Shown piece by piece: positions 1-59,756 of a DNA stretch of 59,756 nt. The DNA lies in contig BJGX01000005.1 of the NCBI GenBank assembly GCA_014191035.1, positions 1 through 59,756 on the forward strand, given 5' to 3'. The notes beneath the pieces are model-generated. The model made no database searches, was not told the DNA's origin, and was given only the letters and a program-made list of their open reading frames with translations. A program made the translations under genes and the position numbers. The DNA is from Candidatus Saccharimonadota bacterium. Lineage in GTDB: Bacteria; Patescibacteriota; Saccharimonadia; CAILAD01; BJGX01. Positions within the stretch are counted from its first letter, which is position 1. Each line of letters starts with the position of its first letter.

Positions 1-81
1 CTTCTTAATGAATTTTCTAATCGCATTGTTGCCTTCACCAAACTTGCCCTCTTATAAAATAATAATACTCTAAAGAATAAA

Positions 82-112
82 AAACTCCACTAATAAAAGT
101 GGAGTTTATTCC
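82..112. terminator. Hairpin terminator (aaaactccac taataaaa gtggagttt)
   Basis: Inverted repeat with A/T flanks at the end of the 106..1086 gene. Confidence 0.6.
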
Positions 113-1086
113 TTGCGAAAACGGCTTAGGCTCTGTTTGGCCTCTTCGAAAAGACTATGCTTGTCATAGTAATGATGGGGTATCAGCGATTGACGATGAC
201 ATGCCCTGGCTATATCTCGCATCGTATCGTGACAATCTTTATGATCATTAATATATCGCCATTTTAGAACTTCACAGGCCGGCTCACTACCATCCAGAGT
301 GATAGCCACTGGAATAACCCAGCCCTTCATCATGTCCATTGTTCCATCCTTAAGTGGCTGCATATGCACTCCCTCTCGCCATATCAAATCCTTAGAAGCG
401 CTTGGCGCGATTGCTAGGATTGATCCGCCCCGAGAACGAAACTTTTCTATTTCTAGCTTGGTAAGCTCATTGGAAAGTCGCACTAGCTTAGAAGGGAAAT
501 TTTTACTTCTAACACTTGTGGTCGTGGGGAAGGTAAAAAAGACATTCGTAAAGAGCTGAATAGCTTCAACCGTCGGAATGGCCATATTTAGACCACTCAA
601 AGCAACCTGAGTTGTGGTTATCCCTCTGCTGATTACAATTCCGGTTTTGTCAGAAAAAGTATATTCGTCCAAGCCGTATACTTCTAGATGTTTCTTAATT
701 TGCAATCTTAGGCCACCAAGCACTAGGGCAATATCGATGACATTGCTGTGATTAGTGACGATTGTAAAATTAGACCCGGAATGACTTATTTCGCCTGCCA
801 AAAAGCTCATCATATCGGTATGCTTATTCCAGGCTTCTGGAATAACACCAAAGTTTTTATGTGCCGATGGCCCTAGTGGCGACAAGTCTTCATTGCTAAT
901 TGGGGTAGCCCTACAAACAGCAACTGATAGATCATGAAAATCATTATCTTTGCTGTATGGCATTGTCTGCAGTAGCTCAGTCAAATTCCTTTGACCAAGC
1001 TCTTCGATTTTTGAATAAATCAAATTATTATCGAATTGCTGCAATTCTTTTATGATTTGCTCTTTTCTTTGCAATTTCGAACTCAC
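106..1086 (-). CDS. Hypothetical protein with possible acyltransferase-like HX4D motif (NHSNVID)
   Basis: 326-aa ORF; NHSNVID resembles PlsC-type HX4D; second motif not clear. Confidence 0.5.
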   Translation of the reverse strand: MSSKLQRKEQIIKELQQFDNNLIYSKIEELGQRNLTELLQTMPYSKDNDFHDLSVAVCRATPISNEDLSPLGPSAHKNFGVIPEAWNKHTDMMSFLAGEISHSGSNFTIVTNHSNVIDIALVLGGLRLQIKKHLEVYGLDEYTFSDKTGIVISRGITTTQVALSGLNMAIPTVEAIQLFTNVFFTFPTTTSVRSKNFPSKLVRLSNELTKLEIEKFRSRGGSILAIAPSASKDLIWREGVHMQPLKDGTMDMMKGWVIPVAITLDGSEPACEVLKWRYINDHKDCHDTMRDIARACHRQSLIPHHYYDKHSLFEEAKQSLSRFRKE

Positions 1087-1166
1087 GCATTCTCCTTGTG
1101 GTAGGTACAGAACCAGAGTATTCTACATCAAATCACAACTTTTGTCATTATGATCTATTCTATACA

Positions 1167-1194
1167 AAAAGGCCCATATTTGGGCCTTTTTGTT
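1167..1194 (-). terminator. Rho-independent terminator after rplS
   Basis: aaaaaggcccatatttgggccttttt. Confidence 0.8.
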
Positions 1195-1207
1195 TACCGT
1201 ATAACTT

Positions 1208-1855
1208 TTATTTTTCGACTCTGTCGACGCCTTCTTGAAATTCTTCGGCTGGAAGCTGGGCTTCGTCTTCGCCATCAGTGTTTACCTTTTCGTCGGCAGG
1301 CTTGTCTTTAGGGGCTTCATCATTACTGGCATCTGCTTTGTCAGCTTCTTTAGTTTCTTCTTTAGCTAAATCATCAGTGCTTTCTTCAACTTGATTCAAT
1401 TCATCTTCATTTGCTTTAGCTTTTTCAGATTCAGCAATCTTAGCTTTTTCTTCTTCGGCTATCTGCTCGGCTGTTCTGTCGTCGGCATCATTTGCTGCAT
1501 TGCGGTCAAAATCTTGTTCGGCCATACGGGCAGACTTACCAGATCGAGCGCGCATATAGTTAAGAACTGCTCGGCGCACTTTGCTACGCTTAACAATCTG
1601 AATTTTTACAACATTTGGGCTGTGTACAAACCAGCTTTTTTCTACGCCTACACCAGAAGCAACCTTACGCACAGTTATAATTGCACCAACTGAGCCCTGT
1701 TTTCGGTAACTAATTACTAGGCCTTCAAAAATCTGAACACGTTCTTTTTTACCTTCTTTAATTTTTTGGTGAACGCGAACAGTATCACCAACGCGAACGT
1801 CGGCAATCTTTTTCTTGATAGAGCCTTTTTCAATCTTTGCTAGAGTTTCTTGCAT
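1208..1855 (-). CDS. rplS: 50S ribosomal protein L19 with long acidic C-terminal extension
   Basis: RVGDTVRVHQKIKEGKKERVQIFEGLVI...VRRAVLNYMRARSGKSAR is L19; followed by about 100 aa of E/D/K/A-rich sequence. Confidence 0.93.
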   Translation of the reverse strand: MQETLAKIEKGSIKKKIADVRVGDTVRVHQKIKEGKKERVQIFEGLVISYRKQGSVGAIITVRKVASGVGVEKSWFVHSPNVVKIQIVKRSKVRRAVLNYMRARSGKSARMAEQDFDRNAANDADDRTAEQIAEEEKAKIAESEKAKANEDELNQVEESTDDLAKEETKEADKADASNDEAPKDKPADEKVNTDGEDEAQLPAEEFQEGVDRVEK

Positions 1856-1910
1856 AACGAAACAATTCTATCATATGCGATCATATCTGGCAAGTGCTCA
1901 TAATTAATGT

Positions 1911-4900
1911 TTATTTTGGGGCAGTTTCTGGCTGCTTGGTGACAACGCTCTCGATACCAGCAATGGCTTTTATTTCGCTCAAAATGCTTTCATCCAGCTT
2001 GATACCTCCCGGCAAGCGCATTTTCTGGTTGGTCGAAGTAAACAACAGAGTTACGGGTGTATCACCTTGGTTTTCATCAAGGATAGCCTTAATTTTCATT
2101 AATAATTCGGTATCGGTGATAGATTTTAGACTAATTGTTAAAGCAGACTCCTTACCCTGCTCTTCTTTGGGTTTTTCAGCTGGCTTAAGCCACATGCGGG
2201 CGGTCTCAGCATTTAAGACCTTGGCCTTATCAGCAAATATCTTAAGCTCATCAGTAGTATTGCCGTCGCGATCTTTGGCATTAATCTTGCCTTCGATCTC
2301 AAGTACATTATCAGCCGCAATAATTTCCTCAATCTTGGCATAAACACGCGGAAAAACGATTAACTCTACATCTCCATCTAGTGTTTCAAGTTGAACAAAG
2401 GCCATCGGGTCGTTGTTTTTGGTATAAATTTTGCGGGCCGATGTGACTATGCCGCCAATTGTGATTGCCCTGCCATCATCATTCTTGGTAAAGCTTTTAA
2501 TACTTTGGGTCTTATGCTTGAAGTAGTTTTTGAAATCATCGAGCGGATGAGTACTAACATAAAGACCGAGTAATTCCTTCTCCCACATTAGGTGTTGGCG
2601 AGGATCAATTTTATGAGTTGGCTTATCCATGCTGATCGGGGGTATTTCTTCATGCAGATTTAATGATCCAAAAATATCAATTTGTCCCGAAAGTGCGTTT
2701 TTTTGAACACGACTCGCATAAGAAGTAATTTTATCGACATTAAACAGCAAGGTATCACGATCCCCCATAGCATCGAACGCACCGCATCTAATTAAGCTTT
2801 CCATAACCTTCTTATTAACTACAGCAGCATCTACGCGTTGAGCAAAATCCTCGATCGATTTGAACGGCCCGTCAGCATCTCGAGCTTCGACAATCTTTTC
2901 GATAGGACCTTGGCCAACATTTTTAACAGCACCTAAGCCGAATCGAATATTGCCAGTTTCGGGAACAACCGCAAACTCCATGAATGATTCATTTATTTCA
3001 GGGGGCAAAACTTCGATGCCCATCTTACGGCACTCGGCCACTTCGATTGCGATACGATCTAAATTTTCATGATCACTGGTAAGTAAGGCTGCCATGAAAG
3101 CTGATGGATAGTGGCTCTTTAAATAAGCTGTCTGTACAGAAATAAGTGCATAACATGCGGCGTGGGATTTGTTAAAACTATAAGCAGCAAAATCTTCTAG
3201 ACCCTTCCATAAATCCTCGACAAACTTTTTGTCAGCATCAGAAGTCTTGATGGCTCCGTCGATAAATTCATTTTTCATCTTGGCTATGACTTCAGGAATT
3301 TTCTTGCCTATACCCTTTCGCAGCGTGTCGGCCTGACCACCGGTAAAGCCACTGAGGTCTTTTGCGATTTGCATAACCTGCTCTTGGTACACAATAATTC
3401 CGTAAGTTTCCTTGAGTGCTGCTTCCATCTTGGGATGACCATAAGTAACTAATTCCGGTCTGTGCTTACGATTTATAAAGTCTTCAATCCACTGCATTGG
3501 ACCCGGGCGATACAGCGAAACCATCGCAATAATGTCTTCGAATTTGTCGGGCTTAAGTTCACGCAAGTAGCGTTTCATACCTGCGGATTCGAGTTGGAAT
3601 ACGCCGGTTGTGTCGCCATTACTCAAGAGCTCAAAAGTTTTTTTATCGTCAATAGGAATATCTGTGATGACGATTTCTTTTTCATATACTCTTTTGATAA
3701 TACGTATGGCATTTTTGATAACAGTTAAGTTTGATAGTCCTAAGAAGTCAAACTTCAGTAGCCCCAACTCTTCGATCGGATTCATAGAATACTGAGTTGC
3801 TATACCGCCCTTACTTGCACGAGTCAATGGCGTGTATTCCACTAGAGGCTCTGGTGCAATTACCACACCCGCAGCATGGGTGCCGGCGTTACGTATTGTG
3901 CCCTCGAGCTGGATGGCAATATCGATAATCTCTTTATTTTTAGGGCTGGCATTATATACAGCCTTTAGCTCCGGGCTGTCTTCAACCGAAACTTTTAGTG
4001 GTATATGCCTACCCTGTACCGGCGGAGGTACAACCTTGGCAATTGCATCGACCTCTCCGTAAGGCGCACCAAGCACACGGCCTGTGTCACGCACGGCGTT
4101 TCGCGCAGCCATAACGCCAAAAGTAATTATCTGTGCTACTCGTTCTTGGCCGTACTTTTCGGTGGCATAAGCAATAACTTCTTCGCGACGGTCATCGGCA
4201 TAATCCATATCAATATCGGGCATACTAATTCGATCTGGGTTCAAGAATCGCTCAAAGAGTAGTTCGTAGCGAATAGGATCTAACTCGGTGATCTTCGTGC
4301 AATATGCAATTATACTTCCAGCCGCACTACCCCTACCCGGGCCACAAACAATGCCCTGCGATTTGCTCCAGTTAATAAGATCCGAAACGATAAGCATGTA
4401 GCCTTCATAGCCCATTTCGCCAATAACTTTTAGCTCGTATTCAATCCTATCTAAAACCTCCGGCTTTAATTTAGGCTTTACCCTTTTTTCTGTTAACGTT
4501 TCGGGCTTATCGGTTGGTAAGTCGGTATAACGATCTGCAGCCCCTTGATAAACCAACTTACGCAAATAGCTCTTTTCGGTTTCCCCCTCCGGTACACCTG
4601 GGAAGCGCGGAATTAAAATTTTACCAAGCTCTATCTCGACATTGCACATTTCAGCAATCTTAACGGTATTACTTAGAACTTCTGGATGATCCGGGAATCT
4701 GTCTAAAAAATAGCTACCAGGCTGAACAGACAAGTCCATCTCAAGCTTCATTCTGTTTTCGTCATCAATATTGGAGCCTGTCTGTACACAAAGCAAAATA
4801 TCATGCGGATAATGATCGGCCTCGGTGGAGTAATGGCAGTCACCAGTTACAACCATATCGATTCCCAACTTCTCGGAAATTTCCATCAATCCCTTATTAA

Positions 4901-5522
4901 GTTTCTTTTGTGGGGCCCAATCAATATGAGGCTGAAGTTCTAGATAATAATTTTCTTTACCAAAAATTCCTAGATACCATTTGGCAAGTTCTAAAGCCTG
5001 CTCCATTTGATCATTACTTATTAATGTGCCAAGCTCACCACCCAAACAACCAGACAGCGCAATAATTCCATCGTGATATTTTTCAATAAGTTCATGGTCA
5101 ATTCTGGGCTTATAATAAAACCCCTCCAGACAAGCAATGGTACTTAGCTTCATTAAGTTCTGATAGCCCTGATTGTTTTTGGCTAACAAAGTTAAGTGGT
5201 ATGGATTGCGGTCTTCGGCCGAGTTCTTATCGGTGTGCTTTCGTGGCGCTACATAAGTTTCTAATCCAATAATTGGTCTAATGCCCTTAGCTTTGCAGGC
5301 TTTATAAAACTCGATACTTCCACTCAATGTCCCGTGGTCGGTAATCGCAACCGAAGCTTGGCCAATTGATTCTACACGATCAACTAATTGAGGTATTTTT
5401 TGCAAACCATCGAGCAGGCTGTAATGAGTATGGTTGTGCAAATGGACAAAATCAACAAAGCCTTCGCTTTTGCGTGCTTTATTTATAATCTCATTTTTCA
5501 AAGCTAAATCACTCCCCGGCAT
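1911..5522 (-). CDS. dnaE: DNA polymerase III subunit alpha
   Basis: PHP N-terminus (HNHTHYSLLDG), PDIDMDYADDRREEVIAY, CGPGRGSAAGS, C-terminal OB domain. Confidence 0.97.
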   Translation of the reverse strand: MPGSDLALKNEIINKARKSEGFVDFVHLHNHTHYSLLDGLQKIPQLVDRVESIGQASVAITDHGTLSGSIEFYKACKAKGIRPIIGLETYVAPRKHTDKNSAEDRNPYHLTLLAKNNQGYQNLMKLSTIACLEGFYYKPRIDHELIEKYHDGIIALSGCLGGELGTLISNDQMEQALELAKWYLGIFGKENYYLELQPHIDWAPQKKLNKGLMEISEKLGIDMVVTGDCHYSTEADHYPHDILLCVQTGSNIDDENRMKLEMDLSVQPGSYFLDRFPDHPEVLSNTVKIAEMCNVEIELGKILIPRFPGVPEGETEKSYLRKLVYQGAADRYTDLPTDKPETLTEKRVKPKLKPEVLDRIEYELKVIGEMGYEGYMLIVSDLINWSKSQGIVCGPGRGSAAGSIIAYCTKITELDPIRYELLFERFLNPDRISMPDIDMDYADDRREEVIAYATEKYGQERVAQIITFGVMAARNAVRDTGRVLGAPYGEVDAIAKVVPPPVQGRHIPLKVSVEDSPELKAVYNASPKNKEIIDIAIQLEGTIRNAGTHAAGVVIAPEPLVEYTPLTRASKGGIATQYSMNPIEELGLLKFDFLGLSNLTVIKNAIRIIKRVYEKEIVITDIPIDDKKTFELLSNGDTTGVFQLESAGMKRYLRELKPDKFEDIIAMVSLYRPGPMQWIEDFINRKHRPELVTYGHPKMEAALKETYGIIVYQEQVMQIAKDLSGFTGGQADTLRKGIGKKIPEVIAKMKNEFIDGAIKTSDADKKFVEDLWKGLEDFAAYSFNKSHAACYALISVQTAYLKSHYPSAFMAALLTSDHENLDRIAIEVAECRKMGIEVLPPEINESFMEFAVVPETGNIRFGLGAVKNVGQGPIEKIVEARDADGPFKSIEDFAQRVDAAVVNKKVMESLIRCGAFDAMGDRDTLLFNVDKITSYASRVQKNALSGQIDIFGSLNLHEEIPPISMDKPTHKIDPRQHLMWEKELLGLYVSTHPLDDFKNYFKHKTQSIKSFTKNDDGRAITIGGIVTSARKIYTKNNDPMAFVQLETLDGDVELIVFPRVYAKIEEIIAADNVLEIEGKINAKDRDGNTTDELKIFADKAKVLNAETARMWLKPAEKPKEEQGKESALTISLKSITDTELLMKIKAILDENQGDTPVTLLFTSTNQKMRLPGGIKLDESILSEIKAIAGIESVVTKQPETAPK

Positions 5523-5539
5523 AATTTTATTATAGCAAC

Positions 5540-5797
5540 CTACTTAGAAGTTGTGACAGCTTCACCTATTTTATTTATAAATTCCCCAATAAAAGGTATG
5601 CCGCCCAAATAAGTTACCATTAGGCCAATTATCAATATGGCCACTGCAGCACCAAACACTCCTGCAAATCCCCTAACAAATCCTGCTTTAAAATTAAGCC
5701 ACAATAATTTTCTTCGATCTTTAAGAGTTTCTAATATTGCATCGAGCGATACTAGATCTTGTTTGGAAATATTTTTATATTCATTCTTTTTAGACAT
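5540..5797 (-). CDS. Small membrane protein (DUF5665-like)
   Basis: 85 aa with hydrophobic C-terminal half; next to YtxH-like gene. Confidence 0.6.
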   Translation of the reverse strand: MSKKNEYKNISKQDLVSLDAILETLKDRRKLLWLNFKAGFVRGFAGVFGAAVAILIIGLMVTYLGGIPFIGEFINKIGEAVTTSK

Positions 5798-6309
5798 TAT
5801 TTTGTCTTCTTGGAAGATGTATCTTTACGAACTTCTTTAGCTGCTACATTTACTACTTTTTGAGTAGACTTACCTGCCTTTGAGACGAATTTTTTAGTTT
5901 CTTTTAATGCTCCACTTTTTTGAGTATTTAATTCTTGCATCAAAACCTTTCCATCTTGAATCAGTTTATCAGCCTCCCTTGCGGCCACTTTAGTCACCTT
6001 TTTTCCTGATTTACTGAAATCATCACCTTTTTCTGATAGGTCTTTTTTCAATCTTTCTGCCTTATCAATAAGCTCCATCTTTTTCTTTTTAGCTTCACCC
6101 GTTAGATTGTCTGCTTCTTTGCGTGCCTTCTTTATCTTCTCATCCAAATCATTACTAATCTCTTTTGCCTTTTTCGCAATATCCTCCCTTAGTTCTTTGC
6201 CAGCCTTTGGTGCAAAAAGTAAAGCAAGTGTGCCTGCGATTGCAGCTCCAATTGCTGCCCCTTTGAAGAATCCTTTATTTTTCACTATTTCTTTTTCCTT
6301 TCTTTTCAT
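5797..6309 (-). CDS. YtxH-like coiled-coil stress protein
   Basis: GFFKGAAIGAAIAGTLALLFAPKAGKELREDIAKKAKE is typical YtxH. Confidence 0.75.
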   Translation of the reverse strand: MKRKEKEIVKNKGFFKGAAIGAAIAGTLALLFAPKAGKELREDIAKKAKEISNDLDEKIKKARKEADNLTGEAKKKKMELIDKAERLKKDLSEKGDDFSKSGKKVTKVAAREADKLIQDGKVLMQELNTQKSGALKETKKFVSKAGKSTQKVVNVAAKEVRKDTSSKKTK

Positions 6310-6568
6310 AATGTTTTCTTAAATATTTTTCTATAAGCACCGCAATAACTCCTGGATTAACAACCGCGCTTCTTACTTCATCAACCAGCTCTGTTGCTGT
6401 ATCAGCACTCTCTTGAACCTTTTTAGATGCTATCATAACTTCATTGGAAGCCAGGCGAACCTGCTTCATTGTCTTTATTAGCCCTATTAAAAATATGACT
6501 GTATAAATAATAAGTATCACCAAGGCAATCGATACCAAAGTAATTAGAACTACTAATAGATTATTCAT
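6275..6568 (-). CDS. DUF948-like single-TM protein
   Basis: N-terminal TM, then amphipathic helix; overlaps YtxH-like gene. Confidence 0.5.
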   Translation of the reverse strand: MNNLLVVLITLVSIALVILIIYTVIFLIGLIKTMKQVRLASNEVMIASKKVQESADTATELVDEVRSAVVNPGVIAVLIEKYLRKHYEKKGKRNSEK

Positions 6569-7185
6569 TATTTACCCTCTTTCTTTATTTTAGATTTTGC
6601 TCTACTAATTATACCACTTGATTTACTAGGCATTTTAGAATGAACGTGTCTATCTAAAACAACCCATTCATTTTTTTCAATTAGACTATTAGGTATTACA
6701 TGAAGCCTTCCGTTCTTATCCTCTATTCTGGTCTTTTTGATGTCCATTTCTCTTACCACGCCCTCGGTCTTTTGGTCTCCTGCCTTGACTTCAAAGCCCA
6801 CCTTAAAATCTTTGTCATTGGCTAACTGTAAACCTGCCAAAACATCGCTTACAGTAGAAGTAATCGCATTAGAAAATCCCAAAAGCACAATAGCAAATGA
6901 TCCAGTAAGGGCTAGGGCCACATTTGTTAAGCCAAGCACCTGCAATAGAACTAAAAAGAAGATAACCCAAAGTACCACTTTAATAAGAGCAGCTGAAATT
7001 TCCTGAAGACCAACTGGCCATTTAGTCCATTTAATCGATCTATTAACAAACATGCTCAGTAACTTTATTAAGATAATACCAACCACAATAACAACCAGAG
7101 CAAGTGGTAGTCGTGTAATCAGATCGTCAACCGATAAATTTACGTTGCCAAAACCTTTTAATATGTCGTTTTGAATATTTTGCAT
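6568..7185 (-). CDS. Small MscS-family mechanosensitive channel-like protein
   Basis: TM helices plus KVGFEVKAGDQKTEGVVREMDIKKTRIEDKNGRLHVIPNSLI. Confidence 0.75.
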   Translation of the reverse strand: MQNIQNDILKGFGNVNLSVDDLITRLPLALVVIVVGIILIKLLSMFVNRSIKWTKWPVGLQEISAALIKVVLWVIFFLVLLQVLGLTNVALALTGSFAIVLLGFSNAITSTVSDVLAGLQLANDKDFKVGFEVKAGDQKTEGVVREMDIKKTRIEDKNGRLHVIPNSLIEKNEWVVLDRHVHSKMPSKSSGIISRAKSKIKKEGK

Positions 7186-7189
7186 AATT

Positions 7190-8608
7190 TTATCCTTTCA
7201 ATAATTTAACCACAAGCTCATTAACTTTTGAAGGATTAGCCTGTCCTTTAGTTTCTTTCATGACCTGCCCTACAAAAAATCCTAATACTTTTTCACTTCC
7301 CGACCTATAATCTTCAACTGGCTTAGGATTGTTTTTAATTATTTCGGTAATTATTTTTTCTAGTTCTGTATCATCAGAAACCTGAACCAGACCCCTATCA
7401 TCGATAATCTTGCTGGGTGCTTCCCCTCCGCAAACTTCCGCAAAAATTTCTTTACCTATTTTAGAGCTAATCTCTTCATCATCAATCAGCTTAACTAGCT
7501 CTGCTAAGTTTTTTCCGGTAAGGTCTTTTCTGTCGTCTAGTCCAAGTGCCTGAAAATCTCCAACCAGCCAGTTAACAGCCTTTTTTATTAGTTTTTCTTT
7601 TTTTAATATTTCTCTGGCATCCTGAAAAATTTTTGCTGTTTTTGGCTGAGATATCAGCAGGTCTTGATCGTCTACGCTCAAACCGATTTCAAGTAGTTCT
7701 TTTCTTATCGTACTGGGCAATACATCTATTTCTTTTTGAATCTCAGAAATAAAATCGTTACTCAAATTTAATGGCGGGATATCTGGCTCAGGAAAATAAC
7801 GATAGTCATTTGCCTCTTCTTTACTCCTTTGAGAAAAAGTTTTTGATTTAGCATCATTCCAGCCGCGCGTTTCTTGTTTTACTTTTTCTCCAGATTCTAG
7901 TAAATCAATTTGTCTTTGAATTTCATATTTTAGCGCCCTCTCGGCATTTCTAAATGAATTAAGATTTTTCAATTCTGTTCTTGTTCCAAGTTCTTCGCTG
8001 TCACTAACCGAAACATTTAAATCAAATTTGAAATTACCATGCTCCATATCTCCATTGCATACACCAAGCGCAGTGACAATATTATATATTTCCTGTAGGT
8101 ATCGCTTGGCTTCTTCGGGACTATTTATATCAGGCTCGGAAACAATCTCAACCAACGGAGTTCCTGCACGGTTATAATCAACTAGGCTGTAGTCGGCACC
8201 ATCTGGATGTGTTAGCTTGCCTGCATCTTCTTCTATGTGAGCATGGTGTATGCCAATTTTTTTGAATTCTTTATCTATTAAGATTTCCACGAAACCATCT
8301 TGAATAATAGGCTCATACATTTGAGTTATCTGATAACCCTTAGGGGAGTCTGGATAAAAGTAGTTCTTGCGATCAAAACTTGTGACATTTGCAACCTTAG
8401 CGTTAAAGCCTTTAGCCATTTTTATTGCCATTTCTACTGCACCTTTATTTATAACCGGTAGCGTTCCAGGTAAAGCCATGCATACCGGACATATATTGCT
8501 ATTAGGCTTAGATCCACGACTATCGTTGTTGCAACCACAAAACATTTTACTTTTTGTTGCAAGCTGGGTGTGAATTTCTATTCCAATTGTTGGCTTATAT
8601 TTACTCAT
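7190..8608 (-). CDS. gatB: Asp-tRNA(Asn)/Glu-tRNA(Gln) amidotransferase subunit B
   Basis: GIEIHTQLATKSKMFCGC...CPVCMALPGTLP. Confidence 0.97.
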   Translation of the reverse strand: MSKYKPTIGIEIHTQLATKSKMFCGCNNDSRGSKPNSNICPVCMALPGTLPVINKGAVEMAIKMAKGFNAKVANVTSFDRKNYFYPDSPKGYQITQMYEPIIQDGFVEILIDKEFKKIGIHHAHIEEDAGKLTHPDGADYSLVDYNRAGTPLVEIVSEPDINSPEEAKRYLQEIYNIVTALGVCNGDMEHGNFKFDLNVSVSDSEELGTRTELKNLNSFRNAERALKYEIQRQIDLLESGEKVKQETRGWNDAKSKTFSQRSKEEANDYRYFPEPDIPPLNLSNDFISEIQKEIDVLPSTIRKELLEIGLSVDDQDLLISQPKTAKIFQDAREILKKEKLIKKAVNWLVGDFQALGLDDRKDLTGKNLAELVKLIDDEEISSKIGKEIFAEVCGGEAPSKIIDDRGLVQVSDDTELEKIITEIIKNNPKPVEDYRSGSEKVLGFFVGQVMKETKGQANPSKVNELVVKLLKG

Positions 8609-9072
8609 GATAGTTTTATTCCTAAATCTCTTATAGCAAGTCCTAGATCATCAATTGCCCTTTTGATCTGTTCGGGAACCAAATCATGCTCCACCTCATG
8701 AGCAATTTGGTTACGTAATTTGTGAGCAGACCAAACTGCGTTTAAATTATTAAACCTACTTCCTTCGCTTTTTAATCTATCCCCCATCGTCTCACCAGCA
8801 AATCCCTTGCCAATCATGCAATAATCTAGCAATTTATCAGCATCAATTAAAGCAGCCTTAAGTCCTGAAGGACCAGAGTTTTGCATTGTTTTAATTTCTG
8901 CCCATTTTGCCTGAACTAAACCCTGATCTAAAACTTTTGAATTTTCTTGATTACTATTTTCTTCTGGTTTAAAACTTTTTCTTATTGGCTGAGCTCTTCC
9001 CTTTAAAAGAATAACAATCAAAGAACTAATGACTATTAAAGCCAAAAAAAACGAAATTAAGGACAAATTCAT
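8605..9072 (-). CDS. Membrane-anchored protein with HEPN-like C-terminal motif
   Basis: N-terminal TM; LRNQIAHEVEHDLVPEQIKRAIDDLGLAIRDLG contains R-x4-H; overlaps gatB by 4 nt. Confidence 0.6.
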   Translation of the reverse strand: MNLSLISFFLALIVISSLIVILLKGRAQPIRKSFKPEENSNQENSKVLDQGLVQAKWAEIKTMQNSGPSGLKAALIDADKLLDYCMIGKGFAGETMGDRLKSEGSRFNNLNAVWSAHKLRNQIAHEVEHDLVPEQIKRAIDDLGLAIRDLGIKLS

Positions 9073-10502
9073 AACGTAATTCCCTCCACTCTTTCATGAT
9101 ATTTAGTTAAAGATTGGATTTTTTTAGCAATTTCTAAAATCTTTAGATCGTCCCCCTGTTTTCCAATTATTTGCAGTCCAAGTGGAAGGTTAGTGTCTTC
9201 ATCTATTCCAAAGGGTATACTCACCGACGGAACTCCTGCCAAATTAACAAAAACCGTTAGTAGGTCTGTTTTGTACATTTCAATTGGATCAGACTTAGAT
9301 CCAATCTTAAATGCTGGCTCCGTAGTGGTTGGAACAATTATTACATCGTACTTTTCTAGTACCTTGTCGACTTTTTCTTTAACAATCGTTCGAACCTGCA
9401 TCGCTTTTTTATAATAAGCATCATAGTATCCTGCAGAAAGTGCATAAGACCCGATTAAATTTCGTCTTTTTACCTCGGTTCCAAAAAATTCACCTCTAGT
9501 TTTAAAATATGTTTCACTAAGATTCGATGCTTTCTGGGAACTTTCACCATAGCGTATTCCATCGTAGCGCTCCAAATTAGAGCTAATTTCTGAAGGTACC
9601 AATACATAATAGGCCGCCAACGCCTCATTTGTAATGCCAAGTTTTTCTACTGGCTCTTTTTGAGCTATATTAATTCCTTCAATTTTATGTTTCGATATTT
9701 CTTCGTCTAAAATATTACCAACCTGATAGTATATTGCATTTGTTTCATCGTTGGAATTCGAGAAGTCATAACCCACTGTTGTGGAATCTTTACTATCAAG
9801 ACCTTTAATGGCATCAAAAACAATCTGTGCATCTTCGGCATTTCGAGCAATTGGACCTATACAGTCAAAGCTACTAGCCATCGATACAACTCCATATCTG
9901 CTTACGGCCCCGTAGCTTGGCTTTAGACCTGTAACTCCACAATATGCAGCAGGCTGACGGATAGACCCGCCAGTATCGGTACCTAGACTAAATATTCCAA
10001 AGTCTGCCGCTACGGCTGCCGCCGAGCCACCCGAACTTCCGCCCGGAACCCTATCTAAATCCCAGGGATTATGCGTAGGGTGATACCCACTATTTTCGGT
10101 GCTCCCACCATGGGCAAATTCATCTTGGTTTACTTTGGCGATCAATATAGCGCCGTGCTCTTCTAGTTTTTTTATTGACGTTGCCGAGTATGGCGCTACG
10201 TAGTCATTTAATATTTTGCTCGCTGCAGTTGTTTTTACACCCTTAGTCATAAACATTTCTTTTGCTGTATAGGGGATGCCCTCAAGTACTCCAATTTCTT
10301 TGCCTTCAGATATTTTGGAATCTATAAATTTAGCTTTTTTAAGAGCGTCTTTTTCGGAAATAGTTATGACTGCTTTAATTTTTGGATTATTTTTTTTAAT
10401 TTTATCAATATAAAACTTAACTAAATCCTGAGCAGTAATTTTTTTCATTTTTAATAAATCGTGGGCTCTGCTGATTGTTAGGTAATTCAAGTCTTCCATC
10501 AT
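9069..10502 (-). CDS. gatA: Asp-tRNA(Asn)/Glu-tRNA(Gln) amidotransferase subunit A
   Basis: Amidase signature GGSSGGSAAAVAADFGIFSLGTDTGGSIRQPAAYCGVTGLKPSYG. Confidence 0.97.
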   Translation of the reverse strand: MMEDLNYLTISRAHDLLKMKKITAQDLVKFYIDKIKKNNPKIKAVITISEKDALKKAKFIDSKISEGKEIGVLEGIPYTAKEMFMTKGVKTTAASKILNDYVAPYSATSIKKLEEHGAILIAKVNQDEFAHGGSTENSGYHPTHNPWDLDRVPGGSSGGSAAAVAADFGIFSLGTDTGGSIRQPAAYCGVTGLKPSYGAVSRYGVVSMASSFDCIGPIARNAEDAQIVFDAIKGLDSKDSTTVGYDFSNSNDETNAIYYQVGNILDEEISKHKIEGINIAQKEPVEKLGITNEALAAYYVLVPSEISSNLERYDGIRYGESSQKASNLSETYFKTRGEFFGTEVKRRNLIGSYALSAGYYDAYYKKAMQVRTIVKEKVDKVLEKYDVIIVPTTTEPAFKIGSKSDPIEMYKTDLLTVFVNLAGVPSVSIPFGIDEDTNLPLGLQIIGKQGDDLKILEIAKKIQSLTKYHERVEGITL

Positions 10503-10789
10503 AAAACCTTCTTAACTTTTACATAACCGTCCAAGGTTTCAGGGGCAGAGTCAATCAAAACTCTTGGCTCAACTTCTGATTTAACTACTTCATCATCTCG
10601 CCAAACATCATTTAAGCCTGTCACCTGAGATGTAGGTGCAACTCCGCCGGTCTCAGCTTTCTGAATGATTTCAACAAAATTTAAAATAGAGCCAAAATCT
10701 TCAGTAATAGAATTGATATTTTTACTGTCTAATTCTATTCTTGATAATTTTGCAGCAGCTTCTATATCTGAGCGATTTATTTTATTCAT
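10499..10789 (-). CDS. gatC: Asp-tRNA(Asn)/Glu-tRNA(Gln) amidotransferase subunit C
   Basis: Length, AAKLSRIEL start, position upstream of gatA. Confidence 0.9.
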   Translation of the reverse strand: MNKINRSDIEAAAKLSRIELDSKNINSITEDFGSILNFVEIIQKAETGGVAPTSQVTGLNDVWRDDEVVKSEVEPRVLIDSAPETLDGYVKVKKVL

Positions 10790-10828
10790 ATCTGTTATTT
10801 TACCAGATATAGCTAAGCCATGCGAACA

Positions 10829-11533
10829 CTATTTTGTCTTAGATGATAGTGGCGCGATTCTAAAAGCCAAAATAATTGCGTATATTACTGCAAAGCCGCA
10901 CATCACTGATGGTATTGCTGAACCTGCCGATGGTGCCATCAAATATATAATTCCGGTAGGCAAGGTAAAGGTTAGCACGCCAATAATAAGCCAATGTAAT
11001 GCGCTTCTAAGTTTCTTCTTTTTTTGAACAGAGCTAAGATTAACAGAAATAACAAGTGTTCCCAGTAAAAGCCCGAAATAATAAGCACCATAGAGCAGGT
11101 TGTATGGCTTTGAGAATCTAAAAATAACATAGTTTCCGGTGCATATTGAATCGTTTATTGAATTTGGTACTAGCAAAAAGAATGCAGTAAATCCAATAGC
11201 GAAGACATAGGAGGCATAAATACTCCAGTGTTTTTTACGGCCCCCAATTTCGTTTGCCAGATGGATTCCTAAAGGAGGCAAGAATGTTATAGCAATATAA
11301 CCCAATCTAGAAATTATATTTATTCCTTCGACGTTATAATTACTGCACACAAAGAACTCTGCCAGCTGAAAAGAGGCCAATAGAAACAAAGTGGCGACAA
11401 TAATATTTTTTATTCTGCTAGGCCTTAATTTTAAAAAGGCGTACAAAGCCAGCACCAATTCAATCGCAAATGTCCCAATCATTACTGGCGGACTGAAGCA
11501 GTAGAGAGTATTTTTATTTTGTTTTTGTTTCAT
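10829..11533 (-). CDS. Multi-TM membrane protein (7TM sensor-domain-like)
   Basis: About 7 hydrophobic segments. Confidence 0.5.
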   Translation of the reverse strand: MKQKQNKNTLYCFSPPVMIGTFAIELVLALYAFLKLRPSRIKNIIVATLFLLASFQLAEFFVCSNYNVEGINIISRLGYIAITFLPPLGIHLANEIGGRKKHWSIYASYVFAIGFTAFFLLVPNSINDSICTGNYVIFRFSKPYNLLYGAYYFGLLLGTLVISVNLSSVQKKKKLRSALHWLIIGVLTFTLPTGIIYLMAPSAGSAIPSVMCGFAVIYAIILAFRIAPLSSKTK

Positions 11534-11555
11534 TTTGGTTGTGCTTATTGTATCA

Positions 11556-14334
<2,779 letters not shown>

Positions 14335-14351
14335 AATATGAGGACTTTTTA

Positions 14352-14428
14352 TGGTGCGGGTAGGGGGACTCTAACCCCCGGCCTCATCCTTGGCAAGGAT
14401 GCGCTCTAAACAACTGAGCTATACCCGC
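14352..14428 (-). tRNA. tRNA-Gly(GCC)
   Basis: Cloverleaf; GCGGGTA/TACCCGC acceptor; loop TTGCCAA; CCA encoded. Confidence 0.95.
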
Positions 14429-14439
14429 TTAACTAAAAA

Positions 14440-14515
14440 TGGTGGCGAGACTCGGAATCGAACCGAGGACACGAGGCTCTTCAGGCCACTGCTCTACCAA
14501 CTGAGCTATCTCGCC
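14440..14515 (-). tRNA. tRNA-Phe(GAA)
   Basis: GGCGAGA/TCTCGCC acceptor; loop CTGAAGA; CCA encoded. Confidence 0.94.
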
Positions 14516-14632
14516 GTGTCGTGCGAATCACAAATAAATATGTGAAGTAACGCGAATAATCATAGCAGATTTTAGTACATTATTCTACCCTTTTACAGAT
14601 TGAGAAGTAGAAGGTATAATATATCGATATAT

Positions 14633-14706
14633 GGCGCGTTGGCCGAGGAGTTAGGCACGGGTCTGCAAAACCCGCTACACCGGTGCGACTCCGGTACGCG
14701 CCTCCA
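14633..14706 (+). tRNA. tRNA-Cys(GCA)
   Basis: GGCGCGT/ACGCGCC acceptor; loop CTGCAAA; CCA encoded. Confidence 0.95.
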
Positions 14707-14707
14707 A

Positions 14708-14792
14708 GGGAGAGTGGTGGAATTGGTATACACGACGGACTTAAAATCCGTTGCCGTAAGGCTTGAGGGTTCGAGTCCCTCCTCTCCCACCA
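14708..14792 (+). tRNA. tRNA-Leu(UAA)
   Basis: GGGAGAG/CTCTCCC acceptor, long variable arm, loop CTTAAAA; CCA encoded. Confidence 0.95.
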
Positions 14793-14801
14793 GATATTAT
14801 T

Positions 14802-14827
14802 AAAAAAGACCCTTTTGGGTCTTTTTT
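14802..14827. terminator. Rho-independent terminator
   Basis: aaaaaagacccttttgggtctttttt. Confidence 0.85.
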
Positions 14828-14829
14828 AG

Positions 14830-15327
14830 TTAAACCTTTTCAGATGTGTCAGAATTTTCTGCGTTTGCTTTATCACGAGCTTCAATTTCTGCCATTTTTG
14901 CCTGTATTGCTTGTTGACCGCCCTTGACGTATATATGTTCCTCTTCAAGCTCAGCAATAGCCCTTCTTCTTAACTCGCCTTTTCTTTGCTCTTCTTCATT
15001 GGTTGCATTAGCCCGGCCAGACCGTTCTCGTTCGGCGACTATACGTTGCTCTTCCGCTCTGTGCTCTTCGATAGAGCCTCTTACTCTGCCCGACTCATCT
15101 GTAAAACTAGAAATAGCTTCAGCCCTAGGGCTTTGATCTTTAATACCTTCTTCGCCAACTGTGGAATCTTTATCTCTTGAAAAAGTCTTCTTTGTAAAAT
15201 CGGATAGTTTGCTCAGTATAGATTGTTTCTTTTGTTCTTTTTTTATATCCTGCAAATCCTGTTTAAGTTCTGTGTTGTCAACATCTTTTTCTGATGATTC
15301 AAATTTAGGTTTAGTTGTTTCTGGCAT
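14830..15327 (-). CDS. Hypothetical highly charged protein
   Basis: 165-aa ORF, AAAAGGA upstream of ATG, terminator downstream. Confidence 0.6.
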   Translation of the reverse strand: MPETTKPKFESSEKDVDNTELKQDLQDIKKEQKKQSILSKLSDFTKKTFSRDKDSTVGEEGIKDQSPRAEAISSFTDESGRVRGSIEEHRAEEQRIVAERERSGRANATNEEEQRKGELRRRAIAELEEEHIYVKGGQQAIQAKMAEIEARDKANAENSDTSEKV

Positions 15328-15420
15328 AATTTTTCCTTTTTTAATTGTTAGAAATATTATAGCAAATTATATTTGCTTCTTTACGAATACAGGGTTTAAT
15401 AGTATAATTATCAGGTTCGC

Positions 15421-15497
15421 GGGTGATTAGCTCAGTTGGCTAGAGCGTCTCGTTTACACCGAGGATGTCGGGGGTTCGAGTCCCTCATCACCCACCA
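15421..15497 (+). tRNA. tRNA-Val(UAC)
   Basis: GGGTGAT/ATCACCC acceptor; loop TTTACAC; CCA encoded. Confidence 0.95.
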
Positions 15498-15527
15498 TAA
15501 AAAGTCCCACTTTGTGGGATTTTTTAT
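15498..15527 (+). terminator. Rho-independent terminator after tRNA-Val
   Basis: aaaaagtcccactttgtgggatttttt. Confidence 0.8.
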
Positions 15528-15548
15528 TTTATAAAGTACAATATAGTT

Positions 15549-16286
15549 ATGTCAGAATCATATCGCCCAAAACCAGAAGCAAGCTGGAATAGGACAATTA
15601 GCAGAACAGAGCTTGAGAAGCTTAAAAATAACCCTCTTTACGAGGAGCCGACAGGCGAGCTAAAGCTGGGCGAAATATCTCCATCTAACCCATCAAAATA
15701 TGGAATTTACAAAGATCGCCATGTTATTGGCAGAGATGAAAAAATTAATCAGGGAGTATATTTGGGCTCAGGCGAAAGAGAAGAAATCGTCGTAGATGAT
15801 ATCAACAGTCAAGCAAAAGAATCTTATGACAAAATATATAGTTCTCTTTGGCAAAAAATCCAAAATAGGCAAAAAGAGCAAGAAGAATTGGGGCTAAGCA
15901 GCAATGTAAAAAATGGAATATTATCTGATGTTTTTGAATTAGTAATGGATCAAATGAGATACGATGGAGATTTTGTAAGTGTTGCGAGTAAAGAATTTAA
16001 AAATCAAAAAATTAATTTAAGCTACTTTATAGACAACAAAAAAGGAGTATGCCGGCATCAGGCCTTAATGGCAGGTTATCTACTTGAAAGATTAAAAAAC
16101 GAAGGGTACATAGATGGCGATGTCTCAATAGACAGAAATTCAGTGGCCGGTAGAGGGGCGCACGCATGGGTAAGATACAAAAGCGCTACTAGTGGAGTTA
16201 CATACATTATTGACCCGGCACAAAATTGGGCAGGTAGGCTCGATGACGCGCCTGGGAATTGGCCATATAAAAGACCAGAAGACTAA
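15549..16286 (+). CDS. Transglutaminase-like cysteine protease-fold protein
   Basis: Candidate Cys-His-Asp triad in GVCRHQALMAGYLLERL, GRGAHAWVRY, YIIDPAQNW. Confidence 0.65.
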   Translation: MSESYRPKPEASWNRTISRTELEKLKNNPLYEEPTGELKLGEISPSNPSKYGIYKDRHVIGRDEKINQGVYLGSGEREEIVVDDINSQAKESYDKIYSSLWQKIQNRQKEQEELGLSSNVKNGILSDVFELVMDQMRYDGDFVSVASKEFKNQKINLSYFIDNKKGVCRHQALMAGYLLERLKNEGYIDGDVSIDRNSVAGRGAHAWVRYKSATSGVTYIIDPAQNWAGRLDDAPGNWPYKRPED

Positions 16287-16327
16287 ATAAAAAACCGACC
16301 AAGAATAATTCTTGATCGGCAGGTGGC

Positions 16328-16867
16328 CTAGATCCCCTTAATGGTGATAAGAGCGTTTTTTATGCTCTCACCCAAAAGAACAGCTTTTTGCCCAATTTCA
16401 CCGACAACACTTTGCTTTTGAAGCCTGTCGCAGAAGCTAAGGGCCTCTTTAACTTCATCGGCCTTTAGAAGCTTACGAAGCCGTGTCAATGAGTTGTGCA
16501 GAGTATTGTTCTCTGAAGTCAGTGCGGAGGCCTTGCTCTTGAGCTCAGCAATCTCTTTGTTCTGAGCCTCAATCACTTCGTCGAGAGCCTCAACAAGTGA
16601 CTCTATCTCGGCAAAGTCTTCGCTAACAATCTCTCGCAGTCTCATTAGGGTATCGCGCATTGCGCTTAGGACTGGGCTTTTTTCCGATGTAACCAGACTG
16701 TAGCTAATTTCGGCAGTCAGGTACTCAATAAGATCGTGTAGTTCTTTTGGCTCTAGCAGACGAGCTACTTTTTGCTTAACCTTTTTTCCTGCTTCTTCAT
16801 CGACATTCATTGTAAGATCAATGATTATTGCATTATCGGGCAACTTAAGTTGGCTGGTACTGTCCAT
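16328..16867 (-). CDS. Hypothetical coiled-coil protein
   Basis: 179 aa; TTGACC-17-TATAAA promoter (16903..16931); GGGGG SD; hairpin across start. Confidence 0.65.
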   Translation of the reverse strand: MDSTSQLKLPDNAIIIDLTMNVDEEAGKKVKQKVARLLEPKELHDLIEYLTAEISYSLVTSEKSPVLSAMRDTLMRLREIVSEDFAEIESLVEALDEVIEAQNKEIAELKSKASALTSENNTLHNSLTRLRKLLKADEVKEALSFCDRLQKQSVVGEIGQKAVLLGESIKNALITIKGI

Positions 16868-16959
16868 GTATCCCCCTTTTGTTTACATGGAAAAGTTTAT
16901 AATTTATACCATAAAAAATTTTTAGGGTCAATCAGGACAAAGTTTGCTAAACTTGTCTT

Positions 16960-17790
16960 ATGCGCAAAATAATCAACGGCGAAGAGATTGCCGAAAATAT
17001 ACTAAACTCAATAAAAAATAAAACCTCAGCCGAGAATACCAAGCCCAAACTAGCAATCATAACCTACAATCCTGATGAGCGATCTGAATTGTATGTAGGT
17101 CTTAAGATTAAAAAAGCAAAAGAAGTTGGCATTGAATTTGACGTATTAGACTGGTCTGGAAAAGATATTGATGAATGCAAAGCTGAAATACAGAAACTGG
17201 CTAGAGACGAGTCAACTAATAGCATTATTGCCCAGTTACCCATGAATGGATTAGATAATTTTCAAGAGGTTCTTGATTTTATCCCAACTAAAAAAGATGT
17301 AGATGGTTTATCTGGCAAATCTTTAGAATTATTAAAGAATAATAAACTAATATTAATACCAGCAACCCCAAAGGCAATTCTAGAAATTATAGAGCAAGAA
17401 AATATTGAATTAAATGATAAAAGCATTTTAGTAATTGGCCAGGGAAAGCTTGTTGGCTTGCCACTTTCAATTATTCTTAAAAATAAAGGCTATGAAGTAA
17501 TGACAGCCGACAATAATACTAAAAATCTTTACGAATTAACTTTGGGTGCCGATATTATTATTTCAGCAGCTGGTGTTCCTAAATTGCTTACAGGCGATAT
17601 GATCAAACACGATGTAATAGTATTGGACGCAGGTGCCGCCGAAGCCAATGGCAAAATAGTCGGCGATGTTGATTATGAAAGCGTAGAACCAAAAGCCTCA
17701 GTTATTTCTAAAGTTCCGGGGGGTATCGGCCCTGTGACTGTGGCTTGCCTGTTAGAAAATACCTTAGAAGCATCAAAAAACTCACAATAA
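16960..17790 (+). CDS. folD: Methylenetetrahydrofolate dehydrogenase/cyclohydrolase
   Basis: KKDVDGLS, GQGKLVGLPLSIILKNKGYEV, KVPGGIGPVTVACLLENT. Confidence 0.95.
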   Translation: MRKIINGEEIAENILNSIKNKTSAENTKPKLAIITYNPDERSELYVGLKIKKAKEVGIEFDVLDWSGKDIDECKAEIQKLARDESTNSIIAQLPMNGLDNFQEVLDFIPTKKDVDGLSGKSLELLKNNKLILIPATPKAILEIIEQENIELNDKSILVIGQGKLVGLPLSIILKNKGYEVMTADNNTKNLYELTLGADIIISAAGVPKLLTGDMIKHDVIVLDAGAAEANGKIVGDVDYESVEPKASVISKVPGGIGPVTVACLLENTLEASKNSQ

Positions 17791-17804
17791 TTTGTGAGTT
17801 TTTT
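17776..17804 (+). terminator. Terminator after folD
   Basis: aaaaaactcacaataatttgtgagtttttt. Confidence 0.8.
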
Positions 17805-17805
17805 A

Positions 17806-17896
17806 TGGTGCCGCGGAGAAGACTCGAACTTCCACGCCCGATATATTGGGCACTAGCCCCTCAAGCTAGCGTGTCTACCAATTCCACCACCACGGC
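17806..17896 (-). tRNA. tRNA-Leu(GAG)
   Basis: GCCGTGG/CCGCGGC acceptor, loop TTGAGGG, long variable arm, CCA encoded. Confidence 0.94.
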
Positions 17897-18118
17897 TCGG
17901 TTATTAAGATATTTCAGCATCCCAACTTTGTTGAGGTGCTAGTTCTAGCCTAATATTATGCTCGCTATCTCTCGACAGCTAGCGCGAATACCAATTCCAC
18001 CACCACGGCTCGGTTTATTAAGATATTTCAGCATCCCAACTTTGTTGAGGTGCTAGTTCTAGCCTAATATTTATGCTCGCTATCACTCGACAGCTAGCGC
18101 GAATACCAATTCCACCAC
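17891..18118 (-). repeat. Tandem duplication (113 and 115 bp) of a tRNA-Leu 5'-half plus structured tail
   Basis: Two near-identical units (two 1-nt indels, one substitution seen), each starting with GCCGTGGTGGTGGAATTGGTA as in tRNA-Leu(GAG). Confidence 0.9.
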
Positions 18119-18146
18119 CACGGCAGATTATATTTTCAACCCGAGT

Positions 18147-18175
18147 ATTATATCTGAAAAGACTATATTTTGTAA
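18147..18175 (-). promoter_or_regulatory. Predicted promoter TTACAA-17-TATAAT driving the tRNA-Leu array
   Basis: Read on the minus strand immediately upstream of the distal unit. Confidence 0.65.
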
Positions 18176-18177
18176 GC

Positions 18178-19815
18178 TTAATGGAAAGAACCAAGCCCAG
18201 GCATGTGCTCACTTAAGTGCTTCATAGAATATTCTTTGCGCAAATGTACCTGGCCGTATTCCTTGGTGGCCCCAAGCTTACTGCGTGGGTTCAATAAATT
18301 GTACGGATCAAATAGTTTTTTAATTTCCTTAAACAATCCGTAAAGTTCAGCTCCATACATTTGTCTTAAATACCCACCACGCATTATTCCATCATTGTGT
18401 TCGCCAGATATACTGCCGCCCAATTTTAATACCATCTTATAAAACTCATCTGAAAGCGCATAAATTTTATGTCTATCGCGAATATTACTCAAATCTAAAA
18501 ACGGCTGGATGTGTAGATGCCCATTACCTGCATGCCCCCAGACTGCATTTTTAACTTTGTATTTATCTAGAAGCCCATAGGCCTGCTTAACAAACTCGTC
18601 AAAATGCTCTAAAGGAACAATTCCATCTTCGATAATTGGTAGAGCTTTCTTAGGGCCTTGTTGCATCCAGATAACTGCAGCTGCTTGTCTCCTAATCTTC
18701 CACAGATGATCTTGCTCTAGCTTATTATTGCTAGTCTTTGTTTCGAATGCATATTTGTTTAATATCTTTTCGGCAGTCTTAGATTTTTTCTTTTGAGCTT
18801 TTAGTTTTTCATCATCGAACTCCACCAAAAGCACAACCTTAGGCATTTGCTCTGGAAGTAAATTTGCTACTAGCGACGGTTGCTTTTCCATAACAAAATT
18901 AATTACCTGATCATCGACTAGCTCTTGGGCGCTCGGCACTAATGGAGCAATCTCGACGACAGCCTGGCGCATTTTTTCTATACTATCGAAGTAGCCAACC
19001 AACAGAGTGGTATTTTTATTAAAAGGTATGTGATACAACGAAGCTTCAGTAATAACTCCTAGAGTACTTTGCGAACCAACAAAAAGCTGAGATAAATCGA
19101 AACTACCATCCTTGCCTTTTATATCCCACAAATCATAACCGGCTGAATTTTTGGAAACAATTGGCTTTGCCTTTTCAATTACATCTCTATTGGCCTCAAT
19201 TAATTCGTCAACCGTCCTATACAGCTCGCCCTCTAAATCGCCTTGCTTTTTCTTTTGAGCAAGTTCCTTTTTTGTAAGCCTATATGTCTCTATAACGTCA
19301 CCATTGTGCAAAACTACCCTAAGTCCTGCAACGTAGTTACGCATAGGTCCATACTTTAAAGTCTTCTCGCCAGCTGCATTATTTGCAAGTGCTCCGCCGA
19401 TACTGCAAAAATCTACACTGGCTGGATATGGCGGCAAGAACCTACCATGACTTTTTAGTACGGATTCTAAGTGTGCAAATATCATTCCTGGCTGAACTGT
19501 AATGGTATCTTTTTTCATCTCCACCAGTTTTCGCATGTGGGCCGGAAATACCAAAGAAATACCCTCGCTCAAAGAAGCTCCGCCCTGATCGGTGCCCTTA
19601 CCTCTTGCAGTAATAGGTAAAGCTTTTTTCTTGGGCACTAAATTGTGATTGAATCTCAAAACTTCAATAACGTCTTTTTCATTATTGGGATACACTACTA
19701 GCTTAGGGGTAACCTTAAAAATGCCTCCGTCGGTAGAAAAAAAATCACGGCTGTGCGCATCATACACTACTTCGCCATCGAGCTTTTCTTGCATTTCTTT
19801 TACTAGAGTACTCAT
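18178..19815 (-). CDS. FAD-linked oxidase (GlcD/D-lactate dehydrogenase-like)
   Basis: FAD-binding core (ITARGKGTDQGGASLSEGISLVFPAHM, PASVDFCSIGGALANNAAGEKTLKYG) and C-terminal GHAGNGHLHIQPFLD. Confidence 0.88.
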   Translation of the reverse strand: MSTLVKEMQEKLDGEVVYDAHSRDFFSTDGGIFKVTPKLVVYPNNEKDVIEVLRFNHNLVPKKKALPITARGKGTDQGGASLSEGISLVFPAHMRKLVEMKKDTITVQPGMIFAHLESVLKSHGRFLPPYPASVDFCSIGGALANNAAGEKTLKYGPMRNYVAGLRVVLHNGDVIETYRLTKKELAQKKKQGDLEGELYRTVDELIEANRDVIEKAKPIVSKNSAGYDLWDIKGKDGSFDLSQLFVGSQSTLGVITEASLYHIPFNKNTTLLVGYFDSIEKMRQAVVEIAPLVPSAQELVDDQVINFVMEKQPSLVANLLPEQMPKVVLLVEFDDEKLKAQKKKSKTAEKILNKYAFETKTSNNKLEQDHLWKIRRQAAAVIWMQQGPKKALPIIEDGIVPLEHFDEFVKQAYGLLDKYKVKNAVWGHAGNGHLHIQPFLDLSNIRDRHKIYALSDEFYKMVLKLGGSISGEHNDGIMRGGYLRQMYGAELYGLFKEIKKLFDPYNLLNPRSKLGATKEYGQVHLRKEYSMKHLSEHMPGLGSFH

Positions 19816-19898
19816 ACTAATAGCATAACAACTTTATAGTATTTAATAAAGTAAGTTTGACTTATATAGAGATTCGTCTAAACTAATACATAAGTATT

Positions 19899-20771
19899 AT
19901 GAAAAATCAAAAATCTAGAACATCCAGTAATAAAAACATCAAAAGCGTAATTACAAGCAAGCCTGCTATTGCCGTGTTCATATCAATATTCGTAATTGTT
20001 GGCCTATTTCTCATTATCAGGAGTTACGCTTCTACAGGAATACCAGTATTCAACACCGACCCAGATTTTTGGAGAGATAAAATTGGCTACTGCGAATCAG
20101 GTGGACGCTACGATAGAATAGGACCCGGTGGCCACACTGGCAAATATCAATACGATGCACGCACCTGGAGAAGTGCTGTTGGGCCAGAGCTAGCAGCTCA
20201 ATACCCCCAAGCCTACATGGCGCCGGGTGAAATTCAAGAAATGGCTTTCAACAATACTTTCGCACGTCGCGGCACTCAGCCTTGGAATGCTAGTTATAAA
20301 TGCTGGATAAAAGGAACCACCTTCGCTGCTGCATCTAGCTCTCAAAGTGTAAATGCACCAGCAGCTTCACCCCTACCTACTGCACCGATATTACCACCTA
20401 ACCCCTTCGGTATGCCATCAGAATCATATAATGTGACAGTTAATGGCCGAATCACACTAAACGACGCTCCTCTGCCCAATGTTAAATTACAGACTTGTAT
20501 TGGTGATAAGACCGTAACTACCGATGCAGATGGCAGATTCAGCTTCCCTGCACCACTAGACGTTTCGTTTTGCGTAAGGCCAATAGAGGGTGTTCCGGAA
20601 GGTGCCAAACTTGATAGAACGAACAACAATATTGAAGTAGCTAATAATACGACTTATGAATACCAAATTGCCGGAGTAAATGCCTATCGAAGTGTATGGT
20701 ACCTATTAAGGCCACAGTTCAACTGGGACCGCAAAAACGACACAGGCTATAACTTTTACTACGTAAAATAA
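19899..20771 (+). CDS. Secreted resuscitation-promoting-factor-like lysozyme-fold protein
   Basis: N-terminal TM; IGYCESGGRYDRIGPGGHTGKYQYDARTW; C-terminal carboxypeptidase-regulatory-like region. Confidence 0.8.
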   Translation: MKNQKSRTSSNKNIKSVITSKPAIAVFISIFVIVGLFLIIRSYASTGIPVFNTDPDFWRDKIGYCESGGRYDRIGPGGHTGKYQYDARTWRSAVGPELAAQYPQAYMAPGEIQEMAFNNTFARRGTQPWNASYKCWIKGTTFAAASSSQSVNAPAASPLPTAPILPPNPFGMPSESYNVTVNGRITLNDAPLPNVKLQTCIGDKTVTTDADGRFSFPAPLDVSFCVRPIEGVPEGAKLDRTNNNIEVANNTTYEYQIAGVNAYRSVWYLLRPQFNWDRKNDTGYNFYYVK

Positions 20772-20775
20772 GTAC

Positions 20776-22485
20776 TTAATTGCTCAGAAGATACCAATTG
20801 TATATGTTGTAAAACCTATTGCTGGGTTCAGCTATTTTCTTAGCATCAAATCCCTTTATCCTATCCGATTGTGCGTAATTATAATATGGAGAATAAATAA
20901 TTACTGCAGGCACATCCTTAGACCATATATCTACGAAAGATGAATATCTACTTGCCTTAAAAGCTTGGTCTTTCGCTAATCTTCCGGCCTCCAAAAACTT
21001 ATCAGCATCAGCATTTTTATAATTAGATATATTTAATCCAGGATCATTAATTTGGCTAGAATGCCAAAAACTATATACATCTGAATCGATACCAATATTT
21101 TGACCATACAAAAGAATGTCATAATTTCGACTTCTGATATAATTTTGTTGAAGATTTGAAATATCTGCAGTTATCACTTCGACATTGACACCTAGTTTTC
21201 TCCACTGTTCGGCCAACTTGTTGGCGACTAATTTATATTGTGCTGAATCTAAAGTAACTAATCTTAAATTTGTACCATTAGAAACTTTTGAATTTGCATA
21301 ATACTCCTTTGCTTTATCAAAATTTAGCTGATATTTTTCGGCGCTTGGGTTAAATCCAACGAAACCTGCTGGTATAGGATAATAAGCAACAGATCCCTCA
21401 GAATAAAGTTGATCTTTAACTATCCCCTCTCTATCAGTCGAAAGCGCAAGAGCCTTTCTAAAATCTAAGTTATTCATTGGTGAATTTTTTGTATTAAAGA
21501 ATGCGCCAACGTAGGCTGGCAGCCCTATGCGGTAGTCATTTATACCTTGAATTTTCTCTACTGTCGAAACATCTTCTGGAGGAACCTGAGAAACCGCGTC
21601 AACTTGTTTTCTAATTAATGAATCAATTGCTTCCTTACTGTCTTGGAATAAAGCAAAGATTACATCTGAAATATATGGCTCTTGAATATAGTACTTTTCA
21701 TAAGCCTTAAGATTTATAGCGCTACTATCCACTTCCAATAAATCGATTTTGTATGGGCCGGTACCTATTGGACGTTGATTAAATTCGTAAGAACGTAAAT
21801 TAGAAGATGCCACGCTATCTAGTCGGTGCTTTGGCAGTATTCCTAGAGTAGTGTTGTATAAAAAGTTTCCATAAGATGATGGTAGGCTGAACCTTATAGT
21901 GGTCTCATCAATAATTTGGTACTTTACACCGTTCCAATTTGCCGAATATGGACTGCGAGTATCGGGGTTCTGAACCCTATCTACAGTAAATGCAATGTCA
22001 TTTGAAGTTACCTTAACTCCATCATGCCAGGTAGCATTCTTGCGCAAGTAAAAAGTATAGTTCTTTCTATCTTCCGAAACTTCCCATTTCTCGGCTAGGT
22101 CGCTTACTATCTCTCTATTGCCATTAACTTTCGTAAGACCACTAAAAACTAAACTAACGACAGATTCTGTAGCATTGTTTTCTGGAAAAAGAGGATTAAG
22201 ACTTTTGACCTGACCGACCAGAGCCTCTTTATAAATGCCTCCTCTTTTAGGTTTTTCTTGGGATGTTATTTGATTAAGAGTAATTATCTGAGAAGTTAAA
22301 CCCCAAAAAGAAACTAAAATAATAAATATCCAGGCAGCAAAAGTCCAACGAACATTGCCCAGCTTCTGCCACGATCCAAACAAATGGCGGTTAAGGTAAT
22401 TATAGAGCCAAGTGCGCCAAAGCTTGAATTTTCGTTTCCAGCTTCTTAGCTTTCTTTTGAATGTAAATTCTGTATAAGAACTCAT
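20776..22485 (-). CDS. ABC transporter peptide-binding protein (SBP_bac_5), TM-tethered
   Basis: GGIYKEALVGQVKSLNPLFPENNATESVVSLVFSGLTK, DRTNN-type SBP_5 pattern; N-terminal cytoplasmic tail and TM. Confidence 0.9.
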   Translation of the reverse strand: MSSYTEFTFKRKLRSWKRKFKLWRTWLYNYLNRHLFGSWQKLGNVRWTFAAWIFIILVSFWGLTSQIITLNQITSQEKPKRGGIYKEALVGQVKSLNPLFPENNATESVVSLVFSGLTKVNGNREIVSDLAEKWEVSEDRKNYTFYLRKNATWHDGVKVTSNDIAFTVDRVQNPDTRSPYSANWNGVKYQIIDETTIRFSLPSSYGNFLYNTTLGILPKHRLDSVASSNLRSYEFNQRPIGTGPYKIDLLEVDSSAINLKAYEKYYIQEPYISDVIFALFQDSKEAIDSLIRKQVDAVSQVPPEDVSTVEKIQGINDYRIGLPAYVGAFFNTKNSPMNNLDFRKALALSTDREGIVKDQLYSEGSVAYYPIPAGFVGFNPSAEKYQLNFDKAKEYYANSKVSNGTNLRLVTLDSAQYKLVANKLAEQWRKLGVNVEVITADISNLQQNYIRSRNYDILLYGQNIGIDSDVYSFWHSSQINDPGLNISNYKNADADKFLEAGRLAKDQAFKASRYSSFVDIWSKDVPAVIIYSPYYNYAQSDRIKGFDAKKIAEPSNRFYNIYNWYLLSN

Positions 22486-22488
22486 TAT

Positions 22489-22704
22489 TTAGACGGTTAA
22501 TAGCGCCAATATACATACCACGAAGGCTATTCCAAGTACTACGGTGCCTCCAAAGAGGAACTTTTCAGCTCCACGCTTGGTTCGATAAAAGCTTGCTTCT
22601 CCACCAAATGCAGTACCTAATCCACCACCCTGATTTTGAAGCATCACAAAGATGGTTATTAATATCGAGATTATTACTAATGCTACCTGTAAAAATGTTT
22701 TCAT
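22489..22704 (-). CDS. secG: Preprotein translocase subunit SecG
   Basis: MLQNQGGGLGTAFGGEASFYRTKRGAEKFL. Confidence 0.93.
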   Translation of the reverse strand: MKTFLQVALVIISILITIFVMLQNQGGGLGTAFGGEASFYRTKRGAEKFLFGGTVVLGIAFVVCILALLTV

Positions 22705-23054
22705 ATTTGCTCCTTATCGATTATAAATCCCATTAGATAATTGGCTAGCCAGACCACAATTACCGCACCAATCGCTGACCATATTGATTCTACCCTAAAA
22801 GGAGAATAAATTGCACTTGTTATATACAATAGAAGGGTGTTAATTATTAAACTAAACAGACCAAAAGTCAATACTATGGCCGGGAGACTAAGTATTACCA
22901 AGAAAGGCCTTAAAAAGGCATTAACTAAACCAAATATCAAGCTAGCTATTAGCAGTACTGTAAAGCTGTCGGCCGCTATTCCTTTTAAGAATATTGTTGC
23001 AGCAGATAAACCTAAAAAATTTGCTAGCCATGTTAATAAAAAGCGTCTTACCAC
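22701..23054 (-). CDS. Phage-holin superfamily IV-like membrane protein
   Basis: 4 TM; FGLVNAFLRPFLVILSLPAIVLTFGLFSLIINTLLLY. Confidence 0.8.
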   Translation of the reverse strand: MVRRFLLTWLANFLGLSAATIFLKGIAADSFTVLLIASLIFGLVNAFLRPFLVILSLPAIVLTFGLFSLIINTLLLYITSAIYSPFRVESIWSAIGAVIVVWLANYLMGFIIDKEQI

Positions 23055-23087
23055 AAGTATATTTTAACATATTTACAGATAAACGAA

Positions 23088-24521
23088 CTATCTAAGCTGG
23101 TCGGTTAGCAACTTGGCCTTTGCTTTGCCCAAAACTTTCGCAATCTCTACTTCAGTAGCATCCTTCACTCCGGCAACGCTACCAAAAGCTCTTATTAATT
23201 TCTTACGAGAAGCCGGGCCGATACCGCTTATTTCTTCAAGCTGTGATTTTTTAATTCTTTTAGCTCGAACAACAGTGTGGTAACTTACAGCAAATCTATG
23301 AGCCTCATCGCGAATCCTTTGGATCAGATGAAGTATAGGCGAATCAGATTCAAAATTAATCATATAGTATTCACCTTCTCTCCTTAGTGATTGTGGAGAT
23401 GGCAAATCATTGGCATCAACTACAATCGTTTCGTAGCGTTTAGCCAGGCCGACCGTCATTATGTCGATTTCTGACTCTTTCAGGGCCTTTTTGGCGCTAG
23501 ATAACTGCCCCTTTCCACCATCGATAATAATTAAATCTGGCTTTGGCCAAGATTTATTTCGCTCACTAAACCTACGACTTAATGTCTCTTTCATCATTGC
23601 AAAATCATTTGGGCCTTTTGTCCGCATCTTAAAATGTCGATACTCCCTATTGTTTGGTAGTCCATCTGTAAACACCACCATCGAACTAACACTATCGCCC
23701 CCAGCAAAGTTACTGATGTCATAGCACTCGATACGTCTAAGTTTCTTTAAGTTAAGAATTTCGCTTAATCCCCTGAGGGCAATATCTACACCAATTACCA
23801 GCTTTTCTTCACCCCCAAAAACTACTCTGGTATTTAAGGCTTTAAGGGCCAAATATTGATTTCTAAATTCAATTGCTTCTTCATACTTTTGCTTCTTTGA
23901 AAGTTTATCTATATCTTTTTTTAGTTGATCAATCAGCTTAGTGCTTTTCCCCTCCAAAACCATTATCAGTTTTCTAATTTGCTTCTTATATTCAGTTTTG
24001 GAGATATCTGGCCTTGGCAATACTCCTATTTGGTATTCAAGCTTAGAGCTATATTTGTGCTTCTCTTTAACAAAGTAAGGAAATGCTTTTCTTAGATATT
24101 TTAGGGCCTGTCTGACCCCATAGCTATTTATGAATGGCCCAAAATACTTAGCCTTGTCGTCCATTGGCCTTCTTACTAGTCCAACTGTTGGGAAATCATC
24201 TTGCATAGTTATACGAATATAAATAAAGTTTTTATCATCTCTTTCGCGAACATTATAGAGTGGTTTATGCCTTTTAATTAGCTCGGCTTCTAAAAATAAT
24301 GCTTCAACTTCAGAATTAGTCTCAAGCCACTCTAGATCTGCAATGTTTTCCACCAATAATGGTGTTTTGTAGTCACTGTGCTTTTTACTAAAATAAGACT
24401 TAACTCTACGGCGTAGTATCGAGGCCTTACCGATGTATATAATTTTGCCCTTTTTGTCTTTAAACAAATATACACCCGGCGTCTTGGGCAAATTATCTAG
24501 TTTGTTAGCAAGCTTATTCAT
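23088..24521 (-). CDS. uvrC: Excinuclease ABC subunit C
   Basis: LPKTPGVYLFKDKKGKIIYIGKA, LIIIDGGKGQLSSA, HhH end; start moved to internal ATG since the extended ORF runs into the neighbouring promoter. Confidence 0.96.
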   Translation of the reverse strand: MNKLANKLDNLPKTPGVYLFKDKKGKIIYIGKASILRRRVKSYFSKKHSDYKTPLLVENIADLEWLETNSEVEALFLEAELIKRHKPLYNVRERDDKNFIYIRITMQDDFPTVGLVRRPMDDKAKYFGPFINSYGVRQALKYLRKAFPYFVKEKHKYSSKLEYQIGVLPRPDISKTEYKKQIRKLIMVLEGKSTKLIDQLKKDIDKLSKKQKYEEAIEFRNQYLALKALNTRVVFGGEEKLVIGVDIALRGLSEILNLKKLRRIECYDISNFAGGDSVSSMVVFTDGLPNNREYRHFKMRTKGPNDFAMMKETLSRRFSERNKSWPKPDLIIIDGGKGQLSSAKKALKESEIDIMTVGLAKRYETIVVDANDLPSPQSLRREGEYYMINFESDSPILHLIQRIRDEAHRFAVSYHTVVRAKRIKKSQLEEISGIGPASRKKLIRAFGSVAGVKDATEVEIAKVLGKAKAKLLTDQLR

Positions 24522-24612
24522 AAACTCTATTATACCCCCAACGAGCTTATAGTTTAATTTTGTAGTAATCTGTTCTATGATATCAGCATCGCACCTTACT
24601 ATCGGGGGGAGC

Positions 24613-24876
24613 ATGAAGCTCGAATCAGTATTAAATGGTTATTGCTGTAATGATCAAAAAGCAATTTTGCTGTTAGTACTTATTTATTCGCATACGCTTG
24701 TGCGTCTTGAAGAAGATCCTAAACTAGTCTTTCTTCAAACAAGAAAACAAGAATTCCTAGAGGGCCTAACAATCAGCTCCCTTCAAATTCCAAGCTGCAT
24801 AATTGAATCTATAAATTCAAATCCGCTAGATTGGTTCTGTCAAACTATGGAATACTTAGACAAAAACAATATATAG
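24613..24876 (+). CDS. Small orphan family protein A
   Basis: 87 aa from GGGGGGAGCATG; terminator downstream; resembles the other four proteins at its C-terminus. Confidence 0.65.
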   Translation: MKLESVLNGYCCNDQKAILLLVLIYSHTLVRLEEDPKLVFLQTRKQEFLEGLTISSLQIPSCIIESINSNPLDWFCQTMEYLDKNNI

Positions 24877-24902
24877 CCCCTGCATACGTGGGGGCTTTTC
24901 AA

Positions 24903-24931
24903 TTGAAAAATAAAAAATATATGTATATAAT
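24903..24931 (+). promoter_or_regulatory. Promoter TTGAAA-17-TATAAT of small protein B
   Basis: Consensus-like boxes with 17-bp spacing. Confidence 0.75.
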
Positions 24932-24960
24932 CTTACTTCCGTACCTTCAAAGGAGCAAAA

Positions 24961-25248
24961 TTGAGCGATAGCGAAGTAGTAAAGCTATATAAAAGCTTTC
25001 CAGCCAAGCACCGAGATCAGTTCTATCAGCTGCTGCTAATTTATGTGCTCAACCTTAACACATGGCAGTGTAGCGACCGAACCAACAAAGATGCCTTTGG
25101 TCAAATTCAAAGTTCACTTAAGTATCTGAAGCATGAACCATTTAATCTAAGTACTGAAATGCTCGAAAGAATTGTCGATAATCACGAAGACTGGATGGCA
25201 GACTTGATGGAAATGGATAAGTTTAATGGGAAAACCCAGATACAATAA
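24961..25248 (+). CDS. Small orphan family protein B (TTG start)
   Basis: AAAGGAGC SD; HEPFNLSTEMLERIVDNHEDWMADL. Confidence 0.75.
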   Translation: MSDSEVVKLYKSFPAKHRDQFYQLLLIYVLNLNTWQCSDRTNKDAFGQIQSSLKYLKHEPFNLSTEMLERIVDNHEDWMADLMEMDKFNGKTQIQ

Positions 25249-25537
25249 TCCCAGATCCTTTATCGAGTCGTACGACATTGAACTGCGAGGTAAGTTAGCA
25301 GTTAAGATTTTTCTTTTTTGTGTTACTCAAGGAAACTGGAAGGAACAATCCAATGATGATTATTGGCATATAAGCTCCATATACAACCCAAAGTCCCCTG
25401 CTTACAAGCTAAAGGCCGAGCTTACATCAGAGCCATTCAACCTAAATGATTTTGTAATCATTTCAATTAAAGAAAATACAGTAGAATGGTTGACTGAGTC
25501 ATGTATGATTTGGGATGACTACATTAAAGCCTCATAA
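25226..25537 (+). CDS. Small orphan family protein C
   Basis: Overlaps B by 23 nt; SEPFNLNDFVIISIKENTVEWLTE; terminator follows. Confidence 0.75.
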   Translation: MGKPRYNNPRSFIESYDIELRGKLAVKIFLFCVTQGNWKEQSNDDYWHISSIYNPKSPAYKLKAELTSEPFNLNDFVIISIKENTVEWLTESCMIWDDYIKAS

Positions 25538-25553
25538 GAACGAGGCTTTTTTT
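25526..25553 (+). terminator. Terminator after C
   Basis: aaagcctcataagaacgaggctttttttatttt. Confidence 0.8.
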
Positions 25554-25623
25554 ATTTTTATGCTTGCATAATGTAGCCTTACTTATATAGTAAAAGTGCA
25601 GGCAAACCTAGAAAGGCTTGACT

Positions 25624-25887
25624 ATGAACCTTCAGGATCTAATTGGGCGATACCCTAGCGAACAAATTGATGAATTAAAAAGACTGATTCGAGAATTTAT
25701 CAATTGCGAGCTGCAAATTTACATCGGAGATACTCACCTGCGCAGCTGGGAAGAAGAAGACTCGCGCTTGCGAGCCCAAAAGATTGCATTGGTACTGCGT
25801 GGGCCTCCTTGGGGGATGAGCATCGAAGATCTTGAATACCTTTGCGACAACGCCCAGGAAATACTTAATGAGCTTAATCGCTCTTAA
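25624..25887 (+). CDS. Small orphan family protein D
   Basis: GAAAGG SD; GPPWGMSIEDLEYLCDNAQEILNEL; own promoter and terminator. Confidence 0.75.
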   Translation: MNLQDLIGRYPSEQIDELKRLIREFINCELQIYIGDTHLRSWEEEDSRLRAQKIALVLRGPPWGMSIEDLEYLCDNAQEILNELNRS

Positions 25888-25920
25888 TATAAGACCCCGA
25901 ACAATTCGGGGTCTATTTAT
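25888..25920 (+). terminator. Terminator after D
   Basis: aagaccccgaacaattcggggtctatttatttt. Confidence 0.85.
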
Positions 25921-25931
25921 TTTCTGAAATT

Positions 25932-26265
25932 ATTATCTTCTCTTTACCGCATAACCAGTTGCAAGTATGCCGCCTAGTACTAGTAGTCCTGCTATAAGCG
26001 CTGGGGTTTTGGCATCCCAGCCGGTTCCGGCCAGTGTTCCACCGCTACCACCACTGTCTGGGGTTGGGTAAACGTACTCGTAAGATCCACTGTCTGCCAA
26101 GGCTGCCTGTGGGCGTGTAACACCACGCTGATCAATGCTTGGGGTTGCAGGGCTACCTGCTACAGCATTTTCAAGTGCAGGTGAGCCTGCCTGAAGTGGC
26201 AAAACAAATGTGTTTCCAACCTGCTGGTAAGCACCTAGTAGTGGGTCGGTAGAGTTTTTATCATT
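25932..26265 (-). repeat. 334-bp identical 3' module, copy 1 (pairs with 27263..27596)
   Basis: Line-by-line comparison showed no differences. Confidence 0.93.
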
Positions 26266-27264
26266 GGTGGCGATAAATAGAGTATTACAAGTATCATCGT
26301 TAGATATATTTCCACCATCACTTGTCAGGGTTGCGTTTTCACCAATACTTGTGACACAGTTACCTGGAGTTGTTCCGTCTGTTCGTTTATTACTACTAAA
26401 TATATTGTTTCTTAGATTAAGCGATGCGGAGAAATAAGCCGGGTCAGAACCTAAGTTGACTATGAATGGTTCATCAACAAATTCAGCATAATATTTATTG
26501 TTTACGACTGTATTATTGTAGAAATTTGCTGTTGACTGACCCTCGGCATCTACCGAATTTTGTATAGCCAATATCGAAGAATTATTGTTATAAATTGTGT
26601 TATTAAAAACATTCATTGTAGCGTTTCCAGAGGGCCCTTCATTAACTGTCCTTATGTTACCAATCAAAAAGAAGGCTGTATTTTCAGTAAAAACACTATT
26701 GGAGATAGTCGTATTTATTCCTGCTGCAGAAAAAGTCACTGCAATAGCACATACTGGCGTAACACCAACACATGTGTTGTTTTTAATTATTAGTTTATTG
26801 AGTGTAACATTACCAGCAGCATTATTTATTAATGCAGCCCCTGGATCAGTTGGGCTAAAGTTCTGGAATGTGAGGTTCTCTATTAGATAGTTGCCGGTTG
26901 TTGCCACAACTACACCAGAAAAGCCTGCACCATCAATAATTGTTGTGGTGGCGTTTTCTCCAACTACAGAAATATTACCAGGATTAACTATATATCCCAA
27001 ACTAGCTGACAAAGTATATGTGCCGGCGCCAACATTAACGGTATCGTCACCATCTCCTGCTGCACAACTACCCACGGGGGTATCAGTAGCCGCTGCCTCA
27101 AGTGCTTCTTGAAAACTACAAGCACTAGAAGGAGTTACATTGTATGTTGTGGCTTCTGCTTTGGGGGCAAATGCTAATTGAGAAAGTAGCCCTACGACCA
27201 ATATACTAATAATAACTGTTGCGCGGGATAGTAACTTATACTTCATAAGGTTCATTTCAAACAT
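25933..27264 (-). CDS. Secreted parallel beta-helix surface protein with LAxTG-like C-terminal anchor (copy 1)
   Basis: Signal peptide; repeated NNTIYNNN turns; C-terminus LAGTGWDAKTPALIAGLLVLGGILATGYAVKRR. Confidence 0.85.
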   Translation of the reverse strand: MFEMNLMKYKLLSRATVIISILVVGLLSQLAFAPKAEATTYNVTPSSACSFQEALEAAATDTPVGSCAAGDGDDTVNVGAGTYTLSASLGYIVNPGNISVVGENATTTIIDGAGFSGVVVATTGNYLIENLTFQNFSPTDPGAALINNAAGNVTLNKLIIKNNTCVGVTPVCAIAVTFSAAGINTTISNSVFTENTAFFLIGNIRTVNEGPSGNATMNVFNNTIYNNNSSILAIQNSVDAEGQSTANFYNNTVVNNKYYAEFVDEPFIVNLGSDPAYFSASLNLRNNIFSSNKRTDGTTPGNCVTSIGENATLTSDGGNISNDDTCNTLFIATNDKNSTDPLLGAYQQVGNTFVLPLQAGSPALENAVAGSPATPSIDQRGVTRPQAALADSGSYEYVYPTPDSGGSGGTLAGTGWDAKTPALIAGLLVLGGILATGYAVKRR

Positions 27265-27596
27265 TATCTTCTCTTTACCGCATAACCAGTTGCAAGTATG
27301 CCGCCTAGTACTAGTAGTCCTGCTATAAGCGCTGGGGTTTTGGCATCCCAGCCGGTTCCGGCCAGTGTTCCACCGCTACCACCACTGTCTGGGGTTGGGT
27401 AAACGTACTCGTAAGATCCACTGTCTGCCAAGGCTGCCTGTGGGCGTGTAACACCACGCTGATCAATGCTTGGGGTTGCAGGGCTACCTGCTACAGCATT
27501 TTCAAGTGCAGGTGAGCCTGCCTGAAGTGGCAAAACAAATGTGTTTCCAACCTGCTGGTAAGCACCTAGTAGTGGGTCGGTAGAGTTTTTATCATT
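27263..27596 (-). repeat. 334-bp identical 3' module, copy 2 (pairs with 25932..26265)
   Basis: Line-by-line comparison showed no differences. Confidence 0.93.
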
Positions 27597-28589
27597 AGTC
27601 GAGGTAAAAATAGAATTACAGCTCGTATCGTTGGAAATATTGCCACCATCACTGGTTAATGAGCCATTTTCACCTACCAGACTACCACAATTATAAGGTG
27701 CGTCTGCAAGGCTTACATTGTTGTAGAAAATATTATTTCTCATGTTAAGAAAAGCACCAAAATATGTGTCTGGGCCAACGTTAACGCTAAACATTAAATC
27801 TACAAATTCAGCGTAAGGCTTGTTTTGTACAATTGTATTGTTGTAGAAATTTAAAACAGATTGGCCCGGTGAAGCATCTGTATTTGAAGCACCCGCTATT
27901 CCAGCGTCGTTATCGTAAAAAGTATTATTAAAAACGTTCATTGTAGGACTGCTTGCAGTGCCTTCTATGGCTGGCACTCTGGCGTTTGCAATCAGGAAGA
28001 ACGCAGTATTGTTGTAAAATACACTATTTGAAATCGTGGTATTCACCTCAGCTGGACCAAGCGTTAAGGCAATAGCGCAGACAGGTACTGTACTAGTACA
28101 AGTATTATTTTTGATAATTAGCTTATTGGCTGTAACATTACCAGCAGCATTTAATATTAGAGTATTACCATCTCCATCTGAGACGAAGTTTTGAAAAGTT
28201 AGATTTTCAATTAGATAGTTACCTGTGGCACCAACGATAATACCTGCAAAGCCAGCACCATCTATTATGGTATTGGTGGCATTTTCGCCAATTATTGAAA
28301 TGTTTCCAGCTGTTACCAAGGGGCCTAGATCTGCTGATATAGTGTATGTTCCTGCTCCAACGTTTATAGTGTCGTCTGCATCGCCAGCGTCACAACCACC
28401 TACAGGAGCATCAGTTGCGGCTGCGGTTAAGGCGTCTAAAAAACTACATGCACTAGAAGGAGTTACATTGTATGTTGTGGCTTCTGCTTTGGGGGCAAAC
28501 GCTAATTGTGCCACAAAAGCTAAAATTAAAATTACCATCGCATAAACCATGGTACTTAATTTACTTATAAAACTGTTTTTTGTTTCCAT
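27264..28589 (-). CDS. Secreted parallel beta-helix surface protein with LAxTG-like C-terminal anchor (copy 2)
   Basis: Tandem paralog of copy 1; TAATG overlap with the downstream gene. Confidence 0.85.
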   Translation of the reverse strand: METKNSFISKLSTMVYAMVILILAFVAQLAFAPKAEATTYNVTPSSACSFLDALTAAATDAPVGGCDAGDADDTINVGAGTYTISADLGPLVTAGNISIIGENATNTIIDGAGFAGIIVGATGNYLIENLTFQNFVSDGDGNTLILNAAGNVTANKLIIKNNTCTSTVPVCAIALTLGPAEVNTTISNSVFYNNTAFFLIANARVPAIEGTASSPTMNVFNNTFYDNDAGIAGASNTDASPGQSVLNFYNNTIVQNKPYAEFVDLMFSVNVGPDTYFGAFLNMRNNIFYNNVSLADAPYNCGSLVGENGSLTSDGGNISNDTSCNSIFTSTNDKNSTDPLLGAYQQVGNTFVLPLQAGSPALENAVAGSPATPSIDQRGVTRPQAALADSGSYEYVYPTPDSGGSGGTLAGTGWDAKTPALIAGLLVLGGILATGYAVKRR

Positions 28590-28618
28590 TAAAATTACCG
28601 CTCCTTTGTATATTGAAT

Positions 28619-28647
28619 ATCATAAGTGTTTTAGGTTAACAGCGCAA
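28619..28647 (-). promoter_or_regulatory. Promoter TTGCGC-17-TATGAT of the surface-protein operon
   Basis: Read on the minus strand upstream of the 28589 start. Confidence 0.65.
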
Positions 28648-28654
28648 GTACTTT

Positions 28655-28662
28655 GGGGGGGG
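28655..28662. repeat. Poly-G8 (poly-C8 on minus) homopolymer
   Basis: ctttggggggggctgatg; 8 bp from the predicted -35 box. Confidence 0.9.
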
Positions 28663-28725
28663 CTGATGTTTCATATTTTAATTTTTTAGGTTATAGTTTT
28701 TAGTTGATTCGTACCTAGGAGCCAA

Positions 28726-28992
28726 ATGCTACTCGAGCCGGTGTGTAATAATGTACAGCCTTCTTTCAGGTCTGCTTTAAAAAATGAAATTCTTAGATTC
28801 GCCAATGCCCACCTTAGAATGCAAAAGCCCTATTCAAAGCTAGAGCCTGAAGACTTTGAAAAACTCAAAGAAAGCGCAGCTTTCTCGGCAGCTAGGCTCA
28901 AAAACCAACCATTTTATATTTCCACAGATCTAATATCCCAGATTGCTGCTAACCCAGAACCCTGGATAGACGAAATATATGATGCCTTGTAG
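28726..28992 (+). CDS. Small orphan family protein E
   Basis: CTAGGAGC SD; NQPFYISTDLISQIAANPEPWIDEIYDAL; TTTCAT-17-TATAGT promoter; terminator downstream. Confidence 0.75.
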   Translation: MLLEPVCNNVQPSFRSALKNEILRFANAHLRMQKPYSKLEPEDFEKLKESAAFSAARLKNQPFYISTDLISQIAANPEPWIDEIYDAL

Positions 28993-29020
28993 CCCTAAAA
29001 TTATTTAGGGCTATTTTATT
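28990..29020 (+). terminator. Terminator after E
   Basis: tagccctaaaattatttagggctattttattt. Confidence 0.8.
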
Positions 29021-29054
29021 TGGCTTATGCTTACTGCTCAGCTAAGATTATATT

Positions 29055-29921
29055 ATGTGGATTGTATACTCAGTTCTATGTGCCCTTAGCGATAGTTTAG
29101 CCAGTCTTTTTAACAAGCAGTTGGTTTCAAAAAAACAAGACGCTTTTTCTATATCTGTTTTTATTCATGGCTTTGGAGCTATTACTATGTTGGTTGTAGG
29201 TATTGTTACATCGGAAAAGCTTTTAGTTTTACCATTAAATGCCTTCTTACTACTTATAGCTACCGCAGCCTCTGCCGCCGCAGCTGGCGTAATACTGCTT
29301 TTGGCACTCAAAAAGGGCGATTTGTCTCTGATTGCTCCTATTCAGACAATTACGCCGTTGTTGATACTTATAATTGCGATATTCTTTTTGAATGAAGCTC
29401 CCAAGCCAATTGGACTTGCTGGAATAATGCTGGTTGTAATAGGCGGAATATTATTAGACAAAAGCCCTAAAGAAAGTTTTAGATCAATCATGATTAGAAT
29501 TGTAACTTATAAGCCTGCGCTACTTGGTGTGGCTGCGGCGGCACTCTATGCGCTTGCTTCTGTCTTTGATAAGGGTGGGCTAAAGCTAGTTAGTGTAGGC
29601 GTTTGGATATTTTATGTTTACTTTTTTGTATTTTTATTTGTACTACCTGTGGTTTTAATTAAAAAACGTAAGGAATTTGTGAAACTAAAAAAGCACAAGA
29701 GGCTACTACTTAGCTCTTCGGTGTTCAGTGTAGCTGCAATTTACTTGCAACTTCTGGCATTAAAGACTGCATTAGTAACCTATGTTCTTTCAATTAAAAG
29801 ATTAAGCTCCGTATTTGCAGTAATTTTGGCTTATTTGGTCCTAAACGAAAAGAAAGCGCTCTTTAGGTTAAAGGGCGCAATACTAATGGTGGTGGGTGCA
29901 ATACTTATCGGTATAAGTTAG
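29055..29921 (+). CDS. EamA/DMT-superfamily transporter
   Basis: 10-TM pattern; YVLSIKRLSSVFAVILAYLVLNEK. Confidence 0.88.
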   Translation: MWIVYSVLCALSDSLASLFNKQLVSKKQDAFSISVFIHGFGAITMLVVGIVTSEKLLVLPLNAFLLLIATAASAAAAGVILLLALKKGDLSLIAPIQTITPLLILIIAIFFLNEAPKPIGLAGIMLVVIGGILLDKSPKESFRSIMIRIVTYKPALLGVAAAALYALASVFDKGGLKLVSVGVWIFYVYFFVFLFVLPVVLIKKRKEFVKLKKHKRLLLSSSVFSVAAIYLQLLALKTALVTYVLSIKRLSSVFAVILAYLVLNEKKALFRLKGAILMVVGAILIGIS

Positions 29922-31366
29922 TCTTTGCGCTTTTTGGCTTGCGCTACAACTAAGCTCATGCGTGGATTGCTTTTAAATCTTTCTATGTTATTTTTGATAA
30001 ATTTCCAGTAAAGCTTGGTAAATTCACTGTTTTGCGCATCCCTGAGGCTAGGCCACCAACCACCCATTTTTTGTAAATAATTACCCCCAGAAACATAAGG
30101 TTTAGTGGCAGTAAAGCCTCCGTCGGCATATTGGCTCATACCATAAACATTTGGAACCATTACCCATTCGTAGGCATCGACATACATACTACTAAACCAC
30201 TCATACACTTCGTGGGGATTGTAACTGTTTAATAAAAACCAATTGCCCAAGACCATTAAGCGCTCAATGTGATGATTATATCCGTATTTGAATGTCGTCT
30301 TGAGCACAGCAGATACTGGCAGTTCCAAATCCTCGGGCAACTCACCACCATACCACCAAGGCTCTAATTTCTTTTTATAGCCAAAATAGTTTTTTAGAAG
30401 ATTATCTGATTTATACATATACAAGCCATACATATATTCTCGCCAACCTATTATTTGGCGTATGAACCCTTCGTATGAATTAATGGGAACTTTGCCTTTC
30501 AAATAAACCTTTTCTGCTTCAGCCAGAACTTCGGTAGGAGTAATTAAGCCAATATTTAGTAGTGGCGATATAACTGAATGAAATAAAAACGCCTCACCAT
30601 TACGCATCGCGTCCTCATAGGCTCCAAAATTTTCGAATCGGTCTTTAATAAAATACCCAAGCCAACGTTTTGCTTCGGGTTGCGTTGTAGGCAACCAAAA
30701 GTCTTTGCTACTACCTGGATTATTGGCAAATAATTTATCGATTGTTTTTGCTGAATCTGCAAAATCTCTAGGAGAAACACTGGGTAAGCTTGGAATTTTA
30801 GCAGTCTTTGGTAGTGGCTTTCGGTTTGAATCGTCATAGCTCCATTTACCCCCAACTGGCTGTCCATTCTTCATTAAAACATTCATGCGCTTTCTTTGCC
30901 ATTTATAAAAGCTATCCATTATTGGGTTATTTTTTTCTTCAAACCAGTTTTCGAGATCCTTTTGAGGGGTTAGGAATTGTTCGTTGGCAAGTATTTCGTA
31001 ATCCAGCTTGAGTTTATTAGCAGTTTTTGTAAGCCCAGCATTCGGCCCTTTATCGGATGAGCTCATCCAAACAAGCTTGTTAAATCTGCGAGATTTAATA
31101 ATCGACTCTAGCTCACTATTGAAATTGCTGCCCCTTTTTAGCTCGACATAAATTAGATTTCTTTTTTCATTTTTTAGATACTTTTTGTAATTGCGCATCG
31201 AAGCCATTATCAAAATAAGTTTGTGCTTGTGATAATTATGTTTTTTAAACAAATTATCAGCTTCAATCATAATTATGTTTGAGCTTGGGTATTTTTTTAG
31301 TGCTGGGTGTTCCGCTAAAAGCTGGTTGCCTAAAATTACAATCGCTGTTTTATCTAGCTCAGCCAT
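29918..31366 (-). CDS. FeS-BCP-type cryptochrome/photolyase-related protein
   Basis: NHHIERLMVLGNWFLL, YVDAYEWVMVPNVYGMSQYADGGFTATKPYVSGGNYLQKM. Confidence 0.9.
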   Translation of the reverse strand: MAELDKTAIVILGNQLLAEHPALKKYPSSNIIMIEADNLFKKHNYHKHKLILIMASMRNYKKYLKNEKRNLIYVELKRGSNFNSELESIIKSRRFNKLVWMSSSDKGPNAGLTKTANKLKLDYEILANEQFLTPQKDLENWFEEKNNPIMDSFYKWQRKRMNVLMKNGQPVGGKWSYDDSNRKPLPKTAKIPSLPSVSPRDFADSAKTIDKLFANNPGSSKDFWLPTTQPEAKRWLGYFIKDRFENFGAYEDAMRNGEAFLFHSVISPLLNIGLITPTEVLAEAEKVYLKGKVPINSYEGFIRQIIGWREYMYGLYMYKSDNLLKNYFGYKKKLEPWWYGGELPEDLELPVSAVLKTTFKYGYNHHIERLMVLGNWFLLNSYNPHEVYEWFSSMYVDAYEWVMVPNVYGMSQYADGGFTATKPYVSGGNYLQKMGGWWPSLRDAQNSEFTKLYWKFIKNNIERFKSNPRMSLVVAQAKKRKD

Positions 31367-32739
31367 TTTTTGGCGTATGCCTCCACATCGAATTTATTTT
31401 TGAGTCCGTTATAGTTCATATATCGAATTTTTCCAAATATTGGCTGTTCAAACCAGGGCCTGTCGTGCAATCCACCAATTGACCATAGAACCCCTACGTA
31501 ACCATTCGGGTCTCCACCGTCGATAGAATAATGATCGTTTAAATAATTAGCGTGTTTTATAGCTATTTTAGGACTTGGGCTCCATTCCAAAATCTTCTTT
31601 GCCCAATACATTCGCATGTAACCGTGCATTTTGCCAGTCTTTGAAAGCTGAGCCTGGGCAGCATTCCAGGCATCATCGTGAGTTTTATAACTTTCTAAAT
31701 CTTTTAAACTATACTCGTACTCACGATTGTCATGTATGTGTTCTTCCAGGGACTTTTTAGCCCAGTCTTTGATACCATCATAATTTTTATAATTAGCATT
31801 GTTGTTGCAATAATTATCTGCAAGCTCTTTTCGAACAATTAATTCCTCCAAAAAGGCGTCGATACTATCACCTATTGTTGGTGTGCCTTCATAGCGAGCT
31901 AGCCTGACTTCTTTTATAAGTAATGGTATATGATTTTTTGTAAGTTCTAACGCTACCCTTAATGATGATATCTGCCCGAAGTGCAAATAAGGACTTAAGT
32001 TGCTTTGCCCATCAACATTCGGATTATTTCTGTCTGCGGCATAATCAGGCAGTCGATTTTTAATAAAATCATTTAGCTCATTTTGGGCATGCTTTTCACC
32101 TGATTCGAATTCAATTTTGCTGCCATTGGATTTTTGTTTGTTTACAATCTGCTCGAATTTTTTCCAATCTGCTTTGCTGGTTGATTTCTTAGATTGCTTA
32201 ATAATTTTTAGAGGCTCAACTAACCATTCCTCCAGAAGCTTATGCACCTTGCCCCTAAATGTATGGGCTGCAAACTCTTCCTTATCTGAAGCTACCCAAG
32301 TCGGTATTATGTTGTGTGTGTCAACTACTTCAACTTTATATTCAGCATTTTTTGCTATGTAGTTTTTCTGATCCTTTGGACCATTTAAAGGGCTAAAATC
32401 AAAAACGACCGCAGCTGGATTTAATTTATTTATTTCTTTTAGTAATGATTCTTTATTGTCTTCGAAAAATAATATGAATCCAATATTTAATTTTTCAAGC
32501 TCTAGCTGAACTTCTTTTAGACCATCGTACATAAACTGATAATGTTCTTTGGACCTATCACCAGTTCTGGATAAGACATTGAAAACAACAACTAGTGGCA
32601 GTTTTGCTTCTCTTGATATTTCCAGAGCACGAACTAAGGCATGGTTATCATGAACCCTTTGATCGCGACTCATAACGTAAATTACATGCTCGCCATCTGA
32701 TAAACCTTTGTCATTTAAAGCGCTGGCTCTTTTTTCCAT
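31354..32739 (-). CDS. phr: Deoxyribodipyrimidine photo-lyase, class II-like
   Basis: VIYVMSRDQRVHDNHAL; LSPYLHFGQIS; MHGYMRMYWAKKILEWSPSP; YSIDGGDPNGYVGVLWSIGGLHDRPW. Confidence 0.92.
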   Translation of the reverse strand: MEKRASALNDKGLSDGEHVIYVMSRDQRVHDNHALVRALEISREAKLPLVVVFNVLSRTGDRSKEHYQFMYDGLKEVQLELEKLNIGFILFFEDNKESLLKEINKLNPAAVVFDFSPLNGPKDQKNYIAKNAEYKVEVVDTHNIIPTWVASDKEEFAAHTFRGKVHKLLEEWLVEPLKIIKQSKKSTSKADWKKFEQIVNKQKSNGSKIEFESGEKHAQNELNDFIKNRLPDYAADRNNPNVDGQSNLSPYLHFGQISSLRVALELTKNHIPLLIKEVRLARYEGTPTIGDSIDAFLEELIVRKELADNYCNNNANYKNYDGIKDWAKKSLEEHIHDNREYEYSLKDLESYKTHDDAWNAAQAQLSKTGKMHGYMRMYWAKKILEWSPSPKIAIKHANYLNDHYSIDGGDPNGYVGVLWSIGGLHDRPWFEQPIFGKIRYMNYNGLKNKFDVEAYAKKWLS

Positions 32740-32758
32740 AAATCAATTATACATAATG

Positions 32759-34114
32759 CTAGGATTTTTGGTGGGTTTTTTTGTTTTGCCTATTCTGATG
32801 AAAGCTTTTGAATGCAAATATAGAGCCTGATGCCACAAGAAATGCCGAGGCAATCAAAATCCAACGGAGATCTCTGCCGGTACCTACTAAATAGCCGGCT
32901 GGTGGGTATGGAGTTCCCCCGCTGGGTACTCCCGGTCCGTTATATTCGTAGGAACCACTATCGTACGCTCCACCCTGAGGCCTTGTAACTCCTCTTTGGT
33001 CTGTAGAAGGTGAGCCAGAAGATATCGCAGACCCTATGGCGGCTGAGTTTGCTGCAAGCGGTCTGACATATGTTCCGTTATCTAAGGTTAGAACATTAAG
33101 AAGTGGGTCTATATTACTTTTATCGCTACCTATAAAATAAGGCAAGCAAGAAGAATCGCTAGACAGATTACCACCCTGTGAGGCAATTGTATCTCCAGGC
33201 TTTAATGTTACTGGGCAGGTGCCACCGCCTATGTCTACATTATTTGCATAAAAAATGTTATTTTTTAAATTAAGAGTCACAGGATAAGTTGTTATAGTTT
33301 CATCATTTACATTCATGACCAATATTCCGTCAAAGCCTATTCCGGAATTGTTGGCAATTGTATTGTTAATAAGGTTGGCCACTACCGTTGAGCCTGAAGA
33401 AACATTGGTAACATCAATTGCTGCCGAATTATTGTTACTAATTGTATTATTTATCATATTTAATGTGACGTCACCGCTATTTCCCGAAGGAAGAGTGCCA
33501 ACAGCGACTAGAAAGGCGCCAAAATTATAGTAAAAAGAGCTATTGGTTAAATTGAATACCGTATCACCATTACCTGTGTTGCCAAACAAAAGACATATGG
33601 GTATGCTTGGATTTGAGCACTGATTATTGCGCACTATTATGTTATTGACATTCATATTGCCTTTATAAGAAGCAAGGGCTGTTCTGTAATCAGATGGCCC
33701 ACTAACAATTGACACAAAGTTCCTGAAGGTCAAATTGCTGATTGAGTAGTTATTGTTATCCGAAGGTGGGTCAATTCTTAATCCAGCATTAGAGGCGTTA
33801 CCATCTAATATTGTGGTTGTGGGGTTTTCGCCAACTATCGAAAGATCACCATCATAATTTATGTCTGGTAAGCTACCAATAATAAAGTACTCTCCGGCGC
33901 CAACGTTTATTGTGTTAGATGTCCCACCCGCTGGGCAGCTACCGTATCCTGCTGGGTTTCCTGCAGCAATTATTGCGTCGTTTAATGAACATGCGCTAGT
34001 CGGGGTCACGTTATAAACTGTAGCCTGTGCTGGCGAAGAAAACACAAACAAAAATGCGAACGCAAAAATTGCGCCAAGAGATAGTTTGATTGTATTAAAA
34101 ATTTTGTTTGGCAA
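32759..34114 (-). CDS. Secreted beta-helix surface protein with LVGTG C-terminal anchor (third paralog)
   Basis: YNVTPTSACSLNDAI..., STDQRGVTRPQGGAYDSGSYEY, LVGTGRDLRWILIASAFLVASGSIFAF. Confidence 0.82.
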   Translation of the reverse strand: MPNKIFNTIKLSLGAIFAFAFLFVFSSPAQATVYNVTPTSACSLNDAIIAAGNPAGYGSCPAGGTSNTINVGAGEYFIIGSLPDINYDGDLSIVGENPTTTILDGNASNAGLRIDPPSDNNNYSISNLTFRNFVSIVSGPSDYRTALASYKGNMNVNNIIVRNNQCSNPSIPICLLFGNTGNGDTVFNLTNSSFYYNFGAFLVAVGTLPSGNSGDVTLNMINNTISNNNSAAIDVTNVSSGSTVVANLINNTIANNSGIGFDGILVMNVNDETITTYPVTLNLKNNIFYANNVDIGGGTCPVTLKPGDTIASQGGNLSSDSSCLPYFIGSDKSNIDPLLNVLTLDNGTYVRPLAANSAAIGSAISSGSPSTDQRGVTRPQGGAYDSGSYEYNGPGVPSGGTPYPPAGYLVGTGRDLRWILIASAFLVASGSIFAFKSFHQNRQNKKTHQKS

Positions 34115-34176
34115 TCTAAACTCACCTTATTTATTTGTACTCTAATCATAAGGTTTTTACAGATTTAGTGCAATTA

Positions 34177-36990
34177 TTATTTAAGAAGTTTCTTAAGATA
34201 TTTGCCAGTATGAGAATCTTTTATTTGAGCGATTTGTTCAGGAGTGCCAGAGCCCAAAATGGTTCCGCCCTTGCTTCCACCTTCGGGGCCTAGATCGATT
34301 ATCCAGTCTGCACTCTTTATAACATCCAAATTATGTTCAATAATAAGTACTGAGTTTCCCATTGCGACCAGTGCATCTAAAACTTCTAAGAGCTTTTTAA
34401 CATCTTCAAAATGAAGGCCAGTTGTGGGCTCATCTAGAATATATAACGTTCTACCGGTTGCACGCCTGCTAAGTTCTGATGCAAGCTTAATTCGCTGGGC
34501 TTCACCACCCGAAAGAGTTGTGGCGGGCTGACCGAGCTTAATGTAGCCAAGTCCAACACTCTTTAAAGTTTCAAGTTTTCGACTGATGCTCGGTATATTT
34601 CCAAAAAAGTCACAAGCTTCTTCAACGGTCATTTCAAGAACGTCAGAAATATTTTTGCCTTTATAGACAATTTCTAAAGCCTCACGATTGTAACGCTTAC
34701 CTTTACATACGTCACAGGTCACGTAAACATCTGGTAAGAAATGCATTTCGATTTTTATAATTCCATCGCCCTTACAGTTTTCGCAACGCCCACCTTTTAC
34801 ATTAAAGCTAAATCGTCCAGCACTATAGCCTCTGATTTTTGCTTCGGACGTCATCGCAAACAGTTCACGAATATCATTAAATGCTCCGGTATAAGTTGCT
34901 GGGTTACTACGTGGGGTTCGGCCAATTGGGCTTTGATCGATATCGATAACTTTATCTAAATTTTCAGTTCCTTCAATTGCCCTGCATTTACCGGCTGGTT
35001 CTTGACTACGGTGATATTCTTGGCTTAGGCGTCGCGCTAAAATGTCATTAATTAATGAGCTTTTGCCAGAGCCAGAAACGCCCGTAACCACTGTCATTAT
35101 TCCCAGAGGAATCTCGGCAGTTACGTCTTTTAGGTTGTGCTCGGTTGCACCAATTATTTTAAGCGACTTACCATTTGACTTACGTCGCTCTTTTGGAACT
35201 TCAATTTTTTTACTGCCACTTAGGTACTGGCCTGTTAAAGATTCTTTTACTTTGGCAACTTCGGTTGGGGTACCTGCAGCCACAACTTTACCGCCATGTT
35301 CACCTGCAGCCGGGCCAATATCTATTACGTAGTCTGCCATACGAATTGTGTCTTCGTCGTGCTCCACAACAATAACTGTGTTGCCTAGTGCCTTTAGTCG
35401 CATAAGAGTAGAAATTAATCTGTCATTATCACGCTGGTGCAAACCAATCGAAGGTTCATCGAGGATATACAAAACACCCATCAAGCTTGACCCAATTTGG
35501 GTAGCTAAACGGATTCGCTGGGCCTCACCACCTGCTAAAGTATTCGCACTTCGGTCAAGACTTAAGTAGCTTAAACCAACATCATTTAAAAATGTTAGGC
35601 GAGCTAGAATTTCTTTTGTGATTTGGTTAGCAATTTTTTGTTGTTGTTCGCCAAGCTTCAGTCCATTGTAGTAAGAGAGGGCATCTTCGACTGTCATTTC
35701 GGAGATATCAGCGATTGATTTATTATCGATAGTAACTGCAAGCACCTCGGGTTTTAAGCGTTTACCATTACATGTCCCGCAGATTTGGCTCGTCATGTAT
35801 TTTTCGATTTCTTTCTTAACAAAATCGCTGTCTGTTTCTCGGTAGCGACGTTCTAGGTTCGGAATAATACCTTCAAATTTGGTTTTATATGTTCTGCCTC
35901 CAGGGCCTGGCACGCCAATCTCTTCATCACCAGTACCATACAAAATTGTGTAAAGCTGATCGTCTGTAAGCTGATCTACCGGTTTTTCGATACTAAATTT
36001 GTGAGCTTTGGCCACTGCCTGAACTAACTTGGTGTACCAATTAAGTCGCTGGGTGGTTCTGCTCCATGGCCGAATTGCACCCTCAAGTATGCTTAAGTTT
36101 CTGTTTGGAATTATAAGCTCTGCATCGATTACCAAAAGCGATCCTAGACCCATACAGCTTGGGCAGGCACCGTGCGGAGAGTTAAAACTGAATAGTCTTG
36201 GTTCAATCTCCGGAAGAGCAAAATCCGAATCTGCCGTGGTGTAATGCTCTGAATATAATTTTTCTTCATTAGTGTCATAATTGAGCACACTTATAACGCC
36301 CTCGCCCAAATGCAAAGCCGCCTCAACTGATTCAACCAAGCGCTGAGGATTATCTTTGTCGATAGTTAATCTATCTGTGACTACCTCAATAGTATGCTTC
36401 TTTTGCTTATTAAGTTTAGGAACTTCATCAATTGGAATGATATTTCCATCAAGACGCACACGACTATAGCCGGCCTTTTGAATTTCTGAAAGCAAATGAA
36501 CGTGTTCACCTTTTTTGTCTTTTACAATTGGCGCTAAAAGCACAACCTTGGTATTTTTAGGATATTCAAAAATTAAATCTACGATTTGCTGAGGAGTCTG
36601 TTTGGTTAAAACTTCACCTGTTTTTGGATTATGCGGGACCCCTACACGAGCAAATAAAAGTCTCATATAATCATAAATTTCTGTAACTGTCGCAACTGTA
36701 CTGCGTGGGTTTCGGCTAGATGATTTTTGATCAATTGAAATAGCCGGGCTTAAGCCCTCTATCTGGTCGACGTCTGGCTTTTCCATTAGCCCTAAAAATT
36801 GGCGCGCATAAGCACTCAGGCTCTCAACATATCGACGCTGACCTTCGGCGTAGATAGTATCAAAAGCCAAAGATGATTTACCACTTCCAGAGAGTCCAGT
36901 AATGACCACCAACTTGTCGCGCGGTATTTCGACATCGATGTTTTTGAGGTTATGTTCTCTAGCACCCTTAACAATTATTTTATCGTGCAT
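34177..36990 (-). CDS. uvrA: Excinuclease ABC subunit A
   Basis: Duplicated ABC signatures and zinc-finger CXXC motifs. Confidence 0.98.
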
Positions 36991-37079
36991 AAGTTCTCCT
37001 CGATTTGCTTTATTATTGGACGCAAAATCAGCTATAAATTGTACGCCTTAAGTCAAGATTATTCAAGAGTATTTATGTA

Positions 37080-39065
37080 CTACTTTATTTTTTTACTTTT
37101 AATTACATCTTTAATTTCTTCGATTTGATCACGTAATTCGGCAGCCTTCTCGAATTGTAAATTGGCAGCTGCCATTTCCATTTGTTCATTTAGCTGCTTG
37201 CTAAGATAGGCCAGCTCATCTTTGGGTACTTTATAAAAATCAATTTCCTCGACATCTACAGTCTCGGCTTCTACTTCCGAACGCAAAGATTCGGCTATAG
37301 CTTTTTTAACCGTGGTTGGTGTAATGCCGTTTTCTTTATTATGTCGCTCTTGTAGCTCGCGTCGATTTTTGGTTACTTCAATCGCTCTCTGCATACTTCC
37401 CGTCATGTTATCGGCGTACATAATTACCTTGCCTTCCTGATGTCGTGCTGCTCGGCCAATTGTCTGAATAAGTGATGTCTCTGAACGCAAAAAGCCTTCC
37501 TTGTCGGCATCGATAATCGCAACCAAGCTAACTTCTGGCAAATCAAGTCCCTCGCGAAGCAAATTAATGCCGACTAAAACATCATAAATTCCAGCCCTAA
37601 GATCCCTTAATATATCGCTCCGCTCCAGTGTGTCTACATCGGAATGCAAATACTGAACTTTGATATTTAATTCATTTAAGTAATCGGTTAGGTCCTCGGC
37701 CATTCGCTTAGTAAGCGTTGTTACCAAAACTCTTTGACGCTTTTTAATGCGATCTCGAATTTCTGCAATAATATCATCTACTTGGTTGTCGCTAGGCCTA
37801 ACCTCTACAATTGGGTCAAGAAGACCTGTTGGTCTTATTATCTGATCGACAGTCTGCTCAGATCTGCTTAGTTCGTATGTGCCTGGAGTTGCTGATACGT
37901 ATATAACTTTATTTATATGTCTTTCAAATTCAGTAAAGTTTAGCGGTCGATTATCTAGTGCACTTGGCAATCGAAAACCGTGCTCAATTAAATTTTCTTT
38001 GCGCGCCCTATCTCCACTATACATACCTCCAACCTGAGGAATCGTCATATGGCTTTCGTCTATTAACATCAAAAAATCATCTGGGAAGTAGTCCATTAAA
38101 GTGGCTGGTTGTTCGCCAGGCTCGCGATTGGTCAAATATCTAGCGTAGTTTTCAATCCCCTTTACATAGCCAGTCTGCTCCATTATTTCGATATCGTACT
38201 TAATTCTATTTTCTAGACGTTGGGCTTCCAAAAACTTAGCATTAGACTTAAACCATTCAACACGCTCCTCGGCTTCGGTTTTTATTTTTTGAATGGCCAC
38301 CTCAAGCTGTTGTTTTGGAGTAACATAATGTTTTGCTGGAAAAACGTTAAGTTCGTTAAGTTTACCCGTAACCTCACCCGTAAGATAATCAATTTGCTTG
38401 ATACTATCGATGTCATCGCCAAAGAATTCTATTCGATACGCACATTCCTCCCCAATAGGAAAAATGTCTAAGTTTTCTCCTCGAACCCTAAAAGTACCGC
38501 GCTCGAAACTTATGTCGTTGCGCTGATATTGTATGTCATTTAGCTGCCTTAGGAGCTTATCCCGTTTGCGAACTTCGCCAAGCTTTAATTTAATTGTCAT
38601 TCCCTGGTAGTCATCAATACTACCAATACCATAAATACAGCTTACCGAGGCAATAATAATTACATCTTTTCGACTCAATAAGCTTGCAGTTGCAGCGTGC
38701 CTTAATCTATCAATTTCTTCGTTAATATCACTATCTTTTTCTATATAAGTATCACTGCGTGCGATATAAGCTTCTGGTTGATAATAATCGAAGTAGCTAA
38801 CAAAATAATGAACAGCGTTATCAGGGAAGAATTCTTTGAATTCACCATAAAGTTGAGCCGCCAAGGTTTTGTTGTGGCTCAATATCAAAGTCGGCTTACC
38901 GTAATTTGCTATTACGTTAGCCATCGTAAAAGTTTTGCCTGATCCAGTAATACCCAAGAGTGCCTGCTCTTTGTATTTGTTACGCAGACCCTCGGTCAAT
39001 TTTTTGATTGCTTCAGGCTGGTCACCGGCGGGCGGAAACTTTGAATGTAAATTAAAAGCGCTCAC
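37080..39065 (-). CDS. uvrB: Excinuclease ABC subunit B
   Basis: [29 protein letters not shown]-terminal UVR domain. Confidence 0.98.
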
Positions 39066-39082
39066 GCTACTATTGTAGCAGT

Positions 39083-39208
39083 CTAGCGGCCAATAAATAC
39101 AGACTTAATAGTCGAAACCAAAGAAGGTCGAGCAATTGCTACGACTTCTACGATCGATTCCGAACTATAATATTCAATTCGTACTTTTTTATTTTGTGTT
39201 GTAAGCAT
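39083..39208 (-). CDS. Possible 41-aa small protein
   Basis: [41 protein letters not shown]; not in ORF track. Confidence 0.35.
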
Positions 39209-39293
39209 TTTGTTTTTTGTTTTTTAATATTGCTTATGTTTATTTTGCTCTTAAATAAACCGGGTGTCAATATTTTTTTTAATAAATATTTTA

Positions 39294-39434
39294 CTAACCG
39301 CCATTAACAGCAGCTGCAAAACTCTGGATTACCAAAAATATACCAACAAGAACAAATGCTGAGCACATCAGAAAGACTGTGAGCATGTTCACTTTGGTAG
39401 TTTTGTTGTTTGATTTTGTTTTTTTAACTGGCAT
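39294..39434 (-). CDS. 46-aa single-TM small protein
   Basis: MPVKKTKSNNKTTKVNMLTVFLMCSAFVLVGIFLVIQSFAAAVNGG; TAGGAGGG SD; not in ORF track. Confidence 0.6.
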   Translation of the reverse strand: MPVKKTKSNNKTTKVNMLTVFLMCSAFVLVGIFLVIQSFAAAVNGG

Positions 39435-39488
39435 AACCCTCCTAAAGTTATTATGCTTAGATTATAACTTTACAGCTTTCGTGTCAAA

Positions 39489-39728
39489 TTACTTTGCAAA
39501 TATAGCGTCAAGCTTTGGTTTGTCAAAACCAACGATAATCTCTCCACCCGCGTCAATAACTGGAACGCCCATTTGTCCTGATTTATCAACCATTTCTTGA
39601 ACTCTGTCACGTTGCTCTGCTAGATCAACAGTTTCATAATCCACCTTGTTATCTGCGAAATACTCCTTAACTGCCTTACAAAAAACGCAAGTTGGTGTTG
39701 TGTATAAAATTACTTTTTTATCAGCCAT
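39489..39728 (-). CDS. Glutaredoxin/NrdH-like thiol protein
   Basis: YTTPTCVFCKAVKEYF; MGVPVIDAGGEIIVGFDKPKL. Confidence 0.9.
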   Translation of the reverse strand: MADKKVILYTTPTCVFCKAVKEYFADNKVDYETVDLAEQRDRVQEMVDKSGQMGVPVIDAGGEIIVGFDKPKLDAIFAK

Positions 39729-39762
39729 TATTATCCTTTCTTTACTATACTAAGTATAGCAC

Positions 39763-40695
39763 TTATTGTTTCTTTGCCAAATATATAGAGGCCTGGATTG
39801 CAGCTTTGGCTCCTTCACCGGCAGCAGTAATTATTTGCTTTTCTACCACTTCGGTTATATCTCCGGCCGCAAAAACTCCCGGCACCGAGGTGGAATTTAA
39901 TTCGTCAATTATAATCTCTCCATTTTTATTTAGTTTTATGAAGCCCTTAAGGTAATCAGTTGCTGGAAGTGAGCCGACCTCAATAAACACCCCCGAAACA
40001 TGCAGGTCTTTTTCTAGGCCTCCATCCCGTGATTTTATTCTGAGAGTATCTACTAGCTTATCCCCCTCAATCTCAACAATCTCGGTGTTATTCATTATTC
40101 TTATATGATGAAGGTCCATTACCTTGTCTATCATTACTGGATCGCCAGTTAACTCATTTGTGATATTAACAATGTAAATTTGCTTTACTAACTTACTTAC
40201 ATTTAGTGCAGCGTCTAGTGCCGAGTTGCCACCTCCTATAATTGCTACATCTTTTCCCTTAAATAATGGGCCATCGCACCAAGCGCAATAAGTCACTCCT
40301 CTGTTTAGAAATTCTTTTTCGCCTTTTACGCCCAGTTCTCGAGGGACCTTTCCTCCTGCTATTATTATTGCCTTGGCTTCCTCTTTTTTACCGTCCCCTG
40401 TTTCAACTAAAAAGTTTTTGCCCTTTTTAGAAACTTTATTAATGCCAGAGATACTAACTCTTAATTCAACGTCCTCGCTAAACTCTTCAAGATGGTCTTC
40501 GAATTTTTTTACCAGATCTGGCCCTGTAATCATGCTAAATCCCAGATAATTTTCAATGTCACTGCTCCAAGAAGCTTGGCCACCAATATCTTTTGAGATA
40601 ATTAATGTTTTAAGTTTTTTGCGGGCTGCATAAACACCAGCCGTCATACCAGCCGGTCCTGCACCAACAATAATTAAGTCATATATTTTGCTCAT
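39763..40695 (-). CDS. trxB: Thioredoxin reductase
   Basis: GAGPAGMTAGVYAARK, YCAWCDGPLFKGKDVAIIGGGNSALDAA, GVFAAGDI. Confidence 0.95.
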   Translation of the reverse strand: MSKIYDLIIVGAGPAGMTAGVYAARKKLKTLIISKDIGGQASWSSDIENYLGFSMITGPDLVKKFEDHLEEFSEDVELRVSISGINKVSKKGKNFLVETGDGKKEEAKAIIIAGGKVPRELGVKGEKEFLNRGVTYCAWCDGPLFKGKDVAIIGGGNSALDAALNVSKLVKQIYIVNITNELTGDPVMIDKVMDLHHIRIMNNTEIVEIEGDKLVDTLRIKSRDGGLEKDLHVSGVFIEVGSLPATDYLKGFIKLNKNGEIIIDELNSTSVPGVFAAGDITEVVEKQIITAAGEGAKAAIQASIYLAKKQ

Positions 40696-41711
40696 ATCTT
40701 AGCTATCTCCTTTGGTTTGTAATTGTGTGGGGCGTGTTCCAGCAAATTTATTAAACTCGCTTTTGGAAGCAAGCCTGCTTGTGCACCTAGTTTTTGAGCT
40801 ACACTCATCGGATTAATTGGTGCCCACATTAGTGCCGTTTTAATATCATGTCCACTTGCAAGGGCGGCAACAAATGTTGAAGTATAGGCATCTCCGCAGC
40901 CCGTTCTGTCATAAGGTTTTTTGGGGTCCGGATAGTTTCTCATGCTATAAACATTTGCACCATCACTTGCATAACTACCATTTGGGCCATCAGTTACTAC
41001 AACAATTTTTGGACCAAGCTTATGCAGTTCCTTTATTAAGGAAACAACATTTGAACTATTATTTCCGGTGATAATTTGAGCCTCCTCTAAATTTGAGGCA
41101 AATAGCTCAGTTTTGGCATAAAGATTTTTTAGCTTTTCTGTGCCCATTCTAATCTGGAATGTGCCCGGCTGAAAAGCAAGTTTTACTTCAGGATTGCCAT
41201 TTAAATACTCAACTATATCTGTATGTATATGTCCAGCCTTTTCACCGATTGAACTTAAATATATCCACCTGGGTGTATTTTGTTTGGGAATCTTTGGCCA
41301 AGTGTACTCGTAGGGCTCGTGTTTAATAAGAATCGTGCGATCTGCGCCATACCACAACACATAATGATAATTGCTCGCCATAGAATGATGTTTTTTTACA
41401 AATTCTACAGAAACTCCTTGAGTGGTCAATGCAACCAGCATATTCTCACCAACCTTGTCATCGCCTATATTAGAATAAAGAGCCGAATTGAGTCCAAGCT
41501 TGGCGAAGCAAACTGCTGCATTAGGGCTATTACCAACACCATCAATAACAGTCGAATTCTCAAATGGTATTTTAGTCCCATATGTCATACAAAGTAGCGG
41601 ATGATGCGACCCTGGGTTTTTAATACTTGCCTCATGAGGCAAAAGCTTTATAAATGCGTCTGTCACCACGTCTCCGACGCTCAAAATATCTATTTTATGC
41701 TCTCTGTTCAT
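40692..41711 (-). CDS. PfkB-family sugar kinase
   Basis: DRTGCGDAYTSTFVAALASG. Confidence 0.9.
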   Translation of the reverse strand: MNREHKIDILSVGDVVTDAFIKLLPHEASIKNPGSHHPLLCMTYGTKIPFENSTVIDGVGNSPNAAVCFAKLGLNSALYSNIGDDKVGENMLVALTTQGVSVEFVKKHHSMASNYHYVLWYGADRTILIKHEPYEYTWPKIPKQNTPRWIYLSSIGEKAGHIHTDIVEYLNGNPEVKLAFQPGTFQIRMGTEKLKNLYAKTELFASNLEEAQIITGNNSSNVVSLIKELHKLGPKIVVVTDGPNGSYASDGANVYSMRNYPDPKKPYDRTGCGDAYTSTFVAALASGHDIKTALMWAPINPMSVAQKLGAQAGLLPKASLINLLEHAPHNYKPKEIAKI

Positions 41712-42670
41712 AATGTTTCTGTTTCTACCTTTAAAGTCCTTAGAGCTGGTTTTTTTAATATTGCGATTCTAGTCCCGAAAATTTCCATCACCGAACATGC
41801 ATTTGCACTAGCCATAGTTAAGGCCTGCGGAACACTCTTTTGTTGAAAAATTTCCGATACATAGCCAGCAGCAAAAGCATCTTCACTTCCAGTCATATCA
41901 AGTGGGTTAAGTTTTTTGTAGGTTGGAGCCATAAAAATAGTATCGTCCTCAAAAGCATAAGAATTACTAGTAACATCATACAACACTAATGATTGCACTC
42001 CAATGCCATTCAACTGCCTAATAATTTCGACGGGGCTATTTTCTTCACCAAAATACGCACTAGCAAGCATCAATGGAAACAATACTTTATTTGAATTAGC
42101 CAATACAAAATTAAACTGTCGCTTCTTGTATCCTTTAAGGTCCTTGATGTTTACATAAATTTGCGCCTTATTAACTTTTGCCCAATTACAGTAGTATTTA
42201 AAAATTCTAAAATCTTCAGGCAAATCAGCAAAATAAATTAATTTTGACTTCAGATTAGATACCTTTGCATCTTTCGCCCTAAGTGCAACAGAAGAATTGC
42301 TATAACCCAAGTTGATTTCGGTCGCTCTTTCAGTAACTATATGTATATTTAAATCCGTATGGTGCTCTGGCGTACTAACCATAGTTTCAGTTTGTACGCC
42401 CTCATGCTTTGCTATTATTTTAATTTGATTTGCAAGGTGGTCTTTGCCTGTTCGAGCCAAACAGCCGGCAGTTATTCCTTGCCTTGCAAAAAGTATCGAC
42501 GCGTTTAGGGCCGATCCTCCAGCTTCGTATATGGAATGGTCTATTTTATAAAAACTATCATTTTTAAGCTCAATATTATTTTCTACGGAAAACTTATCGG
42601 GCTTCAATTCTTTACCGCTTATAAAAATATCGAACCTTGCAGAACCAATGCACAAAATGTCTAAATCCAT
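41708..42670 (-). CDS. PfkB-family sugar kinase, diverged
   Basis: GGSALNASILFARQG; DMTGSEDAFAAGYVSEI. Confidence 0.85.
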   Translation of the reverse strand: MDLDILCIGSARFDIFISGKELKPDKFSVENNIELKNDSFYKIDHSIYEAGGSALNASILFARQGITAGCLARTGKDHLANQIKIIAKHEGVQTETMVSTPEHHTDLNIHIVTERATEINLGYSNSSVALRAKDAKVSNLKSKLIYFADLPEDFRIFKYYCNWAKVNKAQIYVNIKDLKGYKKRQFNFVLANSNKVLFPLMLASAYFGEENSPVEIIRQLNGIGVQSLVLYDVTSNSYAFEDDTIFMAPTYKKLNPLDMTGSEDAFAAGYVSEIFQQKSVPQALTMASANACSVMEIFGTRIAILKKPALRTLKVETETL

Positions 42671-42673
42671 AAC

Positions 42674-43645
42674 TCAAACCTTTATTACTTCTGTAACTGA
42701 CTTTACCACAGAAGCGCTGTCTAGTTGATATTCCTTCCAAAGTTCAGAAATAGTTCCAGACTGTCCAAATCTATCCCTAACTCCTAGCCTAATTATTTTA
42801 GTTGGCTGATGCTCCGACAATAGTTCTGAAACAGCTCCGCCAAGCCCCGCTGTAGTCTGAGCTTCCTCAAGCGTAAAAACTAGGCCGGTTTTTTTTGCAG
42901 TTTTTATAATGGTTTTAGAATCAATCGGCTTTATTGTGTGGCAGTTTATAACTTCTACACTTTTGCCGATGTTGTTAAGTTCTCTAGCTGCCTTCAAAGC
43001 CTCATAAACCAATGGTCCGCATGCAACTATTGTCATGTCGTCCCCTTCTTTAAGGACTTCTGCCTTACCTATTTTGAATTCTGAATTTTCAGATGTAAAA
43101 ACAGCTGTTTTTTCTCTGGTAAGTCTTAAGTAGCTCGGTTTATCTATTTTTGCCAACTCTTCTGTAGCTTTTTTTGCTTCTAGGCTATCTGCTGGAACAA
43201 CCACAATCATATTCGGCAGAGCTCTCATTAATGCAATGTCTTCTAGCATTTGGTGAGTCGCGCCATCGGGCCCAACCGAAACCCCGGAATGGCAACCCAC
43301 GACTTTAACAGGCCTATCATTAAGGCAAATTGTAGTTCGTATTTGTTCCCAATTCCTACCCGGACTAAAGCTAGCATAGCTTGTTACGAAAGGCTTCTTG
43401 CCTATTGCTGCCATACCGCTAGCAACAGTTACTAAATTTTGTTCAGCAACACCCATCTCTACAAACCTATCTGGAAATTCTTTTGCAAAGGGCTCCACCT
43501 GGGTAGATTCAGCTAAGTCTGCTGAAAGTGCAACTATTTCGCTATCGTTTTTGCCTGCCTCTAAAAGTCCTTCCCCAAAACCCTTTCGAGTTGGCTCCAT
43601 TAATATGTCTGAGCCAAATATTTCTTCTGCTAAGTAATTACTCAT
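42674..43645 (-). CDS. Transketolase, C-terminal subunit
   Basis: ADLAESTQVEPFAKEFPDRFVEMGVAEQNLVTVASGMAAIGKKPF; start taken at MSNYLAEE. Confidence 0.93.
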   Translation of the reverse strand: MSNYLAEEIFGSDILMEPTRKGFGEGLLEAGKNDSEIVALSADLAESTQVEPFAKEFPDRFVEMGVAEQNLVTVASGMAAIGKKPFVTSYASFSPGRNWEQIRTTICLNDRPVKVVGCHSGVSVGPDGATHQMLEDIALMRALPNMIVVVPADSLEAKKATEELAKIDKPSYLRLTREKTAVFTSENSEFKIGKAEVLKEGDDMTIVACGPLVYEALKAARELNNIGKSVEVINCHTIKPIDSKTIIKTAKKTGLVFTLEEAQTTAGLGGAVSELLSEHQPTKIIRLGVRDRFGQSGTISELWKEYQLDSASVVKSVTEVIKV

Positions 43646-44519
43646 GCTCACTCCTAATTTTTCCATTCATTGTTCTGAGCTTTTCTAAGGCAACTTTGGC
43701 TTGCCTATCTTTTGGAGGGTCCCCAGAAATATCCTTAGATCCCGGCGGGATTCCGTGCCAACGAAAATCAAATTCCATGAAATCCACACCCTTGCCCGGA
43801 ATAGTATGCGCGATAATGCATGTGGGTTTTTCGAAAATAGCTTTACTCTGATTCATTGCTGATACAATATCATCAAAATCATGACCATTTATTTCTATTA
43901 CATGCCAGTTAAATGATTGGTACTTCATTGCAAATGGCTCTAAAGGCATTACATCCTCGGTCATACCATCGATTTGGATATTATTTCTATCAACAATCAC
44001 GGTTAAATTACTTAGCTTATTTTTACCAGCAAACATAATTGCTTCCCACGTGTTGCCTTCTTGATGCTCGCCGTCACTGGTTAAACACCAGACTCTTTGC
44101 TGTTTTTCCTGGTTCATTCTTAAAGCAAGTGCCATACCACTGGCCTGACTTATTCCACTGCCTAGTGGACCACTGGTAGTTTCAAGTCCTGGTAGCCGTA
44201 ATCTCTCAGGGTGCCCCTGAAGTCGAGTACCAAATTTTCTTAGAGTTTTGAGCTCATCTATTTCGAAATATCCTGCCCTTGCCATAGTCGCGTAAAGTAC
44301 CGGATTGATATGTCCGTTACTAAGTACTACTCTGTCCCTTTCTGGCCACTCAGGATTATGTGGCTGATGGCGCAAAACCTCGAAGTATAAGGCCGTAAAT
44401 ATATCTGCCATACCTAGAGGCCCGGCGGTATGTCCGCTACCTGCCTCAACAAGCATCTTAATAATATCTTCACGAATGTGATTTGCGATTAATTCAAGCT
44501 CTTTATCTGAATGAATCAT
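43638..44519 (-). CDS. Transketolase, N-terminal subunit
   Basis: SGHTAGPLGMADIFTALYF; TSDGEHQEGNTWEAIMFAGKNKLSNLTVIVDRNN. Confidence 0.94.
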   Translation of the reverse strand: MIHSDKELELIANHIREDIIKMLVEAGSGHTAGPLGMADIFTALYFEVLRHQPHNPEWPERDRVVLSNGHINPVLYATMARAGYFEIDELKTLRKFGTRLQGHPERLRLPGLETTSGPLGSGISQASGMALALRMNQEKQQRVWCLTSDGEHQEGNTWEAIMFAGKNKLSNLTVIVDRNNIQIDGMTEDVMPLEPFAMKYQSFNWHVIEINGHDFDDIVSAMNQSKAIFEKPTCIIAHTIPGKGVDFMEFDFRWHGIPPGSKDISGDPPKDRQAKVALEKLRTMNGKIRSEHE

Positions 44520-45145
44520 AAGGTATACTCCAAAAGTTTCATGTAACTACTTAAAGGATCTTCGCTACCAAAAATTAATGTATTAATATTGACCACATCA
44601 AATCCAGCTTGCAGAATCTTTTTAGCATTACCTTCGTTAACACCGCCATCTAGGCCAATTTCTGCGTGCGGAAGCAATTCCCTTGCCTCTCCAAGCCTTT
44701 CAAAAACTATAGGATCTAATTTCTGACCCGCAAAGCCAGCACTATAACCCATAATCAACAAGTGGTCTACAAGGTGTTTTAGAGGCTTTATCTTAGAAAG
44801 TTTGGTTTCAGGGTTTATAGCAACCCCAGCGCTTAGGCCAGATTTTTTAATCCTTTCTAAATGAGGGGTTAAATCCTCGCCACACTCAAATTGAATAATA
44901 ATATTATTAGGGTTAAAACTAATTGCCTTTTCCACAAAAGTTTTTGGGGCTTTGACCATAAGATGAATATCTATCTTTATTTCATTTAGCTTAGATATGT
45001 CTTCCAGCTGAATTGTTTTATTATCTACATATTCTCCATCAATTACATCAAGCTGGAACCTGTTTGTTAGTTGCCTTATAACATTCAATCTAGATATATA
45101 ATCTTCTTTATTATTTACCAAAACAGCTGGCACAATTTTTGTCAT
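44516..45145 (-). CDS. rpe: Ribulose-phosphate 3-epimerase family protein
   Basis: DVIDGEYVDN, IDIHLMVKAP, EIGLDGGVNEGNAKKIL; start moved to internal MTKIV. Confidence 0.8.
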   Translation of the reverse strand: MTKIVPAVLVNNKEDYISRLNVIRQLTNRFQLDVIDGEYVDNKTIQLEDISKLNEIKIDIHLMVKAPKTFVEKAISFNPNNIIIQFECGEDLTPHLERIKKSGLSAGVAINPETKLSKIKPLKHLVDHLLIMGYSAGFAGQKLDPIVFERLGEARELLPHAEIGLDGGVNEGNAKKILQAGFDVVNINTLIFGSEDPLSSYMKLLEYTL

Positions 45146-45591
45146 AGCAACTCTCTTTCCATTTCTGATATTTCTTCGATTCTTCTTTTGTGCCTTTCTT
45201 CTCCAGAAAAGTTTGTATTCAGCCAAGCCCTAGAAATATCCAATAGCTCACGCCCGCTCAACTCTTTAGCCGACAGGCTTAAAACGTTGCTGTCATTATC
45301 TTTGCGCGTTTCAATAGCCTCTTCTGTTGAATCAACAGTTACCGCCCTAATTCCATTGATTTTATTAGCTGCTATAGACATTCCTTCTCCACTTTTACAA
45401 ATAAGAATGCCCATTGATCCAGGATTTTCTTTAACAGCTAAAGATACTTTTTTGGCATAAATCGGATAATCATCGTCTGGGTCAAGCTCGTATGGTCCCA
45501 TGTCGTGAATCGTGTAGATCTTTTCTAGTTCAGTAGCCAAGCGATTCTTGCTTTCAAATCCAGCGTGGTCGGCAGCTATAAATACTTTCAT
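45142..45591 (-). CDS. rpiB: Ribose 5-phosphate isomerase B
   Basis: MKVFIAADHAGFESK; GILICKSGEGMSIAANKINGIRAV. Confidence 0.93.
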   Translation of the reverse strand: MKVFIAADHAGFESKNRLATELEKIYTIHDMGPYELDPDDDYPIYAKKVSLAVKENPGSMGILICKSGEGMSIAANKINGIRAVTVDSTEEAIETRKDNDSNVLSLSAKELSGRELLDISRAWLNTNFSGEERHKRRIEEISEMERELL

Positions 45592-45593
45592 AG

Positions 45594-46616
45594 CTACCTA
45601 GTTTTGGTACCGACTTTTTCTACAAGCTCCACCAATCGGTTAGAATAGCCCCACTCATTGTCATACCAAGCAACGATTTTAACTAAATTACCCCCAACAA
45701 CCTGTGTTAAATTAAGATCAACAATAGCCGAGTGAGGATCACCAATTAAATCACTAGATACCAATTGTTCAGATGTGCAGGCTAAAACGTGTTTCATTTC
45801 AGCGCTCTTTGAAGCGGCAATTAGAGCATTATTTATTTCTTCTACCGTAGTGTCTTCTTTAGTAACAATCGTAAAATCTGCAATCGAAACGACAGGAACC
45901 GGAACTCTGATACTTAAGCCTAAGAAATTATCCTTTAATGACTTTACTATTTTGGATGCAGCAACAGTGGCGTTCGTTGTTGTGGGAACAATATTCTCGG
46001 CTGCATTTCGACCCTCTCTCAAATCTTTACTAGGTCCATCCTGTAAAGATTGTGAAGCAGTATAGGCATGAACTGTTGTCATCAATGACTTTTCAATTCC
46101 AAATTCATTTTCAACTATGTAGGCAATTGGTGTTATGCAGTTTGTGGTACAAGATTGGTTGGAAATTACCTGCTCATCAGCTATTTGCTCTTCATTAACT
46201 CCAATTAGGAAATTACCCGCCTTAGGATTATTTTCTTCATTCTTTATTGCGGCAGAAACTACAACTCTTTTTGCACCAGCTTTTATGTGTAGTTGCGCAT
46301 CTTCGGCCTTCGTAAAAAAACCAGTCGACTCAATAACAACATCAATCTTCATCTTGTCCCAAGGAAGCTTACTAGGGTCCTTTTCTGCTAAGACCCGAAT
46401 TGTTTTTCCATCCACTATTAATGAATCATCGGTACTTTTAACATCTTTATGATAAGTTCCGTAATTACTATCATGCTTTAATAAATAAGCCAGAGTCTTT
46501 GTATCAGTTAAGTCGTTTATTGCGACCACATCCAGTTCGGGATTAGCAAAGGCAATTTTAAATGCACTTCTACCTATTCTGCCAAAGCCATTTATCGCAA
46601 CTTTTGTCATGCGCAC
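45594..46616 (-). CDS. gap: Glyceraldehyde-3-phosphate dehydrogenase
   Basis: VAINGFGRIGRSAFKIAF; SNQSCTTNCITPIAYIV; WYDNEWGYSNRLVEL. Confidence 0.97.
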   Translation of the reverse strand: MRMTKVAINGFGRIGRSAFKIAFANPELDVVAINDLTDTKTLAYLLKHDSNYGTYHKDVKSTDDSLIVDGKTIRVLAEKDPSKLPWDKMKIDVVIESTGFFTKAEDAQLHIKAGAKRVVVSAAIKNEENNPKAGNFLIGVNEEQIADEQVISNQSCTTNCITPIAYIVENEFGIEKSLMTTVHAYTASQSLQDGPSKDLREGRNAAENIVPTTTNATVAASKIVKSLKDNFLGLSIRVPVPVVSIADFTIVTKEDTTVEEINNALIAASKSAEMKHVLACTSEQLVSSDLIGDPHSAIVDLNLTQVVGGNLVKIVAWYDNEWGYSNRLVELVEKVGTKTR

Positions 46617-46673
46617 TCCTTGATTCTTATGGTTATATTATAACAGCAATGGAGCCAAAATTTTTAATATTTT

Positions 46674-48308
46674 TTAATTTTTTGGAGGGTGTTTTGCGTT
46701 TGATAACATATCAACACTTATGTTTCTAGGCTGTTGTTGGTTTTTTTGAATTATGGGCTGATTGTCTATTGGGGCTTGGTTAAGTTCTAATGGACTGGTT
46801 ATTTTTGCATTTACGTATTTGCTGTGTTTATCGCGCCTGTTGTGATGATGCCGAATTGTGAAAAATAAAATTAATGTTGGCACAAAAATAAACAATATTG
46901 AAAAGCCAATGATTATTAAGTAAAGACTAGGATCAGTAGCTTCTTTGCCTTTCGATTTAGCATCTTGTGCCCTGGCAATAAAGTTATCAACCAATCTGTT
47001 CTGGGGATATTCTTGCTTTATTTTCTGAAAGTCACTCAGGGCCGAAGTGTAGTAGGCACTATTAAACTTTGACAGCCCTTGCTCCCAAAGTTTTTGATTG
47101 CCCGTGCTTTCACTGGGCACTTTTATACCATTTTTAATGAGCAAATCTTTAATATCCTGAATATCTCGCATATAGTTTATTTTGCTGGCCCCCAATGATC
47201 CGTCCGAAGTTATATATGTTGCCAAGCCAACTACCTCGCCATCAGAGTTATAAGCAGGACCCCCCGAATTTCCTTTTGCGATAGATACGTCGGTCTGAAT
47301 TAGCTTATTATTTGTACCATTAGCGTTTCTAATAGAACTTACTGTGCCTTGAGTTGTTGTGGGCAAACTCTGATTTTTGCTTACCAATTCATTTTCTGCT
47401 GAGCCAGGAAATCCAAGAACTGTGAGCTTACTTCCTTGGGTGACATTTAATAAAGAGCCGAGCCTATTAAATGGATAGTTTGTGCCTCTGTCGAGCTTTA
47501 ATATCGCTACATCAGAACCATTAAAACCCTCTTTGCTGACATTTTCGTAAGGGTCATAGTTTATATCGACCAATCTGGCTTTTATAACATTATCGTTGAA
47601 TCCAAAATTTTTGATGTTACCTAAATCAAAAGAAACCACTTCATCGGAAAGCTGAACAGCGTACACACTATCTGCGCTATTTTCTTTTACTTCTGTCTTT
47701 TCTAAAGCACTATCACTTAAAGAACCTTTTATTGCAGCAAGAGCGTCCTTGTCTCCTGATGCTGCCTTATTATAAAAGTCACTTTCAGTAGATTTACTTA
47801 TTAAGCCTGCCTTGTTTAGAAAACTTAGATAACTTTTTATAATTGGTAAATTTCCAAGATCAATACTGGTAGATAGTACTTCTCCAACAGAGCTTTTTAC
47901 CACGTGCCCATTGGTTGCAATATAACCTTCGGGGCTGACAATAAATCCAGAGCCATACCCCGCCGAACATCCACCCGAGAAATTTTCTACGGCACTATCT
48001 AGTTTTAGATTAAAGTTTGGACAATAAGCAGTCGCAATTCTTACTACTGCTGGCTCATTTTTTGCCACCAACTGACTATCATCAGCCTTCTGGTTGTAAT
48101 TGGTGCTCGAGTTGAATATATTGGCTGCTTCTTGAGCTTTCTTATTATTAGATGCCGATATATATAGGACTATACTTAAAGCGATGACCGTAAGGATAGA
48201 TAAAAATATAAATATTGCCTCCATTCCCCACAAAAATTTTGAAGGAGGCTTAGGGGCCTTATTAGATTCATTTTTACCTTCATAGCCTGAAGGTCTTTGA
48301 TTAAGCAT
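46674..48308 (-). CDS. Membrane-anchored trypsin-like serine protease with C-terminal repeat region and second TM
   Basis: IATNGHVV, NGSDVAILKLD, AKGNSGGPAYN triad regions; LWEQGLSKFNSAYYTSALSDFQKIKQEYPQNRLVDNFIARA TPR-like. Confidence 0.85.
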   Translation of the reverse strand: MLNQRPSGYEGKNESNKAPKPPSKFLWGMEAIFIFLSILTVIALSIVLYISASNNKKAQEAANIFNSSTNYNQKADDSQLVAKNEPAVVRIATAYCPNFNLKLDSAVENFSGGCSAGYGSGFIVSPEGYIATNGHVVKSSVGEVLSTSIDLGNLPIIKSYLSFLNKAGLISKSTESDFYNKAASGDKDALAAIKGSLSDSALEKTEVKENSADSVYAVQLSDEVVSFDLGNIKNFGFNDNVIKARLVDINYDPYENVSKEGFNGSDVAILKLDRGTNYPFNRLGSLLNVTQGSKLTVLGFPGSAENELVSKNQSLPTTTQGTVSSIRNANGTNNKLIQTDVSIAKGNSGGPAYNSDGEVVGLATYITSDGSLGASKINYMRDIQDIKDLLIKNGIKVPSESTGNQKLWEQGLSKFNSAYYTSALSDFQKIKQEYPQNRLVDNFIARAQDAKSKGKEATDPSLYLIIIGFSILFIFVPTLILFFTIRHHHNRRDKHSKYVNAKITSPLELNQAPIDNQPIIQKNQQQPRNISVDMLSNAKHPPKN

Positions 48309-48332
48309 AATGTTTATGCTTATTTTATCACA

Positions 48333-48671
48333 CTACTTCTTGTGTTTGCTGTGTGGTTTACAGGTATTATTTGAGCAATCCGCCCCCTCTAAAAGCATAA
48401 TTATATCTTCTTTATCGTGAGCCCCGCATAAAGCCTGTTTGGTTTCAGTATTTACAAATGCCGGAACTCCAGGCAGTCCTCCACAAGCTTCTCCGATAAT
48501 ATCATTGTATTCTTCCATTTTTCGGGCGTTTTCTTCGTTATTCCAGACTTCTAGTTTTTCAATCTTTGCACCAGTTTCTTTTTCAAGCTCTTCAATAACC
48601 GGCTTCATTGCTATACAATGCGGGCAAGTCTCACCATAAAATTCTATTACATGACCATATTTTTTTGCCAT
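48333..48671 (-). CDS. Thioredoxin-like protein (CPHC)
   Basis: IEFYGETCPHCIAMKPVIEELEKE. Confidence 0.8.
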   Translation of the reverse strand: MAKKYGHVIEFYGETCPHCIAMKPVIEELEKETGAKIEKLEVWNNEENARKMEEYNDIIGEACGGLPGVPAFVNTETKQALCGAHDKEDIIMLLEGADCSNNTCKPHSKHKK

Positions 48672-48728
48672 TTACCCTCCTTGGCGTTAGTTATGATACT
48701 AGTATAGTATTTTAAAAAATAATTACAA

Positions 48729-49394
48729 TTACTGTGCAAGTGCTTTATCTATAGCTTGCTCAATAGAGCTTGATCCGCTCTTGGTGTCTACCTGAACGCC
48801 ATTTACAAAAAAGCTTGGTGTGCCCTCTAGTTTGAAGGCGTCACCTAGTGCAGCCTGATTGTTAATAATATCTATAACCTTTTGGCTTGCGTAATCTTGC
48901 TTATATTGATCCACGTTTATTCCTATTTCTCTGGCGTAGCTTTCAAGCTTGCCCTTTGGATCTTTTAGTTTTTCCCATTCTTTTTGTCTCTCATAAAGAA
49001 TGTCGTGCATCTGCCAGAACTTACCCTGCAAGGCTGATGCTTCGGCTGCTTGTGCTGCAGACTGGGCATTGTCATGTATTTGAGGAAGTGGGTAGTTCAA
49101 AAATACAAATTTAATCTTCCCATCGTATTTAGGAAGAATGTTTTCTTTTAAGACTTTATGGTACTGAGCGCAGGCTGGGCACTGGTAATCCCCAAACTCA
49201 CTTAAAGTTACTTTGGCATCTTCGGGACCTAGGAAGTTGCCCTGGCTTAGTTTTGCTACATCTGCTTCAACCTTGGGCCGATTAGTATTTGTGGTATTAA
49301 CGCTACTTTCCGGACGGGACAAGGCATAAACAACAAAGCCTATGACAGCCACTATTAGAGTGATAATTATTATTTTGGGTAAATTCTTTTTCAT
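48729..49394 (-). CDS. DsbA-like thiol oxidoreductase (CPAC), membrane anchored
   Basis: SEFGDYQCPACAQYHKVL; GTPSFFVNGVQV. Confidence 0.92.
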   Translation of the reverse strand: MKKNLPKIIIITLIVAVIGFVVYALSRPESSVNTTNTNRPKVEADVAKLSQGNFLGPEDAKVTLSEFGDYQCPACAQYHKVLKENILPKYDGKIKFVFLNYPLPQIHDNAQSAAQAAEASALQGKFWQMHDILYERQKEWEKLKDPKGKLESYAREIGINVDQYKQDYASQKVIDIINNQAALGDAFKLEGTPSFFVNGVQVDTKSGSSSIEQAIDKALAQ

Positions 49395-49472
49395 AATATA
49401 TCTATTCTACCAACTATTTATATAAGCTAAAAGCATAAGCTTTTGTGACACTTATGCTTCTAAAATTTTGAA

Positions 49473-49646
49473 TTAGTTTAATTTCGCTTTAACTTCAACG
49501 AAAGTTTCAACCTTGCGAGTTTTCGGGTCAAACTTTTTCATTTCAAGCTTATCTGGTGTGTTTAGCGTATTTTTTACAGTAAAATACCGGCTACCTGTAG
49601 CCTTATTCTTCAACACAACTAATTGTCGTTTGGTATTCTTTGCCAT
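49473..49646 (-). CDS. rpmG: 50S ribosomal protein L33
   Basis: MAKNTKRQLVVLKNKATGSRYFTVKNTLNTPDKLEMKKFDPKTRKVETFVEVKAKLN; below ORF-track length cut-off. Confidence 0.92.
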   Translation of the reverse strand: MAKNTKRQLVVLKNKATGSRYFTVKNTLNTPDKLEMKKFDPKTRKVETFVEVKAKLN

Positions 49647-49675
49647 AATGAGTATGAATTATATCTTATAATCGA

Positions 49676-50209
49676 CTATTTTTCAAGCTTATTTGAAGCT
49701 ATCTCTACCCAATTTTTATCTTCATGATCCTTTTTATACAAACATACCCTATCGAAAGTATAGTTTTTATCAAAAACCAACCCCTTTAGCTCACTAATAA
49801 GTCTCTGAGCATTTTCGGAATCTAGACGGTTTACCAAGGTTAAATGAGGATGATAGGGCCAAATATCCGTTATATCTTGCAGTATCTTTTCTACTTGTGG
49901 CTTGTATAATTCTTTAATTTTTTCAAAATCTTCATGTTTTACTGGTTCAGAATAAACTGCATTATTTGAATGGTTCATGAAAGCTTCAAAATTTTTAAAA
50001 TTAACAGAAAAACCCCTATAGCCCGAGGCTTTTTTAAATTCTTTAATAGCATCGTCAATTGGTATTTTAAATTGACTGGGCCTGTAGAGTGTGATATGCG
50101 GGCCCAAGGTAATCTTCCAGCGTGGTGCAAAATCTTTGTATTTATCGCGCAGCTTAATAAATTCTTCAGATTCCGATTCTTTAAGAGGCAAAGCAATAAG
50201 ATATCGCAT
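49676..50209 (-). CDS. 2H phosphoesterase/2'-5' RNA ligase family protein
   Basis: Two HxT motifs: GPHITLYRP and HPHLTLVNRL. Confidence 0.82.
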   Translation of the reverse strand: MRYLIALPLKESESEEFIKLRDKYKDFAPRWKITLGPHITLYRPSQFKIPIDDAIKEFKKASGYRGFSVNFKNFEAFMNHSNNAVYSEPVKHEDFEKIKELYKPQVEKILQDITDIWPYHPHLTLVNRLDSENAQRLISELKGLVFDKNYTFDRVCLYKKDHEDKNWVEIASNKLEK

Positions 50210-51009
50210 TATAAGTCAACTTCAACCGAAACAGGACAATGGTCACTACCCATTTGTTCTGGATGAATTTCGGCAGCTTTAATCTTTGGCTTCAATGACT
50301 TACTGGCAAGCCAATAATCGATGCGCCAACCAACATTATTTGCCCTAGCATTACCCCAGTGCGTCCACCATGTGTAGTAGCCGTTGCCTTTTTTAAATAG
50401 CCTTAGAGTATCCACAAAACCAGCTTTAACAAAGTTATCTATTCCCTCACGTTCTTCAGTGGTATAGCCCTTTTTGCCTTCGTTTGGCTTAGGCCTGGCT
50501 AGGTCATCGGGTGTATGCGCGACATTTAAATCCCCACAAGCCAATACCGGCTTTTTCTTTTGAAGCAATTTGCAGTAATCCAAAAATGCTGGGTCCCAGT
50601 GATCGTGCCTAAGTGGTATTCTACTTAAATCATCTTTGGCATTTGGTGTATACACAGTTACTACATAAAATTTATCAAACTCAGCTGCAATTACCCGGCC
50701 TTCTGTGGAGCTATCGCGATCCTCATTATCAACTAAATGATATTTTTCAGAAATTTTATCAGGAAATCCATATTCAACACTGATAGGTTTAATTTTAGAA
50801 AAAATCGCAGTTCCGCTGTAACCCTTCTTCTCAGCTGAGTTCCAGTACTCTTCGTAGCCAGGCAAGTCAATTTCGACCTGGTCTTTATGAGCCTTGGTTT
50901 CTTGCAAACAAATTATGTCTGGGCTGTAATTTTTTAAGAACTTTTGAAATTCACCCTTTTTAAGTACTGCCCGAATTCCATTAACATTCCACGAATATAG
51001 CTTTATCAT
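50209..51009 (-). CDS. xthA: Exodeoxyribonuclease III
   Basis: SWNVNGIRAVLKKG, CLQETKA, GDLNVAHTPDDLARP, SDHCPVSVE. Confidence 0.95.
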   Translation of the reverse strand: MIKLYSWNVNGIRAVLKKGEFQKFLKNYSPDIICLQETKAHKDQVEIDLPGYEEYWNSAEKKGYSGTAIFSKIKPISVEYGFPDKISEKYHLVDNEDRDSSTEGRVIAAEFDKFYVVTVYTPNAKDDLSRIPLRHDHWDPAFLDYCKLLQKKKPVLACGDLNVAHTPDDLARPKPNEGKKGYTTEEREGIDNFVKAGFVDTLRLFKKGNGYYTWWTHWGNARANNVGWRIDYWLASKSLKPKIKAAEIHPEQMGSDHCPVSVEVDL

Positions 51010-51022
51010 TCTTTAATTATAA

Positions 51023-51052
51023 CAAAAATAAACCTTTTTACAGGTTTATTTT
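51023..51052 (-). terminator. Terminator: AAAATAAACC/GGTTTATTTT inverted repeat
   Basis: Perfect 10-bp inverted repeat, T-rich on the minus strand. Confidence 0.65.
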
Positions 51053-51175
51053 GAGAGTTAGGTATTTCGCATAAAAACCACATGCGGACGATCGATTCGT
51101 ATCGGGTCAAAATTCACCCGAGCGAGAATCGCCCACATGCGCACTTTTATATCGATCAAAACCCTAACCTTTCAT

Positions 51176-51346
51176 TTAGTTTGATTTTTTTGTCGATTGG
51201 ACAGACATAGTCTTGGCCTGCAAGGCTTCTGCCCGTCTAGCCCACTTTGTTGCCATTTCGTCTAAGATGTCTTCGACAACTTGACGATCGTGCAGCAGAT
51301 TCCTGTGCATACGACGGAACTGCTTTAAAGCTCTTCGTCTTTTCAT
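51176..51346 (-). CDS. 56-aa basic small protein
   Basis: MKRRRALKQFRRMHRNLLHDRQVVEDILDEMATKWARRAEALQAKTMSVQSTKKSN; strong GAGGAGGTGA SD; not in ORF track. Confidence 0.65.
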   Translation of the reverse strand: MKRRRALKQFRRMHRNLLHDRQVVEDILDEMATKWARRAEALQAKTMSVQSTKKSN

Positions 51347-51437
51347 ATCCTTTCACCTCCTCTCTTAAAAGCGGTGTATTTTTATTATACACCCATTTAA
51401 ACAAAGGCAAGCAAATTTTGTGACAAAATTGTTATGT

Positions 51438-51764
51438 TTATAGCTTGTCTATCTTGGCAGCCATTATAAAGTCATTTTCACTAAGGCCCTTTACAGCGTG
51501 CGTGTACAATTCCAAATCTACAATGTTATAGAAAATATAAATATCTGGGTGGTGCCCCTCATGATTAGCAATATCTGCAACATCGTTTACAAACTTCATT
51601 GCCTCTTTAAAGTCTTTGAATTTAAATTTGCGCTTAATACTATGGTCTTTTATTACTTCCCACTCAGAGTCTACCTCTTTAATATATTTTTTAATGTCTC
51701 CTTGTGGCATTGGTGGGGTTCCACCCTCGCAGGCAAAACAAGTACGGCTAGCTAAATCTTTCAT
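51438..51764 (-). CDS. Pterin-4a-carbinolamine dehydratase-like protein
   Basis: FKFKDFKEAMKFVNDVADIANHEGHHPDIYIFYNIVDLELYTHAVKGLSENDFIMAAKID. Confidence 0.9.
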   Translation of the reverse strand: MKDLASRTCFACEGGTPPMPQGDIKKYIKEVDSEWEVIKDHSIKRKFKFKDFKEAMKFVNDVADIANHEGHHPDIYIFYNIVDLELYTHAVKGLSENDFIMAAKIDKL

Positions 51765-51817
51765 GATCCTCCTTATTAATTAAGCTTTGGTTTAGATTAT
51801 ATAGTAAAATAACTCTT

Positions 51818-52864
51818 ATGAATTTAAAAATCCAAGAAAATGTTCCATTAGCCGAGTTAACCACTTTCAAAATTGGCGGCAATGCTAGATACTTTGCTGA
51901 AATTAACTCCATTGATGAGCTAGTAGAGGCTTTTGAATGGGTGAAGGACAAGGGCCTGGGTTATTTTATTCTTGGTGGTGGTAGCAATACTATCTTTAAT
52001 GATGAAGACTATCTTGGCCTAATTATAAAGATGAATATTATGGGTTTTGAAGTAATAAATGAGGATGAATCTAGTGCCACTATAAAAGTTGGAGCCGGTG
52101 AAGACTGGGATGAAACAGTAAAGAGGACTGTCGATATGAATTTATCTGGTATGGAGGCTCTTTCAGGCGTGCCTGGTAACACCGGGGCCACGCCTGTACA
52201 GAATATTGGCGCCTATGGCCAGGAAGTTAAGGATACAATATATTTTGTTGAGGTCTACGACACAAAGCAAAACAAAGTTACTAAATTAAGCAATGAAGAT
52301 TGTAATTTTAGTTACAGAGATAGCATATTTAAAAGCTCCGAAAGGGGCCGATACATAATATGTTTTGTTGCCTTCAAATTATCTAAGGAGAAAGCTGAAA
52401 TTCCGCAATATAAAGATGTGATTAATTATTTTAAAGATAAAAATATAATAAACCCAAGCCTCCAAGAAATTCGCGAAGCAATACTTGAAATTCGTAAAAA
52501 CAAATTCGTGAATCCGTCTATCATGCCTAATGCGGGATCATTTTTTAAAAACCCCAAAGTCTCTAAAGAAATTGCAGAAAAAATAATGCTTAAATACCCT
52601 GATATCAAGCTATACCCAGAAGACACAAAGATTTTTCCAAACCCCGATGGTACTTATAAATTAGCAGCTGGCTGGCTAATTCAGGAGGCCGGATTTAAGG
52701 GTGTTGAGCTTGAAAAAGTTAGAATTGACCCAAATCATGCATTAGTACTAGAAAACAAAGGGGGAGCAAGCCAAAAAGATTTGATGGATTTGGTAGATAA
52801 AGTAAAAAGCAAAGTCTTTGAACTGTTTGAGGTTGAACTAGAAATAGAACCTGTAGTGATTTAG
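51818..52864 (+). CDS. murB: UDP-N-acetylmuramate dehydrogenase
   Basis: LTTFKIGGNARYFAEI, LGGGSNTIF, GAGEDWDE, PNAGSFFKNP, GGASQKDL. Confidence 0.95.
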   Translation: MNLKIQENVPLAELTTFKIGGNARYFAEINSIDELVEAFEWVKDKGLGYFILGGGSNTIFNDEDYLGLIIKMNIMGFEVINEDESSATIKVGAGEDWDETVKRTVDMNLSGMEALSGVPGNTGATPVQNIGAYGQEVKDTIYFVEVYDTKQNKVTKLSNEDCNFSYRDSIFKSSERGRYIICFVAFKLSKEKAEIPQYKDVINYFKDKNIINPSLQEIREAILEIRKNKFVNPSIMPNAGSFFKNPKVSKEIAEKIMLKYPDIKLYPEDTKIFPNPDGTYKLAAGWLIQEAGFKGVELEKVRIDPNHALVLENKGGASQKDLMDLVDKVKSKVFELFEVELEIEPVVI

Positions 52865-53274
52865 GACCAAACTGCGTATAGGGTAGCGCTCATTGCCATA
52901 AGTATTAGCACCTGGCCAGATAGATCAATCAGCATAAGTTTGGTGCTAATTTTTTCAAATAAGCCACCTGCGACAACGTAAGTGACTATAAATCCAAGCC
53001 AAATCCATCCAGCCACCTTAACAGCCTCGAACATGCTTTGGGGGTTAGTAATTATGATAAATCTTTGAAGTACAATTGCAGTTAATACAATCATCACAAG
53101 TGCAACTAAATACTTAGCTGGAGATCCACCCCTTAACTCTTTATCTTTTATTTTGGCTTCCTTTTGCCACATTTTGCCAAAAGCAATTGGTGAATACCAG
53201 ATTCCTGAAACCACTATTGCAGCAAGGGTTGATAGCAAAATACCTACCCAGTTATCAGTTATTAAATTCAACAT
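52861..53274 (-). CDS. DUF1761-like membrane protein
   Basis: SGIWYSPIAFGKMWQKEAKIKDKELRGGSPAKYLVAL. Confidence 0.8.
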   Translation of the reverse strand: MLNLITDNWVGILLSTLAAIVVSGIWYSPIAFGKMWQKEAKIKDKELRGGSPAKYLVALVMIVLTAIVLQRFIIITNPQSMFEAVKVAGWIWLGFIVTYVVAGGLFEKISTKLMLIDLSGQVLILMAMSATLYAVWS

Positions 53275-53342
53275 AAGCGCTCCTTTTTGTTTTAAAAGTT
53301 ATGCTTATATTATGCACTTAATTTATTATTTATCAAGTTTTA

Positions 53343-54611
53343 CTAGGCCAGCTTTGTTTCCAAGGATTCTATCTCATCAATAGGGTGCATAAAACTTTCG
53401 AATTTATCGCTTCGGCTTATTACTTCTACACAGTTATTTTCTAAGGTCTTTTTGCTAACTACAATCTGCACTGGGCAACCAATTAAATCTGCGTCGGCAA
53501 ATCTCTCACCTGTGCTAGCTGAATCCCTATCATCATAAAGACATTTATCTTCTCCTAATGTTTCATAAACCTTATTGGCAACCTTAATATTTTCTTCATC
53601 TGGAAGCGCGACAATATGATACATGTACGGCGCAATGCTTTCAGGCCAAACCAATCCCTTATCATCTGCAAATTTTTCGGTAATAACGCCCATCAATCTT
53701 GATATGCCAATACCATAGCTTCCCATCCAAACATTTTTTTGGATATTATCTTCGTCGGAATATTTATAATCCAGGTGCTCGGAAAACTTAGTACTTAGAG
53801 GAAATATGTTTCCAACTTCACTTGCCATTACTTGCTCTAGCTCATCAAAGTTAACTCCAAGCTTCTTGGCGTCCTCAGGCGTGGCCACCTCTTTGTTATA
53901 TGCAACTTTATTTTTACGGTCCAAATAAATAACATCTTCACCGCTTTCAAGTACAGTTTGGTACTCATGAGAATAATCATCAGTAAAGTCACCGCCAGAT
54001 GCAAAAGTAATATATGTATCTTGGCCAATTCCTAACCTGTCAAAAATAGCGTCATATCTTTCTTTGGCAAGTTCGTAAAATTTATTCAGATCATCCTCAC
54101 TGGTGTGGAAGCTGTAGAGATCTTTCATTATAAATTCACGACCGCGAAGAAGCCCAGATTTAGCCCTAGCTTCATTTCTAAATTTAGTTTGGATTTGATA
54201 TACAGCAAAAGGAAAATCTTTATAGCTTGTGCGAAAATGCTTTGCAATTGGAGTAATAATTTCTTCGTGCGTAGGATTCAATATGTATTCTGCTGTACTT
54301 TTTTCTAGGGCTTTTTCGTTTGCAGCTCTAGTACTCATTAATATATCTATAGCGTCATGGCGCTTGGTTGCATGCCAGCGCTCGCGGCCCGAAAGTGCGG
54401 GCATCAAGAGCTCTTCACCAATCTTGTCCATTTCGTCGCGGACAATCTGTTCGATATTTTTAATAACCTTCATTCCTAATGGTAAAAAAGCATAAACTCC
54501 AGCCATTTCTTGGTAAATATATCCAGCCCTAGTTAGCAATTGAGCGTTAACAGATTCAATTTGGCTAGAGATGTTTTTACTTGTTTTGGTAAATAGTTTA
54601 GATAGTTTCAT
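53343..54611 (-). CDS. proS: Prolyl-tRNA synthetase
   Basis: RAGYIYQEMAGVYAFLPLGMKVIKNIEQIVRDEMDKIG; NPTHEEIITPI; class II motifs. Confidence 0.96.
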   Translation of the reverse strand: MKLSKLFTKTSKNISSQIESVNAQLLTRAGYIYQEMAGVYAFLPLGMKVIKNIEQIVRDEMDKIGEELLMPALSGRERWHATKRHDAIDILMSTRAANEKALEKSTAEYILNPTHEEIITPIAKHFRTSYKDFPFAVYQIQTKFRNEARAKSGLLRGREFIMKDLYSFHTSEDDLNKFYELAKERYDAIFDRLGIGQDTYITFASGGDFTDDYSHEYQTVLESGEDVIYLDRKNKVAYNKEVATPEDAKKLGVNFDELEQVMASEVGNIFPLSTKFSEHLDYKYSDEDNIQKNVWMGSYGIGISRLMGVITEKFADDKGLVWPESIAPYMYHIVALPDEENIKVANKVYETLGEDKCLYDDRDSASTGERFADADLIGCPVQIVVSKKTLENNCVEVISRSDKFESFMHPIDEIESLETKLA

Positions 54612-54651
54612 ATCTATTAGTATCGTGTAAATAATCTAATGTTGCAAGCTG

Positions 54652-56505
54652 TTATTTAGCAACTTTGGGTCTAAAGCGAGCTCTTAGCGCGTTCAATATT
54701 ACAATTACATCAATTGCTTCCTGCATAAATGCGCCCGCAACAGGGACTATAAACCCTGCAACAGCAAAAACCATTAATATTGAGCTTAATCCCATTCCGG
54801 TAAAAATACTTTGCTTGGCTATAAATACAGATCGCTTCGAAATAGCCACCAGCTCAGAGAGCCTACCTAGATCATCTTGCATAATAACTGCATCGGCGGC
54901 TTCAGAAGCAGCGGTTGATCCTTTAGCACCCAAAGCCACTCCGACATCAGAAGCTGCAAGCACTGGAGCGTCATTAATGCCATCGCCAACCATAGCAATT
55001 GGACTATACTTTTTCTTTTCAGCTAGTAAAATATTTACTTTATCGGCAGGCAATACTTCGCTTTCGACTTTTGTAATACCAAGCTGATTGCCTATATACT
55101 CCCCTACCTGCTTACGATCGCCAGTTATCATAATAAAGTTCTTAACCCCTGAACTTTTCAGATCTGCTATAGTCTGCTTGGCTTCTGCTCGCAATGGATC
55201 AACAAATGAAATTGAGCCCAAATACTTATTACCGCTAGCTACATAGAGTGCGGTGTTTTCGTGCTCGCTATGGCCAACGCAAATCGGTGAATTTACATCG
55301 ATACCCGATTCCTTAAGAAGTGCAAAACTACCAACAAATACTTTTTTGCCTTTTACTTCAGCAGTTATTCCCTTTCCTGGTATTTCTTTTGATTTTTCCA
55401 CCTTGTATAAACTTAGCTTTTTGGAATTTGCAGTATCTACAACCACTTGTGCTAGAGTGTGGGTCGAATACTTTTCAACACTTGCGGCAATTTTTAATAA
55501 TTCATCCCTGGTAACTCCCTCGCAAGGGTCAATGCCCATTACAGTCGGCTTGCCCTGAGTTACTGTTCCGGTTTTATCAAAAGCAATTGCCTTTAGTCTA
55601 CTTAATTGTTCGAGCACCCCGCCACTTTTAATGATCACACCTCTACTGGCTGCCCTGCTCATTCCAGATACAATTGCTACTGGGGTGGCAATTAGTAGCG
55701 GGCATGGGGTTGCAACAACCAGAACCGAAAGGGCACGCACCGGGTCACCACTTATAATCCAGGCGATTGCTGCCATTACAAATGTAATTATTGTAAATGG
55801 CAGACTATAAACATCTGCCAGACGCACAAGAGGTGATTTCTTAGTTGATGCCTCGCTAACTAATTTAATAATTGTTTCGTATTGGCTTTCTTTACTTATC
55901 TTAGTTGCATGAATTTCAATAACACCGTCTAGGTTAATTGAACCCGACAATACTTCATCGCCCGATTTTTTATTTTCAGGCAAGCTCTCTCCAGTTATGG
56001 CAGATTCATCAACCGAACTAAAGCCTTTATATATTTTTCCATCTACTGGAATCATGTCTCCGGGCTTTAACAATATCGAGTCGTCAACTTTTACTTTATC
56101 TACCGGAACATCCTGGGGTTGGCCATTAACAATTAAGTGTGCGATGGTTGGCTTGCGTTTTAATAAGCTATCTAGCTCTTTACGGGCACGGTTTTTGGCG
56201 AATTCCTCTAAGGCATTTCCGCCCGTCAACATTATTACAATAACCGCGGCTGCCACGTATTGGCCCAAAAGTAGAGAGGCCCCAATAGCCACCAGTGCAA
56301 TAATATCTACGCCAACTTGGCCAGACATTAGAGTTTTTATCATTTCGCGAGCTTCTGGCAAAATTGCAATTATGGAAATAGCTATTACGCCAATTGTGGC
56401 TGGCTGCTTGTAACCTAAAAGTGCTAACACCAAACAAATACTAAGCACTATTAAAACTAAGCCAAAATTTACATAGGGCCAACTAACTGTTAGCTTTTTA
56501 CTCAT
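54652..56505 (-). CDS. Heavy-metal P1B-type ATPase
   Basis: DKTGTVTQGKP, SVDESAITGESLP, VVATPCPLLIATPVAIVSG, GDGINDAPVL. Confidence 0.93.
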   Translation of the reverse strand: MSKKLTVSWPYVNFGLVLIVLSICLVLALLGYKQPATIGVIAISIIAILPEAREMIKTLMSGQVGVDIIALVAIGASLLLGQYVAAAVIVIMLTGGNALEEFAKNRARKELDSLLKRKPTIAHLIVNGQPQDVPVDKVKVDDSILLKPGDMIPVDGKIYKGFSSVDESAITGESLPENKKSGDEVLSGSINLDGVIEIHATKISKESQYETIIKLVSEASTKKSPLVRLADVYSLPFTIITFVMAAIAWIISGDPVRALSVLVVATPCPLLIATPVAIVSGMSRAASRGVIIKSGGVLEQLSRLKAIAFDKTGTVTQGKPTVMGIDPCEGVTRDELLKIAASVEKYSTHTLAQVVVDTANSKKLSLYKVEKSKEIPGKGITAEVKGKKVFVGSFALLKESGIDVNSPICVGHSEHENTALYVASGNKYLGSISFVDPLRAEAKQTIADLKSSGVKNFIMITGDRKQVGEYIGNQLGITKVESEVLPADKVNILLAEKKKYSPIAMVGDGINDAPVLAASDVGVALGAKGSTAASEAADAVIMQDDLGRLSELVAISKRSVFIAKQSIFTGMGLSSILMVFAVAGFIVPVAGAFMQEAIDVIVILNALRARFRPKVAK

Positions 56506-56562
56506 ATATTAATAATACAGGCTAAATAAGATTATTTAAAACCCGGCAGAACTATTTTAACC

Positions 56563-56591
56563 TTGACTTTTTTATCTTATTTTGATACTAT
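56563..56591 (+). promoter_or_regulatory. Promoter TTGACT-17-TACTAT
   Basis: Consensus-like, upstream of 56630 CDS. Confidence 0.7.
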
Positions 56592-56629
56592 TATGGGCCT
56601 GCCTAGTCCCGAAAGGAGCTGGTTATCAG

Positions 56630-57004
56630 ATGGCATCCCTGCCATTTTGGAAGAGTTTCGGAAATATGGGTGCACTCCGAAACATTGAAACGCACCAAGA
56701 ACGGAAGGTTCGTGAACACGCCAGGACTGATATCCTGATTACACGAGTTTCACTTGCCGACCAGATGGGCGAGGAATGTCACAAGTTCCTCGACAATGCC
56801 CAAAAGGCCCTCGATAAGGGCTATGTGGAGCCGGCTCACATAAGCCGACTCATCAACTTCTTGCGAGAAGGAGCCTACCCAGGCTTTCTCGTGTGGACGT
56901 TGGTCGCCCTAACCGAAGCCAAGTCCCGAGACCAACGAGAGTCGATCATCGACCTCGCTCGGAGCAACGCTTCGGTTAATTCAAAGCCCCTAGCCAGGGC
57001 ATAG
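56630..57004 (+). CDS. Hypothetical orphan protein, GC-rich relative to the window
   Basis: AAAGGAGC SD then ATGGCATCC; own promoter and terminator. Confidence 0.7.
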   Translation: MASLPFWKSFGNMGALRNIETHQERKVREHARTDILITRVSLADQMGEECHKFLDNAQKALDKGYVEPAHISRLINFLREGAYPGFLVWTLVALTEAKSRDQRESIIDLARSNASVNSKPLARA

Positions 57005-57017
57005 TACTGGTTAGCTT

Positions 57018-57056
57018 TTTGCCCCCTCTGTCTTCGGACAAGGGGCTTTTTCTTTT
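57018..57056 (+). terminator. Rho-independent terminator
   Basis: gccccctctgtcttcggacaaggggctttttctttt. Confidence 0.85.
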
Positions 57057-57765
57057 AATAATAAACTTTGTTGTAAGATTTCAAATGCAAATGGTGATCA
57101 TGTTTATCATACTCATAAACTGTCACTCCGCAATTTAATGGCTTTTGTTCTGTTGAAAATCGAAGAGCCTGTTCATAACTCCATTTTTCTAATAAAAATC
57201 TAAAGCTTCTTATGGCGCCGGCATGTGTTACTACGAGTATTTTTTGCCCAGCTCTGTCTCTAAAAATTGTGTCCATAAACAAATAAATTCTTTCTGTTAC
57301 TTGAGCTAAACTTTCTCCTCCAGGTGGAACTGCAAAGTAGCCACCAAAAGTCTTCCAATACTCAGCCATATATGGAAAGGCTTTTTTAGCTTCTTCTTCG
57401 GTCATATCATAAGCATATCCAGGGTCGCGCTCACGAATAAACGAACTCATTCTAACTTTCATTCGATCTTTTTCTGATTCGCTATAGTTTCTTAAAATTT
57501 CATCAACTGTCTGCTTAGTTCTTTTGTAGCCAGAATGGTAAACATAATCAAACACTCCAAAGCTTTGTTTTAAAATGTGCCCAGTAATTCTGGCTTGAGA
57601 TTTGCCTGCTTCAGTAAGCTCCACTTCCTCATCAGCAATCCCGCGAACTTTATTGCGTGCGTATTCATCGGCAAAGAAAGATTCATCTTTTTTTACTTTA
57701 TTGCGTTCTGATTCAGCATGCCTGACTAATATTAGTTCTAATGGTCGATCAATTTTTCTGTCCAT
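57055..57765 (-). CDS. Histidine phosphatase (phosphoglycerate mutase) family protein
   Basis: LVRHAESERNK; ELTEAGKSQARITG; VTHAGAIRSFRFLL. Confidence 0.9.
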   Translation of the reverse strand: MDRKIDRPLELILVRHAESERNKVKKDESFFADEYARNKVRGIADEEVELTEAGKSQARITGHILKQSFGVFDYVYHSGYKRTKQTVDEILRNYSESEKDRMKVRMSSFIRERDPGYAYDMTEEEAKKAFPYMAEYWKTFGGYFAVPPGGESLAQVTERIYLFMDTIFRDRAGQKILVVTHAGAIRSFRFLLEKWSYEQALRFSTEQKPLNCGVTVYEYDKHDHHLHLKSYNKVYY

Positions 57766-57830
57766 ATCTGTTATTTTAGCATAAAAATAAAATAGCCCGG
57801 CGTATAAACCGAGCTTTTTGACTAAACAAA

Positions 57831-58205
57831 TTAGTTTAGTCGGGGGTCATTAATGGCATTAAAGTTACACTCTTCGAGAGCTTCTGTTATCTCGATGGTT
57901 GTATCGAGCGCCTCTTCATCGTCCATACCCATACCCTCAAGTATGCAGTACACAAATTCCTGCATGGGCTGAATGCCGCTAATTACTGCCTGCTTCCACT
58001 TGGACATGTCATAGAATGTTTCACCATTCGACATTTCTAGGCGGATCTTAGACTTCATATTGCCAAGTACCGTGATAACAGAATCTGTTCCTGAATAGAG
58101 AGAATTTTCATAAGCCTTGATAACAAGTTCACAATAAAAATTTAAGCTATTTTCATAGTGAGAAATCCAGCTGACCGAGAACGTATCTCCCTCATCGATG
58201 CCCAA
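57831..58205 (-). CDS. Hypothetical orphan protein (TTG start)
   Basis: AAGGAGGACAG SD; TTGATT-17-TAATAT promoter (58231..58259); terminator downstream. Confidence 0.65.
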   Translation of the reverse strand: MGIDEGDTFSVSWISHYENSLNFYCELVIKAYENSLYSGTDSVITVLGNMKSKIRLEMSNGETFYDMSKWKQAVISGIQPMQEFVYCILEGMGMDDEEALDTTIEITEALEECNFNAINDPRLN

Positions 58206-58262
58206 CTGTCCTCCTTGGTAAGGTCGCTATATATTACAACTTTTACAGATATAAATCAATGC

Positions 58263-59297
58263 TTATCTTATCAACATACTATCGCCGTAGCTCAAGAAAT
58301 TATATTCATTTTTAATTGCTTTTTCATAGGCAATTAGTAGATTATCCCAGCCAGCAAATGCTCCAGCCAGCATCAACACCGTACTCTTGGGCGCATGAAA
58401 GTTCGTAAGAAGCATATCGACTACCTTAAATTGATAGCCTGGGTAAATAAATATGTCTGACTCGCCTTCAATGTTTTCTTTGCCCGATAGAATATGTTCG
58501 CTGGCATACTCCAAAGTTCTAGCTACCGTTGTACCAACAGCTAAAACTTTATTGCCACTATTTTTAGCCTTATTTATTTTTTTAACAGTTGATCCCGGGA
58601 TACTAAACCATTCACTGTGCATTTTGTGTTCTTTGATGTTATCCGTGCGAATTGGCAGGAATGTACCAAGCCCTACATGCAATGTTAAATAGCAAACCTC
58701 AACACCCCTTGCTTTGAGCTTATCAATTAGCTTATCTGTAAAATTAAGGCTCGCAGTTGGTGCAGCCACCGAGCCCTCGCTTTTGGCAAACTCGGTTTGG
58801 TAGCGCTCCACATCCTCTTTGGTATCTTCGCGCTTCATATATGGTGGCAAGGGCACATGCCCTAGGCTTTCGGCTATTTCCATAAAGTCGGCTGTAGATT
58901 CCAAAAGCGCCGTACCGTCTTCGTAAACTCCAAGCACTCGTACATTGTATTTATCGATTGCCAAATCCATACCCTCTTTTAGCTTTCCTCTATACATTGC
59001 TTTGTGATGATATTTATCTTCGGCCTGACCGTGCTTTTCGGTTAAGAGTATTTCATATTTTTTTCCATCAGCACCAACAGCTTCTAGCCGAGCCTTAATT
59101 ACCTTTGTGTTATTTAGTACCACTATGTCGCCAGGATTTAAATAGCTTAATAAATCTGCATATTTTTTATCCTTCACTTCGCCAGTACTTTTATCCAAAA
59201 CCAAAAGCTTTGCATCGCCACGCTTTTGGGGTGGATGCTGGGCAATTCTTTCTTTTGGAAGTTTGTAATTATAATCGCTTAGTTTCATTGCGTACAT
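58263..59297 (-). CDS. queA: S-adenosylmethionine:tRNA ribosyltransferase-isomerase
   Basis: YNYKLPKERIAQHPPQKRGDAKLL; VAAPTASLNFT; LHVGLGTFLPI; TNFHAPKSTVLMLAGAFAG. Confidence 0.97.
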   Translation of the reverse strand: MYAMKLSDYNYKLPKERIAQHPPQKRGDAKLLVLDKSTGEVKDKKYADLLSYLNPGDIVVLNNTKVIKARLEAVGADGKKYEILLTEKHGQAEDKYHHKAMYRGKLKEGMDLAIDKYNVRVLGVYEDGTALLESTADFMEIAESLGHVPLPPYMKREDTKEDVERYQTEFAKSEGSVAAPTASLNFTDKLIDKLKARGVEVCYLTLHVGLGTFLPIRTDNIKEHKMHSEWFSIPGSTVKKINKAKNSGNKVLAVGTTVARTLEYASEHILSGKENIEGESDIFIYPGYQFKVVDMLLTNFHAPKSTVLMLAGAFAGWDNLLIAYEKAIKNEYNFLSYGDSMLIR

Positions 59298-59368
59298 TTT
59301 ACCTTATATCTGGAAATTTAGCCTGTTTTTTGCTAAAATACGGGTTGATTTTGCGATCAATAAATTAA

Positions 59369-59413
59369 CGACAAAAGAATCCGAAGGCGCGTTAGCAACT
59401 GTTTCTTTTGTCG
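59369..59413 (+). promoter_or_regulatory. 11-bp perfect inverted repeat (CGACAAAAGAA/TTCTTTTGTCG) just upstream of an SD-like GAGAGGAG
   Basis: Direct reading. Confidence 0.6.
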
Positions 59414-59488
59414 AGAGGAGTAATTAAGTGAAAATAGCAAAATGAATCTGAAAAGATTTATTTGTAAATTGAAACTTAATTAGGACGA

Positions 59489-59563
59489 TGGGGTGTGGCC
59501 AAGTGGTAAGGCGCTTGATTCTGGCTCAAGAGATCGTGGGTTCGAATCCTACCACCCCAGCCA
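59489..59563 (+). tRNA. tRNA-Gln(CUG)
   Basis: TGGGGTG/CACCCCA acceptor; CTTGA-TTCTGGC-TCAAG anticodon arm; CCA encoded. Confidence 0.95.
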
Positions 59564-59565
59564 AT

Positions 59566-59598
59566 AAAAGTAGTCGACTTTTGTCGGCTATTTTTATT
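59566..59598 (+). terminator. Terminator after tRNA-Gln
   Basis: agtcgacttttgtcggctatttttatt. Confidence 0.7.
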
Positions 59599-59636
59599 AG
59601 ATTGCGTATAGATTTGAACCCAATGAGAGTAGCGGT

Positions 59637-59721
59637 GGGTTCGGTGGAGCGATATCACGCACAGAAGTTTGCTTCGAGCATGATTTAGCGAAGAAGGCGT
59701 AAGCCGCTATTCTACCGACCC
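59637..59721 (+). ncRNA. Putative cloverleaf-like structured RNA
   Basis: GGGTTCGGTGGA pairs with TCTACCGACCC; three internal hairpins including GGC-GTAA-GCC. Confidence 0.35.
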
Positions 59722-59756
59722 AGACATAAAAAAATTGAGTTTTGCTTTTTATATCT

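Follow-up and report, generated by a model that had tools for sequence, protein, structure and literature searches.

An orphan family of small proteins held between uvrC and uvrA in one order of Saccharimonadia and expanded locally in one genome

The window, by which we mean the whole 59,756-nucleotide stretch analysed, is contig C5 of a 685-kb genome (G000) with a completeness of 94%. From left to right, uvrC (minus strand) is followed by four small ORFs, A, B, C and D (plus), two choice-of-anchor Q surface-protein genes (minus), a fifth small ORF, E (plus), and an EamA transporter gene (plus), and the order then continues on the minus strand with a photolyase-related gene, a photolyase gene, a third surface-protein gene, uvrA and uvrB. 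The names uvr, EamA and photolyase were assigned by sequence inspection. All five plus-strand ORFs described in an earlier note on this DNA are present.

23088..24614, minus strand: uvrC, the conserved left anchor of the interval (ORF as listed; the true start is likely near 24521)
24613..24876, plus strand: ORF A, 87 aa, probably the most-diverged member, with a G-rich Shine-Dalgarno-like stretch upstream and its own terminator
24961..25248, plus strand: ORF B, 95 aa, a member with a TTG start and an AAGGAG Shine-Dalgarno sequence
25226..25537, plus strand: ORF C, 103 aa, a member overlapping the 3' end of B
25624..25887, plus strand: ORF D, 87 aa from ATG, apparent ortholog of the single-copy gene in relatives
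25933..27264, minus strand: choice-of-anchor Q surface protein 1 (NF041518, E = 2.1e-13) with a LAGTG sorting signal, accessory interval content
27264..28589, minus strand: choice-of-anchor Q surface protein 2, tandem duplicate of protein 1
28726..28992, plus strand: ORF E, 88 aa, a member with an AGGAG Shine-Dalgarno sequence, divergent from the surface-protein gene at 27264-28589
29055..29921, plus strand: EamA-type transporter, which adjoins the small gene also in genomes G002, G005, G008 and G011
29918-32739, minus strand: photolyase-related (DPRP-like) gene and photolyase gene
34177..36990, minus strand: uvrA, the conserved right anchor of the interval

The photolyase-type genes lie inside the uvrC-uvrA interval (29918-32739), so that light-repair and excision-repair genes stand together. 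G012 has a truncated EamA transporter gene, with ∼60 of 288 residues matching (locus L015, 485-757), and lacks the photolyase genes in the stretch from the small gene to uvrA. Elsewhere in the class, other orders have a rhodanese-like gene, also named by inspection (L085, L086, L087), beside uvrC in the uvrA-uvrC interval in place of the small gene.

Homology among the ORFs was assessed with leave-one-out HMMs, with 306 real ORFs as decoys and 10,500 shuffles for comparison. The scores were 55 bits for D, 36.5 for B, 32.8 for E and 22.7-26.3 for C (best shuffle, 17.0 bits), and no decoy or shuffle reached any of the four; D also scored 55.6 bits against a profile built from foreign orthologs only. 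These comparisons show that B, C, D and E are homologous. ORF A is unsupported with the wide profile (2.9 bits, with 743 shuffles equally good) and shows a weak signal with a profile restricted to B, C, D and E (10.6 bits, with 0 of 2000 shuffles as good); together with a predicted AlphaFold topology like that of D, this makes A a probable family member. The earlier description of five paralogs thus stands for four of them and is only probable for A. The C-terminal consensus proposed with it likewise fits B, C, D and E, whereas A lacks the P-[FW]; across genomes the block is clearest as L[RK]xPPWxLSxxxLxxI.DNxxxW. The small ORFs have no flanking repeats in common, and an origin as a cassette or integron-like array was rejected on that ground.

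A profile search of the genome itself yielded only these copies, and the five-copy expansion was seen in this genome only among those searched; relatives normally carry a single copy fixed in the uvrC-uvrA interval. Within the same GTDB family, 10 of 12 other genomes have one copy, nine of them found by profile (G003 weakly at first) and the other, G004, by inspection of the interval and then by profile. The two family genomes with no copy, G001 and G007, are incomplete; no uvrC was found in either, and in G007 the uvrA match extends as far as the end of its contig. In other families of the order, copies in G015 and G016 are profile-supported (19-24 bits, above every decoy and shuffle), the small ORF of G014 matches in position and strand only, the sequence giving no support, and in G013 uvrC and uvrA are 32 bp apart, leaving no room for the gene. 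Profile searches of ∼380 genomes of the class and ∼380 of the phylum gave no convincing match outside the order; the named relatives picked up by the family profile are MAGs of Patescibacteria or Saccharibacteria, two carrying the label UBA4664 and two coming from deep Lake Baikal. Weak class-wide matches outside the order (E 0.002-0.04) were partial and mostly lay in long unrelated frames or ran across stops, a match in Acidobacteria (L062) lay inside another, methyltransferase-like frame and was set aside as chance, and viral contigs held no relative of the family. In each of the 14 genomes examined, the small gene and any anchor sharing its contig are on opposite strands; nine of these genomes have both anchors on that contig and five have one. 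Among the genomes searched, the family is restricted to one order of Saccharimonadia.

The dN/dS ratios of two close ortholog pairs, 0.12 (G002/G012) and 0.24 (G006/G010), show that the gene is translated and constrained. Its divergence nevertheless far outpaces that of its neighbours: between genomes the small protein is 20-44% identical where UvrC is 57-87% identical. The tree places D with orthologs from another genus and unites A, B, C and E with weak support (82/75), so that D looks like the vertical ortholog and the other four look like local duplicates; the alternative in which all five copies form one clade was not rejected (p-AU 0.157), long branches being a known danger here.

No member matched Pfam, NCBIfam, PHROGs or PADLOC above a curated cut-off or with a convincing E-value; the best values were sub-threshold and inconsistent between members, the best of all being a Topo-V HhH match in one relative (E 0.0011, below cut-off). 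PDB sequence profiles gave no match, and Foldseek searches of PDB and BFVD reached at best E 0.65 with nothing naming a function. That the ORFs belong to no named family, as had been supposed, is borne out by these searches, and the helical N-terminal half read from their sequences agrees with the AlphaFold models of D and A. The AF2 model of D (pLDDT 88, pTM 0.79) has predicted helices at residues 3-7, 12-33, 41-59, 67-75 and 77-86. That of A (pLDDT 91) has five helices in the same order and topology; its input alignment included the family, so the model is biased towards a D-like answer and not independent, and the shared five-helix topology of the two modelled members is to be read accordingly. 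All members are acidic (pI 4.1-5.5, charge -2 to -15). Inspection revealed no signal peptide or membrane helix, which suggests a cytosolic location.

The explanation that we favour, at somewhat less than an even chance, is that A to E belong to an orphan family confined to the order, whose members are cytosolic, acidic, all-helical proteins of ∼90 residues that act by binding a partner protein, and that this family has been amplified here. The small gene would be a fixed resident between uvrC and uvrA in one order of Saccharimonadia; D would have been inherited, and A, B, C and E would stem from an old local duplication in this genome followed by divergence. The acidic charge, the small helical fold, the lack of a visible signal peptide, the combination of constraint with rapid change, and the amplification together argue for a protein-binding role with a changing partner. 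Members may thus act in the manner of an adaptor, an antidote or a regulatory subunit whose partner changes quickly, and the copies may have diversified in function. We infer this mechanism from size, charge and fold class only.

The surface proteins that adjoin the small ORFs here, a pair already pointed out in the earlier note, are choice-of-anchor Q proteins with an LAxTG sorting signal, and an LAxTG-type choice-of-anchor Q protein also stands beside the small gene in G005. In G003, G006, G009 and G010 the small gene lies directly downstream of a large or giant secreted-protein gene on the same strand, in G006 one of 2921 aa with a CBM, a Peptidase_S74 domain and a sub-threshold H-lectin match. 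These neighbours favour a cytosolic chaperone or accessory factor for giant secreted surface proteins, an explanation that we consider unlikely. No secreted protein adjoins the small gene in G002, G004, G008, G011 or G015, and the gene keeps its own promoter-like leader even behind a giant gene. Like the family, the FliS-type export chaperones are small helical bundles, and they appear among the Foldseek matches (1orj, 1ory); these matches are, however, insignificant (E 2.7 or worse), no cognate substrate was recognised, and the small gene is not always beside a secreted protein. The interval holds other secreted-looking proteins in G014 and G016 and nothing besides the small gene in G004 and G015. 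With its content so varied and the small gene constant, the interval behaves as a site of turnover for accessory secreted proteins in which the small gene persists. The claim that the array is tied to surface proteins therefore does not carry over to relatives, where the gene is normally single and, in at least five of them, has no secreted neighbour, nor is there consistent synteny with LAxTG proteins, since choice-of-anchor Q proteins occur away from the small gene in G005, G008, G014 and G016.

Across the order, the uvrC-uvrA interval is a hot spot of secreted and surface proteins, ranging from none to giants of 2000-2900 aa that carry CBM and S74 domains (L012-L017, L029-L031, L049, L082-L084). 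Within the window, the tandem surface-protein genes are 100% identical over 300 nt at their 3' ends (25932-26231 and 27263-27562) and 70-80% alike in other stretches, which suggests recent gene conversion between them.

The following putative transcription and leader signals accompany the small ORFs:

24903..24931, plus strand: sigma-70-like promoter of the B-C unit (TTGAAA-17-TATAAT, 11 of 12 consensus matches)
24875..24896, plus strand: intrinsic terminator after A, 9-bp stem and T run
25526..25549, plus strand: intrinsic terminator after C, 8-bp stem and T run
25892..25914, plus strand: intrinsic terminator after D, 10-bp stem
28989..29014, plus strand: intrinsic terminator after E, 11-bp stem
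24941..24945, plus strand: GTACC leader element of B, a motif upstream of family genes
28711..28715, plus strand: GTACC leader element of E, the same motif

Promoter-like sites in the region are no more numerous than in shuffles, and the B-C promoter is accordingly assigned from its position. The terminators behind A, C, D and E and the promoter ahead of B make A, B-C, D and E the likely transcription units, and because C starts inside the end of B, the two are probably translationally coupled. GTACC occurs within 60 nt upstream of 10 of 16 family genes as against 2 of 145 other ORFs, usually placed closely behind a -10-like hexamer and immediately ahead of the Shine-Dalgarno sequence. Over a 377-kb sample of the G000 genome, that layout precedes seven genes, B and E included, the highest count among all 60 permutations of the word (mean 1.1). 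The element is thus enriched, and a few unrelated genes share it. Sites with the full leader (-10, (C/T)GTACCT, Shine-Dalgarno) lie at 24941-24945, 28711-28715 and 1104-1108 (minus strand) of the window, at 404 in L131, at 18323 and 19019 in L134 and at 18965 in L135; the ACCT could pair with the Shine-Dalgarno sequence, and a regulon or translation control is possible.

In G006, G009 and G010 the GTACC element is half of a perfect palindrome, GTACAAT-N9-ATTGTAC, that overlaps the -10 of the small gene and is found with zero mismatches nowhere else in 13 genomes. The palindrome and the leader counts speak for a DNA-binding protein that regulates itself or the interval by binding at its own promoter, which we find improbable to the same degree as a chaperone. 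The palindrome is absent from G000, and GTACC leaders also precede unrelated G000 genes, which means that the small protein need not be what binds the element. Every member is acidic, and the last two predicted helices of D are one residue apart, which would seem unlike a helix-turn-helix; both features weigh against the regulator reading.

An immunity-like or antidote array, in which each copy neutralises a different toxin (of a rival, a phage or a host) and copies therefore multiply and diverge, would account for proteins that are small, acidic, helical, fast-evolving and locally amplified, but is in our judgement quite unlikely. No recognisable toxin gene lies among the neighbours here or in the intervals of relatives, PADLOC and Pfam gave no immunity match, and most relatives have a single copy at a fixed place, unlike such arrays. 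The immunity proteins of class IIa bacteriocins are cytosolic four-helix bundles of ∼90-110 aa. They offer a lead in size, location and fold; the family nevertheless has no sequence match to them, none appears among the listed Foldseek matches, and no bacteriocin gene was recognised beside A-E. The immunity or regulator array suggested beside the surface proteins is accordingly unsupported by synteny, and its specific role remains a guess. A broader form, a recognition or antidote module fixed between uvrC and uvrA in an order of symbiotic Saccharibacteria and evolving rapidly along with hosts, phages or rivals, with a five-copy repertoire here beside host-facing surface proteins, seems to us just as doubtful.

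A modulator of UvrABC nucleotide-excision repair would fit a gene kept between uvrC and uvrA on the opposite strand across the order, with photolyase genes in the interval here, but is very unlikely: the small protein diverges fast against far stronger conservation of UvrA and UvrC, G013 of the same order has no room for the gene, and other orders lack it. Spurious ORFs or chance similarity, to which only A's failure with the wide profile would lend weight, are extremely improbable and are refuted for B to E by ortholog dN/dS well below 1, conserved signals, synteny across genera and HMM scores above all decoys.

Orphan genes are typically narrow in distribution, small, without library matches and quick to diverge, and orphan families are common in Patescibacteria. 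The protein-binding family favoured here resembles the orphan small-protein families of Patescibacteria/CPR in all four respects and differs from them in its fixed syntenic position over an order, its shared leader element and its local five-copy amplification. We regard the family as a true orphan that carries a synteny tag and has expanded locally; its position, its pace of change and its leader element are unusual. The tag (uvrC, an opposite-strand small gene, uvrA) tracks extreme divergence where sequence search fails and supplies a concrete set of orthologs. Patescibacteria genomes are very small and their bearers here probably host-dependent, yet this lineage keeps, and in this genome multiplies, a gene that changes fast and has no known relatives. 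If its partner is a host, phage or rival factor, the family would provide a rare handle on the interactions of these symbionts.
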